Assembly: GCA_934454635.1 (NCBI GenBank)
Contig: CAKSFR010000012.1
Location: 1 to 64,000 of the forward strand
Origin: an uncultured Ruminiclostridium sp.
GTDB lineage: Bacteria; Bacillota; Clostridia; Oscillospirales; Ruminococcaceae
Length of the DNA stretch: 64,000 nucleotides
Direction: 5' to 3'
Part shown: positions 1 to 64,000 of the stretch, piece by piece
Position numbering within the stretch: position 1 is the stretch's first letter
How the letters are laid out: every line of letters begins with the position of its first letter
Program-made: the position numbers and the translations under genes
Notes under the pieces: generated by a model
Databases searched by the model: none
What the model saw: the letters and a program-made list of their open reading frames with translations, nothing else
Told to the model about the DNA's origin: nothing

Positions 1-64
1 AACTCGATGTTATCTTCCTGTCGTTCGTTCAAATCGCGTGCGTCTTCATGTGGCTAAAATAGTG

Positions 65-1251
65 TCAACAGGCTCTAGAGTAGTCGCTACGACCATAATC
101 CGATTCCATATCGTCCTTAGTCTGCGTCACCTTGCCATAGACGAAAATACGGTCTAAGTAAATGATCTCGATCTCTGTCGAACTACTGAACGACAATACC
201 GTTTCAGCAAGCTTGTCGCCTGTAACGATCTTCATTTTGTCATAATCATATCCCCAAATGTCATAATCAAAGCCTTCGCTGACGGCCCATAATCCGCCTG
301 CGGAAAGCCTGCCGCTGATATAGCTATCTTCTGCTTCGGTTATCTGACCGTCCGTAAACACTTCGTAATGCGGCGTGGATTTATGTGTTTTTTTATAATT
401 ATTATAACCATCATAATCCTCAAATGAATAAACTTTAACGCTCGGAGCATTTACCGTCAGATATATCCCGCTGTTAATGTCTATGATGCCGTTCTCATAT
501 TTGTCCCCGTTATCATTCAGTTCTTTTCTGATAACGTTCCACAGCATTTTACCGCTTGTGATATCAGAGTTAATGGGTACCCAACTGTAATCTCTGAGCA
601 TTTTCAGCTCAAGTCTGGGATAATAGTTCAGCGCCTTGAGTTCCTCAGCCGGAAAAGCGTCTGATTCACAGTTAGTCGTGAATGTAGCCAGCACATTATT
701 AAAATTGTCGTATATTTTGACAGTGTAATCTATCGGCTTTATCTCAGGCTTTAACAGCAGAAACTGATTGCTGCCGTCGGCATAAGTCTGCGCTGCCGCA
801 TCAATGGCTTCCTGCGCCATTGAAGCGGTAAGCTCAGGTGTATCCGCAAAACTATATGTACCAAGCAGTGTATCAGATTTTACCAATTGCGTATTGAACG
901 TGGAGCCATTTGATGTGATCTCTACATTTGCACCGCCCCATACGCTCCATGTATCGCCCAACTCATAGAAATCCGGAACATATTCCTCAAAATATTCCCG
1001 AGCATTAAACGGCAGTGATTTATCTACTCCAACACCGGTCGGATTTGACGCAGAACTGGCTGCTATAAACAACAAACCATCTACATTGCTGCCGGAATGC
1101 ACACTCCTGATATCTCTCGGAGCTTCTGTTGTCACATACACTCTAACCGATGTAATGTCAGCCGCGGCTGTAATTGGCATAGCTGTTATGGTCAAGCCGC
1201 CGCTGTTATCATCGCAGCAAGCCCCTTTAATCGCTTTCTTATCAATTTCAT
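65..1251 (-). CDS. Secreted protein of unknown function with an apparent frameshift in its signal peptide
   Basis: The open frame from 1195 to 65 (376 residues) has only a weak TTG start and no ribosome binding site. An ATG at 1251 preceded by AAGGAGAG starts MKLIRKRLKGLAAMITAAA and then hits TGA. If one base were added near 1196 the two frames would join into a classical signal peptide (basic n-region, Ala/Ile/Thr h-region, AAA cleavage site) followed by the 376-residue body. The body is rich in Asp, Tyr, Ser and Thr, has no membrane segment, no anchor and no family I recognise. A sequencing error, real decay or phase variation at the GC-rich run are all possible. A MITE-like repeat lies upstream. 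Confidence 0.55.
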
Positions 1252-1389
1252 ATACACTCTCCTTACGAAAATAAAATGTCTGTTATATATTAATTATTTT
1301 ACCATAAATAGAACGATTTTGTCAACATTAAATATGTATTTTGGTATATCCGCCAAAAAGTTCTTCTTCAGATTGTATATAATACTAAG

Positions 1390-1456
1390 TACTAAGCACC
1401 AATAAAACCATAGATAAAAATTCTAGTATTGTATAGCTTTTAATTGGTGCTGAGTA
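1390..1456. repeat. MITE-like palindromic repeat, copy 1 (67 bp)
   Basis: Imperfect terminal inverted repeats: the left end reads TACTAAGCACCAATAAAAC and the right end, reverse-complemented, reads TACTCAGCACCAATTAAAA. A longer copy in the opposite orientation is at 50963-51062. It carries no ORF, and sits between two genes. Confidence 0.6.
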
Positions 1457-1488
1457 TAAAGCCTTTCAGAACCCTAACACAGCCGAAA

Positions 1489-1522
1489 AAACACACCGTA
1501 CGTCTGTTCATACAGTGTGTTT
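1489..1522 (-). terminator. Rho-independent terminator of mnmA
   Basis: On the minus strand the stem AACACACTGTA pairs with the GTACGGTGTGTT arm and is followed by a run of T. It begins four bases after the mnmA stop codon. Confidence 0.75.
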
Positions 1523-1525
1523 GCT

Positions 1526-2605
1526 TTATTTTATGATAGTTCCTCCGCCTATGACAATATCGCCGTCATAGAATACCACCCGCTGCCCCGGCGTTATAGC
1601 GCGCTGCGGCTCGTAAAACTCAACACGGACAGTTCCGTCGCTTTCGGGATAAACAACGCACGGCTGTTCCTGCATACGATAGCGCGTCTTTGCCTTACAC
1701 AAAATCGGCTCGGTGAGCGATTCTATCGAAATCCAGTTCAACTCGTCCGCAATAAGCGCGTCCGAAAGCAGATCCTGCTCCGAGCCGACTATCAGCGTAT
1801 TATCCGCCACGTTTTTACCTACAACGTAAGCGGGCTTCCCAAAAGCAATACCAAGCCCTTTGCGCTGACCTATCGTGTAATTTATCAGTCCGTTGTGACG
1901 GCCGACGATTTTTCCGTCAGTGTCCTTAACATCTCCGGGCGCGGATTTTTTTCCCGTGTATTCCTCGATAAATTCAGCGTATTTTCCGTTCGGAACAAAG
2001 CAAATATCCTGACTGTCTGGCTTTTCCGCGTTAAGCAGACCGTTTTTTGCCGCAAGGCTGCGAACCTCGGGCTTTGTCAGTGAACCGAGCGGAAACAGAA
2101 TGTGCGAAAGCTGTTCCTGCGTGAGGTTATAGAGAACATATGATTGGTCTTTATCGTTCTCTCCGTCTGCGCAGACCGCCTTTTTCAGCAGCCACCTGCC
2201 CCGTTCTTCGTCATATTCGACCCGCGCGTAATGACCTGTCGCAACATAGCCGCAGCCGAGCGAAAGCGCCCGTTCAAGCAGCCCGTCGAACTTGATATAG
2301 CGGTTGCAGTCGATACACGGATTCGGCGTAACTCCGCGCTCGTAGCTTTCCACAAAATTTCTGATGACCTTTTCGCCGAAAAGCTCCTTGAAATTGTAAA
2401 CATAGTGCATTATACCGAAACGTGCGGCAACCTGCCTTGCGTCGTCTATATCGCTAAGCGAGCAGCAGGTCTTTACCCCGTCCTGTTCAAGCTCCCCGTC
2501 GTGAAGCTTCAGCGTAACGCCGATAACGTCATATTTTTCCTTTAAAATAACAAGCGCAGCAGAGCTGTCAACTCCGCCGCTCATTGCCACAAGCACTTTT
2601 TCCAT
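1526..2605 (-). CDS. mnmA: tRNA-specific 2-thiouridylase MnmA
   Basis: Catalyses sulfur transfer to U34 of tRNA Lys, Glu and Gln to give s2U34, with ATP activating the base. The 359-residue length is typical. The PP-loop SGGVDSS is at residues 9-15, the first catalytic cysteine lies in NPCIDCN (Cys97) and the second in DSQDICFVP (Cys202), so both cysteines of the persulfide chemistry are present. TIGQRKGLG near residue 245 is also family-typical. It is transcribed after a small membrane-protein gene, 41 bases apart, and ends at a clear terminator. Identification is firm from motifs and length. Confidence 0.96.
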   Translation of the reverse strand: MEKVLVAMSGGVDSSAALVILKEKYDVIGVTLKLHDGELEQDGVKTCCSLSDIDDARQVAARFGIMHYVYNFKELFGEKVIRNFVESYERGVTPNPCIDCNRYIKFDGLLERALSLGCGYVATGHYARVEYDEERGRWLLKKAVCADGENDKDQSYVLYNLTQEQLSHILFPLGSLTKPEVRSLAAKNGLLNAEKPDSQDICFVPNGKYAEFIEEYTGKKSAPGDVKDTDGKIVGRHNGLINYTIGQRKGLGIAFGKPAYVVGKNVADNTLIVGSEQDLLSDALIADELNWISIESLTEPILCKAKTRYRMQEQPCVVYPESDGTVRVEFYEPQRAITPGQRVVFYDGDIVIGGGTIIK

Positions 2606-2646
2606 GCAGAAATCCCTTCGTTCCTAAAAAATGTATATATGAACGG

Positions 2647-2850
2647 TTATTTATCTTTTTCCGTTTCATCTTTATTTTCGTCCGAGTCATGTTCGCTCGG
2701 GCGTTTCTTTTCATAAATCTTATTCATTATGAACAGTACCGCGAAAATAAGCGCAAGCGCGCCAAATGCGCCAAGCGCCGATACGGCAACAACCGAAAAA
2801 CCCTCCCCAGCGGGCATATCGCCGAGTGACATAAGCGCCAATTTCACCAA
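2647..2850 (-). CDS. Small single-TM membrane protein, possibly OadG-like
   Basis: About 60-67 residues: a short N-terminus, one hydrophobic segment (roughly residues 18-42, rich in Ala, Val, Phe, Leu), then a charged Lys/Glu/Asp tail. This layout resembles the gamma subunit (OadG) of sodium-pump decarboxylases and many other small membrane proteins; no decarboxylase gene is present, so the assignment is weak. The start is unclear: AAAGGAG is followed at once by TTG and GTG codons, and a TTG at codon 4 is better spaced. It is co-directional with and just upstream of mnmA. Confidence 0.6.
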   Translation of the reverse strand: MVKLALMSLGDMPAGEGFSVVAVSALGAFGALALIFAVLFIMNKIYEKKRPSEHDSDENKDETEKDK

Positions 2851-2915
2851 CTCCTTTGCTTTTCCTATTTTACACGTTTAAACGCCAAATGTCAATGTTT
2901 ATTTGTTATTTTTGA

Positions 2916-2944
2916 TTGATTTTACAATGCGGATATGATATAAT
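2916..2944 (+). promoter_or_regulatory. Sigma-A-type promoter of the phosphoesterase gene
   Basis: TTGATT at 2916-2921, a 17-base spacer, and a perfect TATAAT at 2939-2944, about 55 bases before the ATG at 3001. Confidence 0.75.
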
Positions 2945-3000
2945 AAAAATATTCTGCTTACCGACGCTGCATTCTGACGCATATAAAGGAGACGAGCTAT

Positions 3001-3495
3001 ATGAAAATCGTTGTAATTTCCGATACGCACGGCAATTCGGATATTTTTTACGAAATTGCTTCAAGAAACCAAACTGCCGACTTGTTCATACATCTTGGAG
3101 ATGGTGAACGCGAGTATGAAGATATTCGCAATGCGTTTCCGCTCTCGGCATTTCTTATGGTGCGCGGAAACAACGATTGGGGCAGCGCTCCGCTCGTAAA
3201 CACTGTAAATCTTGAAGGACATAAAATATACATGACGCACGGGCATCGTTTTGACGGAATGTCGATAGCTTCGTACGTTGCCGCGGCTGCCAAAACAAAT
3301 GAATGTGAAATAGCGCTTTTCGGACACACGCACGTTCCGTTTGATGAAATTATCTCGGGAGTTCATGTATTCAATCCCGGAAGTCCTTCCCGCCCGAGAG
3401 GAAGATGCGACGCTTCGTTCGGTATTATTGAGCTTTATCCGGATAAAGAACCGAAATTTCGCCATATTTCGGTAGAAAACTGGCAGGAATTTTGA
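3001..3495 (+). CDS. YfcE/MJ0936-family metallophosphoesterase
   Basis: A 164-residue calcineurin-like phosphodiesterase. The metal-binding motifs appear in order: DTHG (8-11), GDGE (about 33-36), GNND (about 56-59), THGH (about 80-83) and GHTH (about 108-111), followed by the family tail FNPGSPSRPRG. Members hydrolyse phosphodiesters in the cytoplasm; the natural substrate is usually unknown. The start has AAAGGAGACGAGCTAT before ATG. It has its own promoter, and a new start region precedes yfmF, so it may be monocistronic. Confidence 0.92.
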   Translation: MKIVVISDTHGNSDIFYEIASRNQTADLFIHLGDGEREYEDIRNAFPLSAFLMVRGNNDWGSAPLVNTVNLEGHKIYMTHGHRFDGMSIASYVAAAAKTNECEIALFGHTHVPFDEIISGVHVFNPGSPSRPRGRCDASFGIIELYPDKEPKFRHISVENWQEF

Positions 3496-3587
3496 AATTT
3501 AGCTGAAAACAGTAGAAATTTCAGGGAGAATGTGGTATACTATATTTATTGCATTCATAAGGCGCAGCCTTTGGAAAGGAAAAATAA

Positions 3588-4862
3588 ATGGAACAACATT
3601 TTCAGCGGCGAGAAATTGCAGACGGCGTATTTTTCTCGCGCTATATAGACCGACGGTTTAAAATAAACCGCATAGACGTTATTTTTACCGATATTCTCGA
3701 ACGCAGAAACGCGGGCTTTAACGCACTTATCCCCGCAATTCTCTCGCGTTCCAACAGTAATTATCCCACAATGCGCGAGCTTAACGAAAGGCTTTCGGAA
3801 CTTTATTCGGCAAGTCTCGGAGACATTGTAAGAAAGAACGGCGACGTTCAGCTTTACGGACTTTTTGCGGCAGCAATAGACGACGCTTACGCTATTGATA
3901 AGGAAAAGGTTTTATCCGAACTTGTACACCTGCTCTGCGATTGTCTGTTCCGTCCTGCACTTGAAAACGGGCACTTTCCCGAAAAAGCGCTTGAGGTGCA
4001 GAAACAGAACCTTATCGACAACAACGACGCGGAAATAAACGATAAACGAACGTATGCGGGGCGAAAAGGCGCCGAGCTTGCGTTTAAAAACGAACCCGCC
4101 GCTGTAAGCATATACGGCGAAAATGAAGAAATACGCAAAATAACGTCAGAAAGCGCATTTGAACATTATCGAAATATGCTGAAAACGTCAAATGTTGAGA
4201 TAATCTGCGTCGGGTCGGGAGATTTCTCCGAAACTGAAAATATTCTCGGAGAAGCATTCCGAAAAATCGAAAGGAAACCTTTTCCCAGCCCCGAAAGCAG
4301 AAAAAGTCCGCAAAAAACAGAAATCGTCACCGTTACCGAAAAAATGCCCGTTTCGCAAAGCAAGCTGTCAATGTCTTTTAAAAGCGGATACGAAAATCTT
4401 ACCGCAATGCGCGTGATGAGCGCGCTGCTGGGTGGTGATGTTTCGTCTAAGCTTTTCACGGTAGTGCGCGAAAAGCTGTCGCTTTGCTACTACTGCTATT
4501 CTCATCTCAGCCTCGCCAAAGGCGCTATGAACATTGAGAGCGGTGTCGAGCGGAAAAATCTTGAAAAGGCAAAGGCTGCGATACTTGAACAGCTCTGCGA
4601 TATCCAAAACGGCAAATTCACTGACGAAGACGTCGAAAAAATAAAACGTTCTATGACAAACGACCTCCGTTCGGTCAACGATCGCGTCGGGAATATCTCA
4701 AACTGGTATCTTAACCGAATACTTGAAGGCGAAATAATCGCCCCCGAAGAGCTTGCCGAGCGTATCGGCGGCGTAACGCGCAGTGAAATAATCGAAGCGG
4801 CAAATTCATTCGCTGCCGACTCGGTATATGTACTTACTTCGGAAGAGGAGGCTGACGAATGA
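3588..4862 (+). CDS. yfmF: YfmF-like M16-family protein (inactive partner)
   Basis: A 424-residue insulinase-fold protein. It has the M16 layout but no HxxEH zinc motif, which fits the non-catalytic partner of a two-subunit M16 peptidase; the R/Y-type substrate motif region lies near VSSKLFTVVREKLSLCYYCYS (about residues 285-304). In Bacillus, YfmF/YfmH are linked to EF-P 5-aminopentanol modification (established knowledge). It overlaps yfmH by four bases (ATGA), the usual arrangement for translational coupling. RBS GGAAAGGA precedes the ATG. Confidence 0.9.
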   Translation: MEQHFQRREIADGVFFSRYIDRRFKINRIDVIFTDILERRNAGFNALIPAILSRSNSNYPTMRELNERLSELYSASLGDIVRKNGDVQLYGLFAAAIDDAYAIDKEKVLSELVHLLCDCLFRPALENGHFPEKALEVQKQNLIDNNDAEINDKRTYAGRKGAELAFKNEPAAVSIYGENEEIRKITSESAFEHYRNMLKTSNVEIICVGSGDFSETENILGEAFRKIERKPFPSPESRKSPQKTEIVTVTEKMPVSQSKLSMSFKSGYENLTAMRVMSALLGGDVSSKLFTVVREKLSLCYYCYSHLSLAKGAMNIESGVERKNLEKAKAAILEQLCDIQNGKFTDEDVEKIKRSMTNDLRSVNDRVGNISNWYLNRILEGEIIAPEELAERIGGVTRSEIIEAANSFAADSVYVLTSEEEADE

Positions 4863-6133
4863 GCTGCGAAATAATAAAAAGCGAACGGCTGAGAGAAAGC
4901 TACCGCAGGATAAAACATAAAAGCGGCTGTACAGTCTGCCTTTACCCGATGCCCGAATACAGCACCGCTTATGCGATTTTCGGAACGCGCTACGGCTCGG
5001 TCGATACAACGTTCAAAACTGCAAAGGATTCGGACTATGTGACCGTTCCCGAGGGAATCGCCCACTATCTCGAGCATAAATTATTCGAGAACGACGAATG
5101 CGACGCTTTTGAACTTTACGCTAAAACCGGCGCAAGTGCAAACGCTTTCACGAGCTTTGACAGCACGGCATATCTTTTTTCATGCTCGCAGTGTTTTGAA
5201 GAAAATCTGCACATTCTCCTCGGATTTGTTCAGGAGCCTTATTTTACAGAAGAAAACATCGAAAAGGAACGCGGCATCATTGCTCAGGAAATAAAAATGT
5301 ACCTCGACGATCCCGGAACCCGCGTGTTTTTCAACTGTCTTAACGCTATATACCATAACAACCCCGTGCGCATCGATATTGCGGGAACCGTGGAAAGCAT
5401 ACAGAAAATCGACAAGGAACTGCTTTACCGCTGCTACAGCACCTTCTACAATCCGAACAATATGGTGCTTTCGATTGCAGGCAATTTCGACCCCGACAAG
5501 GCGCTTGAAATATGTGATGAACTGCTTAAATCGGCAGACGACCCGGGACTGGATATAATCGTCCCAAAAGGACCCGAAAAGGTTCGGGAGGAATATATCG
5601 TACAGCAGCTCCCCTGCGCAGTTCCGCTGTTTAATCTGGGGTTTAAGATGCCGCTTCCGCCAAAAGAAAAGCAAAACGAGGACTATATCGTATACAATAT
5701 AATGCTTGAAGCGGCGCTCGGAGGCTTCTCCGAGCTTTACAGCAGGCTTTACGACGAGGGTCTTATCAACGACACCTTCGGAGTGGGAGTATTCAGCGGA
5801 CGCGGCTTCTTTCTGCCAAATATATGCGGAGAATCGAGAGAACCGCAGCGTGTAAAAGAAGAAATAATAAGCGAACTTGAACGGCTGAAAAAGGACGGAA
5901 TTTCCCGCCGCGCGTTTGAAACCGTTAAAAAGATGACATACGGCGAGCTTATCGCTCCGTTCAACAACGTTGAAAATGTTGCACGCGGTGCAATGCAGGC
6001 TGAATTTAACGGACAGAACATTTACACGAATGTGGAAATAACCGCGAATGTGTGCTATGAAGATGTGAAAAATGCGCTTGAACGGCTCGACACTGCGAAT
6101 TGCAGTCTTTCTGTCGTTGAACCCACGGAGTAA
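4859..6133 (+). CDS. yfmH: YfmH-like M16 zinc peptidase
   Basis: A 424-residue catalytic partner of the preceding protein. The inverted zinc motif is seen as HYLEHKLFE near residue 65 (HxxEH), with the downstream EKERGIIAQEIKMYLDD segment supplying the third zinc ligand (Glu) as in other M16 peptidases. It starts inside the yfmF stop and is followed 18 bases later by lgt, so yfmF-yfmH-lgt-folD look like one transcription unit. Confidence 0.93.
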   Translation: MSCEIIKSERLRESYRRIKHKSGCTVCLYPMPEYSTAYAIFGTRYGSVDTTFKTAKDSDYVTVPEGIAHYLEHKLFENDECDAFELYAKTGASANAFTSFDSTAYLFSCSQCFEENLHILLGFVQEPYFTEENIEKERGIIAQEIKMYLDDPGTRVFFNCLNAIYHNNPVRIDIAGTVESIQKIDKELLYRCYSTFYNPNNMVLSIAGNFDPDKALEICDELLKSADDPGLDIIVPKGPEKVREEYIVQQLPCAVPLFNLGFKMPLPPKEKQNEDYIVYNIMLEAALGGFSELYSRLYDEGLINDTFGVGVFSGRGFFLPNICGESREPQRVKEEIISELERLKKDGISRRAFETVKKMTYGELIAPFNNVENVARGAMQAEFNGQNIYTNVEITANVCYEDVKNALERLDTANCSLSVVEPTE

Positions 6134-6151
6134 AAAAGAAAGGAATAAAAA

Positions 6152-7183
6152 ATGGAGTATGTTGAATTTCCGAATTTATTTTCGGGCGAAATTCCGATAA
6201 ACCGCATTGCATTCAGTATTTTCGGCTTTAACGTATACTGGTACGCGCTTCTTATCGGACTTGGGATCCTGCTTGCGGGAATTTACTGCACAAAAAGGGG
6301 CAGAAAGTACGGAGTTACCGGAGATGATGTGTTTGACGCAATTTTCTACGGAGGTATCGCGGGATTTATCGGCGCGAGAGCTTCTTACTGCATTTTCTGG
6401 AATCTCAATCCCGCAAATGAAAAAAAATTCACTTTTCTGACCGCCATAACCGAAATTCACGAGGGTGGACTTATGATATACGGCGGAATCGTTGCGGCGA
6501 TTCTTGTCGGAATATTGGTTCTGAAAAAGAAGAAAACGCCTGCGCTCCCCCTGTTGGATATGGGCGGAACGGGCTTTCTTATCGGTCAGGGGATCGGTCG
6601 CTGGGGCAACTTCGTAAATCAGGAATGCTTCGGCGCGCCGACTGCGGGAAATCTTCCGTGGGGCATGACGGGAACAACTATCGTGCGCTATCCTGAAGTT
6701 ATTGCCGCACAGGAAGCTCTTCCGAACGGTGAATATGCGTTGGTTCACCCCTGCTTTCTTTATGAAAGCTTATGGTGCGCGCTCGGAATTGTTCTTATCC
6801 ACTTTTTCCTGTCCAAAATACAGACCTTTGACGGTGAACTTTTCTTATATTATATCATCTGGTACGGCACAGGCCGCGGATTTATCGAGGGACTCCGCAC
6901 AGACAGCCTTTATCTCGGACCGCTGCGCGTTTCGCAGCTTATCGGCTTCACAAGCGCTTTATTCTGCCTTATACTGCTGATATACTTCAAAATAAAAGTC
7001 AAGAACAGCAAAACCTACGTTCGCTGGAAAGACACTGATGAGTGGAAAGAAAAAGAAAAGAAATATTATTCCGCCATTAAGATAGAAAAGGAAACACAGA
7101 AAGCTTATAAGGCGATGAAAAAAGCCGAAAAAACAGAAGAAATTGCGCCGAGCATTCTTGATGACGGCGATAAAAACGATTAA
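6152..7183 (+). CDS. lgt: Prolipoprotein diacylglyceryl transferase
   Basis: Transfers diacylglycerol from phosphatidylglycerol to the lipobox cysteine of prolipoproteins, in the cytoplasmic membrane. Signature segments are present: EGGLMIYGG (about 104-112), [17 protein letters not shown] (145-161, essential Arg at 150), [11 protein letters not shown] and the [13 protein letters not shown] box. About seven hydrophobic segments are visible. The protein is longer than usual (343 residues) because of a Lys/Glu-rich cytoplasmic tail from about residue 290. Lipoprotein substrates occur in this window at 20652 and 48323. Confidence 0.95.
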
Positions 7184-7202
7184 TTACGAAAGGATTTTTA
7201 CA

Positions 7203-8039
7203 ATGGCAAAGATTATTGACGGAAAAGCTGTTTCACAGAAAGTCAAAGACGAAATTCGCGCCGAAATTGAGCGCGACGGGCTTGACATCGGCCTTGCGGT
7301 AGTTATTGTCGGAAACAATCAGGCAAGCCGAGTTTATGTGAACAACAAGAAGAAAGCCTGCGAGGTATGCGGGATAAAATCATACGAATACGCACTGCCG
7401 GAGGAAACCTCCGAGGAACAGCTTCTTGAACTTGTAGACTCGCTTAACAACGACAAGAACATTAACGGTATACTTGTTCAGCTTCCACTCCCTAAGCAGA
7501 TAAATGAAGAGAAAATTATCGAGCACATTTCCCCACTCAAGGACGTTGACGCGTTCAACGCCGTAAACGTCGGAAAAATTATGATAGGAAACTATGCGTT
7601 TCTGCCCTGCACTCCTGCGGGAGTTATGGAGCTTATCCACAGCACGGGAACCGAAATAAGCGGAAAGGAATGCGTCGTTATCGGACGTTCAAATATTGTC
7701 GGAAAGCCTATGGCTATGCTTCTCCTTCACGAAAACGCAACCGTTACAATTTGCCATTCACGCACAAAAAATCTCGCCGAGGTATGCCGCCGCGCGGATA
7801 TTCTCGTAAGCGCAGTCGGTAAAGCTGATTTTGTTACCGCAGATATGGTCAAGGACGGTGCGGTTGTTATTGACGTCGGAATGAACCGCAACGCCGAAAA
7901 CAAGCTTTGCGGCGACGTAAAGTACGACGAGGTTGAACCCAAGGCGTCATTTATTACGCCTGTTCCCGGCGGCGTGGGTCCCATGACTATAGCAATGCTG
8001 ATGAAGAACACGCTTATGGCAAAGAAGCTCCAGAGCTGA
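7203..8039 (+). CDS. folD: Bifunctional methylene-THF dehydrogenase/cyclohydrolase FolD
   Basis: Interconverts 5,10-methylene-, methenyl- and 10-formyl-tetrahydrofolate with NADP. The 278-residue reading starts at ATG 7203 behind GAAAGGA; an upstream in-frame ATG at 7143 lies inside lgt and has no RBS. Motifs: [10 protein letters not shown] with the catalytic Lys (about residue 54), [15 protein letters not shown], the dinucleotide loop GRSNIVGKP and the C-terminal PGGVGPMT. The stop overlaps the next start (TGATGA). Confidence 0.95.
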
Positions 8040-8221
8040 TGAAAAAAGGAAATTCACCGCTCGTAAACGGAATAATCCTGCTTGTCGTGGTCGGATTTTT
8101 GTGTTGGTATTTTTCCGCACACGAAATGTGGAATATCGCAACGATTTTCGTAATTGCACTTATCGCGGCATTGTCCGCAGGACAATTTCTGATATACATA
8201 TTTCTGTTCCGCAAGAAATAA
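8039..8221 (+). CDS. Small two-TM membrane protein
   Basis: A 60-residue protein whose start overlaps the folD stop. Two hydrophobic segments (about 8-27 and 33-56) separated by a short loop, basic ends. No family recognised. It is the last gene of the yfmF-to-folD run and is followed at once by a terminator. Confidence 0.6.
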   Translation: MKKGNSPLVNGIILLVVVGFLCWYFSAHEMWNIATIFVIALIAALSAGQFLIYIFLFRKK

Positions 8222-8225
8222 CCGA

Positions 8226-8262
8226 AGCCCGAAAGAACGCCAAAAGTTCTCTCGGGCTTTTT
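8226..8262. terminator. Terminator between converging genes
   Basis: AGCCCGA(A)AGAAC pairs with GTTCTCTCGGGCT, followed by five T on the plus strand. It closes the yfmF-folD run and lies three bases from the end of the minus-strand DUF3006 gene. Confidence 0.8.
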
Positions 8263-8264
8263 AA

Positions 8265-8489
8265 TTATTCATCTGTCAGTTCACGGAGCAAATCAAGCAT
8301 TTCCGCTTTTCTCAGTTCGGTCGCAATAATGTCCGCAACATATTTTTCGCCATTAAAAACAAGCGCATCGCCTTCCCTGCACTCTTCTGAGATAAGCCGT
8401 CGGTCAATATGCCGTACAACAGCTTCGCCTTTCCCGTTTTCTTCTTCAAGGATCGCGAAATTCCCCTCAAATCTGTCCAGATATATCAT
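8265..8489 (-). CDS. DUF3006-family protein
   Basis: A 74-residue protein starting MIYLDRFEGNFAILEEE, the typical DUF3006 opening (DRFEGxxAVLE), followed by a short beta-rich body. The function is unknown. In many Firmicutes it sits next to ComEC-like hydrolases, as here: its ATG overlaps the end of the upstream gene by four bases. Confidence 0.85.
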   Translation of the reverse strand: MIYLDRFEGNFAILEEENGKGEAVVRHIDRRLISEECREGDALVFNGEKYVADIIATELRKAEMLDLLRELTDE

Positions 8490-9553
8490 GCAGTCTCCTT
8501 TTGCGTTTCAATACGCAGATTTTCGCCGTCGCTTATAAAAGTAATGCTGCCGCTGCGGTCGGTTCTGTAAACCGTTATTCCAAGGTTGTTAAGCAGTTTT
8601 GTTGTTTCCTTATGCGGGTGTCCATAGTCGTTAGGCGAACCCACGCTTATAACCGCGTACTCGGGAGCGACAGCCTGCAAAAATGCTTTAAGGCTTGAAG
8701 TATGGCTTCCGTGATGTGCGATTTTCAGCACATCAGCCGATATGTCCGCACCACTGTCAAGAATATCACGCTCTGCCGACTTTTCAATATCGCCTGTAAA
8801 CAAAAACGACTTGTTTCCATGCCGTAGACGTGCGACGATCGAATAATTGTTCAGATCGTCATAGTCCTTTACGGGCGCTATTATCTCAAGTTCACAGCCC
8901 TCGGCAAACTCATAAACATTGCCGACTTTTGCATACTCTATTTTTCCGCCGCACTTTTTAATTGACCTCAGCAGCTTTTCATAAGAACTTGTAGTCGGAA
9001 TCATTTCAGCGGTCAGCTTCGGCATAACTACCACGTCGACGCCGAATTTGTCGATCACCTTGTTCATCGACCCGATATGGTCTGAATGCGGATGCGAGGC
9101 GATAACCATGTCGAGCCTGTCTATGCCCAGATCGCTGAGATATGCAATAACATCCTCTGCTGCGGTGTATTCACCGCTGTCAATCAGCACATTCGTGCCG
9201 TCCGCCTTAACCAACGCACAGTCGCCCTGACCGACATCAATATAATGCACCGAAATTTCTCCCTCGGCAGTTAAATCTCCCGATAATTCCGACAATCCCG
9301 CAAATCTATACACATCGCTCCATGACGGAATAAAGTCAAAGTGAAAAAAAGCGCTGTTCAAATAAATTATCAGAGCAACAAAAGCTATGACTGCCGCCGA
9401 AATTGCAGCGGCTTTTTTACCTGTGCCCGTTCTTTTTAGAAGCAGTTCTTCTTCCTCGCGAATTTCCCCTATCAGATCTTCCTGAATTTTTGGAGAACGT
9501 GACGGGATTCTGCTTTTCCCTGCCGCCACGCGCTTTTCCGTTGTTTTTTTCAT
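8486..9553 (-). CDS. Membrane-anchored ComEC/Rec2-like metallo-beta-lactamase hydrolase
   Basis: A 355-residue protein with a basic cytoplasmic N-terminus, one TM segment (about residues 48-69) and an extracellular MBL domain. HPHSDH at about 154-159 and AHHGSHTSS near residue 280 are the metal ligands, and DVGQGDCALV is typical of the ComEC hydrolase domain. It lacks the ComEC channel, so it is a stand-alone hydrolase, possibly a nuclease or phosphodiesterase (inference). The ATG at 9553 has GAGAGG upstream; another ATG is at 9568. Its first 46 codons overlap the 3' end of the ygiQ-like gene in another frame. Confidence 0.85.
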   Translation of the reverse strand: MKKTTEKRVAAGKSRIPSRSPKIQEDLIGEIREEEELLLKRTGTGKKAAAISAAVIAFVALIIYLNSAFFHFDFIPSWSDVYRFAGLSELSGDLTAEGEISVHYIDVGQGDCALVKADGTNVLIDSGEYTAAEDVIAYLSDLGIDRLDMVIASHPHSDHIGSMNKVIDKFGVDVVVMPKLTAEMIPTTSSYEKLLRSIKKCGGKIEYAKVGNVYEFAEGCELEIIAPVKDYDDLNNYSIVARLRHGNKSFLFTGDIEKSAERDILDSGADISADVLKIAHHGSHTSSLKAFLQAVAPEYAVISVGSPNDYGHPHKETTKLLNNLGITVYRTDRSGSITFISDGENLRIETQKETA

Positions 9554-11357
9554 TTTTCGACCTCTCATTTACGCGTTCTGACGGCGTTATTAAGCAATCC
9601 TGTCCGAATCCTATCAGTTCGCGCCGTTTAGCTATATTCAATGCCTTTGCAACAAACTCTCTGTTTTCTTTTTTGTAGTATTGCAGCAGCGCGCGCTGAA
9701 GCTGCTTTTCTTCCGGCTTTCGCGGAACATACACCGGCTCGAGAGTATATGGGTCAAGTCCGGTATAGAACATTGCCGTAGAAATCGTCCCGGGAGTAGG
9801 GTAAAAATCCTGTACCTGTTCCGGACGAATATTATGCTTTTTCAAGAAAACAGCAAGGTCAATGGCATCGTTCAATGTACAGCCGGGGTGCGACGACATC
9901 AGATACGGAACAAGATACTGCTCCTTTCCGACGCTTTTTGTCATGCGGTAGAACTTCTCCTCAAAGCGCTCATACGTTTCAATATGCGGCTTTCCCATAT
10001 AGTCGAGAACACGATTGCTGGCGTGTTCGGGGGCAACTTTAAGCTGACCGCTGACATGGTGCTCAATAAGCTCCTTCATGAAGCTGTCGTCCTTGTCGAG
10101 AATTAAATAATCATAGCGTATACCCGAGCGAATAAACACCTTTTTTACGTTTTTTATCTCACGCATTTTTCGCAGCATATGAAGATATTCCGTGTGGTCA
10201 ACTTTTAGATTTTTGCAAGGCTCGGGAGCAAGGCATTTTCTTGCCTTACAAAGTCCGTGTTCAAGCTGTTTATCGCACGACGGCGCGCGGAAATTTGCCG
10301 TCGGACCGCCTACGTCGTGAATATATCCCTTAAATTTCGGATTTGCCGCAAGTTCACGGGCTTCTTCAAGAACCGATTCCTCGCTTCTCGTCTGTATGCG
10401 CCGTCCCTGATGAAGAGCGATTGAACAGAAATTACAGAAACCATAGCAGCCGCGGTTGTGTATAATTGAAAATTCGACTTCTTTTATCGATGGAACACCG
10501 CCGACCTTTTCGTACATAGGGTGATACGTCCTCATATATGGCAGCTCATATGTTCTATCAAATTCGGACTGTGTAAGACTTCTCTGCGGAGGGTTCTGCA
10601 CAAGCATTTTATCGCCGTGGCGCTGAACGATCGTTCTCCCATAAACCTCGTCCTGCTCGTCATACTGCTTGCGGCAGGATTTTGCATACGCCTTTTTGTT
10701 CACGCTTACTACTTCAAAGCTGTCGCACTGCACCGACCCGAGTGGTGTGTTCACAGGCTCGGTCAGATAACAAGTCCCTCGTATATCAGTCATGTCGCGC
10801 AGCCTGTCGCCCGCTTTATAGCGATTGCAAATCTCGGTTATAGTAACTTCGCCCATACCGTACATGAGCAAATCCGCGCCGCTGTCAATCAATACGGACG
10901 GCATAACCTTATCAGCCCAATAATCATAGTGCGCAAATCTACGCAGCGACGCTTCAAGTCCGCCTATCGCAATATCCGTATTTGGAAAAAGTCTGCGAAG
11001 CGTGCGGCAATATACGGTGACCGCTCTGTCGGGGCGTTTTCCGCCGATTCCGCCTGCACTGTATGCGTCGTCGTAACGCTTTTTCAGCGCAACGGTATAA
11101 TTCGACACCATACTGTCAATATTTCCGCCTGTTACCAGAAAAGCATAGCGAGGCGTTCCAAGCTCGCAGAAATCCGAATCGGAAACAGGCTGAGCTATCA
11201 TTCCAACTGAAAACCCAAGGCTTTCAACCATGCGCGAGATGATGGCTATGCCGAATGACGGGTGATCGACGTATGCGTCGCCTGTAATGCATATAAAATC
11301 AAGCTGCTCTGTTCCGAGCCGCTGCATATCGTTTTTGCAAACGGGTAAAAAAGGCAT
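9417..11357 (-). CDS. YgiQ-family radical SAM protein
   Basis: A 646-residue member of the YgiQ family (UPF0313). The radical SAM cluster motif is CYGFCNFC (Cys304, 308, 311), preceded by a B12-binding-like N-terminal domain; EVEFSIIHNRGC and YLVPYLMSSHPGC are typical family segments. The reaction is unknown. The tail after about residue 590 is a low-complexity Lys/Arg/Asn/Ser stretch, common in the family. The start is ATG behind AGGGAG, just after the ftsK gene on the same strand. Confidence 0.92.
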   Translation of the reverse strand: MPFLPVCKNDMQRLGTEQLDFICITGDAYVDHPSFGIAIISRMVESLGFSVGMIAQPVSDSDFCELGTPRYAFLVTGGNIDSMVSNYTVALKKRYDDAYSAGGIGGKRPDRAVTVYCRTLRRLFPNTDIAIGGLEASLRRFAHYDYWADKVMPSVLIDSGADLLMYGMGEVTITEICNRYKAGDRLRDMTDIRGTCYLTEPVNTPLGSVQCDSFEVVSVNKKAYAKSCRKQYDEQDEVYGRTIVQRHGDKMLVQNPPQRSLTQSEFDRTYELPYMRTYHPMYEKVGGVPSIKEVEFSIIHNRGCYGFCNFCSIALHQGRRIQTRSEESVLEEARELAANPKFKGYIHDVGGPTANFRAPSCDKQLEHGLCKARKCLAPEPCKNLKVDHTEYLHMLRKMREIKNVKKVFIRSGIRYDYLILDKDDSFMKELIEHHVSGQLKVAPEHASNRVLDYMGKPHIETYERFEEKFYRMTKSVGKEQYLVPYLMSSHPGCTLNDAIDLAVFLKKHNIRPEQVQDFYPTPGTISTAMFYTGLDPYTLEPVYVPRKPEEKQLQRALLQYYKKENREFVAKALNIAKRRELIGFGQDCLITPSERVNERSKNEKNNGKARGGREKQNPVTFSKNSGRSDRGNSRGRRTASKKNGHR

Positions 11358-11367
11358 ATCGTTCTCC

Positions 11368-14217
11368 CTAATCCAGCTTATTCATCTTGCGTTCGTACCA
11401 GTCCTGCTTTGTCATAATAACCTGCCGCGGCTTTGCGCCCTCATATCCGCCGACTACGCCGAGCTGCTCCATTGTATCTATAAGGCGCGCCGCACGGCCG
11501 TAGCCGAGCTTCAGCTTGCGCTGGAGGAAAGACGTGCTGGCCTGTCCCGCTTCAATAACGGCTTCGATCGCTTCGTCAAGCTTTTCGTCGCTGACGTTTA
11601 TATCGCCGCCGTCATCGTCGTCTTTACTCTTATTTGTCTTTTGAGCGGCAAGCTCCGCCTGCTTTTCGATTTCATCAATTACAGACTGGTCATAATCAAG
11701 AATAAACGAATTTTTAATAAAATCAACTACACGCTCGACTTCCTTGTCCGAAACCCAGCAGCCCTGAACACGCATAGGCTTAGGCATACCAACAGGGAAA
11801 TACAGCATATCGCCTTTTCCGAGCAGTTTTTCCGCGCCCGCGCTGTCGATAATGGTACGGCTATCCACCTGAGAAGCTACCTTCAGCGCAATTCGGCTCG
11901 GAATATTAGCCTTAATAACGCCCGTTACAACATTTACGGACGGTCGCTGCGTTGCGATTACTAGATGCATACCCGCCGCACGCGCCATCTGCGCAAGACG
12001 ACAAATACTGTCCTCGACCTCTCCCGGAGAAGCCATCATAAGGTCGGCAAGCTCGTCGATAAATATTACGACCTGCGGAATCACCTGTAAGTCGTCGCGC
12101 GTTTTTGCAAGCGCATTGTAACCCGTAAGATCACGGACGTTATTGTCCGAAAAAAGCTTGTAGCGATTAAGCATCTCCGTAACCGCCCAAGCCAGTGCGC
12201 CCGCAGCCTTTTTCGGGTCGGTAACAACCGGGATAAGCAGGTGCGGAATGCCGTTGTAAATCATAAATTCAACCGCTTTCGGGTCAATCATCAGCAAGCG
12301 CACTTCTTCCGGAGTTGAACGGAAAAGAATGCTCATAATAATTGAATTTACGCAGACAGACTTACCCGAACCGGTAGTTCCCGCAATCAGAATGTGCGGC
12401 ATCTTTGCGATATCTGCGATAACGACTTCGCCCGAAATGCTCTTTCCGAGAACTGCGCCGAGCTTGCTCTTCGTTTCGGCAAACGCCTTACTTTCGACCA
12501 TTTCTCTGAACGGAACAGAATCCACCTTTTTGTTCGGAACCTCGATACCTACCGCCGCTTTATTAGGAATAGGCGCTTCGATACGCACTCCTGCTGTCGC
12601 CAAATTAAGCGCGATATCGTCAACAAGACCCGTTATTTTTGAAATTTTAACACCCATTGCAGGCTGGAGCTCGTAGCGCGTAACCGACGGACCTCTCGAA
12701 GCCTCCAGAAACTTTGTTTCGACCCCGAAGCTCTTCAGCGTATTGACCAGTTTTTCTGCATTTTGGTGAATCTCCGCATTTATATCCTCGTCTGAACGCT
12801 CGTGAACAACGTCGTTGAGCAGCTCACTCGGCGGAACCTTATACTGCTCCGCGTTTGCAACTATATCGTCAAATCGCTGCTGACCGTTTTCATCGGGACG
12901 AATTACGGTTGCAAGCACTTTTTGCTCGTTTTCCTTTGCCTTTTGTTCATTTTCCTGCTGTTCACGGCTGAAATCCTGAATTGCCTCGACAATTTTATCT
13001 CCCTCGTCAACATCAAACGGAAAATCCTCCGGAAGTACGGAGCTATCCGCTGCGGCAGGCTGTTCAGCCGCCGTATCCGCCTCTCCTATAAGACTCGGAC
13101 GCTGCTCGACTTCAATAGCGGGCTTAACGGGCTGAACAGCCTCGGAATCGTCGGCAAAAAACGGACCGTCGGGGCTGTACGGCTTGATTTCCTGCTCTTT
13201 TTCTTCAATTTTCACCGTATCAAAGGTTTCCTGAATCGGAGCGTTTTCCTTTTTCTCGGTTCTGCCGCTCAGGAATGCGTTCAGATCCTTACGGAACTCC
13301 TCGCTTTCCTTTTTCTGCTTTTCAACGTGATTTACAACCTCTGCCTGTTTAGCGGCAGCCTCACGCTTGTCCTCCTCGGTTACCTCCTGCTGAGCTTTTG
13401 TGGTAACATTTTCAATGGAAGCAAAGCGGCGCGCACGCGCTTCATCTTCTGAAATAAGCGCCTTTGCCTGACGTTCGTTTCGGCGCTGTTCCCTTTCAGC
13501 AGCACGCTTTTGTTGTTTTTCCTCGTCCATAGCGAGATATTCCTGTTGGATATACGCGCTTTCCTCGCGGCGCTGCTCATGCTTTTCTTTAGCATATGTT
13601 CCCGCCTTGCGGAACGGCTTTGTTATTGCTTTAAGAAAGTCAACAAGAGTAAGATTCGTTAGAAGCATTATTATCACAAAAGCGATAAGAACAAGGATAA
13701 TGATTGCTCCCGCCTGTCCGAAAAGCAAAAGCGGCGCACCGAGAATTACCCCGAGAACTCCGCCGCCGGAAAGCTGAACGCCGCGCTGATACAAATAAAC
13801 TATAACATCGGAAAACGTTGCTTCTTCTGCGGACGGGTCGCCTATCGAGCCAACGAAAATGACCTGCGCAGCTCCACAAAGAAGCAGAATAATAAGCACA
13901 AACTGCATAACGCTCCGCGCAATGGTAGATTTCGCACGCGAAGCGGAAATCATTATCGCTATGTACGTGAGAACCGGACCGGTCAGAATTGTTGCCAGTC
14001 CGAATATACCGTAAAGAAAACAATGTATGGAATCCCAAGCGGAAAGATCCTCACCCTCCGCTTTTCCGAATAGGGACAGCGCAGTTATAAGTATTCCGAA
14101 AGCAAACATCACAACTGAAATTATATGTCTGCGCTGCGCGTCCGCACGCATAAGCTCAGCTTTGCGTTTTTCAGCCGCAGCCTTTCCCGCCGATTGTTTA
14201 TTTTTGGTTTCTGCCAT
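11368..14217 (-). CDS. ftsK: DNA translocase FtsK/SpoIIIE
   Basis: Septum-bound motor that pumps DNA during division or sporulation. The N-terminal 190 residues hold four to five TM segments, then a long Glu/Gln/Lys-rich linker (about 200-480), the alpha/beta motor with Walker A GTTGSGKS (about 613-620) and Walker [11 protein letters not shown], and the winged-helix gamma domain in the last 75 residues that reads polarised DNA motifs. ATG at 14217 with GAGGGG is preferred over TTG at 14223. The neighbours tepA and ylzJ match the Bacillus tepA-ylzJ-spoIIIE order, here interrupted by uppP. Confidence 0.96.
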
Positions 14218-14234
14218 TTTCAACTTCCCCTCGC

Positions 14235-15095
14235 TTACGAAATGTAGAAATGAATCCCGGTCGCCGCTTCAAAAATACCGTAGCCAACGCAGAGCAAACC
14301 GAGAATAAGAGTGTAAATTCCGAATATTTTGAATTTGTCATGCTTTATAATAAGTTTTACCAGCTTGATCGAAAGGAATCCAACTATAGCCGCTGTAAGA
14401 AAGCCCACCAAAAGCGGGATCATATCAAGCTGAACTCCCGAAGAAACCGCGTCCTTTATTTCCAGGACGCTGCCGCCGAGAATTGCCGGTATTCCGAGGA
14501 TAAACGAATATGTAACAGCGGTTTCACGGGTAAGTCCGCAGAAAAGTCCCGCCGTGACCGTGCTTCCCGAACGTGAAACTCCCGGAAAAAGCGCGACGCA
14601 CTGGAACAATCCGACCGTTACCGCGTCCTTGATCGTCATATCCTTACCCGTTTTGTAGCCCTTTACACAAGCGTCGGAAAGGAACAGCAGTATCGCCGTA
14701 AAAACAAACGCGCAGCCCTCGAAAATTATATCCCCGTCGCCTTCGACAGACGTGAAAAAATCCTTGAAAAAATATACGGGAACAAGAACAAGCGTAGCGA
14801 TTATCACCATAAACATCATACGGCGGTTATCGTTCATGTTACGCCAAGAAAATTTACCGGTAAAAATATCTCTTATCGTGAGGAAAAATTCCTTTATCAT
14901 GCCCCATATCGTCCCCCAGAACGCAGCAAAAACCGCCGCAAGCGTTCCAAGGTGAAGAACTATCGAAATAATAAGGCTTTCATCGCCGATATTCATAAAG
15001 TGCTGAGCGACAGAAAGATGACCGGAACTTGAAACGGGAAGAAATTCCGTAAGCCCCTGTATTATTCCCTGAATTATTATAAAAATATAGTCCAT
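14235..15095 (-). CDS. uppP: Undecaprenyl-diphosphate phosphatase UppP/BacA
   Basis: Recycles the lipid carrier for cell-wall synthesis by dephosphorylating undecaprenyl diphosphate; also gives low-level bacitracin resistance in other bacteria. The 286-residue protein has about eight TM segments and both signatures: [14 protein letters not shown] (about 14-27, with the catalytic Glu and Ser/His) and [11 protein letters not shown] (about 169-179, with the essential Arg). Confidence 0.96.
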
Positions 15096-15121
15096 ATAAT
15101 ATCTCCGTATGTACGCGGGAA

Positions 15122-15325
15122 TTATTTCCCGCTGAATTTTTCAGAAGGCGAATATCTGCCGTCAAGATACATTGACGGATCGGTAGAATACAGCCTACGA
15201 ACCATTTTTACTCCGTCCTGCTCGGTGTATTCGACAAGCCCGCCGTTCACCGCACAGAAGCCTGTTTTTTGCGTCTCGCCTGTACAGAATATGTCGTCCG
15301 GACTGATAATAGAATACAAAATCAT
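15122..15325 (-). CDS. ylzJ: YlzJ-like small protein
   Basis: A 67-residue protein starting [13 protein letters not shown], close to the YlzJ opening, with a short beta-rich body. The function is unknown. It overlaps tepA by four bases and lies between tepA and the uppP/ftsK genes, the same relative position as in Bacillus, which supports the call. Confidence 0.8.
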
Positions 15326-16074
15326 TTTTTCAGCTCCGTTTCAGGCTTTTCGCATTTTTCAACGCTTTCCTGCCGCTGTTCAATAAGCTCATACAATGCG
15401 GAAATCGCTTCCGAAAGCCCGCCAAGTTCATCTATAAGCCCGAACTGAACCGCAGTTTCGCCGTCAACCACCGAGCCGACGTCCATAACCAGCTCATCTT
15501 TTTTCATCATAAGTTCGCGGAATTTTTCCGCACTTATGTTGCTGTTTCGTGTTACAAAGCCTGTTATTCTATCCTGCATACGCTCAAAATATGACAGCGT
15601 CTGCGGAACGCCTAGCACAAGTCCCGTCATTCGTACCGGGTGAACAGTCATTGTCGCTGACGGAACGATAAAGCTCTTTTTCGCGCTGACCGCAAGAGGA
15701 ACGCCGATAGAATGACCTCCGCCGACAACGATCGAAACCGTGGGCTTGTCCATTCCTGCGATAAGCTCCGCAATAGCAAGTCCCGCTTCAACGTCACCGC
15801 CCACGGTGTTAAGAATAATCAGCAGTCCCTCAATATCCCTGTCCTGCTCGATCGCGACCAGCGCGGGTATGATATGCTCATATTTCGTGGTTTTATTCTG
15901 CGGCGGAAGAATGTAATGCCCCTCTATCTGCCCGATTATTGTAAGGCAATGGATAAGATGCTTTGCATTCGGCGTCGAAACGATGCCTGTGTCGATGATC
16001 TGCTGATTTTGCTGCTCTTTTACAACCTCGTCGGACTCGTCCTTCTCGTCGTTTTCATCATTATTTTTGTACAT
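15322..16074 (-). CDS. tepA: TepA, ClpP-family serine protease
   Basis: A 250-residue cytoplasmic ClpP/crotonase-fold protease called translocation-enhancing protein in Bacillus. After an acidic 25-residue tail come [18 protein letters not shown], the nucleophile elbow [10 protein letters not shown] (catalytic Ser) and TMTVHPVR (catalytic His), so the catalytic residues are retained. It is the first gene of a run tepA-ylzJ-uppP-ftsK-ygiQ-like with small gaps or overlaps. Confidence 0.93.
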
Positions 16075-16226
16075 TTTGTCTGCCCTTTCCGATTTACTTG
16101 GAACATAACGCTCCGAGTAATATTATCAGAAAAAACACGCAGATTATTCACTATATCATTATACCATATCCTTGCCCGAATTGCAATTATTTTTTTAAAA
16201 AATATGCTGCTTTTGAAAAAACGGTA

Positions 16227-16255
16227 TTGACATTTTAAGAAAAACATTGTATAAT
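16227..16255 (+). promoter_or_regulatory. Consensus promoter of tRNA-Ser
   Basis: TTGACA at 16227-16232, a 17-base spacer and TATAAT at 16250-16255: both hexamers are perfect. The tRNA begins 38 bases after the -10 box. Confidence 0.9.
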
Positions 16256-16293
16256 ATTAATGTTCTTTGGAAATTTATTCCGAAACCATACGT

Positions 16294-16382
16294 GGAGACG
16301 TATCGAAGTGGTCATAACGGACATGACTCGAAATCATGATGCCCCTTGAGGGACGAGAGTTCGAATCTCTCCGTCTCCGCCA
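16294..16382 (+). tRNA. tRNA-Ser (CGA)
   Basis: An 89-base class II tRNA. The acceptor stem GGAGACG pairs with CGTCTCC (16372-16378), followed by G and an encoded CCA. The anticodon stem CATGA/TCATG encloses loop CTCGAAA with anticodon CGA at 16329-16331. The long variable arm (GCCCCTTGAGGGAC region) is serine-typical and the T arm reads GAGAG TTCGAAT CTCTC. Confidence 0.97.
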
Positions 16383-16392
16383 AAAATATGAA

Positions 16393-16417
16393 GCTCGACC
16401 GCAATGGTCGGGCTTTT
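16393..16417 (+). terminator. Terminator after tRNA-Ser
   Basis: GCTCGACC pairs with GGTCGGGC around a five-base loop, followed by TTTTA. It lies 10 bases after the tRNA. Confidence 0.75.
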
Positions 16418-16445
16418 ATCTTACACTGTGCAAAGGAGTATGATT

Positions 16446-16658
16446 GTGGACGGCAAAAACGAAAAGAACAACGCAGACGTATTTAAACTCTCAGATGAAG
16501 AGCTTGAACTTGTTTCCGGAGGAAAAAACTCTCAGCAGCAGGCAGGACTGCCTTGTCCGCAATGCGGAGGCTTTATCCCGATCAACATTACTACGCTCCT
16601 CTGCAACCCAAGCGTTGTGTGCCCGCATTGTAACATAAAATTGCATTTAAGCAAATAA
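16446..16658 (+). CDS. Small double-glycine-leader peptide with a zinc-ribbon-like core
   Basis: About 70 residues from a GTG at 16446, seven bases after AAAGGAG; the ATG at 16440 is too close to the RBS. The N-terminal half contains FKLSDEELELVSGGK, matching the bacteriocin-type leader that ends in a double glycine. The C-terminal half has two CxxC pairs, CPQCGG and CPHCNIK, plus one extra Cys between them. It could be a ribosomally made peptide precursor or a small zinc protein. No peptidase-exporter or modifying enzyme is encoded within several kilobases. Confidence 0.6.
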   Translation: MDGKNEKNNADVFKLSDEELELVSGGKNSQQQAGLPCPQCGGFIPINITTLLCNPSVVCPHCNIKLHLSK

Positions 16659-16690
16659 CGCACATCGTTAAAATTGGCGCAACTCAAAAA

Positions 16691-16723
16691 TATAATGCCC
16701 AAAGGACGAGGGTTTGACCCTAA
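16691..16723 (+). other. Possible tRNA-Ser 3'-half remnant
   Basis: ATAATGCCC, AGGACGAGGGTTTGAC and CCT line up with the anticodon-stem end, variable arm and T arm of the tRNA-Ser 310 bases upstream, with a two-to-three-base gap. The T stem is degenerate and there is no acceptor stem. It could be a leftover of recombination at the tRNA. Confidence 0.3.
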
Positions 16724-16730
16724 ATAACAT

Positions 16731-16764
16731 AAAAAAGGACTGCGCTGCGACAGTCCTCTTTTTT
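16731..16764. terminator. Bidirectional terminator
   Basis: AGGACTG pairs with CAGTCCT, with six A before and a run of T after, so it works in both directions for the small peptide gene and the converging 744-residue gene. Confidence 0.75.
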
Positions 16765-18997
16765 ATTGTTCTTCGTCATCATCAAGATTGACTTTCAAGA
16801 ACGGACTTACCCGCGTCGGACCAAAAAGCGCGTTCATAACGTGCTTCGTCTTATGCGAAACGGGAATGCCGTCCGAGTCAACTTCAACCTCGTCGTCATT
16901 TTTAAAACCATCGTTTCTCGCCATTTCGTTGAGAATATCGGAAAAATCCGCTTTTTCAAGCTGTTTTTCAGAGTGTTCCTCCTGCTTCGGAAGAGTTATG
17001 GTTCGATAAGCCGAAATCGCCTTTGCCGATACTGCGGGTGCAGGCTGAACAGGCGCGGCGGCTTCATTCGCAGCCTCAACAGCCTCGGAAACAGATTCGG
17101 TCTGCGTTTCATTCTGAGCCGAAATCTCTTCCGCAGAAAGCTGTCCCTCAATCTGAGTTTCTTGCTCTTCAGCCTTGCTGCGGCGATATTCTTCAAGCGG
17201 CTGCTTTATTTTTTCATCATACGGCGTCGGCTCAATATAACCCCTGAATGCGGGTCTGCGCGGGGTAAAGACCTTTACGTCCTTATCAGGGTTTGTTCGG
17301 GGAGTGAACACCTTAACGTCCTCGTCTTCGGGCGGAGCAGGCTGTTTATGCGGTGTTTCGGTCGGAATTATAACAGTTTTAGGTTTAAATTCCGGTTCGA
17401 AAGAGTGCTCAGTATAACCCGTATTTGCCACATTTCCACCGCGTATCACACGCGCTGCCGGCTTAGGCGGATTATACTGAGGAGTTCGCTGAGGCTGCGG
17501 CTGATAATACGTCGGATTCTGCTGCGCAGCGGCGTTTGAAAGCAAGCGGCGCACTGCATCATTCGCGTTTTTCTCAGTCTCGGCAAAACTCGGCTCGGCA
17601 GGCTGAACGCTCTGCCGCTCTACGCGTTCAAAAACGAATTTTCTGACTTCTTTTCCGCTTTCGGTGATCTGCTTCGGCTCCTCCGCTTCTTCTCTTCGCT
17701 GTATGGGTTCTGGCTGTTTTTTCTTTGAAGCAAATTCATCGCCCCTTGAAAGCTCAAAGAATTTGTCCAGATCGTCCTGCCCTGCCTGTCCTAAAAGCAA
17801 ACGCTCTTTAAGACGCAATTCCTGCTGATACCAACGTGAAAAATCACGCTGAGTCATATCAACGTTCACGCGGGCTGCCATTTCCTTGTACAACCCCTCA
17901 AGCTTTTCATTGACATACGATTTTTCCATAGGCTCGTGAAGTTTCGGCTGTTCGATTATTTCGGGTATCTCAGCAGCCGTTATCTGCTCTTCAACTGCCG
18001 CGCCCATTGCTTCAAGGCAGGTCACTCCGTCTTTTTGACGACGACTGCAATAATCGTGCGGATATTCGCTGTCTTTCAGGAAATATTCGCCACAGCGCGG
18101 ACACTTTTGAAGCATTCCGCCGCTTTCGACAAGCGCGTCAATCTCAAGGTCTATAACAGCCTTAAACGAAGCGGGCATATACACCTGCTGCGGTATGCCT
18201 GTCATTGATTTGATTATTGTATTTACAAGGCTGTCGTCCTTATCGGGAATATATGTCTTTACAATGGAAAAAGCGTCCATCGCCGCGCGGTCAGACAATT
18301 CAGGATTTGTTTTCGGGTTGTATTTTACTTCAGCATCACCGAGATTTTTAAGCACATTGCGTACAATTTCACGCGAAGCGGTAGAAAGAATAAACGGAGA
18401 ATTAGGAGCACGACCTACGGAATAAACGCCCGAAGTTCCAAGCTCGGAAACGGGAAATCCCATTTCATTTGCCGCAACATTGAACATAAGGTCAAAATAG
18501 TTCGCCCTCGCTCCCGCCTCGGCAGCGTTATTAAGATAAACGCCAAAGACAAAATCCGTCTTTTTTCGTGCATACTCCTGCATTTTCAACAAATTTACCC
18601 ACTGATTTATTGCATGATTATGGCGATATTCGCAAAGTCTGCCGAAAACAGCACGTTCAAAGTCGTTTCGGCACTTCATATAGCTCTGCCAGAGCGTTGA
18701 GGTAGAAATTTCATTCTGCCGACACAGATATTCTATCCAGCAGTCAATAACGATTTTCTCAAAAATTGTCCGCATATTCTGCTCATAATACTTGTGGCAG
18801 CCGGAAATTGAATTGCGTATCGAATAAACATCTTCCACATTATATTCGCCGGTGCGCGCCGCAAGCCTGCAAAGGTCGGTGCAGTGATTAAGAAAAAGAG
18901 TAAAATCGTATTTTATGAACCCTGTTAAATTATTCGGGTACAGCAGGGTGTAGATCTCATTGGAATTTTTCCCTGCAATATTAAGCTGGCGAGTCAT
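16763..18997 (-). CDS. Large uncharacterised protein with a four-cysteine zinc finger
   Basis: 744 residues, no family named with confidence. Residues 1-290 look alpha-helical and globular. Residues 299-327 form a Cys-x2-Cys-x14-Cys-x9-Cys cluster (CPRCGEYF ... YCSRRQ ... C), like treble-clef or CGNR-type fingers. From about 330 to 700 the chain is a low-complexity Pro/Glu/Gln/Ala region with the octamer DVKVFTPR occurring twice 13 residues apart. No TM segment. It ends at a strong bidirectional terminator; the membrane-protein gene upstream on the same strand ends 21 bases before its start, so the two may be co-transcribed. Confidence 0.75.
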   Translation of the reverse strand: MTRQLNIAGKNSNEIYTLLYPNNLTGFIKYDFTLFLNHCTDLCRLAARTGEYNVEDVYSIRNSISGCHKYYEQNMRTIFEKIVIDCWIEYLCRQNEISTSTLWQSYMKCRNDFERAVFGRLCEYRHNHAINQWVNLLKMQEYARKKTDFVFGVYLNNAAEAGARANYFDLMFNVAANEMGFPVSELGTSGVYSVGRAPNSPFILSTASREIVRNVLKNLGDAEVKYNPKTNPELSDRAAMDAFSIVKTYIPDKDDSLVNTIIKSMTGIPQQVYMPASFKAVIDLEIDALVESGGMLQKCPRCGEYFLKDSEYPHDYCSRRQKDGVTCLEAMGAAVEEQITAAEIPEIIEQPKLHEPMEKSYVNEKLEGLYKEMAARVNVDMTQRDFSRWYQQELRLKERLLLGQAGQDDLDKFFELSRGDEFASKKKQPEPIQRREEAEEPKQITESGKEVRKFVFERVERQSVQPAEPSFAETEKNANDAVRRLLSNAAAQQNPTYYQPQPQRTPQYNPPKPAARVIRGGNVANTGYTEHSFEPEFKPKTVIIPTETPHKQPAPPEDEDVKVFTPRTNPDKDVKVFTPRRPAFRGYIEPTPYDEKIKQPLEEYRRSKAEEQETQIEGQLSAEEISAQNETQTESVSEAVEAANEAAAPVQPAPAVSAKAISAYRTITLPKQEEHSEKQLEKADFSDILNEMARNDGFKNDDEVEVDSDGIPVSHKTKHVMNALFGPTRVSPFLKVNLDDDEEQ

Positions 18998-19018
18998 AAA
19001 TTCCCTGCTCCTTTCGGT

Positions 19019-19894
19019 TTATTCCGCAGCTTCAGCCGCTGCGGTTTCTTCTGCGGAGCTGTCTGTCTCCGCAAATATTATCGGCTTCTTAACCGATTCC
19101 GTTGCCGCACTTTCTTCGTCGGAATTTGCACGGGCTTTTTCAAACATCTCAGGGATATTTTTTTCACGTCCGTCGATATACAGATCCGTGTCCGACATCC
19201 AGTAATATTCAACTTCGTCCTGATGCATCGTAACGAGGACCTTCAGGCTGTCGCTCGTCTTATAACAGTCAAGATACCACAGATGAACGTCGTTTTCGGT
19301 TTCCTCAACATAAAATGCAGTCGCCTTGCGTTCATTTCCCGCGTCATCAACGTACTGAACAAGTCGGTATGTTCCGTCCTCGGAATATACATAGTTATCG
19401 CTTCGGGTCGAAATATCGCAGTAATTCCCGAAAAGTAAATCGTGAAGCAGCAGCTTTGGCGTAAGGTTAAAATGCAGCATAGTAAGATAAACAAGCGCGC
19501 CCACAACGAACATCATAAGATAAAGCGTCCCGAGAACCGTTTTCAGAGTTTCGCCCGCACCGCTTGCAAGAAAGACCACGGCGCTTACCGCAACGGGAGG
19601 AATTATCATATACCATTCGCCGAAAGACATTATCATCATAATAAACAGAATAAGCGGCGCTATGCATACGGAAATGCGCGTAATGACCTGTTTTCTTGTG
19701 TAAAAAAACAGACCGCCAAAAATGAAGTTAAGCAGTACATACAGCAAAAAAAGCGGTATCGGCGCCGTCGGCTCAAGCGAATATGCGAACGACAGCCATG
19801 TTATATAGACAAGAAAAATCGGATAAAGCGGCGCAAGAAAAGAAAATCCAAACCTCGTCCATTTATTTTTAAAGAAAGAAATAACCTGTTCCAT
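19019..19894 (-). CDS. Multi-pass membrane protein of unknown function
   Basis: From ATG 19894 (the frame is open to 20065 but without RBS) about 291 residues: five or so TM segments in the first 170 residues, then a soluble extracytoplasmic or cytoplasmic domain with DGTYRLVQYVDDAGNERKA and an acidic tail. An AAGGA box precedes the ATG by a long 13 bases. It is divergent from the sigma-factor gene and directly upstream of the 744-residue gene. No family recognised. Confidence 0.7.
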   Translation of the reverse strand: MEQVISFFKNKWTRFGFSFLAPLYPIFLVYITWLSFAYSLEPTAPIPLFLLYVLLNFIFGGLFFYTRKQVITRISVCIAPLILFIMMIMSFGEWYMIIPPVAVSAVVFLASGAGETLKTVLGTLYLMMFVVGALVYLTMLHFNLTPKLLLHDLLFGNYCDISTRSDNYVYSEDGTYRLVQYVDDAGNERKATAFYVEETENDVHLWYLDCYKTSDSLKVLVTMHQDEVEYYWMSDTDLYIDGREKNIPEMFEKARANSDEESAATESVKKPIIFAETDSSAEETAAAEAAE

Positions 19895-20099
19895 TCTATA
19901 TATTTTATCCTTTCCGTTTGTTGCCACGGGTAAAAAATCCCAATATATAATATTATTGTACACGAAATCCGAGAGAATTTCAATACTTAATAAAAAATTT
20001 TTTATTTTTTTAAAAAATAAGAAAAAATGTCCCCGATTTGTGCAAACTTCCGTTATTATTTTCAAAGACCGAAAAAGCCCTTACCGAAAGGAACAGAAA

Positions 20100-20585
20100 A
20101 TGATTGAACAGCTTTACATAAAATACTCAAAGGACATGATGAAATATGCGCTGTCGCTTCTGCGCAATTATCACGACGCCGAGGACGCAGTATCCGAGTG
20201 TTATCTGCGCCTTATGCGTTCGCAGAAGCGCGTCTGCGGTATCCCCGAGGAGCTCAGAAAAGCGTATGTTGCAGCAGTTTTACGGAATATATGCCGCGAT
20301 ATGCTCGCCTACCGCCGCTCAACCGTATACACGGAAGAAATCGAAGAGCCGTCGGTATCCGCCCAAACCGACTCTGCCGAGCTTAACACGGATATTGCGT
20401 GCGCAATCGACAAAATAAAAGCCAAAAACCGAGATGTGATACGGCTGAAATTCTTCTGCGACTATAAAATCCGCGATATTTCGTCAATGCTCGGACTCAG
20501 CGAAAGCAATGTAAAAATAATAATTCACCGCGGAAAGGAGCAGCTCGTCCGACTGCTCGGAGAAAAATACGCGGAAGCTTCATAA
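20100..20585 (+). CDS. ECF-type RNA polymerase sigma factor
   Basis: 161 residues from ATG 20100 with AAAGGA upstream. Region 2 covers about residues 5-65 (YIKYSKDMMKYALSLLRNYHDAEDAVSECYLRL) and region 4 about 100-155 with the helix-turn-helix RDISSMLGLSESNVKIIIHRGKEQL. It would redirect RNA polymerase to a stress or envelope regulon. No anti-sigma gene follows: the next gene is convergent across a terminator. The divergent membrane-protein gene at 19894 is the only nearby candidate partner (inference). Confidence 0.9.
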   Translation: MIEQLYIKYSKDMMKYALSLLRNYHDAEDAVSECYLRLMRSQKRVCGIPEELRKAYVAAVLRNICRDMLAYRRSTVYTEEIEEPSVSAQTDSAELNTDIACAIDKIKAKNRDVIRLKFFCDYKIRDISSMLGLSESNVKIIIHRGKEQLVRLLGEKYAEAS

Positions 20586-20593
20586 TATAGTAT

Positions 20594-20629
20594 AAAACGC
20601 CGCAGCCTTTACGGTTATGCGGCGTTTTA
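20594..20629. terminator. Bidirectional terminator
   Basis: AAAACGCCGCA pairs with TGCGGCGTTTT (11 bp) around a 13-base loop, serving the sigma-factor gene and the converging deacetylase gene. Confidence 0.85.
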
Positions 20630-20651
20630 TGTCATGTAATCAACAGGAAAA

Positions 20652-21749
20652 TCAGCTGTATTCGCCTACCTGCTCCGCATACGAATAAATCTTTCCGTTA
20701 TGCGCCTCGGGCGTAATCCCCTTTCTTGCGAAAACTTCCGAAATCGTCACAAATTCATAGCCTTGCGACTGCAATTCGGGAATTATTATATCAAGCGCCT
20801 GAACTGTCTGTGAATTTCCCTTTGCGTCGTGCAGAAGAATTATTCCGCCGTCGCGAGCCTGTCGGATAACCAATTTCGCGCGATGTTCCGCAGTATATTT
20901 GTCTACCCAGTCGTTTGCACCGTACCCCGCGATAAACGGCATATCGATATTGTCTATCATATCCTTGTTGACTGAAATGTACGGCGGGCGGAAGAACTTC
21001 GGTTCTTCGCCTGTTATTTCAACAATTTTTGCGTTGGTTTCTTCAATTTCCGCAATTATATCCTCAACGCTCATTTTATCCATATACGAGTGCGTTTTTG
21101 AATGGTTTCCGATCTCACAGCCCATGTCGTATGCGCGCTTTACCGCCTTTGCGGATTCGCTGTCGATATTGTTTCTGATAAGGAAAAAAGACGCCTTTAT
21201 CCCGTATTTTTCAAGGACGTCGAGAACTTCATTTGTGGTAGTCGTGTTCGGTCCGTCGTCAAATGTAAGCGCTATAACCTTTGGTTCGGTATGTTCAGAT
21301 TCTGTCATCTGCGTTTCCTCCGTAGTTACCTCGGCAGGAGTAGTTTCTGTCGTGGTTTTTTTCGTATTTTCAGTAGTTTTTTTCGTTGTCGTCTTTGCCG
21401 CGGTTGTTGTGTCGGTCGTTTTCTCGGAAGTTTCAATCTCTGTCTGCACCGCAGTCGTCGTTTCGGCTTCGGTCGCCATTACCGCTTCCGATATTGTTTC
21501 GGATTCGACCGTTGCCGCCGTTTCAGAACTTGTTTCGGTGATCGTCTCTGAAGCTTCCGGCTCGGAAGTCTGATTTTCCGATTCCGCTGTCGCCGATTTT
21601 TCAGTTTCAGCAGCAGACGAAGCTGTTGTAGAAGCTGACGAAACCGTTGTGTTCGCCGTTGTCTGCACTGTCTGCTGAGGCTGCACGGAACAAGCCGATA
21701 CTGCCGCCACAAATACTCCAAGAAAAATTGAAACAATGCGTCTTTTCAT
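20652..21749 (-). CDS. Lipoprotein polysaccharide deacetylase (NodB domain)
   Basis: 365 residues. A lipoprotein signal peptide ends at VSAC (Cys20). Residues 21-155 are a Thr/Ser/Glu-rich wall-spanning linker. The NodB domain follows: TFDDGP (162-167, catalytic Asp and metal Asp), HSKTH (216-220, metal His pair) and RPPY near residue 255. It likely trims N-acetyl groups from peptidoglycan or another surface glycan. Its ATG overlaps the stop of the PerR/Fur gene by four bases, so the two are translationally coupled, an unusual pairing. Confidence 0.93.
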   Translation of the reverse strand: MKRRIVSIFLGVFVAAVSACSVQPQQTVQTTANTTVSSASTTASSAAETEKSATAESENQTSEPEASETITETSSETAATVESETISEAVMATEAETTTAVQTEIETSEKTTDTTTAAKTTTKKTTENTKKTTTETTPAEVTTEETQMTESEHTEPKVIALTFDDGPNTTTTNEVLDVLEKYGIKASFFLIRNNIDSESAKAVKRAYDMGCEIGNHSKTHSYMDKMSVEDIIAEIEETNAKIVEITGEEPKFFRPPYISVNKDMIDNIDMPFIAGYGANDWVDKYTAEHRAKLVIRQARDGGIILLHDAKGNSQTVQALDIIIPELQSQGYEFVTISEVFARKGITPEAHNGKIYSYAEQVGEYS

Positions 21750-22129
21750 TTTATGTCCTCCTGAGTATTTTCACAGTTAAGACAGCTTTCACAAATGTAA
21801 TACGCGTTAAGCTCATAGCGCGTTATAGAGCTGCAACAGATATGTTCAATAGTTTTTTTCAGCCCGCCGGGATTCATATCCACAATTTTTCCACATCTTT
21901 CACATATCAAATGATCGTGCGGCTGGCAATTTCTGTCGTAGAAATCTGCGCCCTCGCTAACACGGACGCGCCTTATTATTCCCGCGTCGCAAAGTCTTTT
22001 TAGATTATTATATATGGTTGCGAAAACGATCTCGGGCATTTCCTGCTTGGCAAGCGCGAAAATCTGTTCCGCGGTAAGATGCCCGTGTTCACAAAGTATT
22101 CTGTGAACAAGTTCGCGCTGCTTCGTCAT
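21746..22129 (-). CDS. PerR-like Fur-family metalloregulator
   Basis: 127 residues from ATG 22129 behind AGGAGGGG. The winged helix contains ATIYNNLKRLCDAGIIRRV. The structural zinc site is CERC (76, 79) plus CESC (113, 116), and the regulatory site residues Asp62, His71, His73 and Asp84 match the PerR pattern (D...HxH...D). PerR senses peroxide through iron-catalysed His oxidation; this could also be a Fur or Zur relative. It is co-transcribed with the deacetylase. Confidence 0.88.
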   Translation of the reverse strand: MTKQRELVHRILCEHGHLTAEQIFALAKQEMPEIVFATIYNNLKRLCDAGIIRRVRVSEGADFYDRNCQPHDHLICERCGKIVDMNPGGLKKTIEHICCSSITRYELNAYYICESCLNCENTQEDIK

Positions 22130-22253
22130 AGCCCCTCCTGTGCAATAATCATAATCATATAACAATAATATCACATTTCCGAAAGCTTGTCAACGCTTTG
22201 CAAATCAGTTATGATATGCACATTATACAGCAAGAAAAAATTTTCAAAACCTA

Positions 22254-22282
22254 TTGACAAGTTGGTTAGCCTAGGCTAATAT
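22254..22282 (+). promoter_or_regulatory. Promoter with an embedded palindromic operator
   Basis: TTGACA at 22254-22259, a 17-base spacer and TAATAT at 22277-22282. A perfect 14-base palindrome TTAGCCTAGGCTAA (22266-22279) covers the spacer and -10 box, so a bound regulator would block transcription of the membrane-protein genes downstream. The sequence resembles DtxR/IdeR-type boxes more than Fur/PerR boxes (inference). Confidence 0.7.
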
Positions 22283-22317
22283 AGTATTGACAGAAAAAAC
22301 AGTAAAGGAGATTTGTA

Positions 22318-22692
22318 ATGTCGGTATTGATAATTATCGTAGAGTGTCTTGTTCTTTCAGCGTTGTTTTCGCTGATGGTCGTAATTATGCTGAACAAAAA
22401 CCCCGTCAGCATGATTGCCAACTATCCTCCCGAGATACAGGCGGAATACTACAAAAGTCAAGGTCTTGAAGCCCAAAAAGAAAAGCTGACCGCAAAGAAT
22501 TACATCGTAGTTGACACCTTTATCATCGACTGGATTTTTTTCACCACAGTGAAACGCTGGAGACTGCCGGGCACGGAACATATGGACAAGGAATATTCAC
22601 AGAAATGGTTTCATATAAAAGACTGCCTTCCGATGGTGCCTGTTTTCCTTGTCTTTGCCGTTCTGGAAGGGCTTATCATTATGCTTATATGA
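22318..22692 (+). CDS. Small membrane protein of unknown function
   Basis: 124 residues with an N-terminal TM segment (about 3-25), a soluble middle (NYPPEIQAEYYKSQ and a YSQKWFHIKDC segment) and a C-terminal TM segment (about 106-124). RBS AAAGGAG precedes the ATG. It is first behind the palindrome-controlled promoter and 18 bases before the next gene. The middle looks shortened compared with related clostridial proteins I recall, but I cannot confirm that. Confidence 0.7.
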   Translation: MSVLIIIVECLVLSALFSLMVVIMLNKNPVSMIANYPPEIQAEYYKSQGLEAQKEKLTAKNYIVVDTFIIDWIFFTTVKRWRLPGTEHMDKEYSQKWFHIKDCLPMVPVFLVFAVLEGLIIMLI

Positions 22693-22710
22693 TGAATCGG
22701 AGTAAATATT

Positions 22711-23325
22711 ATGCTAAAACTTTGTATTATTGCAGCAATTGTCGGACATATATTGTGCGGAGTTTCCGACTGTCTGCTTGCTTATTCCAAAAAAGGCAGG
22801 CTTGACCTTAAAAATATCAACGATGCCGAAAAAATGTCGGCAATGTTTGCGGATATGCCGCTTTCCTACCCTCTTTCTTCGGCACTGCTCGGGGTTTTTG
22901 CTATAGCGCTGTTCAGTTTTGGATACTTGGGGCTGAGCTGCTATATACGCGAATATTCATCTGCCGCTTCAGTGATAATGCTAATCTCAACGATACTGTA
23001 CACCGTTCCTATCGCAGCGCATCACGTTCTGTTTGCCGCTATAGAATGGCTTTACATAAGGCTTGGCAGGACAAACGAAGCTAGAGAAGCAGTTCTTGAG
23101 CTTCAAAAAAGGACTATAGCGACAATGTTCGTCGGCTATTTAGGCTTGCTTGTTTTTGTTGTGACGCTTTTCGTAATGATAGTATCGGGAAGTACCGGAC
23201 TTCCGCAGTGGGCGTGTGTATTCAACACCTTTATTGCAATGCTCCTGCTTCTCCCGACAAAGCTTCCCGCAAAGGGAAATATCGCGGGAGCAGTCATGTT
23301 TCTCGGACTGCTTTTTGTTGTGTGA
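22711..23325 (+). CDS. Multi-pass membrane protein (possibly DUF6796)
   Basis: 204 residues with six hydrophobic segments. The opening GHILCGVSDCLLAY, the MSYPLSSALLG-like segment near residue 50 and the central IAAHHVLF motif suggest a heme- or lipid-related integral membrane family such as DUF6796; the family name is from memory and uncertain. It is the second gene of the operon controlled by the TTAGCCTAGGCTAA operator. Confidence 0.7.
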   Translation: MLKLCIIAAIVGHILCGVSDCLLAYSKKGRLDLKNINDAEKMSAMFADMPLSYPLSSALLGVFAIALFSFGYLGLSCYIREYSSAASVIMLISTILYTVPIAAHHVLFAAIEWLYIRLGRTNEAREAVLELQKRTIATMFVGYLGLLVFVVTLFVMIVSGSTGLPQWACVFNTFIAMLLLLPTKLPAKGNIAGAVMFLGLLFVV

Positions 23326-23423
23326 TTCAATTTTCAAGCAGACAGACATTTTTAATATATAATCGCTTTTTCATAATTATTCCATTAAATCCATCGTCAT
23401 TTTACTATTCTAATATCTAAATG

Positions 23424-23458
23424 AAAAACGGACTGTCAAGCCTATGCATGACAGTCCG
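23424..23458 (-). terminator. Terminator of hup
   Basis: CGGACTGTCA pairs with TGACAGTCCG and on the minus strand is followed by TTTTT. It is 20 bases after the hup stop. Confidence 0.8.
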
Positions 23459-23478
23459 CTATATTCATAAACAGGCAA

Positions 23479-23754
23479 TTACTTAGCAACTGCGTCCTTT
23501 AAAGCTCTGCCAGCCTTGAAAGCAGGAACCTTTGCGGAAGCAATAGCAATCTTTTCCTTTGTGCGGGGATTGATACCTTCACGAGCCTTGCGCTCACGAA
23601 CTTCAAAAGTACCGAAACCTACGAGCTGAATCTTATCGCCCTTTGCAAGAGAATCAGTAATAGTATCAATTACTGCGGAAAGCGCTGCGTCAGCGTCCTT
23701 CTTTGTGAGTCCAGCCTTTTCTGCTACTGCTGTAATAAATTCTGCCTTTGTCAT
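23479..23754 (-). CDS. hup: HU-family DNA-binding protein
   Basis: 91 residues, the standard HU length. [25 protein letters not shown] is replaced here by the usual N-terminal dimer helices; the arm signature [24 protein letters not shown] ends in the DNA-inserting proline. A nucleoid architectural protein that bends DNA. It lies after mazG and the flippase gene, an order seen in other Firmicutes around yabM-yabN-hup. Plain RBS GGAGG before the ATG. Confidence 0.97.
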
Positions 23755-23796
23755 TTTTAAACCTCCAAAAATAATGTAAACCGATTTTACGGATAA

Positions 23797-24591
23797 TCAG
23801 ACCGAGTAATCCTTCGCATTCTCCCAAAACGAGTTTATTTCCTCGCGAGATAGCTCTGAAAAAGACTTATCTTCTTTTTCAATCAAAGTCTCAAGTCCGC
23901 TAAACTGTATTATAAACTGATTTATCGCAAATGTCAAGGCTTTTTCACTATCTTTTTTCAAAAATCTCGCTAAGTTTGTGCAGGAAAACAAAATATTACC
24001 TAATTCTTCCTCTATTTTTATATCGGTTTGTGTTAAAACCGCCTTTTTGAGAGCATTTACGCTGTTTTCAAGCTCGGTAAGAATAGTTTTGTCATCTCCA
24101 CAGTCAAGTCCCGCGTTTGCCGCTCTTTTCAGCACCTTTTCGCTTCGCGTAAGAGCGGGAAGCAGCTTCGGAACGCTCTTCAGACGATCCGTGACGCTGT
24201 TTTCCTGCTTGGACTTGCTTTTGAGAGCGTCCCAGTTTTTAAGCACCTCGGCAGACGTATCAGCCTTGACATTTCCGAAAACGTGCGGATGTCGATAGAT
24301 CAGCTTCTTGCAGATACCGTCCGCGACATCGTCAAAATCAAACGACCCCTGCTCTGCTTCAAGCTCGCTGTGAAAAACGACCTGAAGAAGTAAATCGCCA
24401 AGTTCTTCCTTTAAATTGTCCGGATTTTCGCTGTCAATCGCCTCGGCAACCTCGTACGCCTCCTCAAGAACATCTCGGCGGATCGATTTATGATCCTGTT
24501 CTTTGTCCCAAGGACAGCCGTGCTCACTGCGCAGTTCTTTCATAATAAGGCGCAGATCGTCAATATCGTATTTTTCTTTAAATTCAAACAT
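23797..24591 (-). CDS. mazG: Nucleoside triphosphate pyrophosphohydrolase MazG
   Basis: 264 residues from ATG 24591 with AAAGGA upstream. Hydrolyses NTPs to NMP and PPi as a house-cleaning enzyme. The first MazG domain carries CPWDKEQDHKS, EEAYE (43-47) and EELGDLLLQVVFH (62-74), the magnesium-binding acidic clusters; the second, more degenerate copy spans about 150-255 with EEELGNILFSCTNLA. It lacks the N-terminal methylase domain of Bacillus YabN. Confidence 0.94.
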   Translation of the reverse strand: MFEFKEKYDIDDLRLIMKELRSEHGCPWDKEQDHKSIRRDVLEEAYEVAEAIDSENPDNLKEELGDLLLQVVFHSELEAEQGSFDFDDVADGICKKLIYRHPHVFGNVKADTSAEVLKNWDALKSKSKQENSVTDRLKSVPKLLPALTRSEKVLKRAANAGLDCGDDKTILTELENSVNALKKAVLTQTDIKIEEELGNILFSCTNLARFLKKDSEKALTFAINQFIIQFSGLETLIEKEDKSFSELSREEINSFWENAKDYSV

Positions 24592-24634
24592 TTTTCTCGT
24601 CCTTTCTTTCATATTGCCTTTATTTTACACTATT

Positions 24635-26305
24635 TCACTGCTTTTTACAATAGTTTTTCTGCTTTTTTCCGCTGAAACTTTTCAGCACTGCCGTCAGTTC
24701 CCTGCTATCCGCAAGAAACAACAGGAAAATATAAACAATTCCGCCGCTCGCCGCAGCGCCGAGAACCGAAACGGCAGATGAAAATTCAAGCGCAAGACCG
24801 TTATAGCAAAGATATGCCGCGACAGCGCACGCCGAACCGGCGATAAGCGACGGAACAGCCGCCCTGAACGGCGAAACCGAAAGCCCGAATTTTCGCTTTA
24901 TTTCACGGCTGGCATAAACGGTCGCGAACGCATTTGCCGCCACAGCCGAAAGTGCCGCTCCGGAAATGTTCACAAACGGAATAAGCAAAAGTATAACATT
25001 CAGCAGCAGCTTTACGACGCCGCTTACGAGCGTTATTTTAACAGGCGCTCCGAAATCGCCGTAAGCCTGAAAAAGTATGAAAAGCGCGCCGCCTATGCCT
25101 GCAAAAATGCTCCCAAGACTGAGTATCTGAAGCGGGATAACGCCAACAGCCGCTTCAGTGGCACGATATGGATAAAGAAGCGAAAGTATCGGCTCAGAAA
25201 GCACCGCCATGACAAATGAAACAGGCACGGATATAAACGCTGTTCCCTTGAACATCAGCTTTTCCGCAGAGCGAAGCGCAGAATTATCCTTGGTTTCGAC
25301 CGCACAGACGAGCCGTGGAAGCGAACAGCGCGAAATAAGCCCCGTGAGCGCCGAAGCGAGCATATAAACAGACAGAACCATTCCCGAATAACTTCCGTAC
25401 AGGAAATTTCCGATGTCGGCAGACTGCCCTGCTGCGGCGGAAAGCGCATTGTTTTCGAGAAATACCTGCGGAAAATGCGCAAATGAAATATTTATGCAGT
25501 TTGAAACGGTCAGCATATCCGTAAACGCGATAAGATTTGCTGCGACCGCGCCCATAGCAACAGGCAGCGAACGCACAAAAATATCGCGCATAAGTCCGAA
25601 AAGCTCACTGCGCTCCATAGGCTCGGCATATTCGCGAAAGCTGTCAGACTTTCGCCGTCCGCGCAGCACAATATAAATCGTCCCGCAAAGTTCGCTTATC
25701 GAAACGCCTATCACCGCCGCAGCTGCCGCATAAGGCAGCGCCTTTTCCGCGCTTCCGAAATAATGCGTCCCGTTTATGTATACAAAATACGAAAGTCCTA
25801 TCCCCACCGCCGCTTTGACAACAGCTTCAATAACCTGCGAAGTCGCCGTAGGCAGCATATCCGAAAGTCCCTCAAAATACCCGCGGTACACCGCCGTCAC
25901 CGAACAGAACAGCACAGCGGGAGCTATCATAAGCACGGACGGGAGACTTTCCGGCGAATTTGCCACAAAGCAGGCAAACGGCACGGCGCAGATATACACT
26001 GCGGCTGTTCCGGCAAGCCCGATAAGTACGGAAAGCAGTACGGCACTTTTCCTCAGCCTGACCAATCCCGCAAGCTTTCCGCTTGCCGAATACTGCGCCG
26101 CTGTCTGGGTAACTATCGTCGGTATTCCCGAACAGGCAAACGCCAGAACAGGCGTAAAAATGCTGTATGCAGTCGTGAAATAGCCCATTCCCGTTCCGCC
26201 GAGAATATTACCGAGCGGTATTTTCAGCACTGCTCCCAGCCCTTTAGTAATGAACATTGCAAAGAACATTATAATGGTATTCCTAAAAAAACCTTTTTTC
26301 TTCAA
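24635..26305 (-). CDS. SpoVB/MurJ-like lipid flippase (MVF, MOP superfamily)
   Basis: 556 residues with about 14 hydrophobic segments. The opening RNTIIMFFAMFITKGLGAVLKIPLGNILG and GMGYFTTAYSIFTPVLA are typical of the SpoVB/polysaccharide-export branch. It would flip lipid-linked cell-wall or cortex precursors across the membrane. The neighbour mazG mirrors the Bacillus yabM-yabN arrangement. The start follows the divergent TetR promoter region. Confidence 0.9.
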   Translation of the reverse strand: MKKKGFFRNTIIMFFAMFITKGLGAVLKIPLGNILGGTGMGYFTTAYSIFTPVLAFACSGIPTIVTQTAAQYSASGKLAGLVRLRKSAVLLSVLIGLAGTAAVYICAVPFACFVANSPESLPSVLMIAPAVLFCSVTAVYRGYFEGLSDMLPTATSQVIEAVVKAAVGIGLSYFVYINGTHYFGSAEKALPYAAAAAVIGVSISELCGTIYIVLRGRRKSDSFREYAEPMERSELFGLMRDIFVRSLPVAMGAVAANLIAFTDMLTVSNCINISFAHFPQVFLENNALSAAAGQSADIGNFLYGSYSGMVLSVYMLASALTGLISRCSLPRLVCAVETKDNSALRSAEKLMFKGTAFISVPVSFVMAVLSEPILSLLYPYRATEAAVGVIPLQILSLGSIFAGIGGALFILFQAYGDFGAPVKITLVSGVVKLLLNVILLLIPFVNISGAALSAVAANAFATVYASREIKRKFGLSVSPFRAAVPSLIAGSACAVAAYLCYNGLALEFSSAVSVLGAAASGGIVYIFLLFLADSRELTAVLKSFSGKKQKNYCKKQ

Positions 26306-26417
26306 ATTTGTTCAGACTCCTTCGACTTTAATCTGTTCAATTTATATTAACTTTGTCCGAAATTAATGCCGAATATGAAAAAACAGGAAATTTCCGGAAG
26401 ATTTTTTTCAAAAGCCC

Positions 26418-26466
26418 TTGACAAGTAACCGTTCGGTTGCTATAATATAAGTAACCGAACGGTTAC
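26418..26466 (+). promoter_or_regulatory. Promoter with two TetR-type operators
   Basis: TTGACA at 26418-26423, 17-base spacer, TATAAT at 26441-26446. GTAACCGTTCGGTTGC fills the spacer (26425-26440) and the palindrome GTAACCGAACGGTTAC lies at 26451-26466 over the start region. Both share the ACCG-N2-CGGT type core expected of an autoregulating TetR-family repressor encoded next. Confidence 0.88.
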
Positions 26467-26482
26467 TAAAAGGAGGCACAAT

Positions 26483-27097
26483 GTGGCAGGCAATACAAAA
26501 GAACGTATTATGGATGCAGCGCTCGAGCTATTCGCCCAAAACGGCTATCTCGGAACGTCAATGAACGATATTGCAAAACGGCTTGAAATCACAAAAGGCG
26601 CACTGTATAAGCACTATTCAGGCAAGCAGGAAATTCTGGACAGCATTACAAGACGAATGAACGAAATGGACACAGAGCGGGCTGAAGAATATGAGATGCC
26701 GCTTGATTCGCCAAACGGCTTTGCCGAAGCGTATGCACACACGCCGACCGATAAGGTGCGCGCATACAGTATAGCGCAGTTCAGACACTGGACAGAGGAT
26801 TCTTTCTCCTCGCGCTTTCGCAAAATGCTTACGCTTGAACAATACCGCGCCCCAGAACTCGCGCAGCTTTATCAAAACTATTTGGCATCCGGACCGCTCG
26901 ATTACATGAGCGCTATTTTCAGAAGATTAACTGACTCGGACGAATCGGCTGTGCAACTTGCTCTGAATTTCTACGGACCGATGTTCCTGCTTTACAGTGT
27001 TTACGACAACGCGGAGGACAAAAGCGCAGTAATCGCCATACTAGAAAAACATATCGACAATTTTATTTCAAATGTAAAAAACGGAGAGAAATTATGA
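26483..27097 (+). CDS. TetR/AcrR-family transcriptional repressor
   Basis: 204 residues from GTG 26483, six bases after AGGAGG; an ATG two bases earlier is in another frame. The N-terminal helix-turn-helix is KERIMDAALELFAQNGYLGTSMNDIAKRLEITKGALYKHYSGKQ in family form, followed by a ligand-binding domain rich in aromatic residues. It probably represses its own operon through the two palindromes upstream. The stop overlaps the next start (ATGA). Confidence 0.93.
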   Translation: MAGNTKERIMDAALELFAQNGYLGTSMNDIAKRLEITKGALYKHYSGKQEILDSITRRMNEMDTERAEEYEMPLDSPNGFAEAYAHTPTDKVRAYSIAQFRHWTEDSFSSRFRKMLTLEQYRAPELAQLYQNYLASGPLDYMSAIFRRLTDSDESAVQLALNFYGPMFLLYSVYDNAEDKSAVIAILEKHIDNFISNVKNGEKL

Positions 27098-27600
27098 ACG
27101 CAATTATTTACACAACAAACACGGGAAGCGCGGGAGAGTACGCCGAGCTGCTTTCCCGCGAAACAGGAATCCCCGCATATCCGCTCTCGGAAGCGAAAGG
27201 CAATGTCGCTGCGGGCTCTGACGTAATCTACCTTGGCTGGGTAATGGCAGCTTCGGTAAAAGGCTATTCAAAAGCCATAAAGCAATACAATGTACGAGCG
27301 GTCTGCGCAGTCGGAATGTGCCGTACTGGAACACAAACTGAAAATATACGCGAAAAAAATTCAATTCCGCAGGATATTCCCCTGTTCACGCTTCAGGGCA
27401 ATCTGAGCGTTGATAAGCTGCGCGGAATTTATCGCCCCATGATGAAAATTATGGTAAAAAATGTCGGACAGGAACTTTCCACAAAGAAAGACAGAACCCC
27501 CGATGAAGACGATATGCTTGACATGATGCTTCACGGCGAGAACCGCGTAAAAGCCGACAATCTCAGGGACGTTCTGGGCTGGTACAAGGCGCAGAAGTGA
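27094..27600 (+). CDS. Flavodoxin-domain protein
   Basis: 168 residues with a flavodoxin_5-like opening: IIYTTNTGSAGEYAELL matches the phosphate-binding T-x-T-G-x-T loop, and DVIYLGWVMAASVKGY gives the second strand and loop. Probably an FMN-dependent electron-transfer or quinone-related protein. Translationally coupled to the TetR gene, so likely induced with it. Confidence 0.8.
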   Translation: MNAIIYTTNTGSAGEYAELLSRETGIPAYPLSEAKGNVAAGSDVIYLGWVMAASVKGYSKAIKQYNVRAVCAVGMCRTGTQTENIREKNSIPQDIPLFTLQGNLSVDKLRGIYRPMMKIMVKNVGQELSTKKDRTPDEDDMLDMMLHGENRVKADNLRDVLGWYKAQK

Positions 27601-27614
27601 AACGAGGCGAAAAA

Positions 27615-28034
27615 ATGAAGCTGTATTTCGGAAATGCCGTAACAACGGCGACAACAATCATGATTATTGTGCTTATCGGTTTTATCGGCCGGTCGGTGTT
27701 CAAAAGCGCCGATATCCGGTACTGGGGTCGCAGAAGCGCCCTGCTGCTGGTATACGGCTTGGTAATCTGCTGCTTTGCGGCGGCGCGTGACGGACTGGAT
27801 AAAACAATTCAGTGCGCTATTGACGGAAGCTGTCAGCCGGGAATTTTCAAACTCATAAGCGTACCGACAATCATAGGCTGTATCGGCGCGCTGCTGATAA
27901 TCATTGCCGCTGTTGCAACGCCTATCGCAAAAACGCAGGCTGTCCGCCGTATATGGTTTTACATAATGTCGGGCGGTGTGATGCTAAAAGTATTTACAAT
28001 GGAAATTTCAAGGATTATCAGCGCACTTAAATGA
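27615..28034 (+). CDS. Four-TM membrane protein of unknown function
   Basis: 139 residues from ATG 27615 (GAGGCG upstream); GTG 27597 overlapping the previous stop is an alternative. Four hydrophobic segments and a conserved-looking YWGRRSALLLVYGLVICCF stretch written here in part as YWGRRSALLL. No family recognised. Third gene of the TetR operon, 17 bases before the acetyltransferase. Confidence 0.7.
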   Translation: MKLYFGNAVTTATTIMIIVLIGFIGRSVFKSADIRYWGRRSALLLVYGLVICCFAAARDGLDKTIQCAIDGSCQPGIFKLISVPTIIGCIGALLIIIAAVATPIAKTQAVRRIWFYIMSGGVMLKVFTMEISRIISALK

Positions 28035-28051
28035 CAAGGAGATGAAGCAAA

Positions 28052-28675
28052 ATGGAGAATAAAATTTATCCTCGTCCGCACGACAAGCAGATAGTGTATC
28101 TGAAAAGCGTTGTGGACGATCCGAATATCGAAATCGGCGAATATACCATATACAATGATTTCGTGAACGACCCATGTGATTTTGAAAAGAACAATGTACT
28201 GTATCACTACCCCATAAACGGCGATAAGCTGAAAATCGGAAAGTTCTGTTCAATCGCCTGCGGCTCAAAATTTCTTTTCACAAGCGCAAATCACGCTTTA
28301 GGCTCTCTTTCAACCTATACTTTCCCTATTTTCTTTGATGAATGGGATCTTGACGCGAAGAATATCCGCAGCGCGTGGGACAACAAGGGCGACATTGTAA
28401 TCGGAAATGATGTCTGGATAGGCTACGAAGCCGTCATTCTCTCGGGCGTCACAATCGGCGACGGCGCAATAATAGGAACCCGTGCCGTTGTAACAAAAGA
28501 TGTCCCGCCTTATACCATCGTGGGAGGAGTTCCCGCAAAACCTATCCGCAGGCGTTTCGATGACGAAACCGTTGAAGAGCTTCTCAGACTGCGCTGGTGG
28601 GATTGGGACAAGGAAAAAATTTCGTGGAACATATCCGCGATCCAATCAGGCGATATCACCGCTTTAAAGCAGTGA
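28052..28675 (+). CDS. Vat/CatB-type xenobiotic acetyltransferase
   Basis: 207 residues of left-handed beta-helix hexapeptide repeats: [33 protein letters not shown] in part, [29 protein letters not shown] in part. The loop [17 protein letters not shown] carries the catalytic His of the streptogramin A (Vat) and chloramphenicol (CatB) acetyltransferases. Likely acetylates a hydroxyl on an antibiotic-like compound with acetyl-CoA. It lies in an operon with a TetR repressor, which fits drug-inducible resistance; the substrate cannot be told from sequence. Confidence 0.9.
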
Positions 28676-28692
28676 TATATAAATAAAAATTC

Positions 28693-28813
28693 AAAGGAGT
28701 ATTTTTTTGAAAAAGTATTATTCATCATCGGAGAGTGTGGGCTGACCGGGAGGTACGGCAAATCCACACTAACCGTTCCTCCCGAAAAAGACGTTAAACA
28801 TCTTCAGGAGGAA
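28693..28813 (+). promoter_or_regulatory. Candidate translational attenuator: leader ORF plus alternative hairpins
   Basis: AAAGGAG (28693) then TTG at 28707 begins a 12-codon ORF, MKKYYSSSESVG, ending at 28745. Segment 1 AGTGTGG (28734-28740, inside the leader) pairs with segment 3 CCACACT (28764-28770). Segment 2 CGGGAGGTACGG (28747-28758) pairs with segment 4 CCGTTCCTCCCG (28773-28784), 11 of 12. TTCCTCC within segment 4 also pairs with the Shine-Dalgarno GGAGGAA (28807-28813) of the next gene. Stalling on the leader would block 1:3, allow 2:4 and free the Shine-Dalgarno. Confidence 0.6.
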
Positions 28814-28819
28814 TTAACC

Positions 28820-29245
28820 ATGAACCGTGAAAATAAACGGAAAACATTTGAAAAGGGTTATTATAAAACACACGCGTGCCGTGACAGCTTTACCTGTAAG
28901 GTCTGCGACAGACTCGTAACGCCCGAAAACGCGGGCACAGACCACCGCAATCATTGCCCGAACTGCCTTTCAAGCCTGCACGTTGATATTGAACCGGGTG
29001 ACCGCCAAAGCGACTGCGGCGGTATAATGGAACCGATTGCCGTATGGGTGCGCAAGAACGGAGAGTGGGCGGTGATTCACCGCTGCAAGCGGTGCGGTGC
29101 GCTCAGCTCCAATCGCGTCGCCGCCGACGACAATCCCATGAAGCTCATGAGCATCGCCATGAAGCCGCTTTGCGAGCCGCCTTTCCCTGTGGAACGCATA
29201 GAAGAAATGGTCGCTCTCATGGGCGGCGACGGTAAAATAAAATAA
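28820..29245 (+). CDS. RNHCP-domain protein
   Basis: 141 residues. The name-giving segment is DHRNHCPNCLSSLHVD (about 41-56), preceded by CKVCDRLV and followed by CRCGALSS-like HRCKRCGALSS, so two zinc-knuckle pairs are visible. The domain is known but its biochemical function is not. RBS AGGAGG eight bases before the ATG can be sequestered by the upstream hairpin arm. It follows the acetyltransferase by 144 bases and precedes a terminator. Confidence 0.88.
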   Translation: MNRENKRKTFEKGYYKTHACRDSFTCKVCDRLVTPENAGTDHRNHCPNCLSSLHVDIEPGDRQSDCGGIMEPIAVWVRKNGEWAVIHRCKRCGALSSNRVAADDNPMKLMSIAMKPLCEPPFPVERIEEMVALMGGDGKIK

Positions 29246-29254
29246 CCCTGTCAG

Positions 29255-29294
29255 AACGCAGAGCTTTGCCTAAACGGCCTTGCTCTGCGTTTTT
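29255..29294 (+). terminator. Terminator of the TetR-to-RNHCP cassette
   Basis: AACGCAGAGC pairs with GCTCTGCGTT, followed by T. The inner bases TTTGCC and GGCC extend it partly. Confidence 0.8.
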
Positions 29295-29337
29295 CGTCCT
29301 TTGTTCTGCCAAAGAAACACGTCTGCACGTTTTCCGC

Positions 29338-29901
29338 CTATTCCCTTTCAAGAATCTCAAGACCCAGCAGATATGCCAGAAAAGCAAAAGAAGATATACC
29401 GAGCAAATTCTTCCCAAACATGAATAATGCAGTCGGAACAACTGCCGCGCCGACAACGCACTCCGTTATCCGCATTGTTCTGCCGAGCTTTTCGGGTCTT
29501 ATGACCCCGAGCAAAAACCTTTCGAGCAGCATTCCCCCGTCAAGCGGTCTTATCGGCAGCATATTCAAAGCTCCCGTAAGCAGATTGACTACGGCGAAAA
29601 GCTGCATTTTTCTGCTTTCTCCGAAACAAAACAGGCAAAAAAGAAGAAAGTTAGCAAAGCACCCGCCAAGCAGCGCGGGAATACTGTAGCCGCCCCCGAC
29701 GTCGAGCCGTATGCCGCCGCCGCAGAAGGTTATTTTACGCGGAATGTTCCCCTCTCCGAGCAGCACGATAATATGCCCAAGCTCATGCAAAAGACAGGAC
29801 AGCAGGCAGAAAACCGCAGTTCCCTCTTTATCCGTGCAAAGCACAAAGCTTAGTACGGCGGGAAACGAGAATTTAACGCAAGCCTTTATTTTTTCAGCCA
29901 T
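29338..29901 (-). CDS. M50 (site-2-protease type) zinc metalloprotease, SpoIVFB-like
   Basis: 187 residues, five to six TM segments. HELGH (39-43) is the zinc motif and LNMLPIRPLDGG (112-123) supplies the third ligand Asp, as in SpoIVFB and other intramembrane proteases. Short, without CBS or PDZ domain. It overlaps the unknown gene upstream by eight bases and lies in an operon with BofA, the inhibitor of SpoIVFB in Bacillus, so pro-sigma-K processing is the natural hypothesis (inference). Confidence 0.88.
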   Translation of the reverse strand: MAEKIKACVKFSFPAVLSFVLCTDKEGTAVFCLLSCLLHELGHIIVLLGEGNIPRKITFCGGGIRLDVGGGYSIPALLGGCFANFLLFCLFCFGESRKMQLFAVVNLLTGALNMLPIRPLDGGMLLERFLLGVIRPEKLGRTMRITECVVGAAVVPTALFMFGKNLLGISSFAFLAYLLGLEILERE

Positions 29902-30244
29902 TCAGCAAAAAAATCAAAACCGAACGCACAACCGAACCTATCGTTTCACCGCCGAAGTTCAGTCCCAGCCAAACAGCCCCGCCTATTATTATTGCAATCG
30001 CAACCTGCGCGAGAACCGTCCCGAAGTAAGGAAGCCGTCTGCGCCTTACGGGCGCGGGAGCGGTAAAGCAAGGTATCTCTCTTTCTTTTTGTTCAGCCTG
30101 CGGCGCTGTTTCAGGCAGTGTCGCCTCGCTTTCCCCGTCGGGGTGCAGGACCGAGAGCGTTTCGTTTATTTTATCTGATTCGTCCGCACGGCTGAGTACG
30201 ACCGACTTTTTTTCGGGAATCACCGGACCTGTTATAACCGTCAT
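29894..30244 (-). CDS. Single-TM protein between bofA and the M50 protease
   Basis: 116 residues from ATG 30244 behind AAAGGAG. About 75 residues of acidic/Pro-rich N-terminus (ATLPETAPQAEQKEREIP), a basic RRRRLPYF stretch, one TM segment (about 82-100) and a short hydrophobic C-terminus. No family recognised. The topology recalls the N-terminal half of SpoIVFA, the third member of the Bacillus BofA/SpoIVFA/SpoIVFB complex, but without a LytM domain; that parallel is inference. Confidence 0.7.
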   Translation of the reverse strand: MTVITGPVIPEKKSVVLSRADESDKINETLSVLHPDGESEATLPETAPQAEQKEREIPCFTAPAPVRRRRLPYFGTVLAQVAIAIIIGGAVWLGLNFGGETIGSVVRSVLIFLLNG

Positions 30245-30245
30245 C

Positions 30246-30494
30246 TTACACTCCTTTTGCGAAAAAATGCTCAAGAAAAACATACAGTAAAGCCCCGGGA
30301 ACGCCCAGTATCGCACACAGTCCCGCCGAGCCTGCCGTAAATACGACCGATCCCATTGTAAACAGCCTAACCGCTGCAAACAACAGAAGCCCCGCCGCCG
30401 AATTTGCGGCGGCAAACCGCTTCGGTTTCCGCGTATGCATATACACCGAAATCATTGCCAGAGCCGTTATCGCAAGAAAAATTATTCCGAACAT
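30246..30494 (-). CDS. bofA: BofA-family pro-sigma-K processing inhibitor
   Basis: 82 residues from ATG 30494 with AGGAGG upstream. Two to three TM segments; the C-terminal half AANSAAGLLLFAAVRLF ... LCAILGVPGALLYVFL shows the BofA pattern with the GVPG turn. In Bacillus BofA occludes the SpoIVFB active site until the forespore signal arrives. The end is two bases from the next start. Confidence 0.8.
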   Translation of the reverse strand: MFGIIFLAITALAMISVYMHTRKPKRFAAANSAAGLLLFAAVRLFTMGSVVFTAGSAGLCAILGVPGALLYVFLEHFFAKGV

Positions 30495-30495
30495 A

Positions 30496-30693
30496 TCACC
30501 GCACCTCCTGCCTGTCCGCTTCTTTTGCACGGCGAAGCAAAGCAGAATACCGTAGCCTTTCGGCGCGTTCTTCGTAAATGAGCGCTTCTATTTCAACCTC
30601 GTCCGTCGCCATATTGAAAAGCTGTTCCAGTTTTTCAAGTCTTTCGCGCGTTCGCGAAAGCTCTTCCATAAGCCCTGCCTGTCCCTCCGTCAA
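30496..30693 (-). CDS. DUF2508 (YaaL-like) protein
   Basis: 65 residues, all helical and highly charged, ending in LRYSALLRRAKEADR, close to the DUF2508 pattern (xxxFLLREAK). YaaL lies directly before bofA in Bacillus (recR-yaaL-bofA), matching its place here; recR itself is not beside it. First gene of the bofA-M50 operon and divergent from guaA. Confidence 0.75.
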   Translation of the reverse strand: MTEGQAGLMEELSRTRERLEKLEQLFNMATDEVEIEALIYEERAERLRYSALLRRAKEADRQEVR

Positions 30694-30755
30694 TCAAACC
30701 AGCCCCTTTCATTCAATATTTATGAGCCGTATTTGCGTTTTATTTTAAAAATATA

Positions 30756-30784
30756 TTGCAAAAATCGAGGTTTTATGGTAAAAT
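30756..30784 (+). promoter_or_regulatory. Promoter of guaA
   Basis: TTGCAA at 30756-30761, 17-base spacer, TAAAAT at 30779-30784; start codon at 30821. No purine riboswitch aptamer is recognisable in the short leader. Confidence 0.65.
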
Positions 30785-30820
30785 ATTTCTTAGTATTTTA
30801 TGAAAGGACTTTTTCCGACT

Positions 30821-32362
30821 ATGAATAACGAACTTGTGCTTGTAATCGACTTCGGCGGTCAGTATAATCAGCTTATTGCCCGCCGCGTCAGAGAGCATAA
30901 CATCTACTGCGAGGTTATATCCTATAAAACCCCTGTTTCGGAAATAAAGGCGCGCGCGCCAAAGGGAATTATTTTCACAGGCGGTCCGAACAGCGTTTAT
31001 CTGGACAGCTCACCGCGCATGAGCCGAGAGATACTTGAGCTTGGAATCCCCGTGTTGGGAATTTGCTACGGCGCACAATTTATGGTATACGCGCTTGACG
31101 GCGAAATCGGGCCTGCGCATGATTCCTCGCTTTCCGAATACGGCCGTACGGAATGCGAGCTTGACACTTCTTCCCCGCTTTTTGACGGAATTGAGCAGAA
31201 CACTATCGTGTGGATGAGCCACAACGACTATATCACCCGTGTTCCCGAGGGATTTAAGTCTATCGGACACAGTATAAAATGTCCGTTTGGAGCAATGGCT
31301 GACGAAAGCCGCAGACTTTACGGCGTGCAGTTCCATCCGGAAGTAAATCATACCGTGCGCGGATTTGATATGCTTGGAAACTTCCTGTACAAGATATGCG
31401 GCTGCAAGGGCGACTGGAACATGAAAAATTACGCACAGACAGCTATCGCGCAGATTCGCGAAAAAGTCGGCGACGGAAAGGTTCTCCTCGCGCTTTCGGG
31501 CGGAGTTGACAGTTCCGTTGCCTGCGCGCTGCTTGCAAAGGCTGTCGGACCTCAGCTCACCTGCGTATTTGTCGATCACGGATTTATGCGCAAGAACGAG
31601 GGCGACGAAGTTGAAGCGGCTTTCAAGGACTGGGACATAAACTTTATCCGCGTAGACGCTTCCGAGCGCTTTCTAGGTAGGCTTGAGGGCGTAAGCGACC
31701 CTGAAACAAAGCGCAAGACTATCGGCGAAGAATTTATCCGCGTTTTCGAGGAAGAAGCAAAGAAAATCGGCAAGGTTGATTTTCTTGTTCAAGGCACGAT
31801 TTATCCCGATGTTATCGAGAGCGGAACCGGCGATGCGGCAGTTATAAAATCACACCATAACGTCGGCGGACTTCCCGATTATGTTGACTTTAAAGAAATA
31901 ATTGAACCTCTCCGTCTCCTGTTTAAGGACGAGGTAAGAAAACTCGGAACCGAACTCGGTCTTTCAGACGTTCTTGTATGGCGTCAGCCGTTCCCCGGTC
32001 CCGGACTGGCAATACGCATCATTGGAGAGATAACTCGCGAAAAACTTCACACACTACAGGACGCAGATTATATTTTCCGCGAGGAAATTGCGAAAGCGGG
32101 ACTTGACAGAAGCATCAACCAGTACTTTGCGGTGCTGACAAATATGCGCTCGGTAGGTGTAATGGGCGATGACCGAACATACGATTACACACTCGCACTG
32201 CGCGGAGTTACGACAACCGACTTCATGACGGCGGATTTTGCAAGGATTCCGTATGACGTACTCGAAAAAGCAAGCGTAAGAATCGTAAACGAAGTTAAAA
32301 ATATCAACAGAATCGTGTACGATATTACAAGCAAGCCTCCGGCGACGATTGAGTGGGAATAA
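30821..32362 (+). CDS. guaA: GMP synthase (glutamine-hydrolysing)
   Basis: 513 residues from ATG 30821 (GAAAGGA upstream). Converts XMP to GMP using glutamine and ATP. Class I amidotransferase domain: GICYGAQF nucleophile elbow (Cys about 80) and HPEV His/Glu; ATP-PPase loop [10 protein letters not shown] (about 227-236); C-terminal dimerisation domain ending KPPATIEWE. The final 12 bases are the attachment core for two tandem mobile elements, but the coding sequence stays intact. Confidence 0.97.
32351..32362 (+). repeat. Attachment core attL of element 1 (guaA 3' end)
   Basis: GAGTGGGAATAA, the last four codons of guaA including the stop. Exact copies at 37153-37164 and 47607-47618 mark the right ends of two tandem elements. 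Confidence 0.88.
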
Positions 32363-32367
32363 ATTAC

Positions 32368-32414
32368 AAAATCCCTTGATACTGTATAAACAGCGGTATC
32401 AAGGGATTTTCGCT
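32368..32414 (+). terminator. Terminator just inside element 1, serving guaA
   Basis: A perfect 15-bp stem, AAAATCCCTTGATAC with GTATCAAGGGATTTT, starting five bases after the guaA stop. It belongs to the element end and replaces the native terminator now at 47626. Confidence 0.85.
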
Positions 32415-32421
32415 ATTCAAC

Positions 32422-32467
32422 TGAGTACAATTTGAGTACAAATCCGTGTAGCCAATATGTAGCCAAT
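32422..32467. repeat. Left-end paired repeats of element 1
   Basis: TGAGTACAATTTGAGTACAAAT (two TGAGTACAA units at 32422-32443, 11 bases apart), then TGTAGCCAATA and TGTAGCCAAT (32447-32467). The first pair recurs at the right end at 37032-37052. They look like integrase arm-binding sites. Confidence 0.65.
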
Positions 32468-32553
32468 GGGGGAAATCTGCTGTTTCCTAATAAAATATTT
32501 GAAGCTTGCAAAAAAGAAAAATAAGCGATTTGCTTTTCTTCGCCATCGGCGAA

Positions 32554-33660
32554 TTATTCAAGCTCCTTGTTTGTTCTTACGGACTGTAGTCCTCGCTGCC
32601 GCAGCTCACGGGAAACTTCACCGTAATTTACTCCGCTTATGCCGATCGCTCGCTTCAAAATGCGGTTTTGATTTTCCACATCCGCCAACCGTTCGACCAT
32701 TTTTCGGATTTCCTTTTGGTTTTCAGCCTTTGCAGCATTTAGATCGGCGGCGAGACGGTCATTTTTTGTCCTTTCTTCGGCAAGCTCTTTTTTCAAAGTC
32801 TTATTTTGTTTTTTGCTTGTTTTTGCGGTATTTTTCAGTTCTTGTGCTTGCTGCGGTGAAAGTCCCTTGAAGCCACCCGTAAATCTTTGGGGCGTGGTAT
32901 CAATCTGATCCAGTTCCTTTTCGGAGAGTTCTTTGGAAAGGGTGGAAAGTTCTTTTTTCTTTTTTGTTTGCTGATCCTCAAGCTGTCCAATTTTCACTTT
33001 AATTTCGTCGGCTTTGCATTGAAGCTCGCGAAGTTCCTGTTCCGTGTCCCTTTTTAATTCTGCCGTCTCAAGGTGACGGCGCGGCTTTTCGGCGTTTGGA
33101 TCTTCCAAATCCGCACGGTTTCCACGTTCCAACCCCCACTTCTTTCCGACTTTTGTAAAGAAATCGTCCTGCAACTTCTGCAAATCCTTTTTGCCGCCCA
33201 AAACACTTTTTGCCGAAAGTCGTCCGTCCGATGTCAACGGAACAAAATCGAGGTGCAAATGCGGCGTCTTCTCGTCTCTATGAACAACCGCCGAGATTAT
33301 ATTTTCCTCGCCGTATCTGTCGGCGGCGAATTTATAACATTCCTTAAAAAACGAGCGCTCCTGCTCGGCGGACAAACGTTCGAAAAATGCCTTATCCGAA
33401 GTAAAAAGCACCTCGCACAATAAAACAGCGTCCTTGCGTATGACTTTTTGACCTTTGTAGCCGCTTTGAATACGCGCTTGGACTGCCTTGTTATAGCTCA
33501 AATCTGTTTCCTTTAACGCATAATTCTTAGCGCTTTTCTTAAAATCAATGTCGGGGTTGCTATTGGAGTGTTTGCGCTCACGCCGGTTGTGAATTTGCAC
33601 TCCCGCTATGTCCTTTGCACCGCCGTTGATTTTCTGAATCCGGCACACACCCGCGCTCAT
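32554..33660 (-). CDS. MobV-family relaxase (plasmid mobilization/recombination, Mob/Pre)
   Basis: 368 residues. The N-terminal half has the family features: HNRRERKHSNSNPDID near residue 24, and the three-histidine metal motif in VVHRDEKTPHLHLDFVPL (about 130-148). Cleaves oriT and pilots the single strand during transfer. The C-terminal third is a long coiled coil (Lys/Glu/Gln heptads). ATG behind GAAAGGAG. The hairpin cluster just upstream (33687-33790) is the likely oriT. Confidence 0.92.
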   Translation of the reverse strand: MSAGVCRIQKINGGAKDIAGVQIHNRRERKHSNSNPDIDFKKSAKNYALKETDLSYNKAVQARIQSGYKGQKVIRKDAVLLCEVLFTSDKAFFERLSAEQERSFFKECYKFAADRYGEENIISAVVHRDEKTPHLHLDFVPLTSDGRLSAKSVLGGKKDLQKLQDDFFTKVGKKWGLERGNRADLEDPNAEKPRRHLETAELKRDTEQELRELQCKADEIKVKIGQLEDQQTKKKKELSTLSKELSEKELDQIDTTPQRFTGGFKGLSPQQAQELKNTAKTSKKQNKTLKKELAEERTKNDRLAADLNAAKAENQKEIRKMVERLADVENQNRILKRAIGISGVNYGEVSRELRQRGLQSVRTNKELE

Positions 33661-33686
33661 TTTCTGCTCCTTTCTGTCGTGCGAAT

Positions 33687-33790
33687 ACTTTACCCTCTGC
33701 GCTACGCACAGAGGGTAAAGTATAACACACTAGACCTTTTTCACTACGTTTCAAAGGTCGTGTGCCAGAGGGGAGTTGCGCCCCCTCTGG
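33687..33790. other. Candidate oriT of element 1: three consecutive hairpins
   Basis: Hairpin A: ACTTTACCCTCTG (33687) with CAGAGGGTAAAGT, 13 bp perfect. Hairpin B: CACAC..GACCTTT with AAAGGTC.TGTG (33727-33764). Hairpin C: CCAGAGGGG with CCCCTCTGG (33765-33790). On the minus strand the block GGAAGTCCAGAGGGGGCG ... CTCTGGCACA matches GGGAGTCCAGAGGGAACG ... TCTGGCGCA in element 2, a shared nick-region signature. It lies directly upstream of the relaxase gene. Confidence 0.65.
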
Positions 33791-33802
33791 ACTTCCTCGC
33801 CG

Positions 33803-34807
33803 CTAGCTATCGTCATTAGCGTATTCTTCTATTAGCTTACGTTGATTTTCGTTCAGCTTTTCCTTGCGTTTCTGAAGCTCTATCAACAACTTATCCTCGC
33901 CTTTGCAGAGCAAATATGTTAGAGTACTGTTGCCAGCTTGTTCAAATACATACCTCTCAACGCGAGCAAGATTGTATTCGATGTTTTTGGGTGAGTACAG
34001 TTTGACCCTTTCCGCCCCATTTAGAAATTTCTCCCACCACCCTATAGTGGAGCAACGTTCACGTCGAGAGTTATCTAACCGAATAAAGCGCAGATAATTC
34101 CTCAGCACGCCCGCATACAATTCACCAATCGTCTTGCCACCGAGCAGCTGTGAAATAAAATTCGCCGCACGTTCCTCTTTAAAAACGATTTCCGCCCGAA
34201 TCCAATGATAGTCCAATCCACCGCGCTCTTGTGCTTTATCGTAAATTCGGAGCATTATTGTGGATTGCCGACTTCCAAATTGTGCCGTGAGTGCATGAAT
34301 TATAGGTTCACAATTACCATTAACTGTAAATCTGTCCACAATCTGCCCGCCATTCCATTTCGTGACGAATCGCCGATGAAGCGTATACCGTGCTATTTTA
34401 TGTATGTCAAGTATTCCTTTACTACCGCTGCGGTCAACGTCGTCGTATGCAATATCTAACCGCTTTATTTCAAATTCGCCGTTATCTACGTCACAGAACA
34501 ATTGCATAAAACCGAGCTTAGAGGACGTTTCAAACTGACGGCAACCTTGTCCGCTCATTTCGAGCATTACAGAAGTCTTTTCATCTTCGGGATCGCTGCG
34601 CAGATTGAAATGAATTGAAATTCCTTCGTACAATAAGCGGTCGCGATAACCGTAAAAACCGTAGGTGGTCCTAAATTGCTTTATATCCAAACCCAAATAA
34701 GCCACCAATTGAGCAGGCTCCCATTGGCGAGTCGTAATAGCAAACCAATCAATAATTACGCAGCTCTCATTATTTGAATTTTCGATTTGCTTCAACTCCT
34801 TTCTCAA
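33803..34807 (-). CDS. Rep_trans-type replication initiator (or MobT-like relaxase)
   Basis: 334 residues of the replication initiation factor family (pT181/Orf20 type). Visible signatures: IDWFAITTRQW opening, VMLEMSGQGCRQFE, RLDIAYDDVD metal region and LRIYDKAQERG with the nicking Tyr. The start is uncertain: TTG 34807 lies just before AAAGGAG, and the only codon well spaced after that RBS is ATC. Starts rolling-circle replication of the excised element; relatives in Tn916-type elements act as relaxases instead. Confidence 0.85.
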   Translation of the reverse strand: MRKELKQIENSNNESCVIIDWFAITTRQWEPAQLVAYLGLDIKQFRTTYGFYGYRDRLLYEGISIHFNLRSDPEDEKTSVMLEMSGQGCRQFETSSKLGFMQLFCDVDNGEFEIKRLDIAYDDVDRSGSKGILDIHKIARYTLHRRFVTKWNGGQIVDRFTVNGNCEPIIHALTAQFGSRQSTIMLRIYDKAQERGGLDYHWIRAEIVFKEERAANFISQLLGGKTIGELYAGVLRNYLRFIRLDNSRRERCSTIGWWEKFLNGAERVKLYSPKNIEYNLARVERYVFEQAGNSTLTYLLCKGEDKLLIELQKRKEKLNENQRKLIEEYANDDS

Positions 34808-34831
34808 TGTGGCTTTAAGCGCATTTTTGGT

Positions 34832-34870
34832 GGTGTTAGTACCCCCCTATTAGCCTAGGGGGAGGACACC
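34832..34870. other. Candidate double-strand origin hairpin
   Basis: Nested stem: outer GGTGT/ACACC and inner CCCCCTA/TAGGGGG around loop TTAGCC, directly upstream of the initiator gene, where Rep_trans nick hairpins are expected. Confidence 0.45.
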
Positions 34871-34923
34871 GCTTGATAGCGGCAAGCATCGTTATGAAGG
34901 AATGTTTTCAGGGCTGAAAAAAA

Positions 34924-35988
34924 TCACGAGCCGTGCAGTTCTTGCAGCTTGTCGGAAATCTGCCGCCCTGCCTCGGGATATACGTGCGCGTATATTCGCA
35001 GCGTGGTCTTGGGATCGTCGTGTCCAAGTCGCTCCGCAACTTCCAACGGGGTGAACCCGAGCGAAAAACACAACGCGCAATGGCTGTGGCGTAAATCGTG
35101 GATACGAATTTTTTTAACTCCGCTTTCCTTACAGCCGCGCACCATTTCCTTGGTTAAATAATGTTTGGTGTGTTGAAATATGCGATTGTTCTTCTTTATC
35201 CCGTACATCGAGCCAATGTATTCTTGCAGCATATCCGCGAGGAAAGGCGGAATTGAAATGGTACGCTTGCTTTTTGGCGTTTTAGGCGGCGTGATTACAT
35301 CGTGTCCGTCTATTCGCTGATATGAGTGCTTAACACTCAGAGTGCCCTTTTCCGTATCAATGTCAGCGGGAGTAAGGGCAAGCAGCTCACCCTCACGAAG
35401 CCCCGTGAAAAACAATGTAGTAAAGATAACGCGCGATGTGGGTTTATCGCTTACAGCGGCAATGAAACGGTTGAACTCCTCGACCGTCCAATATTTCATC
35501 TCCTCGGCGTTCTTTTTGCCAATACTTCCCGCCTTGTGACATGGGTTTTCACGCAAATTATAAAATGTCACGGCGTAATTAAAGACAGCATTCAGCTGAT
35601 TATATACAGACCGCATATATGTATCGGCGTATCCTTGCGACAGCATTTCAGCTTGCCACTTCCGTATGTCGGCTGCTGTGATAGAGCTGACAGACTTGTC
35701 CTTGAAGTACGGAAGTATTTTGCTGTCAATCAAGTAGTGTTTGTTTCGCAAAGTGTATTCGCGAAGCCGCTTGCCTAAATCTTCAAAATATAGCTCAACA
35801 AGACTGCCAAACAGCATATCAACATTCGCAGCTTTAGTGTTGAGGAAGTTTCGCAGCCATTCCTCAGCTTGCTTTTTGTTATCGAATCCTCTTTTGGTCG
35901 ACTTCCTTGTTTGCCCCGTCCAATCGGTAAAGCGATACTGTACAAGCCATTTGCCCGTTTTGGGGTCTTTTTGCGCCGAGTTAGCCAT
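34924..35988 (-). CDS. int: Tyrosine integrase of element 1
   Basis: 354 residues from ATG 35988. N-terminal arm-binding domain (KTGKWLVQYRFTDWTGQTRKSTKRGF in family form), core-binding SAM-like domain, then the catalytic domain with TGLREGEL (Arg I), HDLRHSH (His-x-x-Arg) and the GHDDPKTTLRIYAHV tyrosine. Directs integration into the guaA 3' end. Overlaps the excisionase gene by eight bases. It differs clearly from the element 2 integrase but shares the overall design. Confidence 0.93.
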   Translation of the reverse strand: MANSAQKDPKTGKWLVQYRFTDWTGQTRKSTKRGFDNKKQAEEWLRNFLNTKAANVDMLFGSLVELYFEDLGKRLREYTLRNKHYLIDSKILPYFKDKSVSSITAADIRKWQAEMLSQGYADTYMRSVYNQLNAVFNYAVTFYNLRENPCHKAGSIGKKNAEEMKYWTVEEFNRFIAAVSDKPTSRVIFTTLFFTGLREGELLALTPADIDTEKGTLSVKHSYQRIDGHDVITPPKTPKSKRTISIPPFLADMLQEYIGSMYGIKKNNRIFQHTKHYLTKEMVRGCKESGVKKIRIHDLRHSHCALCFSLGFTPLEVAERLGHDDPKTTLRIYAHVYPEAGRQISDKLQELHGS

Positions 35989-36223
35989 TTCTGCCACCTG
36001 TGACAACGCTGTTAGAGGACATTGCCTTTCCCGCTGTTACTTGACAGCCGCCGTAAATCTTTTCAAGAAAGTACTGTACGGGAATTTTACCTGCAATCAC
36101 AAGAAAGTGCTTTTGCTCCAACTCTTTGTTCCACGTCCTCATCAGACGGTATGCTTGTCCAACGGAAATTCCCAGAAGCTCTGCAATCTCGGCAGCGGAA
36201 TAGAATAATTTTGTTTCAGTCAT
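35981..36223 (-). CDS. xis: Excisionase-like HTH protein of element 1
   Basis: 80 residues with a winged-helix excisionase fold: SAAEIAELLGISVGQAYRLMRTWNKEL and a following VIAGKIPVQYFLEKIYG wing. Equivalent in position and sequence to the 67-residue protein before the element 2 integrase. RBS AAGGAGG. Likely bends DNA to favour excision and may be controlled by the palindrome at 36260. Confidence 0.85.
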   Translation of the reverse strand: MTETKLFYSAAEIAELLGISVGQAYRLMRTWNKELEQKHFLVIAGKIPVQYFLEKIYGGCQVTAGKAMSSNSVVTGGRNG

Positions 36224-36259
36224 TTTGTTTCCTCCTTATAAGCGAATTTTTGAGAGCTG

Positions 36260-36288
36260 ATACGAATTATTGTATCCATAATTCGTAT
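36260..36288. promoter_or_regulatory. Operator palindrome between xis and the HTH regulator of element 1
   Basis: ATACGAATTA and TAATTCGTAT (10-bp perfect arms, 9-base spacer) in the divergent intergenic region, 37 bases upstream of the xis start. Confidence 0.7.
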
Positions 36289-36339
36289 TATTTATTATAG
36301 TGCATTATTTTTCTTTTGTCAAGGGGTTTTTGAAAAAAC

Positions 36340-36368
36340 TTGCATTTTTTTGATTTTTATGCTATAGT
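36340..36368 (+). promoter_or_regulatory. Promoter of the element 1 HTH regulator
   Basis: TTGCAT at 36340-36345, 17-base spacer, TATAGT at 36363-36368; GAGAGGTGAT then TTG start at 36389. Confidence 0.65.
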
Positions 36369-36388
36369 GTAACGAGAGGTGATATACG

Positions 36389-37027
36389 TTGAATAAGGGT
36401 ATTTTTCAAAAAATGGTAGGGGAGCGAATATTTGAATGCCGAAAGAAGAAAGGCTCAAAGGGCATGACCCAAGATGAATTTGCGGAGGCGCTCGGCAAGT
36501 CATTGAGAACAGTACAGAAATATGAAAGCGGAGATATAGACATATCCCTTTCAACGCTTTACGACATTTCTGAAGTACTGGGAGTGTCTGTTAGCACTTT
36601 GGTTAACTGCCAACAATCTCATACGAAAATAGACAGCCTTGCTGATGTAATTGCTTTCCTCATTGAATTAAGCAAAAAAGAAGAACTACATTTTGATATT
36701 GTTTTTAGTAAAAAGGGCAGAGAACAGATTGCAGCCCTGTCATTTGACGAAATGAATGTTGGGGCAGACTATAACGGTTTTTTGTGCCATTTTCTCGAAA
36801 CACTCAAAAGCAATCGTGAGGCATTGGAAACCTACTGTATTGACCACGAAACCTTTAACGCTTGGGTTGAGAAGGTTATGGCAGAAAATCAACGAGTTTT
36901 TTTAAGCAATAAGGAATATGATAATTTGAGCGGCGAGGAGCTTGCTAAGAAACGTCAGGAACTATTTGATAAAAAGTTGGAAGAAGCCGTTTCAGAAAAG
37001 ACAAAAAGGCAGGACAATAAAAAATAG
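36389..37027 (+). CDS. HTH (Xre-family) regulator of element 1
   Basis: 212 residues from TTG 36389 behind GAGAGGTG. N-terminal Xre-type helix-turn-helix (MTQDEFAEALGKSLRTVQKYESGDIDISLSTLYDISEVLG in family form, residues about 20-60), then an unrecognised 150-residue C-terminal domain with a charged Lys-rich tail. Divergent from xis-int, so it most likely represses excision through the 36260 palindrome. Confidence 0.85.
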   Translation: MNKGIFQKMVGERIFECRKKKGSKGMTQDEFAEALGKSLRTVQKYESGDIDISLSTLYDISEVLGVSVSTLVNCQQSHTKIDSLADVIAFLIELSKKEELHFDIVFSKKGREQIAALSFDEMNVGADYNGFLCHFLETLKSNREALETYCIDHETFNAWVEKVMAENQRVFLSNKEYDNLSGEELAKKRQELFDKKLEEAVSEKTKRQDNKK

Positions 37028-37031
37028 TCCG

Positions 37032-37052
37032 TGAGTACAAATTGAGTACAAA
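37032..37052. repeat. Right-end paired repeat of element 1
   Basis: TGAGTACAAATTGAGTACAAA, one base different from the left-end pair at 32422. Lies about 100 bases inside the right attachment core. Confidence 0.7.
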
Positions 37053-37107
37053 AAAATCAAAATGGTATAAATTTACCACGTTTTCTGTAAATCCTACAAC
37101 GAAAAAT

Positions 37108-37132
37108 AAGGAGAAAACAGCGTTTTCTCCTT
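37108..37132. terminator. Hairpin at the right end of element 1
   Basis: AAGGAGAAAAC pairs perfectly with GTTTTCTCCTT around AGC. No T run follows, so it may be a terminator of weak type or a structural end element. Confidence 0.5.
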
Positions 37133-37152
37133 ATAAAATGTTATTGTAAGCC

Positions 37153-37164
37153 GAGTGGGAATAA
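37153..37164 (+). repeat. Middle attachment core shared by the two elements
   Basis: GAGTGGGAATAA, identical to the end of guaA. It is the right end of element 1 and the left end of element 2, flanked by the inverted pair TAAGCCG and CGGCTTA. Confidence 0.87.
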
Positions 37165-37222
37165 TAACAGACCCCACATAAACGGCTTAACTACGCTGTT
37201 TCCTGTTATCATAACAGAAAAA

Positions 37223-37242
37223 TGGCAACGTTTTGGCAACAT
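37223..37242. repeat. Left-end paired repeat of element 2
   Basis: TGGCAACGTTTTGGCAACAT, two GGCAAC units 11 bases apart; the counterpart CGGCAACAATATGGCAACAT is at 47488-47507. Spacing equals that of the element 1 pairs. Confidence 0.7.
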
Positions 37243-37349
37243 TTGAATTATTCTAAAAATTAAGAGCTATCTGATTTTGAAAATCGGATAGCTCTTTTTG
37301 TATTTCAAAATGAACAAGCAACGCTTTATAATGTTTAGACAATTTTTTA

Positions 37350-37655
37350 TTAGATATATTTTTCGATTATTTCGCTTAACTCGTTGATGTAGTTTTCTAC
37401 TTCGTTCTCTGCATCATTTTCATCGGGATATCTGAAAATAGTATCGTATTTGCTCAAGAACTCATCATATTCTGTTTCACTGTATTGAAGTCCTTTGGCG
37501 TAAATATAAGATACCACCATAATTGCCGCATCCATAGGACGTGATTCAAAATGATCTGCATCTGCCAAGCCAGATACACCAGCTCGGTCACATCCGTATA
37601 ATCTGCGAACCTGATGTTCCAATTCTATAGCGTCATTATGTGTAACTCTAAACAT
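37350..37655 (-). CDS. Small acidic protein of element 2, unknown function
   Basis: 101 residues from ATG 37655 with a strong GGAGGTGA box; the frame also extends to an ATG at 37700 overlapping the regulator gene. Mostly helical, acidic C-terminus (DENDAENEVENYINELSEII). Encoded after the HTH regulator as a likely two-gene unit, so it may be a co-regulator or antirepressor; no family recognised. Confidence 0.7.
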   Translation of the reverse strand: MFRVTHNDAIELEHQVRRLYGCDRAGVSGLADADHFESRPMDAAIMVVSYIYAKGLQYSETEYDEFLSKYDTIFRYPDENDAENEVENYINELSEIIEKYI

Positions 37656-37696
37656 GATCTCACCTCCAGATTGTGTTGCTTTATAAAGTGTTCTGT

Positions 37697-38224
37697 TCAT
37701 TTTTTATCATTTTTCAAACCATCAACTATGATATCACTCAACTCCTGCGACACACCAATCTTATGCCACTCACCGGAAGTATCAAGTTCAGGATAGTGAT
37801 AACGCCAGCGGTCATATTCCTCTTTTGTGATTTCTTCATTTCGGAACTTATCAGCTTCTTTCTGCCACGCTGTAAAGAGCTTTACCATTTTAGGATATTC
37901 CATACCGCTATTCTTATCAAGTCGGATACATACCTCATCATTGAGCGTATCAATACGGAAACCATATAAATCCTCAAGAGCAAAGAGCGTGTGCATAAGC
38001 CCGATATAGCTCTCTATGTTCGGAACATCGAGTGCTGCCGGAGAAACATCCAGTGTTTTCGCTATTTCCTTTGTCAGCTCTGCCTTTGGTGTTCTTGTTC
38101 CCGACTCATACTGTGCAAGTCTGATGTCTGCTGTTTTCTCCGGAAAGCCAACAGCCATACCAAGCCATTTCTGTGTCATTCCACGCAGATTGCGGATAAA
38201 TCTAATTCTTTCGCCGATAGCCAT
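37697..38224 (-). CDS. HTH (Xre-family) regulator of element 2
   Basis: 175 residues from ATG 38224 (AGGAG eight bases upstream). N-terminal Xre HTH (GERIRFIRNLRGMTQKWLGMAVG ... RLAQYESGTRTPKAEL in family form) and a C-terminal domain seen in element-borne repressors (WRYHYPELDTSGEWHKIG). Divergent from the xis-int operon, whose promoter has two TTAAAC-N6-GTTTAA/G palindromes, its probable targets. Confidence 0.88.
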   Translation of the reverse strand: MAIGERIRFIRNLRGMTQKWLGMAVGFPEKTADIRLAQYESGTRTPKAELTKEIAKTLDVSPAALDVPNIESYIGLMHTLFALEDLYGFRIDTLNDEVCIRLDKNSGMEYPKMVKLFTAWQKEADKFRNEEITKEEYDRWRYHYPELDTSGEWHKIGVSQELSDIIVDGLKNDKK

Positions 38225-38418
38225 ATTTTTCACTCCTGTTATGTTAATGGTCAGATGATAATGAAAACAATCACTGTATGCTCATTATAAGAACCTGTCA
38301 AGCATCGGGTAGTATTTTCTTCGAAAATCTCCACCCTCTCCTACTTGACAGAACCTTGAAATGGGTGTAAATGATTTTACACTCATTATAGCATATATGT
38401 TTAAGATAGTCAAGATAA

Positions 38419-38514
38419 TTTAAACAAAAAAGTTTAAGAGATTTTCAAAAAGGGGTTGACATAAACGAATATGTTTAGTATAATAGAGATACAGACTTAA
38501 ACAAAATAGTTTAG
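38419..38514 (+). promoter_or_regulatory. xis-int promoter of element 2 with two operators
   Basis: TTGACA at 38456-38461, 17-base spacer, TATAAT at 38479-38484. Operator-like dyads TTAAAC-N6-GTTTAA (38420-38437) and TTAAAC-N6-GTTTAG (38497-38514) flank the promoter with identical spacing; half-sites TATGTTTA lie at about 38396 and inside the spacer. A further palindrome, GTGTAAA-TGAT-TTTACAC, is near 38366. Confidence 0.8.
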
Positions 38515-38536
38515 ATAACAGAAAGGAGGGTTGCGA

Positions 38537-38740
38537 ATGAGCAATAACACTTTTATGAAAGTGGAGGAAGTTGCAGAGATTCTCGGAATTTCCAAATCCT
38601 ACGCTTACAAAATCGTTCAGAAGCTCAACGATGAGCTGAAAGAAAAAGGTTTCCTGACAATTTCAGGACGTGTAAACAAGAAGTATTTTATGGAAAGAGT
38701 GTACTACGGTACACCTGACAGCACAGAAAGGAATGATTAA
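38537..38740 (+). CDS. xis: Excisionase-like HTH protein of element 2
   Basis: 67 residues from ATG 38537 behind AAAGGAGG. VEEVAEILGISKSYAYKIVQKLNDEL and FLTISGRVNKKYFMERVYYG parallel the element 1 excisionase. It ends at the base before the integrase ATG, so the two are coupled. Confidence 0.87.
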   Translation: MSNNTFMKVEEVAEILGISKSYAYKIVQKLNDELKEKGFLTISGRVNKKYFMERVYYGTPDSTERND

Positions 38741-39832
38741 ATGTCAGTTTACAAGGACGGAAAAACAAATACTTGGCGTGTAATATACCGCTACACAGAC
38801 TGGAAAGGAGAGAAAAAGCAAACGCAGAAGCGTGGTTTTCAGACCAAACGAGAAGCGCAGGCTTGGGAGCGTGAGCAGCTTAACAAAATAGCAGGCGACC
38901 TTGATATGAACTTCGCAAGCTTTGTTGAAACCTATTCTGCTGATATGAAAAGCAGAATCAAGGAAAATACCTGGCACACTAAAGAGCATATTATCCGCAC
39001 GAAAATCCTGCCCTATTTTTCAAGCCGACCTATCAATGAAATTCAGCCGAAAGATATTATTGCTTGGCAGAATGAAATGATAAACTCGCTTGATAATCAC
39101 GGCAAGCCTTACTCCCCTGTGTATCTGAAAACACTACACAATCAGCTATCGGCAATTTTTAACCACGCTGTCAAGTTCTATGGTTTATCTTCAAATCCTG
39201 CCGCAAAGGTCGGTAATATGGGTAAAGCAAAATCAAAGGAAATGCAGTTCTGGACGCAAGATGAATACAAGAAATTTTCCTATGAAATGATGGACAAACC
39301 TGTTTCATTCTATGCCTTTGAAATGCTTTACTGGTGCGGTATCCGAGAGGGCGAACTATTGGCATTAACACCTGCTGATTTCGACTTTGAGCGTGACACT
39401 GTATCAATCACGAAATCCTATCAACGAATTGAACGCCGTGATGTTATCACAGACCCTAAAACATCAAAGAGCAATCGAGTTATAAAAATGCCAGATTTTC
39501 TTGTTGAGGAAATTCAGGAATATATCTCGCAGCTTTATGGAATTAAAGGCACTGACAGGCTTTTTGAGATTACAAAAAGCTACCTCAAACGTGAAATGGA
39601 ACGTGGGTCAAAAGCGGCTGGCGTAAAGAAAATCCGTATACACGATTTACGCCACTCCCATATTTCCCTTTTAATCGAAATGGGTTTTTCAGCAGTTGCA
39701 ATCGCTGACCGAGTAGGGCACGAAAGCATTGACATCACCTATCGTTACGCACACCTCTTCCCCAGCACGCAAACCGAAATGGCAGACAAATTAAGTACAA
39801 TCAGAAACGGAGGCATTGAAAATGTCAGCTAA
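38741..39832 (+). CDS. int: Tyrosine integrase of element 2
   Basis: 363 residues. N-terminal arm-binding domain (NTWRVIYRYTDWKGEKKQTQKRGF in family form), then catalytic motifs CGIREGEL, HDLRHSH and GHESIDITYRYAHLFP with the nucleophile Tyr. It targets the same 12-base guaA core as the element 1 enzyme although the putative arm repeats of the two elements differ. Confidence 0.94.
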   Translation: MSVYKDGKTNTWRVIYRYTDWKGEKKQTQKRGFQTKREAQAWEREQLNKIAGDLDMNFASFVETYSADMKSRIKENTWHTKEHIIRTKILPYFSSRPINEIQPKDIIAWQNEMINSLDNHGKPYSPVYLKTLHNQLSAIFNHAVKFYGLSSNPAAKVGNMGKAKSKEMQFWTQDEYKKFSYEMMDKPVSFYAFEMLYWCGIREGELLALTPADFDFERDTVSITKSYQRIERRDVITDPKTSKSNRVIKMPDFLVEEIQEYISQLYGIKGTDRLFEITKSYLKREMERGSKAAGVKKIRIHDLRHSHISLLIEMGFSAVAIADRVGHESIDITYRYAHLFPSTQTEMADKLSTIRNGGIENVS

Positions 39833-40148
39833 AAACGTAGACAAATACAACCGATTCAGAAGCATAACCGTAGGTTTCAGAGTATCGCCCGAAGAATTCG
39901 AGGAGCTTAACCGTGCCGTTGCTTTATCGGGACTTCCAAAGCAGGAATACTGCTATCGCAAATGTATGAACCGTGATATTGTCGTTCATGGCAATCCGAG
40001 GGTTTACAAGCAACTGAAAATCAATCTCGGAATGGTGCTGTCAGAGCTGAAACGCATTGAAAACGGTGCGGAAATTAACGCTGAACTGCTTGAAACGATA
40101 CAGCTCATCAACACCACACTCTATGGCTTGAAAGGAGAATGTGAATGA
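39822..40148 (+). CDS. MobC-like relaxosome accessory protein
   Basis: 108 residues from ATG 39822 (GGAGG upstream), overlapping the integrase end. A ribbon-helix-helix-like opening (RSITVGFRVSPEEFEELNRAVALSGLPKQEY in family form) followed by helices LKINLGMVLSELKRI typical of MobC/TraJ-type DNA-binding accessory proteins that help the relaxase open oriT. Overlaps the ATPase start by four bases. Confidence 0.75.
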   Translation: MSAKNVDKYNRFRSITVGFRVSPEEFEELNRAVALSGLPKQEYCYRKCMNRDIVVHGNPRVYKQLKINLGMVLSELKRIENGAEINAELLETIQLINTTLYGLKGECE

Positions 40149-41281
40149 CCATAAAAGAAGAAATGACCACTCCCGTTGCACCTGTTGGCGCAGGTGCGGA
40201 GCAGTCATCTCAAAATCAATCTACAAGTATTATACCAGAAACCAACGAGGATTTCAATACCCCTGATGACTTTTTTCAGCAGATGATGAATCCTTACTAT
40301 CTGAAAACCATTTCAATGAACGAGCTTTACGAAACCGTGTTCCAGAGTAGACCGCCGATTATTGACGGTCTGCTCTATCCGGGCGTGTATCTTTTCGTCG
40401 GTGCACCAAAGCTTGGCAAGAGCTTTCTTATGGCACAGCTTGCCTACCACGTCAGCAAGGGTGAGCCACTTTGGAACTATACCGTTCACAAAAACGATGT
40501 TCTGTACCTTGCTCTTGAAGATAACTACGAAAGAATTCAGAAACGTTCCTACCGAATGTTCGGAACGGAAAGCATTGATAATCTTCGTTTCGCCGTTATG
40601 GCAAATACCGTTGACGGCGGTCTTGAAAAACAGTTGGAGGGATTTCTCTACCGGTATCCTGACACAAGACTTATCATCATTGACACTTTGCAGAAAGTCC
40701 GTGAATCAAGCAACGAATGCAGTTACGGCAACGATTATCAGGTTATTGCAAGGCTGAAACAGTTTGCTGATAGCCGAGGTATCTGTATGTTGATTGTTCA
40801 TCACACACGCAAGCAGAAAGCGGACGATTCCTTTGATATGATTTCGGGAACGAACGGTTTGCTCGGTGCGGCAGACGGAGCCTTTCTACTGAAAAAAGAA
40901 AAGCGCACAGAAAATTCTGCAACGCTTGAAATTTCAGGGCGTGACCAGCAAAACCAGAAGCTACACCTTGTGCGTAACCCAGAGAAGCTTTCTTGGGAGC
41001 TGGAGCGTATTGAAACGGAGTTATGGAAAGAACCGCCTGAGCCGATACTTGAAGCGGTGGCGGAGTTTGTCACAGCAGATAATCCTGATTGGGTCGGAAC
41101 AGCAACAGAGCTTACCGAGAAAATCGGGACGGATATTCCCGTAAACGCAATCACGAAAAAGCTGAATGTCAACGCAAGTCGGCTTTTGAATGAGTACGGC
41201 ATTGTTTACAAGATCAGCCGCACTCACGACGGACGCAGGATTGAACTTCACTTTCAATCGGCTGTCCGTGACAGTTCGTGA
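40145..41281 (+). CDS. RepA-like AAA/DnaB-fold ATPase (replicative helicase type)
   Basis: 378 residues. Walker A GAPKLGKSF (about 92-100), Walker B LIIIDTLQKV (about 180-189), then IVHHTRKQ and SGTNGLLGAADGAF typical of RSF1010 RepA-type hexameric helicases carried on integrated elements. C-terminal winged-helix-like region. Its last codons lie inside a symmetric iteron array, so the gene end and the probable origin overlap. Confidence 0.88.
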   Translation: MTIKEEMTTPVAPVGAGAEQSSQNQSTSIIPETNEDFNTPDDFFQQMMNPYYLKTISMNELYETVFQSRPPIIDGLLYPGVYLFVGAPKLGKSFLMAQLAYHVSKGEPLWNYTVHKNDVLYLALEDNYERIQKRSYRMFGTESIDNLRFAVMANTVDGGLEKQLEGFLYRYPDTRLIIIDTLQKVRESSNECSYGNDYQVIARLKQFADSRGICMLIVHHTRKQKADDSFDMISGTNGLLGAADGAFLLKKEKRTENSATLEISGRDQQNQKLHLVRNPEKLSWELERIETELWKEPPEPILEAVAEFVTADNPDWVGTATELTEKIGTDIPVNAITKKLNVNASRLLNEYGIVYKISRTHDGRRIELHFQSAVRDSS

Positions 41282-41351
41282 CAGCTGTGACGGTTTTTAT
41301 GATAGCGGTGGCGGTATGTAAATAACTGTCACAACCGTCACCAGCCGTCAC
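41268..41351. repeat. Symmetric iteron array, candidate replication origin of element 2
   Basis: Three direct copies of GTGAC(A/G)G at 41268, 41278 and 41287, then three inverted copies ending at 41332, 41341 and 41351. Start-to-start spacings are 10 and 9 then 9 and 10, so the array is mirror-symmetric about one centre at 41309/41310. The centre contains TTTTTATGATAG and TATGTAAATA. Confidence 0.7.
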
Positions 41352-41355
41352 GCAA

Positions 41356-41450
41356 GGGAGTCCAGAGGGAACGTCTGGCGCAATGATACTTTTGATAGAA
41401 GCCACAGCGGATGTCAAAAGTATCTTTGCGTTACTTTCGCAGAAAGTAAC
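41356..41450. other. Candidate oriT of element 2
   Basis: GGGAGTCCAGAGGGAACG then TCTGGCGCA (41356-41382), matching the element 1 block. Then an 11-bp stem GATACTTTTGA/TCAAAAGTATC (41385-41424) and a 9-bp stem GTTACTTTC/GAAAGTAAC around GCA (41430-41450). Confidence 0.62.
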
Positions 41451-41477
41451 AAAGGCAAAAAATAGTTTTATCAAAAA

Positions 41478-42173
41478 TCAATCAAACATATTTAGCTGTA
41501 TATTGTTAGAGCTACCATGTACGGAATTGTCAGAATAAACAATTTCTAAGAAAGAATCTTTATCTTTTAATGCTTTCTCCAATAAACCTTGTTTATATAA
41601 CGAAACGAAAATAGCAGCGGCTTCCGCTTGACAGTTAATAGATTTTTGTGGATTAAACGCAATATCCGTAAACGCTTCGTATTTAAGAATGTCCATAGCT
41701 AATTGAGGATATAAATGCAAAGCGTTAATATATAGCCAATTATAGAAATACGTTTTGGGTTCTGTCGGAAAAACTCTCTTTCCATATTTAAACGCAATTA
41801 CCCTACCACTACTTTTTAATCGTTCATCTTTTTTAGCTTGTTTAGATGTTACTAATAGCAAATCTGTAAATGGGCCCCCATTTTCAAAGACTTTGCTTGC
41901 TTGAAATGCTGACTCTACAGAGAACTCTTTGCCGCTTTTTGTCTTGATAAAAAGATTAAAAGCACTCAACCGAACACCTAATTCATTTTCAGATTTACTT
42001 GATATTTCAAGCACCCTTTTCTCAGGATATATTTTATTAAATTCATTATGAAGACTGTGTATACTTCTTCGTTGCTGTTTTTCTGAAAAACCATTAAAAT
42101 ATTCAAATTCAACATTAAGTTTACGACAAAACTTATTATCGTTTGTCACTATAAATACTGGCCTGCTTGCCAT
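41478..42173 (-). CDS. NADAR-domain antitoxin of a DarT1 toxin
   Basis: 231 residues. The opening RPVFI and SLHNEF segments and the core SVESAFQASKVFENGGPFTDLL (about 85-106, Glu88, Lys94), with LSAFNLF before it, match the DarT1-associated NADAR family, which removes ADP-ribose from guanine bases in DNA. Encoded seven bases after the darT gene on the same strand, as toxin-first operon. Function inferred from family and partner. Confidence 0.82.
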   Translation of the reverse strand: MASRPVFIVTNDNKFCRKLNVEFEYFNGFSEKQQRRSIHSLHNEFNKIYPEKRVLEISSKSENELGVRLSAFNLFIKTKSGKEFSVESAFQASKVFENGGPFTDLLLVTSKQAKKDERLKSSGRVIAFKYGKRVFPTEPKTYFYNWLYINALHLYPQLAMDILKYEAFTDIAFNPQKSINCQAEAAAIFVSLYKQGLLEKALKDKDSFLEIVYSDNSVHGSSNNIQLNMFD

Positions 42174-42180
42174 AAATATT

Positions 42181-42801
42181 CTATACCCTCCAAAATTCCC
42201 AGTCTTTTCTATAACTAAAAACCTGTGGCAACACTCTTGTAGTGATACACTCGGGAATTATATTGTTATATGTATTAAAAGCTTTATTGTTTTCGAAAAA
42301 TATCCCCTTTATGTATTCTATTGGTATAATATCAAAAACTAACACCTCTGCTTGGGGATTTGTGGGGAATTTATCAGCAATATTTAATTGAGTTCTTTTA
42401 GGAAATCCCGGTTTATCTTCAAATAATCTTAAAAATGCGTTCTTTCCCATTCTCTCTTCTATGGGTACATTATAAGATAAAGCATCACCAGCATTAGTCC
42501 AACAATATGCACAATTAAAATCGCATAAAACTTGTGGGTCTAATCTAATTACTACCCAATCTTTATCGGGTGAAGCACATCTCAGTTTATAAAACATTTT
42601 ATAATTTGGAAAACTTATAGATATACATACTGCATCAAGACAGTCATCATATCGATATTTGTCATTAAATTCTGAAGCAATGCCAGTTATTTCAATATCT
42701 CCTCTAGGCATTAAACCATATCTTAAAATATTCTTTAAATTATCAGCTTGCGTAAAATGAAAAAGGCTAACAATTCCTCGTTCAGCTATAATGCTATTCA
42801 T
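42181..42801 (-). CDS. darT: DarT-family DNA ADP-ribosyltransferase toxin (DarT1-like)
   Basis: 206 residues of the DUF4433/DarT fold. LFHFTQADNLKNILRYGLMPRG places the NAD-binding His (15); Arg50 in KYRYDD and Glu152 in QAEVLVF are in the positions of the DarT catalytic Arg and Glu. Modifies DNA bases with NAD and blocks replication unless reversed. Pairing with a NADAR protein rather than a macrodomain DarG suggests the DarT1, guanine-modifying branch (inference). GAGGTG precedes the ATG. Confidence 0.85.
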   Translation of the reverse strand: MNSIIAERGIVSLFHFTQADNLKNILRYGLMPRGDIEITGIASEFNDKYRYDDCLDAVCISISFPNYKMFYKLRCASPDKDWVVIRLDPQVLCDFNCAYCWTNAGDALSYNVPIEERMGKNAFLRLFEDKPGFPKRTQLNIADKFPTNPQAEVLVFDIIPIEYIKGIFFENNKAFNTYNNIIPECITTRVLPQVFSYRKDWEFWRV

Positions 42802-42823
42802 ACTTACACCTCGCTATCAATGT

Positions 42824-42850
42824 GTATAATGTGGATTATAATCATTATAC
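42824..42850. promoter_or_regulatory. Palindrome between darT and the relaxase gene
   Basis: GTATAATG (42824-42831) and CATTATAC (42843-42850), perfect 8-bp arms with an 11-base AT-rich spacer, in the divergent promoter region. Could be an operator for the toxin-antitoxin operon. Confidence 0.5.
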
Positions 42851-42870
42851 CACACCAACCCCAAAAATTC

Positions 42871-44193
42871 AATATGAAAGGAGCAATCCCTATCGAAAAA
42901 AGAACAATCAGCGGTCGTATCAGCAAGAAGCACAGCCTACCTCACAATAACCGTGAGTTCCTGTGCGAAAATGTTGACCCGACCAGAACAAAAGACAATA
43001 TCACCATTATCAAAGATGACATCGGACAGGTCTATCACGAGCTGTTCGACAATGCTCTTGCCGAATATAATGCCAAGCAAAAACGCAAAGACAGAATTAT
43101 CAAGGACTATCACGAGCATATCCGTCATAGCCGACAAGAACAAGAGTATCACGAGGTAATTTTCCAAATCGGCAATCAGGACGATACTCCCTGTGGCTCT
43201 GATATGGGCAAGATTACAGCCGAACTTCTTCGGGAGTTTGCCGAGAACTTTCAAACACGAAATCCGCATCTGCGTGTGTTCAATGCGGTCATTCATCTTG
43301 ACGAAGCAACGCCGCATATTCACATCGACTTCATTCCCTTTGCAACGGAGCAGAAACGTGGACTTTCCACAAGAGTGTCGCTGACAAAGGCTCTGGAACA
43401 GCAAGGCTTCAAAGGCGAGGGGAAATTCAACACCGCCTGTAAGCTGTGGATTGACAACGAAAAGGAATGCCTTGCACAGCTTATGCGTTTCCGAAATATC
43501 GAGTGGGAACAACTCGGCACGCATAATGAGCATTTATCTGTGCTTGATTTCAAGAAGCAACAGCGTAGCCATGAGGTTGCTATACTGGAAAATAAAATTG
43601 AGTGTACGGACAAGCAGTTACAGCACCGTCAGGAATTGCTGAATGAGGTCGAGGACACGATTGACAAGCTTGACATCGAGTATCAAGAGAAAAAAGAGGC
43701 TGTCGGTCAGCTTGATGAGGATATTGCCACAAAGGAAGCTACACTTATGGAGAACACAGCTCTCCTTGCAACAGTGGCGAAGAAAACAAGCAAAATCAAG
43801 GACATTGATGATATTCAGGTTAAGAAAACGATGTTCGGAGGTAATATTTCAGTTGCTCCCGATGATTTCAAGAAGCTTACTGACCTTGCGAAAAAGCAGA
43901 TTGCGGTGGAGAGCAAGGAAAAGGAGCTGAACGGCAAAATTGCAGCCCTGAAAAACGAGAAAAAAGAACTTGTCAATAAAAATGTGCAACTCGAAAAGGA
44001 AAACACGGCTCTGAAGCAAGAGAACAGCTCATTGAAATCCGTCAGGGAGAAGCTGACAATTGCTTCACTGCAAAAGGAAATCAGCGAATGGAAGAACAAG
44101 TATCAGAAAGTGCTTGACTTCATTGAAAAGCTTAATATCACAAAGCAACTGCAGGAGTTTTTGAAACCGAGGAAGCATACGCTGCATAGGTGA
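42871..44193 (+). CDS. MobV-type relaxase of element 2
   Basis: About 440 residues. EKRTISGRISKKHSLPHNNREF and the metal motif AVIHLDEATPHIHIDFIPF (His-x-x-x... HxH) identify a Mob/Pre relaxase; the C-terminal half is a coiled coil. The ATG at 42871 has no RBS, whereas AAAGGAG lies inside the next codons and is spaced eight bases from an ATC codon, so the true start is uncertain. It lies after the defence genes rather than beside the oriT-like region, which is 1.4 kb away. Confidence 0.88.
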   Translation, partial: NMKGAIPIEKRTISGRISKKHSLPHNNREFLCENVDPTRTKDNITIIKDDIGQVYHELFDNALAEYNAKQKRKDRIIKDYHEHIRHSRQEQEYHEVIFQIGNQDDTPCGSDMGKITAELLREFAENFQTRNPHLRVFNAVIHLDEATPHIHIDFIPFATEQKRGLSTRVSLTKALEQQGFKGEGKFNTACKLWIDNEKECLAQLMRFRNIEWEQLGTHNEHLSVLDFKKQQRSHEVAILENKIECTDKQLQHRQELLNEVEDTIDKLDIEYQEKKEAVGQLDEDIATKEATLMENTALLATVAKKTSKIKDIDDIQVKKTMFGGNISVAPDDFKKLTDLAKKQIAVESKEKELNGKIAALKNEKKELVNKNVQLEKENTALKQENSSLKSVREKLTIASLQKEISEWKNKYQKVLDFIEKLNITKQLQEFLKPRKHTLHR

Positions 44194-44265
44194 GTTAAAT
44201 GTCCATTAGAGTCCATTTAATTCATTTTAAGACCGTTTAAATCTGCAAAAATTCATTAAAATCTC

Positions 44266-44294
44266 TTGAAAAAAACAAATGTCTATGTTATAAT
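44266..44294 (+). promoter_or_regulatory. Promoter of the HTH/restriction-modification unit
   Basis: TTGAAA at 44266-44271, 17-base spacer, perfect TATAAT at 44289-44294; ATG at 44317. Confidence 0.75.
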
Positions 44295-44316
44295 GTATAA
44301 AATGGGGTGAGTTGTA

Positions 44317-44496
44317 ATGTCAGACGAGTTATTTACTGTTGCTCAAGCGGCGGACTACTTACAAGTTTGTGAAAAGACAGTTCGTCGTTTGATTAAATCA
44401 AACAAATTAACTGCATCAAAAATTGGAAATAGAACTTGGCGCATAAGAAAAGAAGACATTGATAAGTATTTACGGAATACCAGGAATAACAAATAA
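44317..44496 (+). CDS. Small MerR/excisionase-type HTH protein
   Basis: 59 residues: FTVAQAADYLQVCEKTVRRLIKSNKL then a short wing and DIDKYLRN, the HTH_17 pattern. GGGGTGAG precedes the ATG. It ends 13 bases before the restriction-modification gene, so it could act as a controller of that gene rather than as an excisionase; the element already has its own xis. Confidence 0.85.
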   Translation: MSDELFTVAQAADYLQVCEKTVRRLIKSNKLTASKIGNRTWRIRKEDIDKYLRNTRNNK

Positions 44497-44509
44497 GGGA
44501 GTATCTAAG

Positions 44510-47095
44510 ATGGCCGAAACAAAATTTTATGATTATGCAACTGGAAAAGAAGTAAAAAGCAATCCCGAAGAAGCATATCGACAGCTTTTTGAACATATTT
44601 TAATTGATGATTTAGGATATCCAAAATCCCATATTGACATTGAAGTAATCCTTCAACGTGGTGCAAAAAGGAATGCTGAAGAAGTTGATATTGTTGTTTA
44701 TAATAGTGATGTACACAAGCAGGAAAATGCGTATATCATTATTGAAATAGAGACTCCTAAGAAAAAATATGATTTACAAGCATTTTCTTATGCAACAGCA
44801 ACCACAGCACCGTATTGTGTTTGGTTCGCGGGTTTCGATAAAAATAGCGAAGGTCCTTTTTATTTATATCGAGATCTTGCTAACAATCCTACCAGTTTTA
44901 TGCCTATACCTACATTACCAAGATATGGTGAGACACAAGAAACAATAGGTAAATATAAAAAACAAGATTTAAAACCCGCTAAAGCTTTAAAACTTCTCTT
45001 TAGCCGTATGTATTATAAATTATATGGAAATGGACCAATAAAAAGAGAAGAAAACATTGCAGTCGAGGTGATTAAACTTTTATTTTGTAAAATCATGGAT
45101 GAAATTTCTCCTGACGAATTATGTGAGTTTCGAGCAACTCCATCTGAATTAAACTCAGAAGAGGGAAAAAATGCTATAAGAAAAAGAATAGGAAATTTAT
45201 ACTCAAAATTGTTAAAAGATCCCGATTTTGGTACTATGTTTAAAGGCGAAGCTTTAGAATATGATAATGAATGGATTGCTTATATAGTCAGCGAATTACA
45301 AGGTATATCTCTCATGCATGAGGACACAAATACCGATGCTTTAGGTGATGCGTATGAAATCTTGTTACCTTCAACATTGAAAGGTGAAAGTGGACAATTT
45401 TTCACTCCACGAGAAATAGTGCGTTTTGCAATGGATGTGATTAATCCATCGTACAAAGATAATGAACTTATTTTAGATACAGCATGTGGCTCAGGTGGTT
45501 TTTTGTCTATTGCAATCGAAAAACTAAGAAAGCAAATTGGTGAATTATATAAAAACAGAGGTTTTTCAAAAGATAAGCTCAATTCCATGCTAAAGGATTA
45601 TGCAGATAAATATATCTTCGGATGTGATATTGATCCTTTATTATACCGCATATCGAAGTCATATATGGCTATTGTTGGAGACGGTAAAAGCAATATATAT
45701 AACTTTGATTCATTAGAACCATATGAAAAATTAAATTCTAATTTCAAGAAAAGAATTAAACCCGGATCCGTAGATATTATTACAACTAACCCGCCATTCG
45801 GAACCAAAATCGATGATACTAGAGATTTTGTTCTTGAAAAGTACGAATTAGGTCACAAATTATCGAATGGTGTTCCAACAAAAATATTGTTAGATGGTCA
45901 GGATCCTGATAAACTCTTCGTTGAACGTGATTTATTTTATTTAAAAAATGCAACAGATACGGATGATGGTGGTAGAATGGTGATTGTTTTACCAAAGCAG
46001 AATTTATCAGGCGCACAAGAAGACAGTGTTGAGTTTCGTAAATGGCTTTTAACTAAAGTGCAAATTACTGCAATTATTGATCTTCCGCGAGAAGCTTTCC
46101 AACCACATACTGGTACTAAAACATCATTAGTTTTTTTGAAAAAGGTAAAGAATATTCCTGATAATTATCCCATTTTTATGGCTGTTTCAGAAGCTGTTGG
46201 TCATGATCGCAGGGGCAATCCACTTTATAAAAAAGATGCAACTGGAATGAATCTCGTCGATGAAAACGGAAAAGAAGTTATATGGAATGATTTGCCGGAT
46301 ATATATTCACAATGGGAGCAGTTTTCTTTATCAGGAACAATAACCACATCAGTTGATAAAAATGAACATGTTCCAAGTTGCTTTATAGTAGACTTTAATC
46401 AAATCAAACAAGATCCCTCTCGAAGAATTGACGCATGGTACTGGGATCCTAACAAAAATCACCTTGCTAAAGAACTAGAAGAATCCATAGGTGAAGAAGT
46501 GCTTGAAATAGTGCGTTTAGGTGATTTAGTGGTAGAACATGGTATTTTTTACCCAGGTCGTCATAAACGCAATTATGTTGATTGCAGTTCCGAAAGTGTT
46601 CCTTTTTACTCTGGTACTCAAATATTGCAAATTCGCCCATTTGATTTACAATATCAGCCCAAGGATTATAAGCCTGCTTCAAAACATTTTGTAGATAAAG
46701 ATTGGATTTTAATAACTCGTTCTGGCTCTACAGGCAGAGTTGTTATGGTTACCGAAGGCATGTCAGGTTCAATGGTCTCAGAACATGTAATACGTGTGAT
46801 TTGTGATGAAACTATAATTGATCCATATTATGTGTATGCATACCTATCTACAAATAATATTGGAAAAGTTCTTTTACAAAAGGGAATTTATGCCTCTGTA
46901 GTTGATCATATAACTCCTGATTTTGTTGCAACTATCCCAATTCCAAGATTAAAGCCAGAGAAAGAAAAAGCAATCGCTGATCGAGTGCGTGAAGCTGAAA
47001 AAAAACGTGATGAAGCAAATAAAGCATTTGTTGAAGAACGAAATAGTATTGAAAATATTATGTTTAACAACATAAAAAAAGGTGGACAATTTTGA
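44510..47095 (+). CDS. Single-chain restriction-modification enzyme (HsdR_N + N6-adenine methylase + specificity domain)
   Basis: 861 residues from ATG 44510 (AAGGGAG). Residues 1-130 resemble the type I HsdR N-terminal nuclease domain with Asp60 and Glu79, but the expected ExK is Glu79-Ile-Glu81. The methylase follows: GQFFTP (295-300), DTACGSGGF (323-331), GCDIDP and NPPF (427-430). From about residue 670 there is an HsdS-like target-recognition region (VRLGDLVVEHG, ILITRSGSTGRVV) ending in a Lys/Glu helix. No ATP helicase motor. Resembles type IIG/type I-like fused enzymes; whether it cuts DNA is uncertain. Confidence 0.85.
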   Translation: MAETKFYDYATGKEVKSNPEEAYRQLFEHILIDDLGYPKSHIDIEVILQRGAKRNAEEVDIVVYNSDVHKQENAYIIIEIETPKKKYDLQAFSYATATTAPYCVWFAGFDKNSEGPFYLYRDLANNPTSFMPIPTLPRYGETQETIGKYKKQDLKPAKALKLLFSRMYYKLYGNGPIKREENIAVEVIKLLFCKIMDEISPDELCEFRATPSELNSEEGKNAIRKRIGNLYSKLLKDPDFGTMFKGEALEYDNEWIAYIVSELQGISLMHEDTNTDALGDAYEILLPSTLKGESGQFFTPREIVRFAMDVINPSYKDNELILDTACGSGGFLSIAIEKLRKQIGELYKNRGFSKDKLNSMLKDYADKYIFGCDIDPLLYRISKSYMAIVGDGKSNIYNFDSLEPYEKLNSNFKKRIKPGSVDIITTNPPFGTKIDDTRDFVLEKYELGHKLSNGVPTKILLDGQDPDKLFVERDLFYLKNATDTDDGGRMVIVLPKQNLSGAQEDSVEFRKWLLTKVQITAIIDLPREAFQPHTGTKTSLVFLKKVKNIPDNYPIFMAVSEAVGHDRRGNPLYKKDATGMNLVDENGKEVIWNDLPDIYSQWEQFSLSGTITTSVDKNEHVPSCFIVDFNQIKQDPSRRIDAWYWDPNKNHLAKELEESIGEEVLEIVRLGDLVVEHGIFYPGRHKRNYVDCSSESVPFYSGTQILQIRPFDLQYQPKDYKPASKHFVDKDWILITRSGSTGRVVMVTEGMSGSMVSEHVIRVICDETIIDPYYVYAYLSTNNIGKVLLQKGIYASVVDHITPDFVATIPIPRLKPEKEKAIADRVREAEKKRDEANKAFVEERNSIENIMFNNIKKGGQF

Positions 47096-47183
47096 TAATA
47101 CAATTATCACAAGAGTCCAAGCAGTGCTAATAATTCTACAGTATCAAGATTTAAACAATCATCACTAAATGTAATGATAAGGT

Positions 47184-47214
47184 AAGACCTGACCATTTTG
47201 ATGTCAGGTCTTAT
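47184..47214 (+). terminator. Terminator after the restriction-modification gene
   Basis: AAGACCTGAC pairs with GTCAGGTCTT around a nine-base loop; only a short T run. The remaining 400 bases to the element end hold no gene I can support, only the paired repeat. Confidence 0.6.
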
Positions 47215-47487
47215 TGCTGCACTTTTGGTATCATAATATTTGCTTTGCTGAACAAACTATATTAGAAAGTGTTAGAATTTGCAAGAACAGGAGAAATCTC
47301 TCCCGAAAACAATCAAGAAGTTTACAAGAAACGCATATTCAATCAATGCAACAAAACAAGCGGTTAAAACAAAAAATATTTTGTATAATCAGAAAAAAAT
47401 GAAATAATTCTATTGAAATTATGCAAAATGTGTGATATACTAACAGAGTTGAAAAATTTCATTTGAAAAGAAGTTTCCCGAAATCCT

Positions 47488-47507
47488 CGGCAACAATATG
47501 GCAACAT
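47488..47507. repeat. Right-end paired repeat of element 2
   Basis: CGGCAACAATATGGCAACAT, counterpart of the left-end pair at 37223, about 100 bases inside the right attachment core. Confidence 0.7.
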
Positions 47508-47606
47508 AAAATCTGATAGTCCATAATCTATGGATAATTCAAGTAATACAAATACTATAAGCTAAATTTCCTATACAGATTTGTTTAAGACAGGTTTGTC
47601 GGGAGC

Positions 47607-47618
47607 GAGTGGGAATAA
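47607..47618 (+). repeat. Right attachment core attR of element 2
   Basis: GAGTGGGAATAA, third copy of the guaA end. The sequence after it is probably the original downstream flank of guaA. Confidence 0.87.
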
Positions 47619-47625
47619 GACAACA

Positions 47626-47667
47626 CCCCCCGAAAGCCTTATTTAAAAGGTTTTCGGGGGGTTTTTA
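47626..47667 (+). terminator. Probable native guaA terminator, displaced by 15 kb
   Basis: CCCCCCGAAA(A)GCCTT pairs with AAGG(T)TTTCGGGGGG, followed by TTTTTATTT. It starts eight bases after attR, the place expected for the guaA terminator in an empty site. Confidence 0.75.
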
Positions 47668-48215
47668 TTTGTAAATGCAAAAGGAATCATTGAAAAAATT
47701 AGGTGTCAGTGCTAAATTCAATGCACCGTTTTTCAGTAGCATCAGTAATAAACACACTAAATTCCCATTATCAAACGTCTTAACGAAAAATAGCTGAGCA
47801 GGGTTACCTGGTAATTAGCGGAAAGATACCCAGAGGTTATCTGCAAAAGCAATGGTATGTCTTGTAAAATCAGAGCATTCATTGAATAAGGCAAGAAAAA
47901 GAAAAAGCATACTTGCTCGCAGACGAGGAGAACCAATATCTCCGGTCCATAAACGAAACAGTGGTACGCTTTGATAATACTATAGCATATTTCGTGAAAA
48001 ATGTCAATCCAAAACAACGGATTAAATTTGTAAAGCCGACAACGCTTCATTCCATAGAATGCCAATCATTCAAGGAGAACACGCTGTCGGCTTTTGGTAT
48101 TAAAAGAGCTAGCCTCTTATAATCTTTCTCGGCTTCAAAAACTGCCGCTGTTTATATTATATGCAATAAAACCGAATTTGTCAATAGCTTTTAATAAAAA
48201 TTTAACGTTTAAGCG
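47668..48215. other. Intergenic region without a supported gene
   Basis: Only short spurious frames. A hairpin AAGCCGACA/TGTCGGCTT with a long loop (about 48033-48096) followed by T is the one visible structure. No RBS-preceded ORF seen. Confidence 0.6.
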
Positions 48216-48244
48216 TTGACAAATCTAGTTTAGTGTGCTATAAT
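48216..48244 (+). promoter_or_regulatory. Consensus promoter of the lipoprotein gene
   Basis: TTGACA at 48216-48221, 17-base spacer, TATAAT at 48239-48244. The 5' leader contains the palindrome TTCGCCAATGGCGAA just before the RBS AAAGGA. Confidence 0.85.
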
Positions 48245-48322
48245 AGTTAACGATGTGCCGATAATTATTAAAAAGCACTGCCCTGCTGATTATTCGCCAA
48301 TGGCGAATAGAAAGGAACTATC

Positions 48323-48937
48323 ATGAAGAAATTTACCGCAATGCTCACAATTCTTTCAGTCGCTGTTTTTTCCCTTGTCGGTTGTTCCGGCAAGGAGGAC
48401 GAACCCTTGTCAAGCGGCTTTTACATGGAAAGCGAAGTCTTTACAACGACCGCCGCCACTTCTTCCGTGGAAACGACGTCTGTTGAAGAAGAAATAATCC
48501 GTAAAAAAGCAAATTCTATGGAGGAACTTTTAATCGGCGTAGCTAATGCAATCGGCAGTCATAACGAAGATGAGTTCAACTCTTATATTTCCCCTAAATA
48601 CCGAAACCATAAGACATACGGGTATAAGGCTATTCACAAGAAATTTATTGAAGCCTTGAACAATGCGGGGCTTGATTTCAGGCAAACTTATACTTATAGA
48701 GATTTCTGCTTTTTTAGATATGAAAACGGAAAATCATACGAATTTATATTGAAAGAAGCACCTGATGATGTTCGATTTGATTTAGGACAATTTTCCTTCG
48801 GTTACGATTTGGAAAACGACGAGTATTTCATATTATCAGTTTCCTTTACACCAATTAAGGGGCGCTATGAAAGAGCACTGAAAAATGATGAACAGTTAGA
48901 CTTATCCGCATACGCCACGGAGGAGGTGACAGAGTAA
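48323..48937 (+). CDS. Lipoprotein of unknown function
   Basis: 204 residues. Signal peptide MKKFTAMLTILSVAVFSLVGC with lipobox LVGC (written here as 20 residues plus the Cys at position 21), a Thr/Ser/Glu linker (about 30-60), then an alpha/beta domain with SMEELLIGVANAIGSHNEDEFNSY in part, similar in layout to NTF2-like or DUF4878-type lipoproteins but without a firm match. Possibly in a unit with the following gene. Confidence 0.8.
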   Translation: MKKFTAMLTILSVAVFSLVGCSGKEDEPLSSGFYMESEVFTTTAATSSVETTSVEEEIIRKKANSMEELLIGVANAIGSHNEDEFNSYISPKYRNHKTYGYKAIHKKFIEALNNAGLDFRQTYTYRDFCFFRYENGKSYEFILKEAPDDVRFDLGQFSFGYDLENDEYFILSVSFTPIKGRYERALKNDEQLDLSAYATEEVTE

Positions 48938-48992
48938 TGCCCTCGCATCACTCTAATGAACATTTGCCGCCGAATAGAAAGGAAGTCTTGTA

Positions 48993-49847
48993 ATGGAAAA
49001 CGAAACTATAACCTCCGCTGTCTGTCCCCAGTGCGGCGCGCCGCTTACAGAAGCAGACGAAAACGGAAACATGAAATGCGAGTTCTGTGGGGCGACAGCT
49101 TTAGACAACAGGCACAGCTTTGTTCATACAAGCCGCAATTTTGAAGAAGACTTGAATCATTATCTTGAAAATGCGGAAATACTGCTGTCAGACAGAGAAT
49201 ATAACCGCGCTTTTGACAAATTCAATGAAATCGCTTCGGACTTTTCAAAGGATTACCGTGGCTGGTGGGGAATGGCAAGGGCGCTGACGCACAATTTCAC
49301 CCAAAAGGATCTGGACGAGGAGATCCACACAAAAGTGAACAAATACTGCACCAACGCCATAGCAAAAGCCCCCGAAGATAAGCGCGAGGAACTCACGGCG
49401 GCCTACAATGAATATAAGTCGGCTGTTAAGCAGGTAAATATCAACATAAAAAAGCTGTACGAAAGGTTTGAACGCAACGAAAAGCTGATAGCTCTTTCAT
49501 TTCCCGCTTCGATAGTGGTTTACACTGTTTTTATGTTTGTATATTCAATTATTTACAACCTTATAAATAATCCCGAATTGGGCAATGCGGGCGGCGATAT
49601 TGTCGGCGTTATAATACCCGCCTTGATTTTCGGCGTTGCATACGGGATATGGGCTATGGCGCAGGATTCGGACAATGCCATATTCGGAATTTACGCCGCC
49701 GTCGCATTAAGCGCAATCGACTGGGGCGCGGCGTGTTCCATACTGGGTCAAAAATTAGGCTTTACGCATCTGGTTTTAATGCCGTTGGTTTTTGCGGCGG
49801 CGTTTATTCCGGGATATTTTATGGCGAAAAAAGCCAGAGGATATTAA
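48993..49847 (+). CDS. Zinc-ribbon, TPR-like, membrane protein
   Basis: 284 residues. N-terminal zinc ribbon CPQCGAPL ... CEFCGATA (about 11-36), a helical TPR-like region (about 50-150: ENAEILLSDREYNRAFDKFNEIASD in part), then four TM segments in the last 120 residues. The layout is common in Clostridia (zinc-ribbon domain plus repeats plus membrane part), but the function is unknown. GAAAGGAAG precedes the ATG, 55 bases after the lipoprotein gene. Confidence 0.8.
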   Translation: MENETITSAVCPQCGAPLTEADENGNMKCEFCGATALDNRHSFVHTSRNFEEDLNHYLENAEILLSDREYNRAFDKFNEIASDFSKDYRGWWGMARALTHNFTQKDLDEEIHTKVNKYCTNAIAKAPEDKREELTAAYNEYKSAVKQVNINIKKLYERFERNEKLIALSFPASIVVYTVFMFVYSIIYNLINNPELGNAGGDIVGVIIPALIFGVAYGIWAMAQDSDNAIFGIYAAVALSAIDWGAACSILGQKLGFTHLVLMPLVFAAAFIPGYFMAKKARGY

Positions 49848-50422
49848 CGTTTCGCCCTGAGATAATCTTTCTTAAGGGAATGAAATGTTTTTATAGATTA
49901 AGCAGGCAGTTGAAGTCGTTTTGGGCAATCAGAGCCCTATAGTCGTGAACAGCTGTCTGCTTTTCTTTGCATTAAAAAGAGCCATGCTTCTGCACGGCTC
50001 TTGATAATCATATTTTTTGTTCGATTTTCATCTATTCGAGTCTTGGCTGATATGCAACCGAAAATAAGCTCCGAAATATATCCACTCGAATGAACATACT
50101 CTTCATCACTTAGCAGCATACTCCCGCTTTCGCTTCGTTATGCGCCCGACAGCTCCTGCCGTCTGCTCGGCAGATCGCTCCGCCGCTGTTATTATTATAA
50201 ACAAAAACCTCGACTTTGTCAATAGCCGAGGTTAAATTTTTATTAGGCGGTTTTCTGCCGGCTGTCAGCCGCAATAACCTTTCGGGCATCTTTAAGTCTT
50301 TGCGTTTTTACCTGCCCAAGTACAGTACAACTTATCGGCTAGCCTTTTCCGAAAATATTGTTCGCTCACCGTTGGCGACTAACAATTGCATTGTTCTTTA
50401 ACATAGCATTTCTTTACGCTTG
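49848..50422. other. Intergenic region with hairpins, no supported gene
   Basis: AAGAGCC/GGCTCTT near 49978-50003 and AACCTCG/CGAGGTT near 50207-50234 (followed by T) are terminator-like hairpins. No RBS-preceded ORF or RNA family is recognisable. Confidence 0.55.
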
Positions 50423-50953
50423 TCAGAAAATTAATTCATACAAAAAGAAATCAATCCAACCGGTATTATCGGCATACCATCTCTGACAGCCGCGCTTTTG
50501 GAATCCGATAGATTCATACAGCCTGTGGGCAGGCGTATTGCAGCAAAGTGCGTCCAGACGGACGGCTTTCTTGTTATCTTCCTTTGATATAAAACAAATT
50601 GCATTCATAACAGATTTAGCGAGTCCGCATTTCTGTTTTTGAGGACTGATACAGAGTATATGCACAACAGAAACTTCGTCGTCGTTTGCTTCTACACCCC
50701 ATTTTACAGAGTGATAATCCTCGCCCTGAAACGGAGTAACGGCGACCGCAGCGATGATCTCCCCGTTTTCTTCCGAATAATACATATATCCGCCGTTAAT
50801 ATAATCGCTTATCATCTCATCGGTTGGGTGCTGACCATAGTTCCAACGTGCGTATTCAGCCATGTTTTCTGTGTTGTCGATAACATATTTATAAAACGAA
50901 ACCATTTTTGAAAAGTCATCGGGCATTGCTTTTATCAGTTTCAAGTTTATCAC
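50423..50953 (-). CDS. GNAT-family N-acetyltransferase
   Basis: 176 residues. Motif A is seen as VVHILCISPQKQKCGLAKSVMNA (about 94-116; the acetyl-CoA loop Q-x-x-G-L-A), followed by the typical RLDALCCNTPAHRLYESIGFQKRG ending in part. The acceptor cannot be told. A start GTG/ATG region lies next to MITE-like copy 2. Confidence 0.88.
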   Translation of the reverse strand: MINLKLIKAMPDDFSKMVSFYKYVIDNTENMAEYARWNYGQHPTDEMISDYINGGYMYYSEENGEIIAAVAVTPFQGEDYHSVKWGVEANDDEVSVVHILCISPQKQKCGLAKSVMNAICFISKEDNKKAVRLDALCCNTPAHRLYESIGFQKRGCQRWYADNTGWIDFFLYELIF

Positions 50954-50962
50954 CCTCTTTTA

Positions 50963-51062
50963 TACTTAGCACCAATTAAAAACTATACAAAAAATCGAGT
51001 ATAAGCTTGCATATAGGGGTTATACGAAGATTTTTTGTCTATAGTTTTATTGGTGATTAGTA
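50963..51062. repeat. MITE-like palindromic repeat, copy 2 (100 bp)
   Basis: Ends TACTTAGCACCAATTAAAA and, reverse-complemented at the right, TACTAATCACCAATAAAAC. Inverted relative to copy 1 at 1390 and 33 bases longer in the middle. Located in the promoter side of the GNAT gene. Confidence 0.6.
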
Positions 51063-51126
51063 TTAATATCTCCCCACATAAAAATCCCTTATGAAATAAT
51101 GTCGGGGCTTAATTATTTTCAGTCTG

Positions 51127-51918
51127 TTATTCAAAGAAAAATCCGGCGGTCATGCCAAGATAATTTTCTCCGCTGTAATTCGGATACTGCTCCTTGACCT
51201 TGATTTTAAACTCGTCTGCCGTGCTGCATCCGTCTGCGATCTTCTTGAGATTTTTAAGATATGCAATTTTGGTTTCGGCGTCCTTTAAATCCTCGGGAGT
51301 ATAGTGCGAAGTAAGTATAAGGTCGTAACCCTTAGCGATATATTCGTTAAGCTGCGCTATTATACCGTCCGCATGACCTGCGCCCGCAACAATGGAGTGG
51401 CAGTCGTGACCGAGCATATGAGTATATACGGCGTTAATTGCCGGGATTTCAATGTCAAAAGCCTCTTGCGTCTGCTTGATTACAAAATCAATCCCGCCTA
51501 TTGTGATTCTGCCCTCGCCGATAACGTTGGTAATTTTGTGCACGGAGTTATCAAAAACATCTCCGAATGCTTTCGTAAAGTTGGTGATAAGTCCTTTACC
51601 GCCGCCGTTTTCGGAATATTCGACAGCGTTTTGAGTTGCATATTTCGGTACGTCAGGCAGGAATGTTGCGCCTGCGCCGTGATAAGCGACAAGCATTCCC
51701 TCCACTTTCACGCCGTTAAGGTACTCCGTAAGCTCGGCGATGTTGTTAAAAAAGCACGGTGATTCGATTATTACCGCTTTTCCGTTCTTTTCAATGACGA
51801 ACACCTCGTCGTCAATAAAATCATTGGTTTTATAGGCGTGAAGCTTGATTTCGCCAAAGTCGTAAACGTTCATTTCTCCCTTAGTGAGCTTTACTGTCTT
51901 AAAAGTGTTCTTATCCAT
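51127..51918 (-). CDS. Metallo-beta-lactamase-fold protein lacking the metal motif
   Basis: 263 residues with the MBL strand pattern (DEVFVIEKNGKAVIIESPCF opening, LILTSHYTPEDL near the end), but where THxHxDH is expected it reads AYHGAGATFLPD, so the first metal site is missing. HMLGHDCHS and GAGHADG retain His residues. Likely a non-canonical or non-enzymatic member. Divergent from an hxlR-type regulator with a shared operator, a usual target arrangement. Confidence 0.75.
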   Translation of the reverse strand: MDKNTFKTVKLTKGEMNVYDFGEIKLHAYKTNDFIDDEVFVIEKNGKAVIIESPCFFNNIAELTEYLNGVKVEGMLVAYHGAGATFLPDVPKYATQNAVEYSENGGGKGLITNFTKAFGDVFDNSVHKITNVIGEGRITIGGIDFVIKQTQEAFDIEIPAINAVYTHMLGHDCHSIVAGAGHADGIIAQLNEYIAKGYDLILTSHYTPEDLKDAETKIAYLKNLKKIADGCSTADEFKIKVKEQYPNYSGENYLGMTAGFFFE

Positions 51919-52042
51919 AATAAAATCCTCCTGTATAATGGGGTTGTTTGCGTTTGGAAGATTTCAGCGCTGTTTTTCTTTCCTTGATTGTATAATATCA
52001 CACTTTTATATGCTTGTGAAGTACGCACTTTTCGGTTACATA

Positions 52043-52058
52043 GTTACTTAAAAGTAAC
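52043..52058. promoter_or_regulatory. HxlR-type operator
   Basis: GTTACTT-AA-AAGTAAC, 7-bp arms, between the divergent MBL-fold and HxlR genes; a further GTTAC half-site lies six bases upstream. Confidence 0.65.
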
Positions 52059-52154
52059 CTTTGCGCAATATAGCCGTTTTTTGAGTTGATTTTTCGGAGC
52101 TTATATGCTATAATGTATGTAACATCATATTTTAAACTGTTGGAGGAATCTGCC

Positions 52155-52481
52155 ATGCTGAAACGTGAAGAATTGCCTGAATGCGATGTTGCAACTACAG
52201 TACAGATAATTGGAAGCAAGTGGAAAATTCTGATAATGCGAAACCTTCTCTCCCGTCCGTGGAGATTCAATGAGCTGCGTAAATCTCTTGACGGCGTGAG
52301 TCAGAAAGTGCTGACCGACAGTCTGCGTCAGCTTGAATCGGACGGAATAGTCCTGCGCACGGCATATCCCGAGGTTCCGCCGAGGGTGGAATACTCGCTT
52401 ACGAAGCTTGGCGAATCCATGCGCCCGATACTTTCCGCAATGGAAGCGTGGGGAAAAATCTATAAGGACGCTTCGGCATGA
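52155..52481 (+). CDS. HxlR-family transcriptional regulator
   Basis: 108 residues from ATG 52155 (GGAGGA upstream). Family hallmarks: ATTVQIIGSKWKILIMRNLL, RPWRFNELRKSLDGVSQKVLTDSLRQLE and the wing VPPRVEYSLTKLGESM in family form. HxlR proteins are winged-helix regulators often sensing electrophiles or disulfide stress; the Cys near the N-terminus (ECDVATT) is in the usual redox position. Confidence 0.94.
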   Translation: MLKREELPECDVATTVQIIGSKWKILIMRNLLSRPWRFNELRKSLDGVSQKVLTDSLRQLESDGIVLRTAYPEVPPRVEYSLTKLGESMRPILSAMEAWGKIYKDASA

Positions 52482-52571
52482 GTAAATCTGCCGCAGCGGT
52501 CAATGCCGCCCCGACAAATTATCGATCATCTCTTATTTGCGGCAATGCTTTGAGCTTCCCTGCCCCAATGC

Positions 52572-53792
52572 TTAAACTCTCAGAATTTCTTCCTTGATTT
52601 TAAAGTGAACAGGAAGTCCGTTGCGTTTTTCGGTAATAATGTCCCCCTGAATAAGCGGCAGAAAATATTTGTATGCGTTTTCGTTTACATTTGCTCCGTC
52701 GGAGCTTATCCACTCCTTAGGAAACATTTTTTCCTTATTTGCCACATCTTCCGCAGGAACGGCAATAATATCAATCACATACGGCTGATCGCTTATTCTT
52801 CTGAACGCCATCATCTTTCCCGTTTCACCGCGAAGCGCCGCAGATACCCCAGCCGCGCCTATTCTTACAGATTCGTCAATGTCTGTCCGCGAACGGATAT
52901 GTGATGAGCAGCGCTGCATAACGTTAAGCTCGATTGAGCGCGCCTTGCAGTGAAAATTTTCACGGACAAGATTTTCAAGCTGCTTTCCGATACCCGAAAG
53001 GTATTTGTGTCCAAAATTATCTGTCACTCCCGAACGGTATTCGTCACCCGAAAGTTCAAGTCCCTCGGAAACCGCTACAATGACCGCCTTATGCTTCGCC
53101 TGTTCACGCTTTACGTCGGCAAGAAATTTCTCGGCTGTAAATTCGCCCTCGGGAAGATAAATAAGATGCGGAGCGACCTCACCGTTCGCGCGGAGAACGC
53201 AGGTCGAAGCTGTAAGCCAGCCCGCATGACGACCCATAATTTCAATTATAGTAACAGACTCGATGCTGTAAACCGAGCTGTCGCGGATTATTTCCTGAAC
53301 GGTTGTAGCGGTGTACTTTGCCGCAGAACCGAAGCCCGGAGTATGATCGGTGCAGCAAAGGTCGTTATCGATAGTTTTCGGAATGCCGATTATCTTTATA
53401 TTTTCTCCGTGCTTTTCCGCATAGCGCGAAAGCTTGTCCACTGTATCCATAGAGTCGTTTCCGCCGATATAGAAAAAAGCCTCGATACAGTGCTTGTGAA
53501 AACACTTTATTATCCTTTCATAGACCTCGCTGTCGTCGGATTCCTCAGGCAGCTTATAGCGGCACGAACCGAGAACCGTGGACGGCGTCTGCTTCAGCAG
53601 CTCCATATCCTCGTTCGAGGTTATCATTGTTTTAAGGTTTATGAGATTGTCACGGATAACGCCCTCAATGCCGTTTATTGAGCCGAACACAGCGTCAATC
53701 TCCGTTGTTTCAAGCGCCTGAGAAAAAACGCCCACAAGCGACGCGTTTATCGCGCAGGTAGGTCCGCCGGATTGTGCAACTGCAATATTCAT
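52572..53792 (-). CDS. pfp: Pyrophosphate-dependent 6-phosphofructokinase
   Basis: 406 residues from ATG 53792 (GAAAGGGA upstream). Reversibly phosphorylates fructose 6-phosphate with PPi. GGNDS (110-114) has Asp where ATP enzymes have Gly, and PKTIDND (138-144) has the Lys that marks PPi use; MGRHAGW is the substrate loop. Common in anaerobic Clostridia in place of or beside ATP-PFK. Confidence 0.94.
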   Translation of the reverse strand: MNIAVAQSGGPTCAINASLVGVFSQALETTEIDAVFGSINGIEGVIRDNLINLKTMITSNEDMELLKQTPSTVLGSCRYKLPEESDDSEVYERIIKCFHKHCIEAFFYIGGNDSMDTVDKLSRYAEKHGENIKIIGIPKTIDNDLCCTDHTPGFGSAAKYTATTVQEIIRDSSVYSIESVTIIEIMGRHAGWLTASTCVLRANGEVAPHLIYLPEGEFTAEKFLADVKREQAKHKAVIVAVSEGLELSGDEYRSGVTDNFGHKYLSGIGKQLENLVRENFHCKARSIELNVMQRCSSHIRSRTDIDESVRIGAAGVSAALRGETGKMMAFRRISDQPYVIDIIAVPAEDVANKEKMFPKEWISSDGANVNENAYKYFLPLIQGDIITEKRNGLPVHFKIKEEILRV

Positions 53793-53968
53793 AGAAATAA
53801 ATCCCTTTCGTAACACTTTTATGTAACTTGTTACATTCTAACACATTTTTTTCGGAAAAGCCATTGATTTCAGCAAATTTCCTTGAAATAACCAAACAAA
53901 TTTATTTCTAATCGTTTCCATTCCACAATTCTCACAATATGAAGAAATAAGCTAATAAATTAAATCGC

Positions 53969-54715
53969 TTAAATTACTATGGATTTATAATAGTCAAGGC
54001 TCCTGAAGCTGCGTTCAAGCTGCCCCAGCAAATATTTTTCGCAGATTTCCGAAAGCTTAGCCAATTGTACAGGCGGAAGCGAAAAGCGATATATCTTTTC
54101 AAGCGGCGAATATATGATAAAACGCATTGCGTATAACACCGACGGCGCAAGCAGTTCAAAATCGCCGTTTTTCCCTTTTATGCAATTGTCACAGATTATT
54201 GTACTGTCCGAAAAATCAAGATACATTTCGTCGCTTTCATAACAAACGCATTCACGGCACGCCCGCAAATCGGGCGCAAAACCAAGCATTGCGGCAAGGC
54301 GCAGTTCAAACACCGCTTTTATCTGCGAAAGCGGCAATCTGCGCTTTTCAATTTCATAAAGCGAGATAGACAGAAAACGAATAAAGCCTTTCGACTCCTG
54401 TTCGGCAGTCGCGGTATCCTTGAGAACTTCCGCAAAATAAGCGGCAAGCGAAAGCGCTTCCAAATCCGACGAAATGCCGTAAAAGCTGTACTTCGGCTCG
54501 GCGCTGTTAAGCGTGTACTTCACTCCTGTTTTCGCAAAACAGAAGCGCGAATAAGAAAAAAGTCCGCACGCTCCCGCGTTTTTACTGGTCAGCTTGCGTA
54601 TTCCGTGCGCGGTCGCTTCAATAACGCCGTATTCGTCCGTGAGAACATCAATAAAACAGTTATTTTCACCTATCGTCCGCCTTGCGATAACGATTCCGTC
54701 AACCGTAACCAGCAT
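53969..54715 (-). CDS. recO: DNA repair protein RecO
   Basis: 248 residues from ATG 54715, which overlaps the era stop (TAATG). OB-fold N-terminus (TVDGIVIARRTIGENNCFIDVLTDEYG in family form), helical domain and a four-Cys zinc module CRECVCY ... CDNC (about 170-205). Loads RecA with RecR on SSB-coated DNA. The era-recO order is common in Firmicutes. Confidence 0.93.
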   Translation of the reverse strand: MLVTVDGIVIARRTIGENNCFIDVLTDEYGVIEATAHGIRKLTSKNAGACGLFSYSRFCFAKTGVKYTLNSAEPKYSFYGISSDLEALSLAAYFAEVLKDTATAEQESKGFIRFLSISLYEIEKRRLPLSQIKAVFELRLAAMLGFAPDLRACRECVCYESDEMYLDFSDSTIICDNCIKGKNGDFELLAPSVLYAMRFIIYSPLEKIYRFSLPPVQLAKLSEICEKYLLGQLERSFRSLDYYKSIVI

Positions 54716-55617
54716 TATTCCGCACGCAGTCCAAAATCGGTTATCAGCGCGTCGCTGTTGCGCCAATCTTCCTTGACCTTGACCCAGATTTTCATGTTCA
54801 CTTTCTGCTCAAAATACTCTTCAAGCTCCTCGCGCGCTATCTGTCCGATTTTTTTGAGCATTGCGCCCTGCTTTCCGATAATCATTCCCTTGTGGGACTG
54901 CTTTTCGCAGATTATCACAACTCCGAGATCAACGATATCCTCGCCTTTGTTCGTCTTTGAAAACTCCATGCTTTCAATCTGAACCGCCGTTCCGTGTGGA
55001 ATTTCCTCGAACATATTGTTGAGTATCTTCTCGCGGACGATTTCGGCAAGCCATATCTTTTCGGGCTGATCTGTCGGAAGATCATCATCAAAAAAGTGCG
55101 GCGACTCAACCGCATAGCGTTCAACAATAGGCAGGATAAGCTCGGTGTTTATCTTATTTTTAACGCTTATCGGGATTATTTCGGCAAAATCATACATGGA
55201 CGAATACTGTTCAATTGTTTTCAGCAAATCCGATTTGTTTTTCACTAAATCGACCTTATTGAGCAGAAGTATAACGTCCTCTTTTTTTGCTTTAAAATCG
55301 TTTATAAGCCGCTCCTCAACCGCAGACGGCTTTTTCGTTGCGTCAACCATCAGTATTGACACTTCAACGTCCGCGATACTGTTGTCTATCGTCTTTATCA
55401 TCTGCTCCGACAGCTTTGTATGCGGCTTGTGCATACCGGGTGTATCTATGAACACAAACTGAGTTTCACCCTTTGTAAGCACACCGTTGATACGAGTACG
55501 CGTAGTCTGTGGCTTTTCGCTTACAATAGCGACTTTTTCGCCGACAAGCAGGTTTGTCAGAGATGATTTTCCCGCGTTCGGACGCCCCGTTATCGCTACA
55601 AATACAGATTTTGTCAT
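54715..55617 (-). CDS. era: GTPase Era
   Basis: 300 residues. G1 GRPNAGKS (11-18), G2/G3 DTPGMHKP, G4 NKVD, then a C-terminal KH domain (GKQGAMLKKIGQIAREELE) that binds the 3' end of 16S rRNA during 30S maturation. Overlaps dgkA and recO, so the phoH-ybeY-dgkA-era-recO run is one unit. Confidence 0.96.
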   Translation of the reverse strand: MTKSVFVAITGRPNAGKSSLTNLLVGEKVAIVSEKPQTTRTRINGVLTKGETQFVFIDTPGMHKPHTKLSEQMIKTIDNSIADVEVSILMVDATKKPSAVEERLINDFKAKKEDVILLLNKVDLVKNKSDLLKTIEQYSSMYDFAEIIPISVKNKINTELILPIVERYAVESPHFFDDDLPTDQPEKIWLAEIVREKILNNMFEEIPHGTAVQIESMEFSKTNKGEDIVDLGVVIICEKQSHKGMIIGKQGAMLKKIGQIAREELEEYFEQKVNMKIWVKVKEDWRNSDALITDFGLRAE

Positions 55618-56123
55618 TCTTTGTTCCTTTCATTTTTGCCGATTTTTTCAAGCGCATTTCCACCGCGCTTTTTTGTGCTGAATATGAACAAAAGCGAGAA
55701 CACTACCGAAACAATCAATATCGGCAGCGGCAGCCAATGCGATGTAAAAAAACGAAAAATCTCTCCGAAAACCGCCGTGTCCCAAAACAGCAGAACTCCT
55801 GTCACGACCGCTCCGACGGCGGTTACAAGCACCGCTCCCGCAGCAATATCCTTTCCTATCATTGCAAAGATATTGAACTTTGGCGAAACCTTGTCGATAA
55901 CAACTTCTATTGCCGTATTGAACAGCTCGGCGGCAATTACGCCCGCACAGGTCAGAGTAAGCAGAACATATTCGCTTCGGCTGAAATTGTAGAAAAAGGA
56001 AAAGGCAAAGACATACGCCGTCGCAACCAGATGTATTCTGAGATTACGTTCATGCCGCAGACAGAATGCAAATCCGCGCCCCGCAAAGTAAAAGCTTTTC
56101 CCGAGTTTTCGTATCTTGTTCAT
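55614..56123 (-). CDS. dgkA: Diacylglycerol/undecaprenol kinase family protein
   Basis: 169 residues. FAFCLRHERNLRIHL, ELFNTAIEVVIDKVSP and GKDIAAGAVL are the family signatures (catalytic Glu and metal ligands), with three to four TM segments plus an extra hydrophobic pair at the C-terminus. In Gram-positives the usual substrate is undecaprenol. Between ybeY and era as in Bacillus. Confidence 0.92.
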   Translation of the reverse strand: MNKIRKLGKSFYFAGRGFAFCLRHERNLRIHLVATAYVFAFSFFYNFSRSEYVLLTLTCAGVIAAELFNTAIEVVIDKVSPKFNIFAMIGKDIAAGAVLVTAVGAVVTGVLLFWDTAVFGEIFRFFTSHWLPLPILIVSVVFSLLFIFSTKKRGGNALEKIGKNERNKE

Positions 56124-56131
56124 ATTGCCGT

Positions 56132-56608
56132 TCAGCGTGTAAAGCCGAGTGTTTCGAGGATAAAATCCTGCTTCTCAAACATTTCCTTTTCCTCTTCCTC
56201 GCTGTTCACATGGTCGTATCCCAGCAGATGAAGCATTGAGTGAACGGTAAGAAAAGCAATTTCGCGCTCAAAACTGTGACCGTATTCTATCGCCTGTTCA
56301 ATCGCCTTTTCAACAGAAATAACAATATCGCCAAGCATACAGCTATCCGTTACGGGGTCAATATCAAACCCCTCGCCGTCCATAAGCGGAAACGAAAGCA
56401 CGTCCGTTTCACGGTCAATATTGCGGTAAAAGCGGTTCAACTCGCGTATTCCGAGATTATCGGTGTATGTCACGGAAACCTCGAAATTGTCGTGATAACC
56501 CTCAGCGTAAAGAGTTCCGAGGCAACAGCGTTTTACGATTGTTCTTGTTTTCTTCGAGATATGAACAAGCTTTTGCTTATTTGTTCCTAAAATTCTTATA
56601 CTTAACAT
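56132..56608 (-). CDS. ybeY: Endoribonuclease YbeY
   Basis: 158 residues from ATG 56608; the frame opens at 56620 within phoH. The H3 metal motif HSMLHLLGYDH near residue 120 with the preceding TDVLSFPL defines the family. Acts in 16S rRNA 3' maturation and ribosome quality control. Follows phoH directly. Confidence 0.95.
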   Translation of the reverse strand: MLSIRILGTNKQKLVHISKKTRTIVKRCCLGTLYAEGYHDNFEVSVTYTDNLGIRELNRFYRNIDRETDVLSFPLMDGEGFDIDPVTDSCMLGDIVISVEKAIEQAIEYGHSFEREIAFLTVHSMLHLLGYDHVNSEEEEKEMFEKQDFILETLGFTR

Positions 56609-56616
56609 TTTGCTTC

Positions 56617-57576
56617 TCACTTTCTGTTTTCGTTATATTTTTCGTACGCCTTTACAATATCCTGAACCAGCTTATGGCGCACAACATCCTTTTCGGAAAA
56701 GCGCACAATGCCGATATCGTCAACGTTTTTGAGTATCTTTATCGCTTCGACAAGCCCCGAACGCTTTGAATCGGGCAGGTCGATCTGCGTAACATCGCCC
56801 GTTATAACCATTCGGCTGTTGAAACCGAGCCGCGTCAGGAACATTTTCATCTGCTCCGGTGTAGTATTCTGCGCTTCGTCAAGAATAATAAAGCTGTCGT
56901 CGAGCGTTCGTCCGCGCATATAAGCAAGCGGCGCTACCTCGATTATGTTGCGTTCGAGATTGCGCTGATAGCTTTCCGCGCCCATCATATCGAAAAGTGC
57001 ATCGTAAAGCGGTCTGAGATAAGGGTCAACCTTGTTCTGAAGATCTCCCGGCAGAAAACCGAGCTTCTCGCCCGCTTCAACCGCGGGGCGCGTCAGAATG
57101 ATACGGTTGACTTCGTGGCTCTTGAATGCGCGCACCGCCTGCGCGACCGCAAGGTAAGTCTTTCCCGTTCCCGCAGGTCCTACGCCGAAAACGATAGTGT
57201 TATTGCGTATACAGTCGATATACCGCTTCTGCCCGAGGGTTTTCGCCTTTATCGGCTTGCCCGTGAAAGTAACGCAGATAGTATCGCCGCCGATTTCGGC
57301 AACCTGACTTTCCGCGCCCTCGTTGACAAGGTTTATCACATACCGCACGCTCTGATCGGTTATCGCTTCACCCTTGTCAATAAGCTCGACAAGACCGAGA
57401 ATAGCTTTTTTAGCGCATTCCGCGCGATCCTCCTGTCCCGTAATCTTTATCTTGCCGTCGCGGCTGAAAATCGAAACGCCGTATTCTTTTTGAAGTATAG
57501 TGATATTTGAATCAAAATCCCCGAAAACCGTGTGCAGCTTATCGAGGCTGTCAAGTTCAATTTCAAGTTCTGTCAT
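56617..57576 (-). CDS. phoH: PhoH-family ATPase
   Basis: 319 residues, with an N-terminal KH-like part and a RecA-fold domain: Walker A GPAGTGKTYLA (about 137-147), FIILDEAQNTTPEQMKMFLTR (Walker B) in family form. Often RNA-linked and next to ybeY. First gene of the five-gene unit; its RBS precedes a GAATGTGAATGAC region. Confidence 0.94.
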   Translation of the reverse strand: MTELEIELDSLDKLHTVFGDFDSNITILQKEYGVSIFSRDGKIKITGQEDRAECAKKAILGLVELIDKGEAITDQSVRYVINLVNEGAESQVAEIGGDTICVTFTGKPIKAKTLGQKRYIDCIRNNTIVFGVGPAGTGKTYLAVAQAVRAFKSHEVNRIILTRPAVEAGEKLGFLPGDLQNKVDPYLRPLYDALFDMMGAESYQRNLERNIIEVAPLAYMRGRTLDDSFIILDEAQNTTPEQMKMFLTRLGFNSRMVITGDVTQIDLPDSKRSGLVEAIKILKNVDDIGIVRFSEKDVVRHKLVQDIVKAYEKYNENRK

Positions 57577-57746
57577 TCACATTCTCCTTTGCGCTGCGGA
57601 GCCAATACGCTCCTTAATGCATACAAATTTATTATAGCATATTTTTCTTGTAAAATAAAGTGTTTTTTTAAAATTTGCGGAAAAAGTTTCACATAAAAAG
57701 CTCGCAGCAAAATCTTTTTAATACTTTAGCGCATTTCATCAAAGCT

Positions 57747-58430
57747 TCACCGACGGCATACTTCACATACCGTCAGCGTGTCACCATTGACGCGAAAATG
57801 CACGTCAAAATCCGCAAAAGCCATCATGTAGACCCGCTCGGGCGAATTTTGATACGCAGGGCGCGGATCCTGCGCAAGTATTTCAAGAAGTCCGCCGCGC
57901 AGCTCTTCCGGTATTTCGGAAAGAAGCTTGTCCGCAAACTCCACGTTCAAAGCTCCCTCAGTCTGCTGAAAAGCAAATCCTCCCGAAGCTTCGGGGTGAG
58001 AATCCGTGTACGAAAGATAAGGCTTAACGTCGAAAATCGGCGTTCCATCGAGCAAATCCGCCCCGCTTACAACCAGTACGGGAGCTTCTGCGCACTCATA
58101 ATCGACCTTTTCAAGCTTTACCGACGACAGACCGAGCGGGTTAGGACGGAACGGCGAACGCGTCGCAAAAACGCCCCTGCGCGTATTTCCGCCAAGGCGC
58201 GGCGGACGAACGGTCGGCGACCATTCCTCACGAATCGCTTGCGAAAACAGCCAGATGAGCCATAAATGCGAATAGCCCTCAATTCCTCGGAACGCTTCTT
58301 TTACGCGGTACTGCGGCTCAAAAACAACCTCCGATTTCAGACTTGTAAGTCCGCTCTGCCGCGGAATGCCGAACTTTTCCGGAAAAACGCTTCGTATATG
58401 CGCGATAGGTTTAAGCTGAATTTCGCTCAT
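57747..58430 (-). CDS. trmO: tRNA (t6A37) N6-methyltransferase TrmO
   Basis: 227 residues of the TsaA/TrmO beta-barrel family: PIAHIRSVFPEKFGIPRQ, RGIEGYSHLWLIW and TRSPFRPNPLGLSSVKL are the SAM-site and family segments. Methylates t6A37 of tRNA-Thr. The C-terminal DPRPAY segment also fits. Overlaps the GNAT gene by four bases. Confidence 0.93.
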   Translation of the reverse strand: MSEIQLKPIAHIRSVFPEKFGIPRQSGLTSLKSEVVFEPQYRVKEAFRGIEGYSHLWLIWLFSQAIREEWSPTVRPPRLGGNTRRGVFATRSPFRPNPLGLSSVKLEKVDYECAEAPVLVVSGADLLDGTPIFDVKPYLSYTDSHPEASGGFAFQQTEGALNVEFADKLLSEIPEELRGGLLEILAQDPRPAYQNSPERVYMMAFADFDVHFRVNGDTLTVCEVCRR

Positions 58431-58987
58431 TGCCGAGCCTCCTGCGTTACATTAAGCGGTTTTACGATCCTTTTTGCCAGCCGTCCAAGATAGTGTTCAT
58501 AAAACCTATAATAATGAACGAACGACATTTCGCAGCCGAACGAAAGTATTTCCATTTCTACTCCCGCCAAGTCCGTATAAAGCCCTGTTTCGGTCAGTCC
58601 GCAGCGCTTATAAAAACACTTTCTGCGTTGTTTTTGTTCGAGATTTCCCTGTTTTGATTCAACGCGCTCTATTTCGAGAAAAATTTTCTTTCCCGCATAT
58701 CGTTCACGCAGTTTTTCAAGCAGCTCCGAGCCTATCCCGCCGCCGCGCTTGTCGGGTTCGACCGCAAAATAATCCAAAAGAACATACTCGTCGTCAAACG
58801 CCGTTATCATCAATCCGCAAAATTCGTCCGATTCATTTACCGCGGCAAGTATTTCGGCTTTTCCCTCGCTTTTTTTGCGTATTATCATTGAAAAAGGCTT
58901 CTTTTCACTGTACGGGAAAGACCTTCTGTACAGCCTTCGTAAAGGCGCAAGCGTATTTTTGTCAGCCTCTTTAAGTATTATTTCCAT
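58427..58987 (-). CDS. GNAT-family N-acetyltransferase
   Basis: 186 residues from ATG 58987 behind AAAGGAG. Motif A LLDYFAVEPDKRGGGIGSELL (acetyl-CoA loop RGGGIGS). The tail after about residue 145 (FVHYYRFYEHYLGRL) is an extra helical segment. Lies between the flavoprotein and trmO genes with overlaps on both sides, so all three are co-expressed. Confidence 0.88.
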   Translation of the reverse strand: MEIILKEADKNTLAPLRRLYRRSFPYSEKKPFSMIIRKKSEGKAEILAAVNESDEFCGLMITAFDDEYVLLDYFAVEPDKRGGGIGSELLEKLRERYAGKKIFLEIERVESKQGNLEQKQRRKCFYKRCGLTETGLYTDLAGVEMEILSFGCEMSFVHYYRFYEHYLGRLAKRIVKPLNVTQEARQ

Positions 58988-60086
58988 TTGTTTTCTCCTT
59001 TTGTTCATTCAAGCTGAAATTGTGAACGTTTGGCGTTATTTTTATCGTACTGAGTCCGCTTTTCATTACTATTCTGCGCAAAAACGGATTATACATAAAT
59101 GGCGTTTTCATCACCTTCTGCATTATTTTTATGCGCATTGGAATAAGTCTGCGGGCATAACGGCGGTTGGCGTTTTCAAGTCCGGAATTAAGCGTTTCCG
59201 CAAGCTTTCGCGCGCTGTTCACCGCGAAGCTGATGCCCTCAAGCGAGCTTGGGCTTATCAGACCCGCCGCTTCGCCTATCAGGAACGCCCCGCCGCGACC
59301 CGAACAAATATCCAACGGCGACTTCGGACGAAGCACCTGACACGCCTCGGTTCTCAGCGGTTCGCCGAAACGTAACCCATAATCCGAAAGTCGCCGCTTC
59401 TGAAGCTCGAATTGTTCACGGCAATGTTCGATTGTGAACGCTCCACCATATATGAAATAGCTGTCCTTGGAAATCGTCCACGAGCAACAGTCGCTGGTTT
59501 TTGGGTCGAAAATGCAGCTGTAAAACGGGTTCGGATTTTTTTCGTGAAACCACTGCTGTATCGCCATGTAGCGGCGTATTTTCTTTTTCGGGTAAAGGAA
59601 CCGCCTAACGACAGAGCCTGCGCCGTCAGCCCCTACGATAAAACGGCACGAAAAAGCAGCTTCTTCGCCGTTATTTCCGCGGCAATACGCCAGAAATTTA
59701 TCTCCGTTTTTCTCGACTTTAAAACATTTTCCGACAAAACGTTCAACGCTCACGGGAATAAGACTTTCAAGCCATAAGTCAAATTTATGTCGGTCGAGAT
59801 TTACATAAAAACGCTGATAATGCCGCTCCATACGCTTCGGCAGATCTATCGTGCGCACCGAGAAAATCTGCGGGTCGACAAGCACTTCTTTCGGCAGCGT
59901 AAGGTCAAATTCGGCAAAAGCTTTCTGCGCGTCGGGAGAGAGAAGTCCGCCGCAGGTCTTGCGGAAGCTGTTTTCTTCATTTGTTTTTCCATCGATAAAA
60001 ATAACGCGCAGACTGCTGTCCAGAAGCCGCGCAAGCGTTGCCCCGGCGGGACCGCCGCCGATTATCGCAATATCAAAATCTGTCAT
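58971..60086 (-). CDS. FAD-dependent oxidoreductase, geranylgeranyl-reductase type
   Basis: 371 residues. FAD-binding GGGPAGA (10-16) with GADGAGS (about 152-158) and the third motif FLIGEAAGLISPSSLEGI in family form. Related to the GGR/UbiH flavoproteins that reduce isoprenoid or hydroxylate aromatic substrates; the substrate here is unknown. First gene of the flavoprotein-GNAT-trmO unit. Confidence 0.88.
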   Translation of the reverse strand: MTDFDIAIIGGGPAGATLARLLDSSLRVIFIDGKTNEENSFRKTCGGLLSPDAQKAFAEFDLTLPKEVLVDPQIFSVRTIDLPKRMERHYQRFYVNLDRHKFDLWLESLIPVSVERFVGKCFKVEKNGDKFLAYCRGNNGEEAAFSCRFIVGADGAGSVVRRFLYPKKKIRRYMAIQQWFHEKNPNPFYSCIFDPKTSDCCSWTISKDSYFIYGGAFTIEHCREQFELQKRRLSDYGLRFGEPLRTEACQVLRPKSPLDICSGRGGAFLIGEAAGLISPSSLEGISFAVNSARKLAETLNSGLENANRRYARRLIPMRIKIMQKVMKTPFMYNPFLRRIVMKSGLSTIKITPNVHNFSLNEQKEKTNGNNT

Positions 60087-60192
60087 AAAACAACCCCCGA
60101 ATCGAATCTAATGTAATAATAACACAAGTTAAGATTATTTTCAAGCTTTGCGGGCAAATCCCGCAAATAATGCAGTTTTTTTCGCAAAACTG

Positions 60193-60221
60193 TTGACAAA
60201 GCGCTTTGTATGTGCTACAAT
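60193..60221 (+). promoter_or_regulatory. Promoter of the lysine operon
   Basis: TTGACA at 60193-60198, 17-base spacer, TACAAT at 60216-60221, nine bases before the riboswitch aptamer. Confidence 0.85.
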
Positions 60222-60229
60222 AATGCACA

Positions 60230-60441
60230 GATAGAGGTGCGGAATCTATCAGTACCCTCGGCGATAACAGTTCAGCCTGTTGCCGCGCGGAAAGGAGCTT
60301 CCGCCGAAGCCTGCAATTGCTGTAACTTGCAGAGCTGGTTGTGCATTTAATAAGTGCACGACTGTCATCTTAAGATGGAGTGCTATCATCAATAAATGTT
60401 TTTATTTTGTTTGATGAAGCCGGCTGAGTGTCGGTTTTTTT
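60230..60441 (+). promoter_or_regulatory. Lysine riboswitch (L box) with terminator
   Basis: Aptamer 60230 to about 60390: GATAGAGGTGCGGA, ATCAGTA, GGAAAGGAGCTTCCGCCGAAG split by the third helix, GAGCTGGTTG, GACTGTCATC and GGAGTGCTATC are the conserved blocks; GATAG/CTATC closes helix P1. The expression platform ends with CCGGC/GTCGG and seven T (60420-60441). Lysine binding should favour termination before asd. Confidence 0.93.
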
Positions 60442-60468
60442 CATATAAAAAGAAAGGTAAGGAAAGAC

Positions 60469-61548
60469 ATGAAACAGTACAAGGTAGGCATTATAGGAGC
60501 AACAGGAATGGTGGGACAGCGCTTTGCAGTTCTTCTCGAAAATCACCCGTGGTTTAAAGTCACAGCGCTTGCGGCTTCTCCCCGCTCCGCAGGAAAAACA
60601 TATAAAGAAGCAGTCGGAAACAGATGGCTTATCGAAAAGCCCATGCCCGCCGAAATGGAAAATCTCGTAATTATGGACGCAACTGCGGACATCGAAAAAA
60701 TTTCTTCAATGGTTGACTTCGTTTTCTGCGCGGTTGACATGAAGAAGGACGAAATCAAAGCGCTTGAAGAGGCTTATGCAAAGCATGAATGCCCCGTTAT
60801 GTCCAACAATTCCGCAAACCGCTTTACTGACGACGTTCCGATGATCATTCCCGAAATCAACGACGCTCACATGGCTATCGTTGAAGCGCAGAAAAAGCGC
60901 CTCGGAACAAAGCGCGGCTTTATTTCCGTAAAGTCCAACTGCTCGATCCAGAGTTACGTTCCCGCGCTCTCTCCTCTCAGAAAGTTTGGTATCAAGAAGG
61001 TTCTCGCCTGCACATATCAGGCAATTTCCGGCGCAGGAAAGACGTTTGAAACATGGCCCGAAATGGTCGATAACCTTATCCCCTACATCGGCGGCGAGGA
61101 AGAAAAATCCGAGCAGGAGCCTTTAAAGGTATGGGGCAAGATAGAGGGCGACAAGATCGTTAAAACAGACTCCCCTTCTATCACGACGCAGTGCCTGCGA
61201 GTTCCCGTTTCAAACGGACATTTCGCAGCGGTATTCGTAAGCTTTGAAAATAAGCCCTCAAAGGAAGAAATCCTCAATATATGGAAAGAATTTAAGGGCG
61301 CGCCTCAGGAGCTTGAGCTTCCCTCTGCGCCGAAGCAGTTCCTTAATTATTTTGAAGAGGATAATTATCCGCAGGCTAAGCTGCACAGAAATCTCGAAAA
61401 CGGCATGGCGGTTTCTATCGGACGTTTAAGAGAAGATACACAGTATGACTACAAGTTTGTTTGCCTTTCGCATAATACGCTCAGAGGTGCAGCGGGCGGC
61501 GCTGTACTTATGGCTGAACTTTATGCGGCAAAGGGCTACTTTGACTGA
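60469..61548 (+). CDS. asd: Aspartate-semialdehyde dehydrogenase
   Basis: 359 residues, the longer archaeal/fungal-like class. GIIGATGMVGQRF NADP loop (8-20), catalytic Cys in KSNCSIQ (about residue 160), and active-site His within RVPVSNGHFAAVF. Reduces aspartyl phosphate to the semialdehyde, the branch point to lysine, threonine and methionine. First gene behind the lysine riboswitch. Confidence 0.96.
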   Translation: MKQYKVGIIGATGMVGQRFAVLLENHPWFKVTALAASPRSAGKTYKEAVGNRWLIEKPMPAEMENLVIMDATADIEKISSMVDFVFCAVDMKKDEIKALEEAYAKHECPVMSNNSANRFTDDVPMIIPEINDAHMAIVEAQKKRLGTKRGFISVKSNCSIQSYVPALSPLRKFGIKKVLACTYQAISGAGKTFETWPEMVDNLIPYIGGEEEKSEQEPLKVWGKIEGDKIVKTDSPSITTQCLRVPVSNGHFAAVFVSFENKPSKEEILNIWKEFKGAPQELELPSAPKQFLNYFEEDNYPQAKLHRNLENGMAVSIGRLREDTQYDYKFVCLSHNTLRGAAGGAVLMAELYAAKGYFD

Positions 61549-61567
61549 TTGAAAGGACTTTTGCTTG

Positions 61568-62449
61568 ATGAAAAAGACAATTTTTACAGGCTCGGCAGTT
61601 GCTATCATCACCCCAATGAATCCCGACGGAAGCATTAACTACGAACGCTTCGGCGAACTTATCGACGAGCAGATTGCAAATCACACCGACGCAATCGTAG
61701 TTGCGGGAACAACCGGCGAAGCCTCCACTATGACCGACGACGAACACGTCGAAGCGATACGCTTCACCGTAGAACGAGTAAACAAGCGCGTTCCCGTTAT
61801 TGCAGGCACGGGAAGCAACGATACGGGCTACGCGGTCGAGCTTTCAAAGTCCGCCGAAAGAGTCGGAGCGGACGCGCTTCTTCAGGTCACGCCTTATTAT
61901 AATAAGACGTCGCAGCGCGGTCTTGTCGCACATTTTACGGCTGTTGCAGACGCGGTAAATATTCCGATAATTCTGTATAACGTCCCCTCAAGAACAGGCG
62001 TAAAAATCTCGCTCGACACCTATATCCAGCTTGCAAAACACCCGAATATCGTTGCAACAAAGGAAGCGAGCGGCGACTTCTCGCTTATCGCTGAAATCGC
62101 GGCAAAAACAGATCTTGATATATATTCAGGAAACGACGATCAGGTTCTCCCGCTGCTTGCGCTCGGCGGAAAGGGAGTAATTTCCGTTTCGGCTCATGTT
62201 ATCCCGCAGCAAAAACACGATATGGTTAAGCTGTTTATGGAGGGCAAGACTGCCGAGGCGCTTGAAATTCAGAAAAAGTATCTCGATCTCGAAAATGCAA
62301 TGTTTATGGATGTAAATCCTATCCCCGTAAAGGAAGCAATGAACCTGCTCGGAAAAGATGTCGGCGAGTGCCGTCTGCCGCTTATCCGTATGGAGGAAGC
62401 GAAAATAGAAAAGCTCAGAAACGAGCTGAAAAAAGCAGGACTTTTATAA
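61568..62449 (+). CDS. dapA: 4-hydroxy-tetrahydrodipicolinate synthase
   Basis: 293 residues from ATG 61568 (AAAGGA upstream). GTTGEAST binds pyruvate, YYNKT and YNVPSRTG hold the catalytic Tyr and Arg, and TKEASGD holds the Schiff-base Lys (about 163). Condenses pyruvate with aspartate semialdehyde. Follows asd by 19 bases. Confidence 0.96.
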   Translation: MKKTIFTGSAVAIITPMNPDGSINYERFGELIDEQIANHTDAIVVAGTTGEASTMTDDEHVEAIRFTVERVNKRVPVIAGTGSNDTGYAVELSKSAERVGADALLQVTPYYNKTSQRGLVAHFTAVADAVNIPIILYNVPSRTGVKISLDTYIQLAKHPNIVATKEASGDFSLIAEIAAKTDLDIYSGNDDQVLPLLALGGKGVISVSAHVIPQQKHDMVKLFMEGKTAEALEIQKKYLDLENAMFMDVNPIPVKEAMNLLGKDVGECRLPLIRMEEAKIEKLRNELKKAGLL

Positions 62450-62472
62450 TTATGTAATCGAGGACGTTTAAA

Positions 62473-63231
62473 ATGGTAAAAATAGCTATAACAGGCGCAA
62501 ACGGCAAAATGGGCAAAGTCGTCGCTTCACTCGCCGCAGCGCGCAGCGACTGTAAGGTAATAGAGGGCGTTGATTTGAACGACGCTCCAAACGGTGCGTT
62601 TCCTATCGTGAAGCTGCCGTTCGACCTGCCCGAAAAGCCCGATGTTATCATTGATTTTTCACACCCGTCGGCGCTTGACGACCTGCTTTCCTACTGCACG
62701 ATAAATCACGTTCCGCTTGTTGCCGCAACTACCGGCTACACCGACGAACAGATTGCGAAAATAAAGAAAACCTCCGAACAGACGCCAATTTTCTTTACTT
62801 TCAATTTCTCGCTCGGAATAAATCTTCTTGTGGAACTTGGCAAGCGCGCAGTAAATATTCTCGGCGGGCAGTATGATATCGAAATCGTCGAAAAGCACCA
62901 CAATCAGAAGAAAGACGCGCCCTCGGGAACTGCTATTATGATTGCGGAAGCGCTTAACGGCGAGCTTGGAAACAAGATGAAATATGTCTACGACCGTCAC
63001 AGCGTCCGCAAAGCAAGAGAATCAAACGAAATAGGTATGCATTCGATCCGCGGCGGCACTATCGTAGGCGAACATGACATTATTTTCGCGGGACACGACG
63101 AGGTCATCACGCTTTCGCACTCCGCAGGTTCAAAGGAAGTCTTTGCAAACGGGGCTCTTAACGCCTCTATCTTCCTCGCGGGGAAGGAAAACGGTCTGTA
63201 TGATATGGCTGACCTGCTTGACAACAGATAA
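62473..63231 (+). CDS. dapB: 4-hydroxy-tetrahydrodipicolinate reductase
   Basis: 252 residues. GANGKMGK dinucleotide loop (8-15), VEKHHNQKKDAPSGTA with the catalytic His/Lys (about 138-153), FAGHDE and SAGSKEVFA. Third step of the diaminopimelate branch. Ends 11 bases before the ACT-domain gene. Confidence 0.96.
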   Translation: MVKIAITGANGKMGKVVASLAAARSDCKVIEGVDLNDAPNGAFPIVKLPFDLPEKPDVIIDFSHPSALDDLLSYCTINHVPLVAATTGYTDEQIAKIKKTSEQTPIFFTFNFSLGINLLVELGKRAVNILGGQYDIEIVEKHHNQKKDAPSGTAIMIAEALNGELGNKMKYVYDRHSVRKARESNEIGMHSIRGGTIVGEHDIIFAGHDEVITLSHSAGSKEVFANGALNASIFLAGKENGLYDMADLLDNR

Positions 63232-63242
63232 GGAAGGTTGTT

Positions 63243-63695
63243 ATGACAAACATTTCAATAACTGAGCAGATTTCCGTTATCACTTTCGGAAATATCCCGG
63301 CAGAAAAGGAAACTGAATTTCTTCACCGCCTTTTTGCCGAGGCTGCCAAAGAAAATGTAAATATCGATATGATTTCAAAAGCTCCTGCGTCCTCGGAAAC
63401 AGCCTGCGTAGGCTTCACCTTCAGCGACGAGGATATGCCGAAAATACTCAAAATCTCCAATTCTCTGCCTTACGGCATAACACCTATGGTGAGCTGCGGG
63501 AACATCAAGGTTATCATAAAATCCGCCGATATGGTAAATGCGGTCGGGTTTGCGGAACGCGTTTTCGTGGCGCTGTCAGAAACGAACACCGTGCCTGCGC
63601 TTATAACCACTGCGCTTGATGAAATATCGGTTGTCGTAAGAGAAAGCGACTTTGTAGATTTTGTAAATCATCTCAACGAAAAATTCAAGATATAA
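63243..63695 (+). CDS. ACT-domain protein, aspartokinase-regulatory-like
   Basis: 150 residues forming two ACT-like repeats, with INIDMISK- and SETACVGFTF-type segments and VGFAERVFVALSETN resembling the C-terminal regulatory half of aspartokinase, but no kinase domain. It may be a detached lysine or threonine sensor that modulates aspartokinase or DapA (inference). Last gene before a terminator, so it belongs to the lysine-regulated operon. Confidence 0.85.
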   Translation: MTNISITEQISVITFGNIPAEKETEFLHRLFAEAAKENVNIDMISKAPASSETACVGFTFSDEDMPKILKISNSLPYGITPMVSCGNIKVIIKSADMVNAVGFAERVFVALSETNTVPALITTALDEISVVVRESDFVDFVNHLNEKFKI

Positions 63696-63700
63696 CAGCA

Positions 63701-63735
63701 AACCCCGGATTTATTGCAAATCCGGGGCGTTTTTT
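63701..63735 (+). terminator. Terminator of the lysine operon
   Basis: CCCCGGATTT pairs with AAATCCGGGG, then CGTTTTTTATTTT. Confidence 0.85.
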
Positions 63736-64000
63736 ATTTTTTCAGCACAGCCTGAACATAGTTTATATGCTCAAACGCCGTTATATCGGAACCCGTCGGA
63801 GCAATTATCTGTTGCTGAATTTCGTTCGGCGTAAGAAGCTCGTAAACGAGAAAACCATAATCGGAAAGCATTTTATCCATACTAGGATAATCGAAGCTTG
63901 CGCGCATTTCCTCGCCGCCCGCTTTTGCCATAGCCGTCATGTTCTGCACTCTCTTTTCCTTCGCAAAAAACAGTCCTGCATCAGCGTAGTCGAAAAGCAA
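63734..64000 (-). CDS. Probable class I SAM methyltransferase (LCM-like), 3' part only
   Basis: The last 88 codons of a gene that enters from beyond the window. MRASFDYPSMDKMLSDYGFLVYELLTPNEIQ resembles the C-terminal part of leucine-carboxyl-methyltransferase-like proteins (SLDRMLSxYGFLIYEHLTPxE). No SAM motif is inside the window, so the call is tentative. Confidence 0.5.
   Translation of the reverse strand: MLFDYADAGLFFAKEKRVQNMTAMAKAGGEEMRASFDYPSMDKMLSDYGFLVYELLTPNEIQQQIIAPTGSDITAFEHINYVQAVLKK

Follow-up and report, generated by a model that had tools for sequence, protein, structure and literature searches.

A likely family of ribosome-sensing translational attenuators, mainly in Clostridia, ahead of RNHCP and three unrelated gene families

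How a gene for an RNHCP-domain protein is controlled, and whether a very short open reading frame (ORF) just ahead of it serves as a ribosome sensor, is the question raised by this locus in an uncultured Ruminiclostridium sp. In the ermC/ermA scheme, a leader arm pairs with segment 2 while segment 3 masks the Shine-Dalgarno (SD) sequence of the target gene; when a ribosome stalls on the leader, segments 2 and 3 pair and the SD is freed. The original prediction described such an arrangement in the window (the whole 64,000-nucleotide stretch analysed, from contig CAKSFR010000012.1), i.e. a 12-codon leader ORF with its own ribosome-binding site, four pairing segments and the RNHCP start, and direct reading of the sequence finds each of these at the positions claimed. 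The features are as follows.

26483..27097, + strand: TetR-family regulator, upstream of the Vat-like gene (context)
28052..28675, + strand: Vat/CatB-like hexapeptide acetyltransferase (Vat family model 237.2 bits, below the cut-off of 300)
28693..28699, + strand: SD of the leader ORF, AAAGGAG, with GGAG at 28696-28699 (sequence; aligned with relatives)
28707..28745, + strand: leader ORF, TTG start at 28707, 12 codons MKKYYSSSESVG, TGA at 28743-28745 (sequence; 163 leaders compared)
28731..28736, + strand: leader codons 9-10, GAG AGT (E-S), in the conserved E-[I/S]-V slot (stall scan; peptide conservation)
28734..28770, + strand: leader hairpin, arms 28734-28747 and 28752-28770, loop GGGA at 28748-28751 (minimum free energy, MFE; covariation)
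28747..28758, + strand: segment 2, SD-like CGGGAGGTACGG, predicted partner of the anti-SD once the leader hairpin opens (pairing tests; stall scan)
28773..28784, + strand: anti-SD segment CCGTTCCTCCCG, predicted partner of the RNHCP SD by default or of segment 2 after stalling (fold; covariation)
28807..28813, + strand: RNHCP SD GGAGGAA, masked in the predicted default fold (sequence; MFE; stall scan)
28820..29245, + strand: RNHCP-domain protein, 141 aa, ATG at 28820, the gene taken to be controlled (PF12647, E=2.7e-40)

A leader ORF with its own SD therefore stands ahead of the gene, as in ermC-type attenuators. The RNHCP protein is 87% identical to that of Oscillibacter sp. ER4. The proposed pairings can be followed letter by letter: segment 1 (AGTGTGG, 28734-28740) is fully complementary to segment 3 (CCACACT, 28764-28770), segment 2 pairs with segment 4 (the anti-SD) with one mismatch, and TTCCTCC (28776-28782) in segment 4 is fully complementary to the RNHCP SD. 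The conserved heart of segment 1, overlooked earlier, is the apical hairpin with the GGGA loop, of which the 1:3 pairing forms the basal stem. The claimed ermC order holds only if 1:3 plus this apical hairpin is equated with the ‘1:2’ pairing of ermC. An ermC attenuator is figured in PMC13410324.

Folding of 28690-28830 yields an MFE of -40.9 kcal/mol, against -30.64 +/- 3.84 for shuffled sequences (2 of 200 as low). The MFE fold contains the leader hairpin with its GGGA loop and closes TTCCTCC on the RNHCP SD. Across 90 elements, the mean unpaired SD is 0.303, versus 0.416 in shuffles. The target SD is thus predicted to be sequestered by default, as ermC-type attenuators require.

A stall scan was computed on the window RNA, the ribosome covering positions -15 to +14 relative to the P codon. 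When codon 8 or 9 occupies the P site, computed pairing of segment 2 with the anti-SD rises from 0 to 0.96-0.99 and SD masking falls from 0.998 to 0.01-0.04; footprints at codons 1-6 or 11-13 leave the SD masked, and codons 7 and 10 are intermediate. The original prediction that 1:3 excludes 2:4 and that stalling reverses the masking is matched by this computed swap, with mean SD access at the best stall reaching only ~0.5 (0.167 unstalled). Among 164 elements (see below), the best computed stall raises SD access by >0.3 in only 80, and the commonest P-site residue there is E (24 of 80). In 90 elements drawn at random, mean access changes by +0.12 to +0.18 at 15-26 nt before the core and by -0.13 to -0.16 at 0-11 nt, while 270 shuffles stay within 0.04; gains >0.3 occur in 50 of the 90 real elements versus 65 of the 270 shuffles. 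According to these models, a stall at one leader site would open the SD.

A genome-contig scan gave 570 confirmed RNHCP loci, of which the best 80 were used and up to 200 nt upstream were read. The common upstream pattern consists of an SD, a short ORF, GCTGACCGGGAGGTTTGCG or close, CAAGCCTCCC or close, AGGAGG and the start. Three covariance models, whose E-values are rough, were used: R1 (43 of 49 elements in an RNHCP alignment, window included; L003, L021, L024, L025, L044 and L046 omitted), R2 (89 mixed elements) and R3 (type-2 elements only; see below). R1 matches upstream of RNHCP in 47 of the best 80 loci (E 2.6e-5 or better), 42 of which had gone into building it, and its 74.5 bits on the window likewise arise by construction. 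R3, made from 43 type-2 elements with the window excluded, recovers 28693-28822 at a rough E=7e-7 in 87,767 bases, which confirms that an attenuator-like element precedes RNHCP here. Rfam has nothing at gathering threshold over the element, and even up to E=1 none of its families matches in 28500-29000; over elements of five other loci it has no match up to E=0.1.

Orthologues lacking the leader had been named as evidence against the prediction. Of the best 80 loci, 33 have no confident element (L021 among them is a weak variant, E=0.029); the rule is thereby limited but, in our view, not refuted. In 13 of these 33 (e.g. L037, L034, L023), a MarR-family gene (PF12802 in L037) ends 28-33 nt upstream of RNHCP, apparently an alternative control. 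At L164 and L166 (minus strand), RNHCP seems to have a CTG start behind the attenuator; L277 and L292 are the same two places. Elsewhere in the window, weak model matches at 47575-47681 were rejected, being by eye a terminator-like hairpin, and Rfam marks a drum RNA at 50005-50111 and a lysine riboswitch at 60224-60393.

Leader peptides were compared over 164 elements from 184 loci, 16 being left out because they were duplicates or had no readable gene; L169, L207, L228 and L235 are also absent. Leader counts refer to 163, the cut L131 being dropped, and for most of these an SD-like word was a selection requirement. Two types occur. In type 1 (113 of 163), the stop lies directly before the core (TGA 63, TAA 43, TAG 7); the window leader belongs here, with its stop directly 5' of CCGGGAGG. 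In type 2 (50 of 163), the frame is one base off and continues into hairpin sequence (..REVC.. or similar) to a stop past it. In one subset, GNAT leaders are type 1 throughout (48 of 48), four methyltransferase leaders and one RsgA-like leader are type 2, and RNHCP leaders are of both types (49 type 1, 22 type 2); an exception is the GNAT gene of L330, which has a read-on leader. A +1 frameshift at UGA-C, considered because the two types are one base apart in register, was rejected: UAA and UAG serve as well, and no slippery re-pairing is seen.

Both types share E/D/A-[I/S/L]-V/A ~17 nt before the core. Among 104 distinct type-1 leaders, the middle slot holds I in 65 and S in 17, the rest being L, R, T, V or E. 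Since the frame past V differs between the types while the RNA is alike, sensing probably depends on the peptide as far as V, and what follows probably acts as RNA. Close type-1 leader pairs, which are not independent of each other, show 60 synonymous versus 46 non-synonymous differences, where 24.6% synonymous would be expected; in type 2, the figures (2 versus 2) are too few to use. This pattern indicates that the type-1 leader peptide is under selection, i.e. translated, as in ermC-type systems. Leader conservation thus agrees with the original prediction, the ORFs being kept (113 type-1 stops) and close differences being mostly synonymous.

The Erm leader peptides carry the arrest motifs IFVI, IAVV and RLR. 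None of these is found in the 143 distinct leader peptides, and [RK]x[RK] after residue 3 occurs in 5 of them; with no known arrest motif in the peptides, the drug is not named by motif. The two slots before the E slot are rich in A, S or T (45% and 31%, versus 10-13% in the four preceding slots), and 91 of 143 peptides have such a residue there. This context resembles the preference of chloramphenicol and linezolid. Naming the drug from it was nevertheless rejected, as K/R and L are common there too.

Covariation was scored on the 43 aligned RNHCP elements. The leader hairpin scores 0.247 versus 0.157 when shuffled (0 of 500 shuffles reach it; slid controls <=0.089). On stricter counts, it has 3 pairs changed on both sides versus 2.5 shuffled (267 of 500 reach this), and further pair types are reached by 426 of 500. 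The anti-SD:SD helix is paired in 96% of cells, with 4 pairs changed on both sides and GC/AU exchange at several; for the masked state, the stricter counts are reached by 5 (both-side changes) and 461 (further pair types) of 500 shuffles. The pairing of segment 2 with the anti-SD scores 0.104 versus 0.069 shuffled (1 of 500), with a slide control that is not clean (0.106 at +1, 0.104 in register) and stricter counts reached by 10 (both-side changes) and 239 (further pair types) of 500.

An alignment-free comparison set each element's own partner against partners swapped in from unlike elements, with p values made optimistic by relatedness: own partners pair better in 125 of 163 elements for 2:anti-SD (p 5.6e-9), in 129 of 163 for anti-SD:SD (p 2.8e-18) and in 126 of 162 for the basal stem (p 5.2e-15). 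The core and its partner also change together. GAGAGG occurs with CCTCTC in 16 of 17 elements (14 GNAT and the RNHCP loci L158 and L178; the 17th, L008, has TCTCTC), while of the 117 elements with GGGAGG, 100 have CCTCCC, 3 have CCTCTC and 14 lack both. Compensatory change in the stems, which the prediction had called for, is thus supported by the scores, the own-versus-swapped comparison and GAGAGG/CCTCTC, but not by the stricter pair counts or by one slide control. Each of the two rival folds also appears in unguided RNAalifold: the 43 RNHCP elements give the masked state, 43 type-2 elements the anti-SD:SD stem, and 89 mixed elements the 2:anti-SD stem. Mutually exclusive alternative pairing, as in ermC-type attenuators, appears to be backed by covariation.

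The attenuator precedes four unrelated families: RNHCP, GNAT acetyltransferases, RsgA-like GTPases and SAM methyltransferases (Pfam on cargo examples: PF03193, PF00583/PF13527, PF08241). Over all loci read, 208 distinct proteins (cut ones included) comprise 88 RNHCP, 65 GNAT, 49 RsgA-like and 6 methyltransferases. The finding is larger than the original prediction: likely a family of ribosome-sensing translational attenuators, mainly in Clostridia, with four cargo families. Because the genome samples overlap, the following counts are not additive. R1 matched 52 places in 48 of 394 genomes of one order (G001, Oscillibacter locus; 50 read: 12 RNHCP, 36 GNAT, 1 RsgA-like, 1 other, L145) and 38 places in 38 of 295 genomes of another (G008, Blautia locus; 17 RNHCP, 13 GNAT, 5 methyltransferase, 3 other, L181-L183). 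R2 matched 39 places in 34 of 391 genomes at class level (30 read: 9 RNHCP, 10 GNAT, 11 RsgA-like) and 23 places in 23 of 348 genomes at phylum level (3 RNHCP, 6 GNAT, 12 RsgA-like, 2 other, L232 and L234); in the class-level assignments, L188 is called RsgA-like from a masked start, and L199, whose GNAT gene is joined unusually to the leader region, and L208 are called GNAT from frame lists. R3 matched in 1 of 7 genomes (order of G867, only 7 genomes), 36 of 246 and 31 of 67; of 54 places read at this stage, 52 fall in the four families, and 15 were already known under other locus names. Of the remaining two, L322 begins like GNAT before breaking off, and at L329 a short frame follows an RsgA-type leader. 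No further cargo family was found among the places read, and almost every match led to one of these four.

The switch can occur twice in a genome: with RNHCP and GNAT (G003, G373), with RNHCP and RsgA-like (G785, G1406, G1411, G1413) and with GNAT and RsgA-like (G422). Each of the 12 genomes tested (including G1050, G942 and G1100) has a second, shorter RsgA (open frames of 295-338 codons), the attenuator-linked one being additional and longer (360-402 codons). NCBIfam has no match for RNHCP and only matches far below cut-off for the GNAT and methyltransferase proteins, i.e. no named resistance family. On the Selenomonas ruminantium plasmid pSRC1 (a Negativicute), the element lies directly 5' of an N-acetyltransferase gene. 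Plasmids seldom carry RNHCP itself (4 of 72,556 records, each at <60% identity). Among viral contigs, the type-1 pattern has 3 matches (R2 99.7-100.1 bits) and the type-2 pattern 0; phages gave no match to a query of one GNAT element. Pusillibacter faecalis pMM59_01 (L263) has a GNAT-type attenuator at 2501-2620, with no gene directly behind it in the incomplete PLSDB table.

The Vat cassette had been offered as a clue to an antibiotic signal. A Vat-like gene is indeed present in the window, but in the fetched flanks of the best 80 RNHCP loci only L008 has a strong match and L061 a weak one; with so little conservation, this argument counts for little. At 6 of 80 loci (L005, L010, L018, L019, L024, L052), the attenuator and RNHCP have a TetR-family gene 5' of them, as they do in the window. 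Between the TetR and Vat-like genes (27094-28034) are two small ORFs (168 and 145 aa) with no Pfam match; L008, with its Vat homologue in the flank, also contains a homologue of the 168-aa ORF. Further downstream, a plasmid mobilisation/recombination enzyme (Mob_Pre, PF01076, E=2.5e-53) is encoded at 32554-33660 (minus strand), adjoining a GMP synthase gene at 30800-32362, which hints at a mobile element.

The element is very probably a ribosome-sensing translational attenuator in which a stall near E-[I/S]-V exposes the RNHCP start; the mechanism class, translational attenuation by ribosome sensing, is well supported. The basis is sequence, conservation, covariation, leader selection, computed switching and shared cargo, from which we infer the stalling, the stall codon, the drug and the protective role. 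By default, the leader would be translated to its stop and the leader hairpin would re-form over segment 2; the anti-SD would pair with the RNHCP SD, and little RNHCP would be made. A ribosome stalling near E-[I/S]-V (in the window, with codon 8 or 9 in the P site) would hold the 5' arm of the hairpin, and the freed segment 2 would capture the anti-SD, exposing the RNHCP start. The signal is likely a ribosome inhibitor. As the switch also drives GNAT, extra-RsgA and methyltransferase genes, it would mark a small inducible group of genes whose products modify drugs or tend the ribosome.

Uncharged tRNA (Val, Ile or Glu) rather than a drug might be sensed, with the ribosome waiting at the E-I-V codons. 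The conserved E, I/S and V slots would fit, and a ribosome whose A site is empty at the I/S codon would have its P site at one of the best computed positions; this reading is improbable, however, because the leaders have no single-codon run, the middle slot is varied (I in 65 of 104, S in 17, others), and none of the four cargo families is, to our knowledge, a biosynthetic or tRNA-charging enzyme. Still less probable is transcription attenuation, in which the anti-SD:SD or another hairpin terminates and stalling lets the polymerase through. Related leader-ORF systems do work so: hflXr/rli80 of Listeria (PMC6310831) joins a transcription terminator to a 14-aa RLR peptide, and it resembles the present element in its leader ORF, its alternative RNA folds and its place before an additional ribosome GTPase gene (HflX in Listeria, RsgA at some of the present loci). 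Here, in contrast, it is the SD that is masked, there is no RLR peptide, no terminator-like site lies on the + strand of 28400-29350, the hairpin has the SD itself as its second arm, and a T-rich stretch follows right after in 9 of 164 elements.

The conserved GGGA-loop hairpin and the alternative folds might also be those of a ligand-binding riboswitch or a protein-binding hairpin with an incidental ORF. The absence of an Rfam match up to E=1 in 28500-29000, the mostly synonymous differences of close leaders (60 to 46), the ORF kept in both registers with the same hairpin, and loop letters explained by anti-SD pairing make this very doubtful, slightly more so than transcription attenuation. 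Plain translational coupling or a chance hairpin, without regulation, would suit leaders that end shortly 5' of the gene; it deserves almost no credence, as many Clostridia and the Selenomonas plasmid carry the element, with coordinated substitutions.

The favoured reading, translational attenuation by a stalled ribosome, has partial counterparts. With ermC/ermA the element shares a leader ORF with its own SD, a masked target SD and stall-driven re-pairing; it differs in its motif (E-[I/S]-V, not IFVI, IAVV or RLR), in segment 2 (an SD-like GGGAGG in the GGGA loop) and in its cargo (RNHCP, GNAT, RsgA-like or methyltransferase). The uORFC-6-1 motif upstream of hflX is likewise a comparative-genomics uORF class before a ribosome-tending gene, but it has an RLR peptide and is mostly found in Bacillales; the consulted portion of PMC8632094 does not describe the present element. 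In toiL-topAI of E. coli (PMC12121999), a uORF similarly detects ribosome stalling and exposes a ribosome-binding site; several inhibitor classes act, tylosin seems to stall at Val5, and the system differs in host, genes (topAI-yjhQ) and coupling to Rho termination. Among the open-access full-text matches listed, no description of the element was found. The open-access search for RNHCP gave two chemistry papers and no biological one, and no attenuator for RNHCP genes was found there, which agrees with the original prediction.

What is new here is one attenuator common to four unrelated cargo families. It provides a first functional handle on RNHCP and links it, through shared control, with genes for a GNAT, a methyltransferase and an additional RsgA. 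With about even confidence, these genes may be regarded as an unrecognised, ribosome-stress-induced set of Clostridia, i.e. undiscovered resistance or ribosome-rescue factors answering one natural class of ribosome inhibitor, in which RNHCP would bind zinc and act on the ribosome or the drug. If the leader is drug-inducible, a single reporter would suffice to test inducible ribosome protection in gut Clostridia, and the leader could serve as a probe for the inhibitor that these bacteria meet.
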